Both the position numbers and the translations under genes were made by a program. From a virus, in the IMG/VR virus record IMGVR_UViG_3300024346_000457, positions 1 through 25,492 of that record: a stretch of DNA of 25,492 bases; one strand, 5' to 3'. The notes under the pieces were generated by a model. It was given only the letters and a program-made list of their open reading frames with translations. It made no database searches and had not been told where the DNA came from. Below are positions 1 through 25,492 of the stretch, in pieces (within the stretch, counting starts at the first letter, position 1; every line of letters starts with the position of its first letter).

Positions 1-3000
1 TATTCTTGGTGATAGAGATGATTCAGGTTCTTGGGAATCTCCACATCCACTTGAACTGCACTCAGGGACCAATATCCCATATGCTTTTGGTAATAGATTA
101 TTTACAGAAGCATATCATCCCAATGCAGATACCCTTACAACAGCAAGAACTATAGCAGGAACAAGTTTTAATGGTTCTGCTAACATTGATATTAGTTATG
201 ATAACTTAACTAACAAGCCAACTAGTATTGCAAATTCTGATACAGTAGATAGTTTACACGCATCTCAATTTTTAAGAAGTGATGCAAATGATACAGCAAC
301 CGGTACAATAACATTTAATAGCACTCCAGTATTAACAGGAACATCTAGTAATGAAGGTGGAGAACTAAACTTTGGTGCACCAACAGGTGGTGTATATTCA
401 TCATTTGCATTAGATAATTATCAAGGTCATTTTAGAGTACACACACTTGCATCAGGGAAAGAATTTAGAATACATAGTGCTTCAAGTGGTTTAACAACTA
501 TAGGCTCAAATTTAGGAACTGTATGGGGCGCTGGTAACGATGGCAGTGGCTCAGGATTAGATGCTGACTTATTAGACGGTACACAGAAAACTGGTTTCTT
601 TGTTCAAAGTGGTTCGTGGTCAGGTGATTTAGGAAGTAATGGATATACCCGTGAAAACGGATTAAGTATGACCGGTGGTTCCGAATTTGTACTTCTATCA
701 AAAGGTGGACAAGGTTCAGTACTTATTGATGGTGCTTATATTTCATATGAAGGTTCTAATGGATTTTTTGGTTCATATAATTCAAGTTATGGTAATGCAT
801 CAGGTATTAGAGCAACAGCTGCAAGTACAGTAAGTGTTATACAACTAGATGGAGGTAATGCTAATTTAGCTGTTACAGGAAACATAACTAGGTCTGGTAA
901 TACAGTTTGGGATGCAGGAAACGATGGCACAGGCTCTGGCTTAGATGCTGATTTACTTGATGGATTACATGCTGCTTCATTCCTAAGAAGTGACGCTGTA
1001 GACACATCATCCGCAACTTATATATTTAGCAGAACATCAACTTCTCCAGTTTTTGATATCTCAGGACATGCTGGAGCATCTGCATATAACTATTTCATGA
1101 GAGCTGGTAATGATGGCGGTAATAAAGCTGTTCATTTTGTAAATGGTTCTACGCGAACTGCTGACCATGGAGCAAATGCATATATTATTAGAAATGATGG
1201 CGGAAAATTTGTATTAGGCAGTTCATCACACCCCACTGAGTTAGTTAGCTCAGGAAATTTAACAATTAACAATAATACTGCATGGCATGCAGGTAACGAC
1301 GGGTCAGGTTCAACACTAGATGCTGATTTACTTGATGGACAACATGGTTCTTATTACTACAGTTCAGGTAACCCACCACCTACCTATTCTAAGTATTTAC
1401 GAAGCGATGTGGCAGATTCAGGTGGAACAACTACTGGTAGTTCATTAAATATTCCGTATTTAAAAACTAATATGCTTTTAGTTGGCGCAACAAATTTTGG
1501 TGATACAATAAATGGTGCACCTTGGTATGGTTTAGGAAAAAGTACATTAGTTGGTTATCACAGTAACAATGCAACAATGTCTCAGTTAGCAAACTATTGG
1601 GGATTAAGACTGCAAACCCAAGGTGCTAGAATAGACATGACTCCCACGGGATATGCAGCAAATATTTTGTTTGGTAGTGGTACTGATGTATCTGGTACTA
1701 CATGGGCAAGAATTAATAGCGCAGGATTATATCAAGGTCTAAGCAATCTTGTTTGGCACGCTGGCAACGATGGGTCAGGTTCAACACTAGATGCTGATCT
1801 ATTAGATGGACAGCACGGTTCTTACTATGCAGCTGCTTCAAGTATTCCGTCAGTGGGTAATGGAACTCTTACAGTCGCAACAGCTGGGAGTGCTTCGGGT
1901 GGTGGTACATTTACAGCTAATCAATCTGGCAATACTACTATTACTGTCACTGGTGCAACGATACCCACCTCACTTCCAGCGAATGGTGGTAACTCTGATA
2001 CTGTTGATAATATGCATTTTCACAACCAGCTAGGTGTTGGTGAAAAAATAGACTTTACTGTTGGAGGAGATGCTGCTACTTACTACCCTGTAGTTATAAG
2101 TGGTGGAGGTGGTGCTAGAGTAACTGAGTTCCAAATTTTTAGAAGCTATTCTGAAACTGCTCCATCTTCATGGGGTAGTTCTACTCACATGGGTGGACTT
2201 ACTTTTAACTATAAAATTATGGGATCATCTGGGTGGGGTGGTTATCCTACTGGAATACGAGTTCAAGAATTTGGTGAAATCTATCGTAGAATCTTAGGTG
2301 GTATTGCGTTTACAGCACATTCGATGAAACACGTTGTATGGCTTAGAGGTGGTACAGCATCATATCATATATGGTCAAATGCTGATATTAGTATTGAAGT
2401 AAATGACAGTACATCAGCCTCAAACTATGTATCCGCTTCACCACACAAATGGTATTCATATGACAGTTCAAACAATGCTTATGATGTTACTGTTTCAGAA
2501 AGAACATCAGCACAAGCTGACAGTGGAGTTGCTAACGAAGTATATCTTAATATGCCAGTATCGTATAACAGTGCTGGAACACCTGCTGTATACGGAATTG
2601 CTACAAGCACGTATAATCATAAATTCTGGAATAGCTCTAATGACGGCTCAGGTTCAGGCTTAGATGCAGATTTACTTGATGGTATTAATAGTGGTTCGTT
2701 TGTAAGAAGCGATATTACGAATTCTGTTAATCTAACTATTACTGGCGTTATGCAAGCTAATAACGGATATAAAGTTGGGTCAACTACTAGAATTAACAGT
2801 GTAGGAGACATGATAGGTACATCTTATTATATTGGTAGCACTAATATCATAGATACTTCTGCCAACCTGACCAATATTGGAACTATAGGGTCAACGCACT
2901 TTAATACATCCGCAAATGTAAATAGTTCAGGAGCTGGTGGGGCATACTTTACAAATGGAAAGCGGCTTGGGTTTGACCAATCAGGCGTTCGCTCTTGGAC

Positions 3001-5749
3001 GGTGTATGCCGCCGGTGGAAACTTATTGTTTGCATCAGGTGATGGTAGTGGCGCAATTCAAGCTAATGCAGTTACTGCAGCTACAGGTGATTTCTCTGGT
3101 GCGGTACAGTTTCAAGGAACTGCTGCTATTGAGGGAGGTACTGCAGGTTCAGGATATGGCGTCTTTAAGGGCTATACAAGCAACGATAACCATTTTATTG
3201 CCGTTCGCGGTTCTGTTGCTACAGGCTCATCAACTCCTAATTTAACCGGTGCTCATCAGACAACATTTGTTGAACATGCTGAAAATAATGATACTACTGG
3301 TTGGTATTGGAAAAGTCGACAGACAGGAACTTATCAAGAGATTGGAAGATTAACAAGGACTGGAGGTTTTAAACGAGCTGGAAACCAGGTTTGGGATGCA
3401 AGTAATGACGGTTCAGGTTCAGGTCTAGATGCTGATACTGTTGATGGTAAGCACAAAGATTACCTAATGCATTATAAAGGTATAGTTTCTGGAAACTGGG
3501 ATACTATTTTCAGTCAGACTGATGGGCACATGGGTGTATATGAAGTACAAAATATAACTAATACTGACACTAATTATCCTTCAGGTTCATATTCATACGG
3601 GGGTGTGTTATCGTGGCAATTAGATAATTCTACTTTTAAATTATACGCACCTCATACGGGTCAACTACACTACCAAACCGGCTGGAATAACGATGAATAT
3701 TCAGGCTGGAGAAAAATTTGGGACACGGGTAACGACGGCTCCGGCTCTGGCTTAGATGCTGATCTTCTCGATGGACAGCAAGGTTCTTACTATTACCCGG
3801 CAAGTAATCCTTCTGGATATACAACTAACACAGGTACTCTAACAGCAGAAACAGTCTCATCTACAAATGCAGTAACTATTACAGGTACGAAATACTTCAA
3901 ACCTGCGGGAACTGCTACGTCACCTCTTGGTGGAGGTGGAGGTGCTTCTTTACAAGCATATACTACTGGTACTACGGCTGCATATATGGCTTTCCATAGA
4001 AGTGGGGCGTATGCTATTAACTGGGGCTTAGATACTTCTAATACCATGGTTCTTGGCGGTTGGTCTTCTTCGACCACTGCGGCTAGAATGAGTATTGGAA
4101 CAAACGGGTTGATGGTTACAGCAGGCCAAGGAAACTTATGGGGCGCTGGTAATGATGGATCAGGTTCAGGTCTAGATGCTGATATGCTAGATGGAATACA
4201 TGCTTCAGGATTTCTACAAGCTGGTGGTAGTTGGGGCGCTGCAAATATGCCTGGCTCTAGATATGTTGGGCTTGGTGTTAACGGCGGTGAAGTTGCATTT
4301 CTAAGAGATAATCCAAACAATGGACAGATGTCCGTACTTGCAGATGGGGCATTCTACGCAGGCGAAAATAATGGATTCTATTCATTATACTCAGGCAATA
4401 GTTATAACAGTAAATCAGGATTCTATGCAGATACTTCGGGGCGTCTACAATTCTCAGGGCAAACTTACGCTCAGTTTAATACACAATATGGAAATATTCA
4501 GCTAGGACCAATGAATGGTTCTTATGCTCATATTTATACTAATCTTGGTGGTGGGTTCTATTTTAACAGAACACTTTTATACGCAGCCGGTAATACCATG
4601 TGGCACGGTGGTAATGATGGCTCAGGCTCAGGTCTTGATGCAGATTTACTTGATGGCTATAACGCAGAAGAAAGTGCAGTAAATAATAGTATTGTAAAAA
4701 GAGATGGCACTGCTTCTATTAAAGCTCATGGCTTATCGTTGATGAGAGTATCGACAGCGACAACTGGAATCAGCTGGTATAACGAATCATATTATAACTG
4801 GCAAGATTACATGGGAGCGCCGGGACAAGGTAGCTGTGGACCAAATGGAAACTTAACACCTCCTACTGGATTGGCTGGTGTAACATCTTGGGCATTACGT
4901 TCAAGAATGGAAGGCGTAAGTAGTTATGGGTGGAACTGGGAAACTGGTGGTAGCGGTGGTGGTGGTGCGACTGCAACATCAAAAATGTCACTAAACGCTA
5001 CTACAGGTAATTTAGCCCTTGTTGGTACCTGCTCAGCTTCAGGTTTTTACGATCAGAACAGTAGTGGCTTTTATGTAGACCCTGCTAGTTCAACAAATCT
5101 TCAAAGTGTTACATCAACTCCAGCATTAAAGGTTACGCAAACAAACGGAGGGGGAAATAATATTGGCTCTCTTTTCCAGAATGCGACAGGAAACTTTGCA
5201 TGGGGTTGTATTGCAGAGTATAGGATAGCGGCTGCAACCGGCACCGATAGAGCATCGATATTATTTTCTTCGGCCTACAACAGTGATACTTGGACTACTG
5301 GCTTTGGTTACACAGACAGTAACTTTAGAATTAAGAAAGATCACGGCCATAGAAATGGTGGTTGGGGAACTTCATTAATGACGATGGATAGGTCGGGTAA
5401 CGTTACATTTGCTGGTAACGTAACTGCTTATTCTGATGAAAGATTAAAGACTGAAATAAAAACCATTGAAAATCCACTTGATACTATCAGTAAATTAAGA
5501 GGAGTTACATTTAAATGGAAAGAGTCTGGCGATGACAGCATGGGAGTTATAGCACAGGAAGTAGAAGCTATAGCAGAAACTAAGTGTCTTGTATCAGAAA
5601 CTCCTGAAGACGGGAATGGCGATATTAATCCTAAAAATGTAGCTTATGGTAACATGGTGGGATTACTTATAGAAGGCATGAAGGAACAACAAACGGTTAT
5701 AAATAGATTGGTACAAGATATCAAAGATCTTAAAGACAAGATTAAATAG
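1..5749 (+). CDS. Giant tail fibre/adhesin 1, left end cut by window, S74 chaperone at C-terminus
   Basis: The frame is open from base 2, so the gene starts outside the window and 1915 residues are visible; the methionine at 668 is internal. The body is a chain of nine near-identical 19-residue modules of type WxAGNDGSGSGLDADLLDG separated by variable segments. One segment (visible residues about 678-860) looks like a globular beta domain with a VVWLRGG motif. Another (about 1156-1240), ending in SGWRKIW, resembles pyocin-knob-like fibre domains. Visible residues 1810-1915 are an S74-type intramolecular chaperone: YSDERLK with candidate catalytic Ser1811 and Lys1816, then GVIAQEVEAI and a terminal coiled coil (EQQTVINRLVQDIKDLKDKI). 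In this family the chaperone trimerises the fibre and cuts itself off just before the Ser. Role inferred: a trimeric host-recognition fibre on the virion tail. Which T4 fibre it replaces cannot be told. Confidence 0.9.
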   Translation, partial: ILGDRDDSGSWESPHPLELHSGTNIPYAFGNRLFTEAYHPNADTLTTARTIAGTSFNGSANIDISYDNLTNKPTSIANSDTVDSLHASQFLRSDANDTATGTITFNSTPVLTGTSSNEGGELNFGAPTGGVYSSFALDNYQGHFRVHTLASGKEFRIHSASSGLTTIGSNLGTVWGAGNDGSGSGLDADLLDGTQKTGFFVQSGSWSGDLGSNGYTRENGLSMTGGSEFVLLSKGGQGSVLIDGAYISYEGSNGFFGSYNSSYGNASGIRATAASTVSVIQLDGGNANLAVTGNITRSGNTVWDAGNDGTGSGLDADLLDGLHAASFLRSDAVDTSSATYIFSRTSTSPVFDISGHAGASAYNYFMRAGNDGGNKAVHFVNGSTRTADHGANAYIIRNDGGKFVLGSSSHPTELVSSGNLTINNNTAWHAGNDGSGSTLDADLLDGQHGSYYYSSGNPPPTYSKYLRSDVADSGGTTTGSSLNIPYLKTNMLLVGATNFGDTINGAPWYGLGKSTLVGYHSNNATMSQLANYWGLRLQTQGARIDMTPTGYAANILFGSGTDVSGTTWARINSAGLYQGLSNLVWHAGNDGSGSTLDADLLDGQHGSYYAAASSIPSVGNGTLTVATAGSASGGGTFTANQSGNTTITVTGATIPTSLPANGGNSDTVDNMHFHNQLGVGEKIDFTVGGDAATYYPVVISGGGGARVTEFQIFRSYSETAPSSWGSSTHMGGLTFNYKIMGSSGWGGYPTGIRVQEFGEIYRRILGGIAFTAHSMKHVVWLRGGTASYHIWSNADISIEVNDSTSASNYVSASPHKWYSYDSSNNAYDVTVSERTSAQADSGVANEVYLNMPVSYNSAGTPAVYGIATSTYNHKFWNSSNDGSGSGLDADLLDGINSGSFVRSDITNSVNLTITGVMQANNGYKVGSTTRINSVGDMIGTSYYIGSTNIIDTSANLTNIGTIGSTHFNTSANVNSSGAGGAYFTNGKRLGFDQSGVRSWTVYAAGGNLLFASGDGSGAIQANAVTAATGDFSGAVQFQGTAAIEGGTAGSGYGVFKGYTSNDNHFIAVRGSVATGSSTPNLTGAHQTTFVEHAENNDTTGWYWKSRQTGTYQEIGRLTRTGGFKRAGNQVWDASNDGSGSGLDADTVDGKHKDYLMHYKGIVSGNWDTIFSQTDGHMGVYEVQNITNTDTNYPSGSYSYGGVLSWQLDNSTFKLYAPHTGQLHYQTGWNNDEYSGWRKIWDTGNDGSGSGLDADLLDGQQGSYYYPASNPSGYTTNTGTLTAETVSSTNAVTITGTKYFKPAGTATSPLGGGGGASLQAYTTGTTAAYMAFHRSGAYAINWGLDTSNTMVLGGWSSSTTAARMSIGTNGLMVTAGQGNLWGAGNDGSGSGLDADMLDGIHASGFLQAGGSWGAANMPGSRYVGLGVNGGEVAFLRDNPNNGQMSVLADGAFYAGENNGFYSLYSGNSYNSKSGFYADTSGRLQFSGQTYAQFNTQYGNIQLGPMNGSYAHIYTNLGGGFYFNRTLLYAAGNTMWHGGNDGSGSGLDADLLDGYNAEESAVNNSIVKRDGTASIKAHGLSLMRVSTATTGISWYNESYYNWQDYMGAPGQGSCGPNGNLTPPTGLAGVTSWALRSRMEGVSSYGWNWETGGSGGGGATATSKMSLNATTGNLALVGTCSASGFYDQNSSGFYVDPASSTNLQSVTSTPALKVTQTNGGGNNIGSLFQNATGNFAWGCIAEYRIAAATGTDRASILFSSAYNSDTWTTGFGYTDSNFRIKKDHGHRNGGWGTSLMTMDRSGNVTFAGNVTAYSDERLKTEIKTIENPLDTISKLRGVTFKWKESGDDSMGVIAQEVEAIAETKCLVSETPEDGNGDINPKNVAYGNMVGLLIEGMKEQQTVINRLVQDIKDLKDKIK
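524..4657 (+). repeat. Nine dispersed 57-nt coding repeats (WxAGNDGSGSGLDADLLDG) in fibre 1
   Basis: In-frame copies lie at 524-580, 908-964, 1283-1339, 1754-1810, 2627-2683, 3392-3448, 3719-3775, 4139-4195 and 4601-4657. Each is exactly 57 nt and encodes Trp, a variable residue, then (A/S/T/G)(G/S)NDG(S/T)GS(G/T)LDAD followed by a hydrophobic pair and DG. Copies 3 and 4 are also alike for about 20 nt past the module (GQHGSYY). Start-to-start spacing runs from 327 to 873 nt. Degenerate relatives (SDTVDSLHASQFLRSD and SDTVDNMHF) occur near 236 and 1996. The modules look like fixed linkers between exchangeable fibre segments. Confidence 0.9.
5429..5746 (+). other. S74 intramolecular chaperone domain of fibre 1
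   Basis: It encodes YSDERLKTEI, then LRGVTFKWKESGDDSMGVIAQEVEAI, then a conserved NVAYGNMVGLLIEGMKE stretch and a coiled coil. The candidate nucleophile Ser codon is 5432-5434 and the Lys five residues later is 5447-5449, the Ser-Lys spacing known from endosialidase-type chaperones. Cleavage before the Ser would release a piece of about 105 residues. Confidence 0.88.
5698..5705 (+). promoter_or_regulatory. T4-type late promoter for fibre 2, inside the end of fibre 1
   Basis: An exact TATAAATA lies within the last codons of fibre 1 and ends 52 nt before the GTG of fibre 2. With T4 geometry, transcription would start near 5711. It is placed like the other five copies and has no -35 box, as expected for gp55/clamp-dependent late promoters. 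It also encodes part of the coiled coil (VINR), so chance cannot be excluded. Confidence 0.6.
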
Positions 5750-5757
5750 GAGCTTAT

Positions 5758-8700
5758 GTGGCTAAATCCAAAGGTAGACTATTAGCAGAACTACTAGCTA
5801 GTGACGGTAAAGTAAAAGAATCAAGAAGTGCACTAGATATTTCTGGCGGTAAACTAGCACCTAGTGATATTCCGATTCTTCCTAATAGTAAATTAGAAAA
5901 CAGCAGTATTTCAATTGCTGGACATAGTACATCGCTTGGTGGTTCTGTAACTCTTAATACTGGTGATATTAGTGAACATACTAATTACAAATATTATACT
6001 GAAGCAAGAGTCAGAGCAGCTATAAGTGCTTCTGGAGATTTATCATATAATTCATCCACAGGTGTTATATCGTTTAGTGCTAGTGCTTCTCCAGTTATAA
6101 GCGTTAATAGCGAAACTGGTTCAGTCGTACTTGATACGGGTGACGTAGCTGAAAACGGAAATCTTTATCATACAACTGCAAGAGCTAGAAGCGCTATAAG
6201 TGCAACAGGTTCACTATCATATAACTCAACAACTGGTGTTATATCATTCACAATGCCAGCACAGAATACTTCTAATATTACTGAAGGATCTAACCTTTAT
6301 TACACCAATGCTAGAGCAGATGCTAGAATTGCAGCTGCTGATACTGGAGATTTATCAGAAGGTAGTAACCTTTATCATACAACTGCAAGGGCAAGAGCAG
6401 CGATAAGTGCATCAGGTAATGCAATAAGTTACAATTCTTCTACAGGTGTTATATCATCTACGTTTGAAGAATCACCATCATTTACTACTGTCACATCTTC
6501 GTCCTACAAAATTGGTACCACTACAGTAATAGACTCCTCTCGTAACTTTATAGCCAACGCTAGACTTACCTTTGATTATAATGATTATTATCTTGAACCT
6601 GGCACTGGTAATCTATCACTTAAAAATGCTTCTAATGCTGCACTTGTTACACTAGGACAAGAATCTCAGTTTAACGGAACCGTAACAGTTAATAGTCATG
6701 TAAGTGGTATCGGAGATATAAATTTTGGAAAAGCTATTACTGGTCATAACACTTCATCTCCTGCAAGAATTACAGCAGGTAGTGCTGGCCAATTATACAT
6801 AGATTCTACACAGAATCAACACATATATCTTGGTTGGTATAATAATTCAAGTTATGATATAATATCAGAAATGAATGCTCGATTTGCTTCATATAAAGAT
6901 AGAAGTGATACAGCGTATTTTGTGAATCCAGCCGGTGCAAGTAATATTAGAAATTTAGTAATTAAAGGTACTACAAGTGACTCTTCAACAGATGCATTAC
7001 ATATAAGAAACTCGGGTGGAACATCACAATCATATTTTAGAAACGATGGAACAGTTGTTATTGGCGGAAGTCAATATCTTTATGTAACTGCAGGCGGTGG
7101 TGCTTACTTTAGTAACTCAATTAAAGCAAGAGGTGGGATACACAACGATCAAGGTGATCTACTATTAAACGATAACGTTGCGGTGAGTGGTTACACTAAC
7201 ATGACCGGCCAGTTATCATTTACAACTAATAATACTGCTATTAGAATGAGAGATTCTGCTGGTGCATATACCAGAACTATGATTCTCAATGGTAGTAACA
7301 CAATGTATATTGGTCCTGTTGATGCTTATGCCGGAGGCTCAATATTATATGGAGCTTCTTCTAATGTATCAGGCCAAACTTTTTATGTTGGAGGTAATGC
7401 CAGATTAGCAGTTACAGGTTCTGGTATTACAGTTACTGGTACTATTACCGGTGATATTACAGGTTCATTGTCTGGTACAGCAACACAGGCTTCTAATCTT
7501 AACAACCATAATACTGGAAATTTATCAGAAGGATCTAATCTCTACTACACAGATGCAAGAGTAGGAACATACCTTTCAAATAACGGATACGCAACTCAGT
7601 CAACTATTGTCGCCGCAATTACTGATTCTGCACCAACTACATTAGACACACTAAACGAATTAGCCGCGGCGCTTGGAGATGACGCAAACTTTAGTACAAC
7701 AGTTACTAATAGTATTGCGACAAAAGCTCCATTAGCAAATCCATCATTAACTGGTAATACAAGTATTGCTGGTAATTTAGTGATGTCTAATAGTACATCT
7801 GAAATTAGATTGGGTTCATACTTAAAATTACATGGTGCAACAGGAAGTAATACTGCAACACTTTCGGTAAATGCTACTTATGACGGAGCTCAGACTGATT
7901 CTTGGACTCCAGGTTATTCAGGTGATGTAAACGCTGGTATGTTTATGTTACGTCAATTTTCTGGTGGTTCTGGTACAATGCAAGTCTATCAGAAGAAACA
8001 TGGAACAACCTCATCATCAACGGGAAGAGGCACATTCACAAAAACCGCAGAATTTAATCATGATGGATATTTTTATGGAAGAAATTTAAGATCAGAAAGA
8101 TATTACTCTTCTGACAATACAGCATATTATACTGATCCATCTGAAACTTCAGTAATCAAGCAGATTTTGATTAACGGTGCTAGTAATAACTCTGGTAAAG
8201 CAGACTTTGCTGTAGGCGCAGGTGGAGATCCTCAAGTATCGTGGAACGGCAATCAAGTTCAGATTGGTGGTACCGATATGAACTGGAATGGTAAAATAAA
8301 CTATGGCAGTAACATATTCAGTATGGCTGCATGGGATGCAAATATTCAGTTCTTTAGTCAGGGTGGTACTACAAGTAGAAATATAGTATTTAAACCTTCT
8401 AACGCTGGAACAGCAACAGAACGATTAACTATTCATGGAGATAACGGCGCGGTAATTGCAAGTTCTCAAATGAGAGCTCCTATTTTTTATGATAGCGACA
8501 ATACAAATTATTACTCAAACCCTGGCAGTACCTCAGTATTTAATGCATTAACTCTTTCGACATTAAATGCTACAACATTAAATGTTTCTGGCAATACTCA
8601 ACTTGGTAATGGAAGCGGCGACATTACACACATTAATGATATAGTTCATATTGGTGCTACTGATAGTGGTGATTCTGATTTATACTTTGGAGAAGGTAGC

Positions 8701-9597
8701 ACTAACAATATTAGATACGGAGTCCATTGGGACTGGGACTCAGGATATCGATTTACGTGGAACACAAGAAATAATGGTACTGATTCAACGTTGTTCTATT
8801 ATGATACTAATAGTACTAGTTACATTCATTGGGGAAGAAGCCATCATATTGCAAACAACGATATAAATTATGTCAATCAATTACATTTTAATGATGATGT
8901 CCGGTTTCTTGATGAAGGGAATAGTAGTTATCTAAGATATAAGTCTGGCCACACAACAACCGGTGGTATTAAATACTATAACGGAAGCGACGCTTTACAA
9001 GGTTTTGTTTATTTTGATAATGCTGGGTTTGGCTTATTATCTGCGGATGGCAGTTGGGGAGTTAGAACCTGGAATAGCGGAACACATATATATCACTCGA
9101 CTAGATCACCGGTCTATTATGATTCTGACGATACTACATATTATGTAGATCCGAACCACACGACTACAAGTGCGAAGTTTGCTGGTAATGTACAACATAC
9201 CGGTCTAACAATGACATCTGGTAGTGATGTTGATCAGTTATATACAGTAACGGTCTCAGCTCAATTAACTACTTCATGGCAAGATACTGGAATAAATGGT
9301 GGTGATTTATCAACTGGAACTTATATAGTACAAATATACGCTGATGGCGATGTTCCTAGATATCATTATAGTGAATATTATTCAGGTGTTATGAGTTGGT
9401 ACAATGCCAGCACTAACAGTAACGAGGTTGATGAAATTACTTTGCATAGAGCAGGGCATGCGCCAAATGACGGAAATATATTCTTAAGAACACTAAGACA
9501 TCCAAGCGGCGGAGACAATTTAATGCTACAGCTAAGATCAACACACAATTCCACCAGTGCTAGTAATTATATATTTAAATTTAGGAGAATGATATAG
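5758..9597 (+). CDS. Tail fibre/adhesin 2, without S74 chaperone
   Basis: The gene encodes 1279 residues. The GTG start follows AGGAG (5748-5752). It is chosen because it gives the N-terminus MAKSKGRLLAELL, which I know from marine T4-like fibres, and the next in-frame ATG is nearly 500 nt downstream. Residues about 60-235 carry four YYTxARxxxxIS repeats, and a fifth is near 590. Residues 621-656 hold the common fibre segment starting ITDSAPTTLDTLNELAAAL. Four (F/Y)YDSDNTxYYxxP motifs follow. The chain ends in a beta-rich domain (about 1145-1279) finishing IFKFRRMI, with no S74 motif, unlike both neighbours. It may therefore fold unaided, use another chaperone, or assemble with a neighbour. 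Its likely role is a receptor-binding or fibre-shaft component; the tail location is inferred. Confidence 0.9.
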   Translation: MAKSKGRLLAELLASDGKVKESRSALDISGGKLAPSDIPILPNSKLENSSISIAGHSTSLGGSVTLNTGDISEHTNYKYYTEARVRAAISASGDLSYNSSTGVISFSASASPVISVNSETGSVVLDTGDVAENGNLYHTTARARSAISATGSLSYNSTTGVISFTMPAQNTSNITEGSNLYYTNARADARIAAADTGDLSEGSNLYHTTARARAAISASGNAISYNSSTGVISSTFEESPSFTTVTSSSYKIGTTTVIDSSRNFIANARLTFDYNDYYLEPGTGNLSLKNASNAALVTLGQESQFNGTVTVNSHVSGIGDINFGKAITGHNTSSPARITAGSAGQLYIDSTQNQHIYLGWYNNSSYDIISEMNARFASYKDRSDTAYFVNPAGASNIRNLVIKGTTSDSSTDALHIRNSGGTSQSYFRNDGTVVIGGSQYLYVTAGGGAYFSNSIKARGGIHNDQGDLLLNDNVAVSGYTNMTGQLSFTTNNTAIRMRDSAGAYTRTMILNGSNTMYIGPVDAYAGGSILYGASSNVSGQTFYVGGNARLAVTGSGITVTGTITGDITGSLSGTATQASNLNNHNTGNLSEGSNLYYTDARVGTYLSNNGYATQSTIVAAITDSAPTTLDTLNELAAALGDDANFSTTVTNSIATKAPLANPSLTGNTSIAGNLVMSNSTSEIRLGSYLKLHGATGSNTATLSVNATYDGAQTDSWTPGYSGDVNAGMFMLRQFSGGSGTMQVYQKKHGTTSSSTGRGTFTKTAEFNHDGYFYGRNLRSERYYSSDNTAYYTDPSETSVIKQILINGASNNSGKADFAVGAGGDPQVSWNGNQVQIGGTDMNWNGKINYGSNIFSMAAWDANIQFFSQGGTTSRNIVFKPSNAGTATERLTIHGDNGAVIASSQMRAPIFYDSDNTNYYSNPGSTSVFNALTLSTLNATTLNVSGNTQLGNGSGDITHINDIVHIGATDSGDSDLYFGEGSTNNIRYGVHWDWDSGYRFTWNTRNNGTDSTLFYYDTNSTSYIHWGRSHHIANNDINYVNQLHFNDDVRFLDEGNSSYLRYKSGHTTTGGIKYYNGSDALQGFVYFDNAGFGLLSADGSWGVRTWNSGTHIYHSTRSPVYYDSDDTTYYVDPNHTTTSAKFAGNVQHTGLTMTSGSDVDQLYTVTVSAQLTTSWQDTGINGGDLSTGTYIVQIYADGDVPRYHYSEYYSGVMSWYNASTNSNEVDEITLHRAGHAPNDGNIFLRTLRHPSGGDNLMLQLRSTHNSTSASNYIFKFRRMI
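5962..7580 (+). repeat. YYTxARxxxxIS repeats in fibre 2
   Basis: Copies of a block encoding (D/N)(I/L/V)(S/A/T)E(G/H/N)xNxY(Y/H)T(E/T/N/D)AR occur at about 5962-6075, 6141-6250, 6274-6340, 6349-6460 and 7513-7580. The first, second and fourth are followed by AISASGxxSYNSSTGVIS, so the full unit is about 37 codons. The runs are similar at DNA level too (for example ctttatcatacaactgcaag at about 6164 and 6370), which points to duplication rather than convergence. Confidence 0.85.
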
Positions 9598-9607
9598 TGG
9601 ATTTACC

Positions 9608-9615
9608 TATAAATA
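9608..9615 (+). promoter_or_regulatory. T4-type late promoter for fibre 3
   Basis: An exact TATAAATA lies in the 51-nt gap between fibres 2 and 3, ending 33 nt before the fibre 3 ATG. The predicted start site is about 9621, which coincides with an upstream ATG (see the mini-ORF entry). Confidence 0.85.
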
Positions 9616-9620
9616 GTAAT

Positions 9621-9659
9621 ATGAAATATACAAACAGAGGATTAAAGAATGGCATTTAG
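9621..9659 (+). other. 12-codon out-of-frame mini-ORF overlapping the fibre 3 start
   Basis: ATG at 9621 reads MKYTNRGLKNGI and stops at 9657-9659, eleven bases beyond the first base of the fibre 3 start codon. It has no Shine-Dalgarno sequence and begins at the predicted late transcript start, so it would be leaderless. It is reported as visible structure; translation is not claimed. Confidence 0.25.
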
Positions 9660-12600
9660 AACCGGTGACGGATTAGAAGTTAATGGCATATTAGTAGTCG
9701 ATGCCGGTGGTAACATTCAAAGCGTTCCATCCGTCGCTATAAACCAAGCTAAATCCGCAATGGACTCTACTAACCTCAAGTTTGAGGTGAATGGTGATAT
9801 GTCTGTTAGAGCGGGTGGCTATCTATATCAAGGTATAACTAGTAATAATATTAACTCATGGAAGACTCGTATTGGTAATGGAAATAGTTCTACCCTTTAT
9901 ATTAATTCTCAAGGCCTTCAAGTTGATAATACAGGTTACGCAAATCCAGCTTTAATCTTTTTAAAAGCTAATGCAAGTGGTGTTGATGGTACGACATTCA
10001 GAGACCTTGACAATACGGCGTATTACGCAAATCCAGCTGGAACTTCAGTATTTAACGGAGCAACTTTTGCAGCAACACCAACTGTTAATGGTAACACTGT
10101 ACTAACATCTAATGCTGGAATTAATGCTAATAATATTAATAGCGGAACAATTAATACAAATAGAATACCAGACTTTGTTCATCTAGGTAATTCAACAACT
10201 ACAGGTTATGCAACCGATGATGGTAGTTGGGGTTCAAGATTAAACGTATCTTCTACCGTTCATGCTAAGATTGAAGTATCTCAAGAAGCTAATTCAATGC
10301 GATCTCACTGGTTTGCTCATACAGGTCAGGATTCAATTAAATTTGGTACATCAACTGCTCACGATGTAGAATTCCAAAGAGGTGGAGCAACTAAACTCGA
10401 GCTAACTAGCGATGCTATAACATTCAGTGGCCCGATTAACATGAATGGTAATAATATTAGAAGAGGCAACCATCATACTGGTCATTTAGAAGGTTCGTAT
10501 AGTAATATTGGAGGTAACGGATCAAAGTCAAATCCAATTTATACCATAGGATCTTCTTACAATCCTTCAGATGCTGCATTAGGTAATATGTACGGTATTG
10601 GATTCGCAGATACAGGAAGTAGCCCAACATTTTTACCAGGCTCTTTTACTGGTGGGTGGGGAATGTATGTTGCCTCGGGTGGAACTGCTAGAGTATACTT
10701 AGGTGGCGGCACTGGTGACGGAAATTTCTTAGGAAATTTAAAAGCTGCCGCTTTTTACGATATTGACAATACAGCATATTACACAAATCCTGCAGCTACT
10801 TCTGAGATGATTAAACTAAATCTCCATTATTCTCAAGTATGGAGTGAGACAACCCAGGGCGGGGGAACAGGGTCACTTCACCTTGATCCAAACAGTGCTA
10901 CCGATCACGCCGGTGGTGCTATTACATTTGGCGCTTCAGACACATCAAATGGCACAAATGCACATGCAGGTATCTATGTAAGATCGGATGGTAGTTATGG
11001 TACTAAAATGTATCTTTCAACTACAGACTCATATGGACAAGGTTCAAAAACTGCTTTAAAGATTGACCATACCGGTGTAGTATCATCGACAAGATCAAGA
11101 ATTTCGTCAGCCTCTGACATGAGAGCTAGTGTCTTTTACGATTCTTCAAACACAGATTTTTATGTAGACCCTGTAGGTAGTTCAAAGCTATATGGGTCAT
11201 TAATGCTAGGACATACTAATTCACAGGCAGGTTCTTTAGTAATATACGATACTGGCAATAATGCATTAGAAATTAAAGGAACTGGGTCTAATACTTTTGA
11301 ATTTGATCTAACTGGAACTGGTTCAACTGGTTCTGTTACATTTAATCAGTTTAATGTTGCAATTAGTGGAAACTTAACAGTAAATGGTAGTTTGGCAGGT
11401 AAATCAGATAATACTACTGAGATAGGAACTTATTCTACTGGTGCTATTAAACGAATTCGTATGGCTCAAGGTGGAGAACTCCACTTCGGCGATACTACAA
11501 CTTCTAGCCCTCTTGGAATAACAGAGGGAGCATGGGATAACTTTGCAGACCAAGATAGACTGAGCATTTACTATCGTAGTAGTTTAAAATTCTTTACTGG
11601 TACTTCAGAAAAAGCTCAGCTTGATAATGCCGGAAAATTTAGTACTGTTAGTATGTTAGCATCTCCTAAGGTACAAGGAGGAACAACTTCAACATTGACA
11701 AGCGCAGGTAACCTTGCTGTTTACGATACCGGTAATCCTTATATCTCTTTCCATACTGGTACTGCACGAACTGCATATATGCAAGAACTTAGTGGAAGAT
11801 TCTATTTTGGTGAAGTTCCTTATACAGAATCTGTAGGGTCTTTCCGAGCACCAGTCTTTTATGATTCTGACAATGCTAATTATTATTTAGATCCATCATC
11901 AACTGGAACATCATTAAATGTTGCAGGTAATGCAATCATTCCTGGCTATGCAAGAATCGCGGGCGTTGAGTTAAGTGCTGGAGATACTGTAAGCCTAACT
12001 GGAGCCGCTAATAATCAATGGGTAACTGTTGCAAACTTTACCGGATCTCGTAAAGCCGATATTATAGAAATATACGATAATGAGAGTAGCAGACACAACT
12101 ATGTGAAAATAGAAGCGGGGTGGTCATACGGTCAGGGTTCAATTCAAATTCTTAATGCTGTAAGACACGGTAACCGCACTATAAATCAAGTGCGTATGTT
12201 ATATAATACTGCTGACAGAACATACGCTACTGGTAAACTTCAAGTTTATATGACTAACTGGAATACCTCGTATACTCTAAAAATAAAACAATTAGGTTTT
12301 GGTAGATCTGGTTGGGGCAGAGCAACAATACCAACATCAGCTGAAAATGGATTGCCAAGTGGATATACTATTCACGAAACAACTGCTATGGAAGTTAACG
12401 AAGATCCTAACGGAACTTTTGGTACTACAGGTAGAGCAGTAGTTGGTCAAGGTATCGATGTATTCCATGGCTCTCCTATAAAATTCCACACAACCAGCGG
12501 TGATGGTATTTCCACTGAAAGAGGATTTATTGATGCTCAAGAAGGTGGCCATTTAAGAATTGCTACATCAGGCGGAGAAAATATTGTATTCAAAGATGGC

Positions 12601-15600
12601 GGAGTTAGTGGCACAACTAACTTAACATTACTTGGTACTGGTGAAATGGTCAAAGAGGCCACTGAAAGATTCACTATTAAATCGCACTCCAACGGATGGG
12701 AAGGTGGAATGCGAATGTATGCCCAAAACGGTAGTACTATATTCCAAATGCATCCAGATAATAACGGCCATATGTATGTAGATCAAACATGGCGGTTTTC
12801 TAATAATACACTGGGGTCTGGATATGGCAGATTAAGCCATCACACTGGGCACCTTGTTGGTGGCTATAATAACGTAGGGAGCAGCGGTGGCAAATCAAGT
12901 CCAATCTATACTATAGGATCTTCTTATAATCCTACAGATGCATCGATTAGTGGTATGTACGGTATTGGTTATACCACTTATAGTGCGTCTCTGATGAATA
13001 CAGCGCTTGCCGGCGCGACTGACTGGGGCATGTATGTCGCGGCTAATGGCACAGGCAGAGTGTGGCTGGATGGACATAACGGAAATATATCCTCTGCAGG
13101 ATCGGTATATGCATCTGCATTCTATGACAGTAACAATGCAAACTATTATTTAAACCCTGCCAGTACTTCGTTCCTTGATTCAATTAGTGTAAAGATTGGA
13201 GCTGAAAACACAGGTGCTGCTAACTCTAGTACAATAGGTCTCATCATGAGACATGGTGGCTCATCTTATAACAATAATACTTGGGCTCATAAATTCCATA
13301 AGCACGATCACGGCGGTGGTGTTCCAATGTACCTATCAGAAACAATAGGTACAGGTGCTTGGTCTGGAATGCAGAGATGGGGTAGTTACTCTGGTGATAA
13401 TTATAAAAATGTATTCTTCTCTGCTTTAAAAGTAGTGGGTAGTGTCGACGCAGATGCATTTTATGATAGAGATAATACTAGTTACTACGTAAACCCAACT
13501 GGAGAATCTGTCCTATATGGTGATTTGCGATTTGACAATTATGGTTCAGGTATTGTAGGAAAATATTCTTCAACAGTACTTCAAACATTATTTGCGATGG
13601 GTTCTGCATATAATGTAAGCGATAATGGCTCTTCTGCGTCAAATGCTTACGGCTTATTCTATACTCATCCCAATGCTGGAACGTTGGGTGGTGCAAACCA
13701 ATTAGACTCTCACGGATTTGTACACTTAGAAGGTGGAACATTTAAAGGTGGTTGGGGCGGTGGTACTATTATAGCAACTAATAACATGAAAGCTCAAAAG
13801 TTTTATGATAGAGATGATACTCAGTATTTCATGGATCTATCAACAAACGATAATTCCCTTGTTATGAGAGGTACTATTCATGTAGGCCCTGAAGGTAACA
13901 TAGGATTAGGACACTTAACGCATCCTAAAAGAGTAATTCCTGGAGCAGCCGCAGCATGGGCTGGAAGTGGTACGACTACTGGTCAGATTGTTATTGATTT
14001 ACCAGGTTCATTGGCTAACTATGATATGTTATACTTTGAAGTTGACGTATACGAATATAGTTCGAAAAATGCTACTAAGATTATTGTAGGTGGACATAAC
14101 TGGAACTCAGGTGGTAACTCGGCTCCAAACAATCAATCGTGGCATAATGTTGGTGTAAAAGTTATTGGTGATATGGACAAACCAATCTACTTTGGCTGGA
14201 GAAATAATGGCTCAATAAATAAAAGAGTTATGGTCATTGGAGAGCCTGCATCTAGCTGGTCTTATGGAACGGTTCGTGTATCAAGTGTATCAGGAGCAGA
14301 TGATTTTTATATTGGTGCTATTGATTATACCGGAGATTGGGCCGTAACACAAAGTACGAGCTCATCAGTATTTACTAAAAGCCCAACAACAGATTTTAAT
14401 AGCGTCGGTACACAGACACTAAAAACGCATGGTAGAATGCAGGCTTATGGTTATCAAGGAAATGGTAACGTAGGTGGAACTGGAAGTGCGTCATGGCATC
14501 CAAGTGGTGTATATTCAAACGGAACTAACTGGTTATATGGCCAGATAGTTATGAATAATAACTATATTTCAGGATGTAGATACATAGCAGTTGGAGCAGA
14601 TTATTCTGAATCTCATATTCTAAGAAGAAACAATGCCAATAATACAGAAATTAGAACACATGCTAGTGGAACTGCTGGTTTACTTGTCAGAAATGGATCT
14701 GATCAATTTAGATTCCAATTATATGGTGATGGCACTAATTATGGCTTCTTAGATAATACTTGGGGGTCGTGGGATTTACAAAAGACTACAAACGGTCATT
14801 TGTATATGAATGAAAACACGGGTTACTACTTAAATCCACCTACTAGTAGTTATTTGAATAATGTAACCATTGCTGGTCAACTTAATATGAGTGCTGGCAA
14901 CTATGAAGGCTCTATTGTATTTGGGGGAGTTGATGCTTGGCATACTGGTATACGACAACACGATGATGCAGATGCTGAACTTCGCATTTGGGCCGCGAAC
15001 TCAAATGGTAGAATACACATTGCTACAGGATATAATGGAGAACCTGCAAGTATTTCAAGACCTACCGATGGCTTTGTTGTTGATCATAATAACGTAGGAA
15101 TCGGGCCAGGTTTTCAGTCTATAGATCCTAGTGAGAAACTTCATGTGATAGGCAACATGAAGTTAACCGGTAATTTAATTGGTAACGCGAACAGCGCTAC
15201 CTTTAAAGCAAATACTGTAACTTCTTATGGCTCTTGGTGTACTTCTGGTAGTAGAGGTGGTTATGACGGTATTGTATTTGATAATGGTGGTGATGCAGCA
15301 ATCATGTTTGACGGCTCTGGTAATGGAGGTGCGTATAGGCAATCTGGTGGTGGGTGGTACTACTATTTCCATGTTGGCAATAATTGCTTGGGCCTTAATG
15401 AATCGACTACTTCATCAAGTTACGGAGCTTATCTAACCGGAGCATTTTACGCAACTGGAAATATAACTGCGTATTCTGATAGAAGAGTTAAAGAAAACAT
15501 CGTTCAAATAGATAATGCTTTAGAAAAAGTAAATAAGCTAGAAGGTGTGTATTATAACAGAATTGACGATGAAAGTAAAACAAAGGAAATTGGTTTTATC

Positions 15601-15774
15601 GCTCAAGACGTAAATGAAGTTGCACCTGAGTTGGTAACTTATGCAGAAGACGTTGATCAATACGGTGTCAAGTATGGAAATACTACTGCATTACTAGTAG
15701 AGGCAGTAAAAGAATTAACACAACAAGTAAAAGACTTGAAACAAGAAATAAAGGAAATAAAAAATGTCAAGTAA
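9649..15774 (+). CDS. Giant tail fibre/adhesin 3 with S74 chaperone
   Basis: The gene encodes 2041 residues and starts MAFRTGDGLEVNG after AGAGGA (9636-9641). About eight FYDxxNTxYYxxP motifs mark segment borders, from near 9994 to about 14850. Residues about 200-263 form a segment with SHWFAHTGQDS and HDVEFQRGGATKLELTS. A segment of about 110 residues beginning HHTGHL occurs twice (residues 275-387 and 1064-1174). Two probable globular inserts lie at about 771-914 and 1424-1577. The C-terminus is an S74 chaperone, YSDRRVKENI, with candidate Ser1943 and Lys1948, then IGFIAQDVNEVAPELV, YGNTTALLVEAVKEL and a coiled coil. Self-cleavage would release about 99 residues. It is probably a trimeric receptor-recognition fibre. 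The last 11 nt overlap the next small gene. Confidence 0.92.
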   Translation: MAFRTGDGLEVNGILVVDAGGNIQSVPSVAINQAKSAMDSTNLKFEVNGDMSVRAGGYLYQGITSNNINSWKTRIGNGNSSTLYINSQGLQVDNTGYANPALIFLKANASGVDGTTFRDLDNTAYYANPAGTSVFNGATFAATPTVNGNTVLTSNAGINANNINSGTINTNRIPDFVHLGNSTTTGYATDDGSWGSRLNVSSTVHAKIEVSQEANSMRSHWFAHTGQDSIKFGTSTAHDVEFQRGGATKLELTSDAITFSGPINMNGNNIRRGNHHTGHLEGSYSNIGGNGSKSNPIYTIGSSYNPSDAALGNMYGIGFADTGSSPTFLPGSFTGGWGMYVASGGTARVYLGGGTGDGNFLGNLKAAAFYDIDNTAYYTNPAATSEMIKLNLHYSQVWSETTQGGGTGSLHLDPNSATDHAGGAITFGASDTSNGTNAHAGIYVRSDGSYGTKMYLSTTDSYGQGSKTALKIDHTGVVSSTRSRISSASDMRASVFYDSSNTDFYVDPVGSSKLYGSLMLGHTNSQAGSLVIYDTGNNALEIKGTGSNTFEFDLTGTGSTGSVTFNQFNVAISGNLTVNGSLAGKSDNTTEIGTYSTGAIKRIRMAQGGELHFGDTTTSSPLGITEGAWDNFADQDRLSIYYRSSLKFFTGTSEKAQLDNAGKFSTVSMLASPKVQGGTTSTLTSAGNLAVYDTGNPYISFHTGTARTAYMQELSGRFYFGEVPYTESVGSFRAPVFYDSDNANYYLDPSSTGTSLNVAGNAIIPGYARIAGVELSAGDTVSLTGAANNQWVTVANFTGSRKADIIEIYDNESSRHNYVKIEAGWSYGQGSIQILNAVRHGNRTINQVRMLYNTADRTYATGKLQVYMTNWNTSYTLKIKQLGFGRSGWGRATIPTSAENGLPSGYTIHETTAMEVNEDPNGTFGTTGRAVVGQGIDVFHGSPIKFHTTSGDGISTERGFIDAQEGGHLRIATSGGENIVFKDGGVSGTTNLTLLGTGEMVKEATERFTIKSHSNGWEGGMRMYAQNGSTIFQMHPDNNGHMYVDQTWRFSNNTLGSGYGRLSHHTGHLVGGYNNVGSSGGKSSPIYTIGSSYNPTDASISGMYGIGYTTYSASLMNTALAGATDWGMYVAANGTGRVWLDGHNGNISSAGSVYASAFYDSNNANYYLNPASTSFLDSISVKIGAENTGAANSSTIGLIMRHGGSSYNNNTWAHKFHKHDHGGGVPMYLSETIGTGAWSGMQRWGSYSGDNYKNVFFSALKVVGSVDADAFYDRDNTSYYVNPTGESVLYGDLRFDNYGSGIVGKYSSTVLQTLFAMGSAYNVSDNGSSASNAYGLFYTHPNAGTLGGANQLDSHGFVHLEGGTFKGGWGGGTIIATNNMKAQKFYDRDDTQYFMDLSTNDNSLVMRGTIHVGPEGNIGLGHLTHPKRVIPGAAAAWAGSGTTTGQIVIDLPGSLANYDMLYFEVDVYEYSSKNATKIIVGGHNWNSGGNSAPNNQSWHNVGVKVIGDMDKPIYFGWRNNGSINKRVMVIGEPASSWSYGTVRVSSVSGADDFYIGAIDYTGDWAVTQSTSSSVFTKSPTTDFNSVGTQTLKTHGRMQAYGYQGNGNVGGTGSASWHPSGVYSNGTNWLYGQIVMNNNYISGCRYIAVGADYSESHILRRNNANNTEIRTHASGTAGLLVRNGSDQFRFQLYGDGTNYGFLDNTWGSWDLQKTTNGHLYMNENTGYYLNPPTSSYLNNVTIAGQLNMSAGNYEGSIVFGGVDAWHTGIRQHDDADAELRIWAANSNGRIHIATGYNGEPASISRPTDGFVVDHNNVGIGPGFQSIDPSEKLHVIGNMKLTGNLIGNANSATFKANTVTSYGSWCTSGSRGGYDGIVFDNGGDAAIMFDGSGNGGAYRQSGGGWYYYFHVGNNCLGLNESTTSSSYGAYLTGAFYATGNITAYSDRRVKENIVQIDNALEKVNKLEGVYYNRIDDESKTKEIGFIAQDVNEVAPELVTYAEDVDQYGVKYGNTTALLVEAVKELTQQVKDLKQEIKEIKNVK
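10471..10809 (+). repeat. Fibre 3 internal duplication, copy 1
   Basis: It encodes HHTGHLEGSYSNIGGNGSK, then PIYTIGSSYNPSDAALGNMY, a GWGMYVAS(G)G core and a closing FYDIDNTAYYTNPAATS. It is paired with 12838-13170, which has the same order of motifs at about 110 residues. A more diverged third relative (AMGSAYNVSD to FYDRDDTQYF) starts near 13551. Confidence 0.85.
12838..13170 (+). repeat. Fibre 3 internal duplication, copy 2
   Basis: It encodes HHTGHLVGGYNNVGSSGGK, PIYTIGSSYNPTDASISGMY, WGMYVAANGTGRVWL and a closing FYDSNNANYYLNPASTS, matching copy 1 at 10471-10809 motif by motif. The middle (between MYGIG and WGMYV) has diverged most. Confidence 0.85.
15472..15771 (+). other. S74 intramolecular chaperone domain of fibre 3
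   Basis: It encodes YSDRRVKENIVQI, LEGVYYNRIDDESKTKEIGF, IAQDVNEVAPELV, then YGVKYGNTTALLVEAVKEL and a coiled coil. The candidate catalytic Ser codon is 15475-15477 and the Lys codon 15490-15492, with the same five-residue spacing as in fibre 1. The two domains are clearly related but diverged in sequence. Confidence 0.9.
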
Positions 15775-15946
15775 AACAGTAACACATATAGCATGGCATC
15801 CTGATAGAACAGTGCCAACTGAAGCAGCTGCTACCATGCAAATAGATTATAGTGATAATTCACAGGACATCTTAGTTGCAGGAGCAGATGTTAGTGATAA
15901 GTTACAGCTAGTACAAGATGCACATGCTGTATTATTTACAAGTTAA
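15764..15946 (+). CDS. Small protein of unknown function, translationally coupled to fibre 3
   Basis: The gene encodes 60 residues, MSSKTVTHIAWHPDRTVPTE followed by a short acidic C-terminal half ending HAVLFTS. The ATG lies inside the last codons of fibre 3 (11-nt overlap) with AAGGAAAT just upstream, so it is probably translated from the fibre 3 message. No signal peptide, membrane segment or known motif is seen, and I do not recognise the family. Its position immediately after an S74 fibre would fit a small fibre accessory or assembly factor, but that is inference from place alone. Confidence 0.7.
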   Translation: MSSKTVTHIAWHPDRTVPTEAAATMQIDYSDNSQDILVAGADVSDKLQLVQDAHAVLFTS

Positions 15947-15958
15947 GTAAAAAACTAT

Positions 15959-15966
15959 TATAAATA
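15959..15966 (+). promoter_or_regulatory. T4-type late promoter upstream of the small-gene/neck/terminase operon
   Basis: An exact TATAAATA lies in the 65-nt gap after the 60-residue gene, ending 45 nt before the next ATG. The predicted start is about 15972, so a transcript would begin with the hairpin at 15973-15986. No further TATAAATA was seen until inside the large terminase gene, so this promoter may serve seven genes. Confidence 0.85.
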
Positions 15967-15972
15967 GATATA

Positions 15973-15986
15973 GAGGAATTAACCTC
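15973..15986 (+). promoter_or_regulatory. Hairpin at predicted transcript 5' end
   Basis: GAGGAATTAACCTC can pair GAGG with CCTC over a six-base loop. It lies at about +2 to +15 of the late transcript predicted from the promoter at 15959. It is not followed by a T run, so it is not a typical terminator. It resembles the longer hairpin before the portal gene. Confidence 0.45.
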
Positions 15987-16011
15987 ATGCACAATTTATT
16001 AGGAGAATAAA

Positions 16012-16341
16012 ATGGCAATCACATATACTTGGGAAGTAAGTTCCCTAAAAACTAAGGCAGAAGGCGATAATGCTGATGCTGTAATTCAAACTTATTGGAA
16101 AAAAACTGGTACCGACGATGATGGAAACGTAGGATCCTTTAGTGGAGCTACTCCATTTACTTCGGTAGATGCAGATCCATTTGTAGCATTTGCTGACTTA
16201 ACCGAAGCTGATGTACTAGGTTGGATTCAAGGCGTTGTTGTTGATGATTATGAAGTACACGTTAATGGTGTAATTCAAAAACAAATCGATGCTCTTGTAT
16301 CACCGGTAGCAGAACCAGATCTTCCATGGTCAGGAGAATAA
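16012..16341 (+). CDS. Small phage protein resembling the DUF7936-type marine phage family
   Basis: The gene encodes 109 residues with a strong AGGAGA site (16001-16006) before the ATG. The N-terminus MAITYTWEVSSL, the central YWKKTGTDDDGNVGSFSG, the FADLTEADVLGWIQG motif and the PW near the end match from memory a family of small proteins (DUF7936) in marine phages. The function is unknown; the family name is from recall and was not searched. No membrane segment or signal peptide is seen. It is first in a probable late operon leading into the neck genes, so a virion or assembly role is plausible but unproven. Confidence 0.85.
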   Translation: MAITYTWEVSSLKTKAEGDNADAVIQTYWKKTGTDDDGNVGSFSGATPFTSVDADPFVAFADLTEADVLGWIQGVVVDDYEVHVNGVIQKQIDALVSPVAEPDLPWSGE

Positions 16342-16342
16342 A

Positions 16343-16627
16343 ATGGCAATTACATATAACATAGCAGAAGCATATACTGGAACCAGAGTTGAAAGTCATC
16401 CTGATCCGGATAACGAAGGTGAAACAATTGAAACTACAATTGATGTTACAGATGTTGAAGTAACATTTACTGACGATCAATATACACCTGATAAAGTTCA
16501 CACTCGTATGGTAAATGTTTGTTTTGATTCAGACGGTGCTTATGACAACGATGCTACATTAGTTAGGATTGGAGAAGTTATGGCTGGAGTAGAACACAAA
16601 ATGGCGCTAGGCGTAGTATCATCTTAA
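16343..16627 (+). CDS. Small acidic phage protein, function unknown
   Basis: The gene encodes 94 residues and starts one base after the previous stop. Its Shine-Dalgarno (AGGAGA, 16332-16337) lies inside the end of that gene, so the two are probably coupled. Asp/Glu-rich beta-like stretches (TTIDVTDVEVTFTDDQYTPD, then TRMVNVCFDSDGAYDNDAT) are followed by a short helix-like tail, LVRIGEVMAGVEHKM. It shares the MAITY start and the surrounding DNA with the upstream gene, but the rest does not align by eye. I do not recognise the family. Position before gp13 suggests a late structural or assembly function. Confidence 0.82.
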   Translation: MAITYNIAEAYTGTRVESHPDPDNEGETIETTIDVTDVEVTFTDDQYTPDKVHTRMVNVCFDSDGAYDNDATLVRIGEVMAGVEHKMALGVVSS

Positions 16628-16642
16628 TCAAAGGATTTAAAA

Positions 16643-17389
16643 ATGGCTAAACCTAATTCAAGACAAACATTAATAGACTATTGCTTAAGAGCATTAGGTG
16701 CTCCCGTTGTTGAAATTAATGTTGACGACGATCAGGTTGAGGATAGAGTAGATGAGGCTTTACAGTTTTATCAACATTATCACGCCGATTCTATAGAAAA
16801 GGTATTTCTAAAGCACCAGGTAACTGCTGATGATGTCACTAACGGGTATATTACTATACCTGATCTAGTAACCGATGTTGTTCAGGTGTTTCCTATTAGG
16901 GATGGTCTAGGTACGGGCATGTTTGACGTTCAATACCAAATGCATCTAAACGATATGTATTCACTTGGATACATGGGATCTCTGGTAGAATACGAGATGG
17001 CACAACAGTGGTTATCAATGCTAAATTTACTGGTGGATTCCTCAGAAAAACATATAAGCTTTGATAGACATAAAAATCAATTAAGAGTTGATATGGACTG
17101 GTCTACTGAAGTGACAGTCGGTGAATATATCGTAATTGAATGCTATAGAATATTAGATCCGACTACGTACACTGATGTGTATAACGATTATTTTTTAAAG
17201 CGTTACACTACCGCACTAATAAAAATGCAATGGGGTGTTAACTTATCTAAGTTCGAAGGAATGGTAATGCCTGGCGGTGTTACGTTTAACGGACGACAGA
17301 TATTAGAAGACGCAAAGGAAGAAATAGAAAAATTAAATGAAGAAGTCAGATTAAACTGGGAACAACCAGTTGACTTCTATATGGGGTAA
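16643..17389 (+). CDS. gp13: Neck protein gp13 (head completion)
   Basis: The gene encodes 248 residues with AAAGGA upstream of the ATG. In T4, gp13 and gp14 form the neck collar joining the filled head to the tail and close the portal after packaging. It is recognised by the N-terminus MAKPNSRQTLIDYCLRALG, the acidic VDDDQVEDRVDEALQFYQHY stretch, the MGSLVEYEMAQQWLSMLN helix and the C-terminal FNGRQILEDAKEEIEKL helix. It is followed after 3 nt by gp14, the conserved T4 order. It is shorter than T4 gp13 (about 309 residues), as I recall for marine relatives. It is probably transcribed from the late promoter at 15959. Confidence 0.93.
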   Translation: MAKPNSRQTLIDYCLRALGAPVVEINVDDDQVEDRVDEALQFYQHYHADSIEKVFLKHQVTADDVTNGYITIPDLVTDVVQVFPIRDGLGTGMFDVQYQMHLNDMYSLGYMGSLVEYEMAQQWLSMLNLLVDSSEKHISFDRHKNQLRVDMDWSTEVTVGEYIVIECYRILDPTTYTDVYNDYFLKRYTTALIKMQWGVNLSKFEGMVMPGGVTFNGRQILEDAKEEIEKLNEEVRLNWEQPVDFYMG

Positions 17390-17392
17390 ATT

Positions 17393-18322
17393 ATGCCACG
17401 AAGTGTATATTTCTCTCAGGCTGTTAAGTCCGAACAAAATTTATATGAAGATTTAATTATTGAATCCCTTAAAATTTTTGGTCAGGATGTATATTACATT
17501 CCTAGGGCTTTAGTATCTAGAGATGACATACTAGGCGAAGATAGGGCATCTAAGTTTGACGATGCGTATCTCATAGAAGCTTATATTGAAAACACCGATG
17601 GATTTGAAGGTGCGGGTGATCTGTATCAAAAATTTGGCTTAGAAATACGAGATGAAGCCACCTTTATTATTTCTAGGAGACAATGGAATAATTTAGTTGG
17701 TGTATGGAACAATTCAGTAGAAACAAATAAGCCTCAAGAAGGCGATTTAATATTTTTACCGATGTCTAATTCGTTCTTTGAAATATCATTTGTTGAAGAT
17801 GAGCAACCGTTTTATCAGTTGTCTAATCTTCCTGTATACAAAATGCAGTGTAGCTTGTTCGAATATAATGATGAAGACTTTGATACTGGAGTTGATGCTA
17901 TTGATGTTACTCAAGTGCAAGCATCGTATCAAGTTAGTATGGATATTACATTAACTGGTGGAAATCACTTCACTCTAGGAGAAAGAGTTACACAGGTTAT
18001 ATCAACGGATCCTGCAGTAAGTGTGTATGGCGAAATCCAGACTCTTACTAAAACTTCTGATATTGCTGCTAGTATATCGGTATCTAATATCGGAGTGACC
18101 GGAAGTACAGACGCGAAAGATTTCTTTGTATCTCCAACAGTTGGTTTGACTGGAGCAGAGTCGGGGCGCACGTGCTTTATAAGTGATATAAAAAATGTAG
18201 CTGACGCAGAAGCTTTCCCTAGCGATTCTCAGGCTGAAAACTATGCGTTTGAAATAGAAGCTGATGGATTCTTAGACTTTACCGAGACTAATCCGTTTGG
18301 CGATGCATCGGAGACTTATTAA
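17393..18322 (+). CDS. gp14: Neck protein gp14
   Basis: The gene encodes 309 residues. The partner of gp13 in the neck, it binds the top of the tail in T4. The N-terminal half carries the family pattern: MPRSVYFSQAVKSEQNLYED, IFGQDVYYIPRALVSRDDIL, and later QWNNLVGVWN and GDLIFLPMSNSFFEISFVED. The C-terminal part, about residues 165-290, is Ser/Thr/Gly-rich and beta-like, making the protein longer than T4 gp14 (about 256 residues). The last base of its TAA is the first base of the gp15 ATG, so the two are tightly coupled. Confidence 0.93.
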   Translation: MPRSVYFSQAVKSEQNLYEDLIIESLKIFGQDVYYIPRALVSRDDILGEDRASKFDDAYLIEAYIENTDGFEGAGDLYQKFGLEIRDEATFIISRRQWNNLVGVWNNSVETNKPQEGDLIFLPMSNSFFEISFVEDEQPFYQLSNLPVYKMQCSLFEYNDEDFDTGVDAIDVTQVQASYQVSMDITLTGGNHFTLGERVTQVISTDPAVSVYGEIQTLTKTSDIAASISVSNIGVTGSTDAKDFFVSPTVGLTGAESGRTCFISDIKNVADAEAFPSDSQAENYAFEIEADGFLDFTETNPFGDASETY

Positions 18323-19068
18323 TGTTCGGAAATCATTTTTATCACGCGACAACACGTAAAGCTGTGGCTTTATTTGGCACTATATTTAATAACATAAGCG
18401 TTATTAGACAGGATGGTTCTGGGAATGTGCTTAATCAAGTCAAGGTTCCTTTAGCGTATGGACCTAAGCAAAAGTTTTTGTCTAGGCTTGACAGTGTCAC
18501 TGGACAAGATGCATCTATGGCCATTAAGCTTCCTAGAATGGGTTTTGAAATAACCTCTATGGATATAGACTCAACACAAAAGCTAGGTAAAAGAAACCAA
18601 ATAGTAGAGAATCACGCAACTGATTCTACTAAAAAGAAAACAATAAAACAAGCTGTAGCATATAACATTAACATGTCTCTCTTTGCTATGGCAAAAAATC
18701 AAGATGACGGATTGCAAATAATGGAACAAATTCTTCCATATTTTCAGCCTGAATATACAGTAACGATTACCCCAGTAAATGGGTTTTCGTACAAGCAAGA
18801 CGTTCCAATAATATTGAGTGCTGTTACTATACAGGACGACTATGAGGGAGATTATCAAACTCGTAGAGCCTTAATATATCAATTTGACTTTGTTATGAAG
18901 ATGAAGTACTTTGGGCCTACCGCAGATCAGGGCGTTATCAGGGAAATTAACCTTGATTTTAATGCTGATGCCGGTGGCGAGAACATTTTGGAAAATATGG
19001 ATTTTACAATCACTCCTTCGAGTGCGAATGAGGATGACGACTATACTGTTAACGTAAGTATAACATAG
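18322..19068 (+). CDS. gp15: Tail completion / sheath-stabilising protein gp15
   Basis: The gene encodes 248 residues. In T4, gp15 forms the hexameric tail terminator that caps the sheath and tube and docks to the neck. It is recognised by MFGNHFYHATTRKAVALFGT, VKVPLAYGPKQKFLSRLDSV, LPRMGFEI and YNINMSLFAMAKNQDDGLQI, plus the late YQFDFVMKMKYFGP motif. The start is fixed by the ATGA-like one-base overlap with gp14 (TAATG) and a GGAGA site about 8 nt upstream. It is slightly shorter than T4 gp15 (about 272). Gene order 14-15-16 is as in T4. Confidence 0.94.
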   Translation: MFGNHFYHATTRKAVALFGTIFNNISVIRQDGSGNVLNQVKVPLAYGPKQKFLSRLDSVTGQDASMAIKLPRMGFEITSMDIDSTQKLGKRNQIVENHATDSTKKKTIKQAVAYNINMSLFAMAKNQDDGLQIMEQILPYFQPEYTVTITPVNGFSYKQDVPIILSAVTIQDDYEGDYQTRRALIYQFDFVMKMKYFGPTADQGVIREINLDFNADAGGENILENMDFTITPSSANEDDDYTVNVSIT

Positions 19069-19075
19069 GTACATT

Positions 19076-19504
19076 ATGGATAAATTAGGAAAAATGCAGG
19101 CAAGCCTGAATAAAAACTTACCTGAAAAGAAAGCTCCCAAGACTGAAATGACTAAAGCGGAAGCTGAAGTTAAAGATGATTATGAATTTTCAAGGAAAAC
19201 ATATAAGGATCTCATAGAAACCGGTGTGAGATCTCTTGATGTACTTGCTGAACTGGCCAGGGAATCAGAACACCCAAGAGCTTTTGAGGTTTTATCTAAG
19301 GCTATAAAAGATATCGGCGATGTTACTGATAAGCTTATGGATCTACAAAAGAGTAATAGAGATCTGACCGGTGAAGGTAAGAAATCAAAGGAAGTTACAA
19401 ACAATAATTTGTTTGTAGGAAGTACTACAGATTTGCAAAGGCTTTTTGGTAAATACGATAAAGAAAACAAGGAAAAGATAATAGATGCCACGCCTAAAGA
19501 ATGA
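19076..19504 (+). CDS. gp16: Small terminase subunit gp16
   Basis: The gene encodes 142 residues. In T4-like phages, gp16 forms rings that help select and present DNA to the packaging motor and stimulate gp17. It is highly charged and helical: an N-terminal Lys-rich segment, a central helical core (residues about 36-100: SRKTYKDLIETGVRSLDVLA, then HPRAFEVLSKAIKDIGDVTD), and a C-terminal NNLFVGSTTDLQRLF motif typical of the family. The Shine-Dalgarno is weak (AGG). It overlaps gp17 by 20 nt, so coupled translation is likely. It is near the T4 length of 164. Confidence 0.92.
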   Translation: MDKLGKMQASLNKNLPEKKAPKTEMTKAEAEVKDDYEFSRKTYKDLIETGVRSLDVLAELARESEHPRAFEVLSKAIKDIGDVTDKLMDLQKSNRDLTGEGKKSKEVTNNNLFVGSTTDLQRLFGKYDKENKEKIIDATPKE

Positions 19505-21083
19505 GCATGAAGGTTATCTAGGTAATCCTAATGTAAAAAAGGACGGGGTAGAAAGCCAATTTACTGAAAAGGAGATTAAAGAATATAGAGAATGTATGAT
19601 GGATCCATCGTATTTTGCTATTAATTATCTAAAGGTAATATCATTAGACGATGGACTTGTTCCCTTTGATTTATATCCGTATCAGAAAAACATGTTTAAT
19701 CACTTTAATAATAACCGTTTTTCTGTAGTATTGGCGTGTAGACAGTCTGGTAAATCTATTTCGGCCGTAGCATATTTACTGTGGTATGCATGTTTTCACC
19801 CTGAGAAAACCATTGCGATATTAGCGAACAAAGGCGCGACCGCTAGAGAGATGTTAGCACGGATGACGTTAATGCTAGAAAACCTACCATTTTTCTTGCA
19901 GCCAGGATGTAAGGCTTTAAATAAAGGATCAGTTGAATTTAGTAATAACTCAAAGATTATTGCATCTGCAACTTCCGGAAGCTCTATTCGTGGTCTATCT
20001 ATTAACTTATTGTTTTTAGATGAGTTTGCGTTTGTTGAAAATGATGCACAGTTCTATACTTCTACGTATCCTGTTGTTTCTTCTGGTAAAGATACAAAGG
20101 TTATTATTACTTCGACCGCTAATGGTATTGGTAATATATTCCACCGGATTTGGGAAGGTGCTACCACATATACTAATGAATATAAAGCATTTAGAGTTGA
20201 TTGGTGGGATGTTCCGGGCAGAGACGAGGCCTGGCAAAGTCAAACTATTGCTAACACCTCCGAATTACAGTTTGATCAGGAATTTGGTAATAATTTCCAC
20301 GGACGTGGTAATACGTTAATTGATGCAAGTGACTTGTTAGCGCAAAAGTCTCAGAGACCTATGTCGTTTAACGAAAACTTGTTTATGTATGAAAAACCAA
20401 GGGAAGATGGACAGTACGTAATGACCGTCGACGTGGCTAAAGGCCGTGGGCAAGATTATAGCACATTTACTATTATTGATACATCAGTAAATCCGTTTAA
20501 GCAGGTTTGTATATTCAGAGATAATAATATATCGCCAATGTTGTTGCCAGATATCTGTTATAAATATGCTATGTTATATAACGAAGCTTACGTTATCGTA
20601 GAGTCCAATGACCAGGGGGCGGTAGTTTGCAACGGATTGTATTACGATTTAGAATACGAGAATATGTTTGTTGAATCGCAGATTAAAGCAAATGCTATTG
20701 GTGCTACCATGACTCGAAGAGTTAAGAGAATTGGTTGTTCCACATTAAAGGATTTAATCGGCCAGAAGAAATTACACATTGTTGATGCTGAAACTATATC
20801 AGAGATGTGTACCTTTGTGGCAAGAGGCAACTCATTTGAGGCTCAGGCACCTAACCACGACGACTTAGTTATGAACTTAGTGTTGTTTGGTTGGTTTACA
20901 ACTACGGATATATTCCAAGGGATAACAAATATTGACATGAAAAACATGTTATATAGAGAACAATTAAAGGCAATACAGGATGATTTATTGCCTTTTGGTA
21001 TTATTAATGACGGACATCATAACGTTACTGAAGGTAAAGGTGACGGCGAAGGTAATGTATGGTTTGAGGTAGAACACCTTTAA
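19485..21083 (+). CDS. gp17: Large terminase subunit gp17 (packaging ATPase-nuclease)
   Basis: The gene encodes 532 residues. It is the motor that pumps DNA into the prohead and cuts concatemers. In the ATPase domain, the Walker A motif is CRQSGKS (85-91), the Walker B LLFLDEF with Asp179 and catalytic Glu180, and the coupling motif TSTANG (209-214). In the RNase H-fold nuclease domain, candidate metal ligands are Asp316 (TVDVAKG), Glu373 (IVESND) and Asp459/Asp460 (NHDD). The ATG lies within gp16 (20-nt overlap), with AAGGA about 12 nt upstream. It is shorter than T4 gp17 (610). All catalytic residues appear intact. Confidence 0.97.
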   Translation: MPRLKNEHEGYLGNPNVKKDGVESQFTEKEIKEYRECMMDPSYFAINYLKVISLDDGLVPFDLYPYQKNMFNHFNNNRFSVVLACRQSGKSISAVAYLLWYACFHPEKTIAILANKGATAREMLARMTLMLENLPFFLQPGCKALNKGSVEFSNNSKIIASATSGSSIRGLSINLLFLDEFAFVENDAQFYTSTYPVVSSGKDTKVIITSTANGIGNIFHRIWEGATTYTNEYKAFRVDWWDVPGRDEAWQSQTIANTSELQFDQEFGNNFHGRGNTLIDASDLLAQKSQRPMSFNENLFMYEKPREDGQYVMTVDVAKGRGQDYSTFTIIDTSVNPFKQVCIFRDNNISPMLLPDICYKYAMLYNEAYVIVESNDQGAVVCNGLYYDLEYENMFVESQIKANAIGATMTRRVKRIGCSTLKDLIGQKKLHIVDAETISEMCTFVARGNSFEAQAPNHDDLVMNLVLFGWFTTTDIFQGITNIDMKNMLYREQLKAIQDDLLPFGIINDGHHNVTEGKGDGEGNVWFEVEHL

Positions 21084-21086
21084 ATC

Positions 21087-21104
21087 TTTATTTATATAAA
21101 TAAA
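21087..21104. promoter_or_regulatory. Perfect 18-bp AT palindrome embedding late promoters on both strands
   Basis: TTTATTTATATAAATAAA is its own reverse complement. It contains TATAAATA on the + strand (21095-21102) and, overlapping it, TATAAATA on the - strand (21089-21096). It begins 3 nt after the gp17 stop codon. Confidence 0.8.
21095..21102 (+). promoter_or_regulatory. T4-type late promoter for tail sheath and tube genes
   Basis: An exact TATAAATA lies in the gp17-gp18 gap, ending 64 nt before the gp18 ATG, with predicted start near 21108. It would give the abundant sheath and tube proteins their own transcript. Confidence 0.87.
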
Positions 21105-21166
21105 ACTGATTGAACATAACCGTATTATGAAAACTTATTAATAACTCAAATTGAGAGGACAAACAA

Positions 21167-22840
21167 ATGGCATTTCAAGTATCACCAGGCGTCCAAGTCA
21201 ATGAAATTGACGCATCGGGCGTAGTACCTGCAGTTTCAACCAGTATTGGTGGATTCGCAGGCGCTTTTAATTGGGGTCCTGTAGAAGAAGTTCGCACGGT
21301 TGGTTCAGAAATAGAACTAGCAAGCATCTTCGGAACACCAGATTCCACAACTTATAAGTACTTTTTAACCGCAGCATCATTCCTAAAGTATGGTAATGCG
21401 CTTAAAGTAGTACGAGCAGCAACTGACGGTCAAAAAAACGCGACCGACGGAACTGCTAAACTAGTCAAAAATGAAGATCATTATGATTCTTTATCACATG
21501 ACGGAACATTTATTGCTAAATACCCAGGTGTACTAGGTAACGCAATTGATGTTAAAATATGTCCAGCCAATGCAACAGCCTTTGCTGCATTTACTGAAGC
21601 AAACGAGTTTGACGGAGTTCCTGGAACTTCTGACTCAGCTGCAGTTGGCGGACACACAAACGACGAATTACACATCGCTATCGTAGATAGAACTGGAGCA
21701 TGGACTGGCACTGCCGGAACTGTTCTAGAAACTTTCCAATTCGTTTCTCAAGCATCTGACGCTAAAAAATCAGACGGTACTACAAACTACTATAAAGACG
21801 TAATTAATACTAGGTCTAAGTATGTTTATTGGACCGGTCATCAAAGTGCATTAACTGATGCTGGCGAATCATTCGCTGAGCAAACAGCTGCTACTGCTTA
21901 TGTTACCGGGACCGCTGTTCTTACCGCGGTAATGACATTGGGAACTGACGATAACGAACCAACCGCTGCAGAGATTAATGTTGGATTAGACTTCTTAGCA
22001 GACTCTGAAACTGTCGATGTAAACTTGATGTTTGCATACCCAGACGCCAATGGCACTAATACTATTGCAGATAAACTAATTTCAATATGTAAAACTAGAA
22101 AGGATTGTATGGCATTTGTATCACCTCCGATCGAAGATTCAGTCGGAACTTCCACACCGGCCGCTGACGTAAAAGCATGGGCTGATACACTAGTATCAAC
22201 TTCATATGCTTCTGCTGATTCTGGTGCTGTGTATGTTTACGACAAGTATAACGACACATACAGATGGCTAGGAGCCTCTGGTCTTTGTGCTGGTCTTTGT
22301 GCAAATACTGATAATGTTGCTGACGCATGGTTCTCACCTGCTGGAACAACAAGAGGCCAACTATTTGGTGTAGCTAAACTAGCGTATAATCCTAAGAAAG
22401 TTGATAGAGACACGCTTTATAAAGCGAGAGTTAATCCTCTAGTTTCTTTCCCTGGGCAAGGTACTATGATGTTTGGTGATAAGACACTATTAAGTAAGCC
22501 AAGTGCATTTGATAGAATCAATGTAAGAAGATTATTCATCGTATTGGAAAAAGCAATTAGTACAGCCGCTAAGGGTCAACTATTTGAATTCAACGATGAG
22601 TTTACAAGAGCTCAATTTAGAAACTTACTTGAACCATTCTTAAGAGATGTTAAGGGAAGACGTGGTGTTACAGACTTTAGAGTCGTATGTGATGCTACAA
22701 ACAACACGGGTCAAGTAATTGATGCTAATAGATTTGTTGCTGATATTTTTATCAAGCCTTCAAGATCTATTAATTTCATATCACTGAACTTTATCGCAAC
22801 AAGAACCGGAGTCGATTTCTCAGAAATCGCCGGTAGTTAA
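21167..22840 (+). CDS. gp18: Tail sheath protein gp18
   Basis: The gene encodes 557 residues. It is the contractile sheath subunit, polymerising around the tail tube and contracting on infection. It is recognised by the N-terminal MAFQVSPGVQVNEIDASGVV and GGFAGAFNWGPVEEVRTVGS strands, PGQGTMMFGDKTLL, and the conserved C-terminal part (about 445-557) with NVRRLFIVLEKAI, FEFNDEFTRAQFRNLLEPFL, RFVADIFIKPSRSINFI and a closing RTGVDFSEIAG. The ATG follows GAGAGGA. It is shorter than T4 gp18 (659), with a smaller middle protrusion. Gp19 follows after 14 nt. Confidence 0.96.
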   Translation: MAFQVSPGVQVNEIDASGVVPAVSTSIGGFAGAFNWGPVEEVRTVGSEIELASIFGTPDSTTYKYFLTAASFLKYGNALKVVRAATDGQKNATDGTAKLVKNEDHYDSLSHDGTFIAKYPGVLGNAIDVKICPANATAFAAFTEANEFDGVPGTSDSAAVGGHTNDELHIAIVDRTGAWTGTAGTVLETFQFVSQASDAKKSDGTTNYYKDVINTRSKYVYWTGHQSALTDAGESFAEQTAATAYVTGTAVLTAVMTLGTDDNEPTAAEINVGLDFLADSETVDVNLMFAYPDANGTNTIADKLISICKTRKDCMAFVSPPIEDSVGTSTPAADVKAWADTLVSTSYASADSGAVYVYDKYNDTYRWLGASGLCAGLCANTDNVADAWFSPAGTTRGQLFGVAKLAYNPKKVDRDTLYKARVNPLVSFPGQGTMMFGDKTLLSKPSAFDRINVRRLFIVLEKAISTAAKGQLFEFNDEFTRAQFRNLLEPFLRDVKGRRGVTDFRVVCDATNNTGQVIDANRFVADIFIKPSRSINFISLNFIATRTGVDFSEIAGS

Positions 22841-22854
22841 TTAGGAGAAGAATA

Positions 22855-23382
22855 ATGGCAATTTTAGGCGTAGACGATTTTAAATCTAAGCTTGTAGGGG
22901 GTGGTGCACGTTCTAACATGTTCAAAGTAACATGTAACTTCCCATCTTATGCTCAAGGTGACGTTGAACTTTCTTCTTTCATGATTAAGGGTGCTCAGTT
23001 TCCTTCATCAGTTGTAGCTCCTGTACCTGTATTATTCAGAGGCAGACAACTACAACTAGCTGGAGACCGAACTTTTGAGCCGGTAACATTAACAATAATT
23101 AATGACACTGGTTTTGAGGTAAGAAACTCTTTTGAAAGATGGATGAATGGTATCAGCGAGCACAATAATAACACAGGTCAAAGTAATCCTACGGATTATA
23201 TGGCTGACATTATTGTTGAGCAGCTAAACAAGCAAGGTGACGTAACTAAGACTTACGACATGAGAGGATGTTTCCCAACTAATCTTTCAACAATCGAACT
23301 TTCATATGATAATGAAAACCAGATTGAAGAATTTACAGTTGAGTTGCAGGTTCAATATTGGGAGTCTGGAACTACTTCTTAA
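22855..23382 (+). CDS. gp19: Tail tube protein gp19
   Basis: The gene encodes 175 residues. It forms the rigid inner tube through which DNA passes. Family marks are MAILGVDDFKSKLVGGGARS, the VELSSFMIKGAQFPSS strand pair, VLFRGRQLQLAGDRTFEPVT, FERWMNGISEHNN, and the C-terminal RGCFPTNLSTIELSYDNENQ with FTVELQVQYWE. It has a strong AGGAGAAG site before the ATG and is probably cotranscribed with the sheath gene from 21095. It is close to T4 gp19 in length (163). Confidence 0.96.
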   Translation: MAILGVDDFKSKLVGGGARSNMFKVTCNFPSYAQGDVELSSFMIKGAQFPSSVVAPVPVLFRGRQLQLAGDRTFEPVTLTIINDTGFEVRNSFERWMNGISEHNNNTGQSNPTDYMADIIVEQLNKQGDVTKTYDMRGCFPTNLSTIELSYDNENQIEEFTVELQVQYWESGTTS

Positions 23383-23388
23383 AAGTAG

Positions 23389-23396
23389 TATAAATA
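23389..23396 (+). promoter_or_regulatory. T4-type late promoter for the portal gene
   Basis: An exact TATAAATA begins 7 nt after the gp19 stop and ends 49 nt before the gp20 ATG. The predicted start is about 23402, just ahead of the hairpin at 23406-23423. Confidence 0.87.
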
Positions 23397-23405
23397 ATAT
23401 TAGAC

Positions 23406-23423
23406 GAGGGGATTAATCCCCTC
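23406..23423 (+). promoter_or_regulatory. GC-rich perfect hairpin in the portal gene leader
   Basis: GAGGGGATTAATCCCCTC is a perfect palindrome. As RNA it can form six G/C-rich pairs plus inner A-T pairs. It lies at about +5 to +22 of the predicted late transcript and 22 nt before the gp20 ATG. There is no T run after it, so an intrinsic terminator is unlikely; a 5' stabilising stem or a protein site are alternatives. Confidence 0.6.
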
Positions 23424-23445
23424 CGATAATATTGAGGTAAAACAC

Positions 23446-24936
23446 ATGGCAGAACTTTTTGGTTTTGAAATAAATAGAAAGGGCGGGAAAGAACCCGAGC
23501 TTCCTTCTTTTGTTCCAAATACAGACGAAGACGGTGCAGGCGTTATTAACAGCGGTGGTCATTTTGGCCAGTATGTTGATCTAGACGGAGACACTGCAAA
23601 AAATGAAGTAGATCTTATACTTAAGTATAGAGATATCGCTTCACATCCAGAATGCGATGCAGCCGTAGAAGACATTATAAATGAAGCAATTGTTGGTGAT
23701 AACAAATCAGCACCGATTGAAATTGTTATGGATGAAATGGAAGCATCTGATAAGGTGAAAAAAGCTATAAAGGATGAGTTTGAGCGTATTATATCGCTCC
23801 TTCGTTTTAATAGCTATTCTCACGATATATTCAGAAAATGGTATGTAGATGGCAGATTGCCGTATCACATTATCATTGACAACTCAAACCCAAAAAAGGG
23901 TATACAAGAATTAAGATATATTGATCCTATTAAGTTAAGAAAAGTAAAAGAGATCGAAGAAGAAAAAGATCCTAAAACTGGGGCCAATATTATTAAGAAG
24001 TCTGAAGAGTACTTCTTATTTCAAGACGACGCTATGAAAGGTAATGGTCAGGGTTTAAAAATACATCCTGATTCTATAGCATATTGCACATCAGGTATGT
24101 TAGATCCTAGTCGCAAAAGAATATTGTCATTCTTACATAAGGCTATTAAGCCGGTTAATCAGTTAAGAATGATGGAAGATTCACTGGTAATCTACAGAAT
24201 TAGTAGAGCACCAGAAAGAAGAATTTTTTATATAGATGTTGGTAACTTACCTAAGGGTAAGGCCGAAGAGTATTTGAAGAACATCATGGGACAGTACAGA
24301 AACAAATTAGTCTATGATGCTAATACTGGAGATATTAAAGATGACCGTAAGCATATGTCGATGCTTGAAGACTTCTTCTTACCGCGTAGAGAAGGTGGTA
24401 GAGGTACAGAAATTTCGACCCTCCCAGGAGGAGAAAATCTCGGACAAATTGATGACATCATATACTTCCAAAAGAAACTATATAAGTCGCTCAACGTTCC
24501 AGCGAATCGTTTAGAGCAGGAGTCAGGATTTAACTTAGGTAGATCTACTGAAATTTCAAGGGACGAAGTTAAGTTTAAAAAGTTTTTAGATAGATTGAGA
24601 AAAAGATTTAGTGATCTATTCTTACAGCTATTAAAAACCCAGCTAATGCTTAAAGGCGTTATTACTAAAGAAGATTGGGTTAATTGGAAAGAAGATATAT
24701 ACTTTGACTTTATTGAAGATAACTATTTTAGTGAATTAAAAGATGCTGAAATAACAAGAGAACGTTTCGAAATGTTAGCTCAAATGGATGAGTATGTTGG
24801 AAAGTATGTATCTAATGCGTGGATTAAGAAGAATATCCTACGCCAAACTGATGACGAAATTGCTGAAATGAAGAAACAAATCGAGGCTGAAAAATCTTCT
24901 GGTGAAATTGAAGATGAAGATGACCTTGACATTTAA
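23446..24936 (+). CDS. gp20: Portal protein gp20
   Basis: The gene encodes 496 residues. The dodecameric portal sits at the head vertex, nucleates prohead assembly and is the DNA channel docking gp17 and later the neck. It is recognised by MAELFGFEINRK, DLILKYRDIASHPECDAAVE, FRKWYVDGRLPYHIIID, the helical VNQLRMMEDSLVIYRISRAP stretch, and the hallmark MLEDFFLPRREGGRGTEIST block followed by PGG.NLGQ. The C-terminus is acidic (EIEDEDDLDI). ATG follows TTGAGG. Length is near T4 gp20 (524). Confidence 0.97.
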   Translation: MAELFGFEINRKGGKEPELPSFVPNTDEDGAGVINSGGHFGQYVDLDGDTAKNEVDLILKYRDIASHPECDAAVEDIINEAIVGDNKSAPIEIVMDEMEASDKVKKAIKDEFERIISLLRFNSYSHDIFRKWYVDGRLPYHIIIDNSNPKKGIQELRYIDPIKLRKVKEIEEEKDPKTGANIIKKSEEYFLFQDDAMKGNGQGLKIHPDSIAYCTSGMLDPSRKRILSFLHKAIKPVNQLRMMEDSLVIYRISRAPERRIFYIDVGNLPKGKAEEYLKNIMGQYRNKLVYDANTGDIKDDRKHMSMLEDFFLPRREGGRGTEISTLPGGENLGQIDDIIYFQKKLYKSLNVPANRLEQESGFNLGRSTEISRDEVKFKKFLDRLRKRFSDLFLQLLKTQLMLKGVITKEDWVNWKEDIYFDFIEDNYFSELKDAEITRERFEMLAQMDEYVGKYVSNAWIKKNILRQTDDEIAEMKKQIEAEKSSGEIEDEDDLDI

Positions 24937-24941
24937 AATAT

Positions 24942-24949
24942 TATAAATA
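24942..24949 (+). promoter_or_regulatory. T4-type late promoter for prohead core and protease genes
   Basis: An exact TATAAATA begins 5 nt after the gp20 stop and ends 21 nt before the next ATG. The predicted start near 24955 leaves a leader of only about 16 nt, which still holds the GTAGGA ribosome site. Confidence 0.85.
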
Positions 24950-24970
24950 TATAACGTAGGAAACAAAAAG

Positions 24971-25138
24971 ATGAGTATTGAAAATTTAATTAATGATGTA
25001 AAATCAGGCGATAACATTGCTGCAGGTAAGCAGTTTAATAGTGTTATGGCCGACAAATTATCTGCTGTTCTTGATGCAAAGAAGATTGAAATTGCTTCTT
25101 CATTGCAGGACAGACAGGCCTCTAAAGAAGAGGAATAA
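24971..25138 (+). CDS. Small prohead core protein (gp68/67-like)
   Basis: The gene encodes 55 residues: MSIENLINDVKSGDNIAAGK, then a helical QFNSVMADKLSAVLDAKKIE and IASSL, with an acidic end (KEEE). T4 has two core genes, 67 and 68, between 20 and 21. The FNSVMADK..AVLDAKKIEIASSL pattern resembles, from memory, the prohead core proteins annotated as gp68 in T4-like phages. Such proteins fill the scaffold core and are digested by gp21. It is much shorter than T4 gp68 (141). ATG is preceded by GTAGGA. Identification rests on place and pattern and has not been searched. Confidence 0.72.
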   Translation: MSIENLINDVKSGDNIAAGKQFNSVMADKLSAVLDAKKIEIASSLQDRQASKEEE

Positions 25139-25154
25139 CAACGGAAATAAGTAA

Positions 25155-25492
25155 ATGAAACTTATAGCAGAATATAACGACAGTAACCTAGAGGTTATTG
25201 AAGAGAAAGTTAACGGAAAAAAGACTCTTTGTATTGAGGGTATTTTTATGCAAGCTGATTCTAAAAATAGAAATGGCCGTATATATGAAAAAAGCATTTT
25301 AGAAAATGCCGTTAACAAATATGTAAAAGATCAAGTAAGTCAAGGTAGAGCCGTTGGGGAATTAAACCACCCTGAAGGTCCTACTATAAACTTAGATAAA
25401 GTTTCACATAAGATTACTGAACTCAAATTTGACGGAAGTAATGTTATTGGAAAGGCATCAATACTTAACACCCCAATGGGCAATATCGTAAC
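25155..25492 (+). CDS. gp21: Prohead core protease gp21, N-terminal part (cut by window end)
   Basis: The first 112 complete codons are visible. In T4, gp21 is the scaffold protease that digests the core and trims capsid proteins before packaging. The visible part has MKLIAEYNDSNLEVIEEKVN, EGIFMQADSKNRNGRIYEKS, and the conserved block GRAVGELNHPEGPTINLDKV followed by SHKITEL. The His of NHP is probably the catalytic His. The catalytic Ser would lie beyond the window. The Shine-Dalgarno is weak (CGGAA). It lies 16 nt after the core protein, in the T4 order. Confidence 0.94.
   Translation, partial: MKLIAEYNDSNLEVIEEKVNGKKTLCIEGIFMQADSKNRNGRIYEKSILENAVNKYVKDQVSQGRAVGELNHPEGPTINLDKVSHKITELKFDGSNVIGKASILNTPMGNIV

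Follow-up and report, generated by a model that had tools for sequence, protein, structure and literature searches.

Opposed late-promoter boxes at the tail sheath gene of a T4-like virus and some of its relatives: a candidate bidirectional late promoter

In the 25,492-nucleotide stretch of viral DNA analysed here (the window), from a marine T4-like phage, the short gap between the genes for the large terminase subunit and the tail sheath holds a perfect 18-bp palindrome, TTTATTTATATAAATAAA (21087-21104, both strands), which equals its own reverse complement and contains two opposed late-promoter boxes. The question raised by this locus is whether the box on the reverse strand is an accident of AT-rich sequence or the second half of a promoter that reads both ways and, in the latter case, what a leftward RNA would be for. 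The surrounding genes form a T4-like late module comprising a head-tail adaptor, a head closure protein, a tail sheath stabilizer, gp16, gp17, gp18, gp19 and gp20, in which gp16 and gp17 are annotated as the small and large terminase subunits and gp20 as the portal. The gp17 gene (19485-21083, plus strand; PHROGs terminase large subunit) is separated by 83 nt from gp18 (21167-22840, plus strand; PHROGs tail sheath, 2.9e-128), and gp19 is the next gene downstream (22855-23382, plus strand; PHROGs tail tube, 3.6e-63). Among the matches listed, the best named phage by gp18 is Pelagibacter phage HTVC008M, with 56% amino-acid identity. A search of the window against Rfam returned nothing at gathering scores.

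The two copies of the box TATAAATA lie at 21095-21102 on the plus strand, ahead of gp18, and at 21089-21096 on the minus strand, reading into gp17, one on each strand of the palindrome as the original prediction had it. They have 2 bp in common and are offset by 6 bp (-6 in the notation used below), in the manner of two overlapping -10-type elements. Transcription starts were predicted by the T4 rule, in which the box occupies approximately -13 to -6 (passages of PMC2988020); the exact span is our own reading of the phrase 'A(-13) in place of T' in that source, taken together with the 8-bp length of the box. By this rule the forward box would start transcription at 21108, whereas the reverse box would start it at 21083, the position at which the gp17 stop codon ends, in agreement with the leftward start that had been proposed near this position, and the reverse transcript would be antisense to gp17. 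Box positions combined with the same rule predict divergent starts 25 bp apart in the window, and 23 and 28 bp apart in relatives with offsets of -4 and -9, respectively. The gp18 mRNA leader (21103-21166, plus strand), which is similar in many relatives when junction sequences are compared by eye, is an observation in its own right, being non-coding yet alike even in quite distant relatives (TTGAATATAACCGTATTATG...AACTCAAATTGAGAGGA).

The box occurs nine times in the window against 4.2 expected (at least nine in 5 of 100 shuffles), with seven copies on the plus and two on the minus strand; five of the seven lie 41 to 72 nt ahead of the starts of long open reading frames (ORFs) and a sixth lies just past the end of gp20. 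Orientation follows the late genes, with 22 plus- and 1 minus-strand copies in the 83-kb near relative G001, and 13 and 1 in G006. Indeed, the sole minus-strand copy in G001 sits in the palindrome of the gp18 promoter.

The palindrome itself is not rare. Dinucleotide shuffling of the whole window, which is AT-rich, yielded a perfect palindrome of at least 18 bp in 24 of 200 trials, and palindrome length alone is therefore weak evidence. An opposed pair of TATAAATA boxes at offsets of -12 to +8 appeared in 3 of 200 trials when the whole window was shuffled, and in 1 of 5000 when shuffling was confined to the 83-nt intergenic region. Judged from the sequences, the strong evidence is the conservation of the box pair at the gp18 promoter. 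That the palindrome might act at the RNA level, by forming a hairpin or a terminator, was considered and rejected, the 24-nt RNA folding at only -1.2 kcal/mol and its 66-nt read-through context having a z-score of -0.59; the 24-nt RNA does fold better than 195 of 200 shuffled versions (z -3.86), but so would any palindrome. A search of the interval 19400-21400 for terminator-like sites found none.

Recurrence of the site was examined in a first scan of 80 loci, 66 of them with both gene ends. The forward box was present 68-77 nt before gp18 in all 66 loci in which a gp18 start was found, which bears out the proposal that the forward copy is the late promoter of gp18. Three more scans and five named phages enlarged the set to 325 sequences, in which 294 gp18 starts provided 222 distinct upstream regions. 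An exact forward TATAAATA was located at -125 to -30 in 184 of these regions; among the other 38, the one-base variant NATAAATA was present at -52 to -87 in 22, one (L315) had TATAAATT at -38 plus an exact box just outside the -125 to -30 interval, and 15 had none of the box variants tried. In 60 of the 184 the forward box is accompanied by a reverse TATAAATA that overlaps or adjoins it, at an offset of -4 (TATTTATAAATA) in 38, of -6, the window's form, in 19 and of -9, with the boxes one base apart, in 3, and both boxes are complete at every one of the three spacings. The expectation that relatives would keep the palindrome was thus borne out in part: both halves are retained in these 60, whereas the other 124 retain the forward half only, and the reverse box is therefore not essential to the group. 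As to named phages, T4, HTVC008M, Mosig, Melnitz-3 and C48C1 have a forward gp18 box without an overlapping partner, P-SSM2 has a forward CATAAATA at the gp18 promoter, also unpartnered, and P-HM2 and Cr30 have neither box there; the overlapping pair is present in none of the eight whose gp18 promoter was examined. Separately, some near relatives (L012, L013, L017, L021, L024, L026 and L163) have tandem late boxes, with an additional forward TATAAATA close to -32 relative to gp18.

Within the sequences compared, recurrence of the reverse box was shown for gp18, and not for gp20 or, one exception aside, for other intergenic late boxes. The gp20 promoters of the same loci have a partner in none of 75 distinct upstream regions with a forward box. 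Other intergenic late boxes had a partner in 4 of 187 cases, against 40 of 167 gp18 contexts in the same comparison (Fisher P 1.5e-10, a value calculated before three of the four were reassigned, and ignoring relatedness). Those three (L027, L157 and L161) are, by context, gp18 promoters or the mirror of one, missed by the gene finder, and after reassignment about 1 of 184 other intergenic boxes is paired (L003). Boxes inside genes, or without a gene nearby, had a partner in 11 of 237 cases. Mirrors are among these, as are the L027 gp18 promoter, one site in L041 and one in the gp17 coding sequence of L259, L263 and L265. Across nine related records and the window (approximately 639 kb) there are eight opposed pairs within 14 bp, of which seven are gp18 promoters by context, and the eighth (in G008) is convergent and non-overlapping.

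The upstream region of gp20 has a distinct feature of its own. A GC-rich hairpin (23406-23423, -12.4 kcal/mol) lies a few bases past the predicted gp20 mRNA start at 23402 (region 23389-23445), and a hairpin fold of -8 or better is present upstream of gp20 in 57 of 70 distinct relatives. Since the stem sequences differ clearly among the printed examples while the fold recurs, this looks like a 5'-terminal stem-loop under compensatory change.

Most of the paired relatives form lineages, and shared ancestry was modelled on trees of gp18 and gp17. The gp18 tree (148 rows, 59 paired) needs 13 state changes, and the gp17 tree (131 rows, 57 paired) needs 12. Neutral simulations, which model substitutions only, gave a mean of 4 paired leaves on the gp18 tree, or 17 when all-row column frequencies were used, a choice that favours the null, against the 59 of 148 observed (P<=0.0003). 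On the gp17 tree, 3 to 15 were expected against 57 of 131 observed, a count reached in none of 4000 runs under either null. More relatives are thus shown to be paired than such neutral evolution on the tree gives. Taken alone on the gp18 tree, the -6 form has P values of 0.0005 or less, and the -4 form has values of 0.05 and 0.02 under the conservative nulls. A single TA unit separates the -4 from the -6 spacing, and slippage would keep both boxes without selection, so that the two forms are not to be counted as independent gains.

Changes were also counted column by column. For the -4 clades, with exceptions retained, the counts are 1, 0, 1 and 1 at the four positions needed to complete the reverse box and 4 to 11 at the five positions preceding them; a more distant column (-10) is conserved too, with 2 changes. 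The contrast is weak in the window's own clade, with 0 or 1 changes at each of the six bases and 0 to 5 at the ten columns that precede these. Among the other 95 rows, some of them paired, there were 17 to 28 changes in the last four columns, similar to the 16 to 33 in neighbouring columns. The clades for these counts were picked after the trait had been seen, and the simulation is therefore the fairer test. Because the neutral simulations on both trees fall short of the observed count, the reverse half appears to have been kept by selection, though in certain lineages only, a reading with which the 60 paired regions among 184 and the empty gp20 control are also consistent.

On balance, the palindrome is probably a bidirectional late promoter. 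The forward TATAAATA would serve as the T4-type late promoter of gp18 and gp19, and the late RNA polymerase (host core plus a gp55-type sigma factor) would also bind the mirror box, at the same spot but the opposite way round. A leftward RNA would then begin at about 21083, and would be non-coding and antisense to the upstream gene, which is gp17 here and a cargo gene in some relatives, with the site accommodating one polymerase at a time. Initiation of RNA at the reverse box is inferred, as is the purpose of that RNA. The RNA is probably not an mRNA: the candidate role as a message was rejected since no consistent minus-strand ORF follows the reverse box in paired relatives, single long ORFs (up to 145 codons; L251, L254 and L256) being present in a few and missing from others.

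That leftward late boxes at the gp17-gp18 junction work is made plausible by eight Melnitz-type relatives (L117, at 2582-2881 on the minus strand, and L353, L346, L307, L356, L359, L349 and L354), in which a minus-strand ORF of 98-102 amino acids with CxxC pairs lies between gp17 and gp18. Its reverse late box stands exactly 5 nt before the ATG in all eight, one box being the variant CATAAATA, and at this distance the T4 rule, as outlined in parts of PMC2988020, would start the mRNA at the A of the ATG. The ORF is thus predicted to be a conserved leaderless late gene; the Melnitz-3 copy had no Pfam match above cut-off. The idea that the reverse box of the palindrome is a relic of this gene was rejected, because the reverse box of the Melnitz-3 gene is 51 bp from the forward one and is therefore not the same box. 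As a further observation on the junction, many relatives (L030, L032, L033, L044, L053, L055 and L080 among them) carry a plus-strand ORF of variable length, mostly 266-488 codons, in the gap from gp17 to gp18, and the junction looks like an insertion hotspot.

The original prediction went beyond a bidirectional promoter, of which it is a sub-case, in holding that the leftward RNA lowers expression of the terminase while sheath and tube are being made. The position of the predicted leftward start at the gp17 stop codon, from which the RNA would be fully antisense, is in keeping with this, as are, in the portions of the sources consulted, antisense RNAs over structural genes in phage PAK_P3, mainly early as opposed to late (PMC4933390), and one antisense RNA in cyanophage S-PM2 (PMC2984593). 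However, the reverse box is present in 51 of 113 relatives in which gp17 adjoins gp18 and also in 8 of 28 in which an insert sets them apart (Fisher P 0.14), so that no dependence of the box on gp17 adjacency was found; all eight of these paired insert loci have a plus-strand ORF of 352-460 codons, and 62 of the 113 gp17-adjacent relatives lack the reverse box altogether. Because the box occurs in either setting, its role would seem to be tied to the gp18 promoter more than to terminase antisense. An antisense RNA of constrained sequence was likewise rejected, there being no clear synonymous constraint at the 3' end of gp17. In the 25 sequences of the window's clade, synonymous variability there is like that of the rest of the gene, the exception being low values in the last 4 to 10 columns, where comparisons are few (162 and 497). 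Seven distinct close relatives with the same C-terminus do give a value of 0.31 for the last 60 codons against 0.44 over the 300 before, which would suit a terminase antisense RNA; within these 60, values are 0.32 for the last 10 codons, 0.52 for the preceding 10 and 0.17 to 0.33 for codons 21-60 from the stop, and the dip is mild, off-centre from the predicted start and derived from a small, closely related set. The proposed lowering of terminase is accordingly not upheld by the insert loci or by the synonymous sites of gp17, and appears unlikely. Interference at the promoter itself, in which leftward polymerases would damp read-through into gp18 from genes upstream of it, or the reverse box would throttle gp18 initiation, is favoured over it, weakly and as a tentative suggestion that is itself rather doubtful.

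Three further explanations were weighed. The upstream half could be an AT-rich element that aids melting or binding at the forward promoter, its likeness to a reverse box being incidental; T/A-rich bases do precede the gp18 boxes when all gp18 promoters, paired and unpaired, are pooled, and the P values of 0.05 and 0.02 given above for TATT alone, under all-leaf column-frequency nulls, are compatible with such an element. Yet the late promoters of gp20 in the same loci lack the partner, one word predominates before the box (TATT, 37 of 148, followed by TTTA with 20, mostly the -6 form, and ATAT with 17), the reverse box is complete at all three spacings, and T4 late promoters are described in passages of PMC2988020 as having no upstream element, so that this explanation, while somewhat better placed than terminase antisense, is also improbable. 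Chance in AT-rich DNA followed by inheritance within lineages would account for an 18-bp palindrome, given its frequency in shuffled windows, and the mere 12 to 13 state changes on the trees mean that inheritance explains most of the count; but on both trees no more than 0.03% of the simulation runs, which include inheritance, attain the observed count, and the gp20 control is empty, which leaves chance distinctly improbable. Least probable of all is that the palindrome serves as operator to a DNA-binding protein that acts as a dimer, for example a DsbA-like AT-rich binder overlapping late promoters, despite the perfect dyad symmetry and the A/T-rich DsbA sites that overlap two late promoters in T4 (parts of PMC2988020). 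The spacing of the half-sites varies by 2 and 5 bp among relatives, which a dimer presumably would not readily tolerate, and the constant part on either strand is the entire 8-bp late box; a complete late box per strand at three spacings is what opposed promoters, and not a fixed-spacing operator, would be expected to give. With these alternatives weighed, a fuller version of the bidirectional promoter can be put forward at a little short of even confidence, namely that a late-sigma bidirectional promoter has been selected at the tail sheath gene only, in several marine T4-like lineages, that sheath mRNA and a leftward non-coding RNA would start 23 to 28 bp apart, and that the competing polymerases would control sheath output or read-through from the packaging genes.

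Prokaryotic promoters that work in both directions through a shared, symmetric -10 element were reportedly described by Warman and colleagues in 2021. As for phages, searches of the open-licence literature for late promoters with antisense transcription, and for bidirectional or palindromic phage late promoters, returned no description of the present arrangement in the titles and abstract openings among the matches listed; the terms 'antisense' and 'late promoter' are absent from the main text of a 2022 T4 omics paper (PMC9697503), and passages of PMC2988020 describe T4-like late transcription as starting from simple single boxes. The window resembles T4-type late promoters in the exact 8-bp box, its strand bias and its position ahead of structural genes. 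However, T4 itself has a late box before its own gp18 in the forward direction only, whereas the window has two overlapping boxes on opposite strands. T4-type late promoters work with gp55, gp33 and gp45. As in PAK_P3 (parts of PMC4933390) and S-PM2, where the RNA is CfrI (parts of PMC2984593), the RNA predicted for the window would lie antisense to a gene with a virion or packaging role, but those RNAs were observed, mainly early in PAK_P3, whereas the one considered here is predicted, and from a late promoter. A further parallel is with bacterial promoters having a symmetric -10 element, which fire both ways, steric exclusion limiting them to one polymerase at a time, and in which distances of 18, 10 and 23 bp between divergent starts are common (sections of PMC12825309, Warman et al. 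2026). There, as here, opposed -10-type elements share few base pairs and one site could serve both directions; the -4 form predicts a spacing of 23 bp, the window 25 and the -9 form 28. Bacterial bidirectional promoters were mapped in Escherichia coli and other prokaryotes from observed RNAs, whereas the late-sigma version in phages is predicted from sequence. If the box pair is indeed selected at this single promoter, T4-like phages, like bacteria, would make use of symmetric promoters too, and such a pair would offer a clean place for testing polymerase competition by a phage sigma factor.
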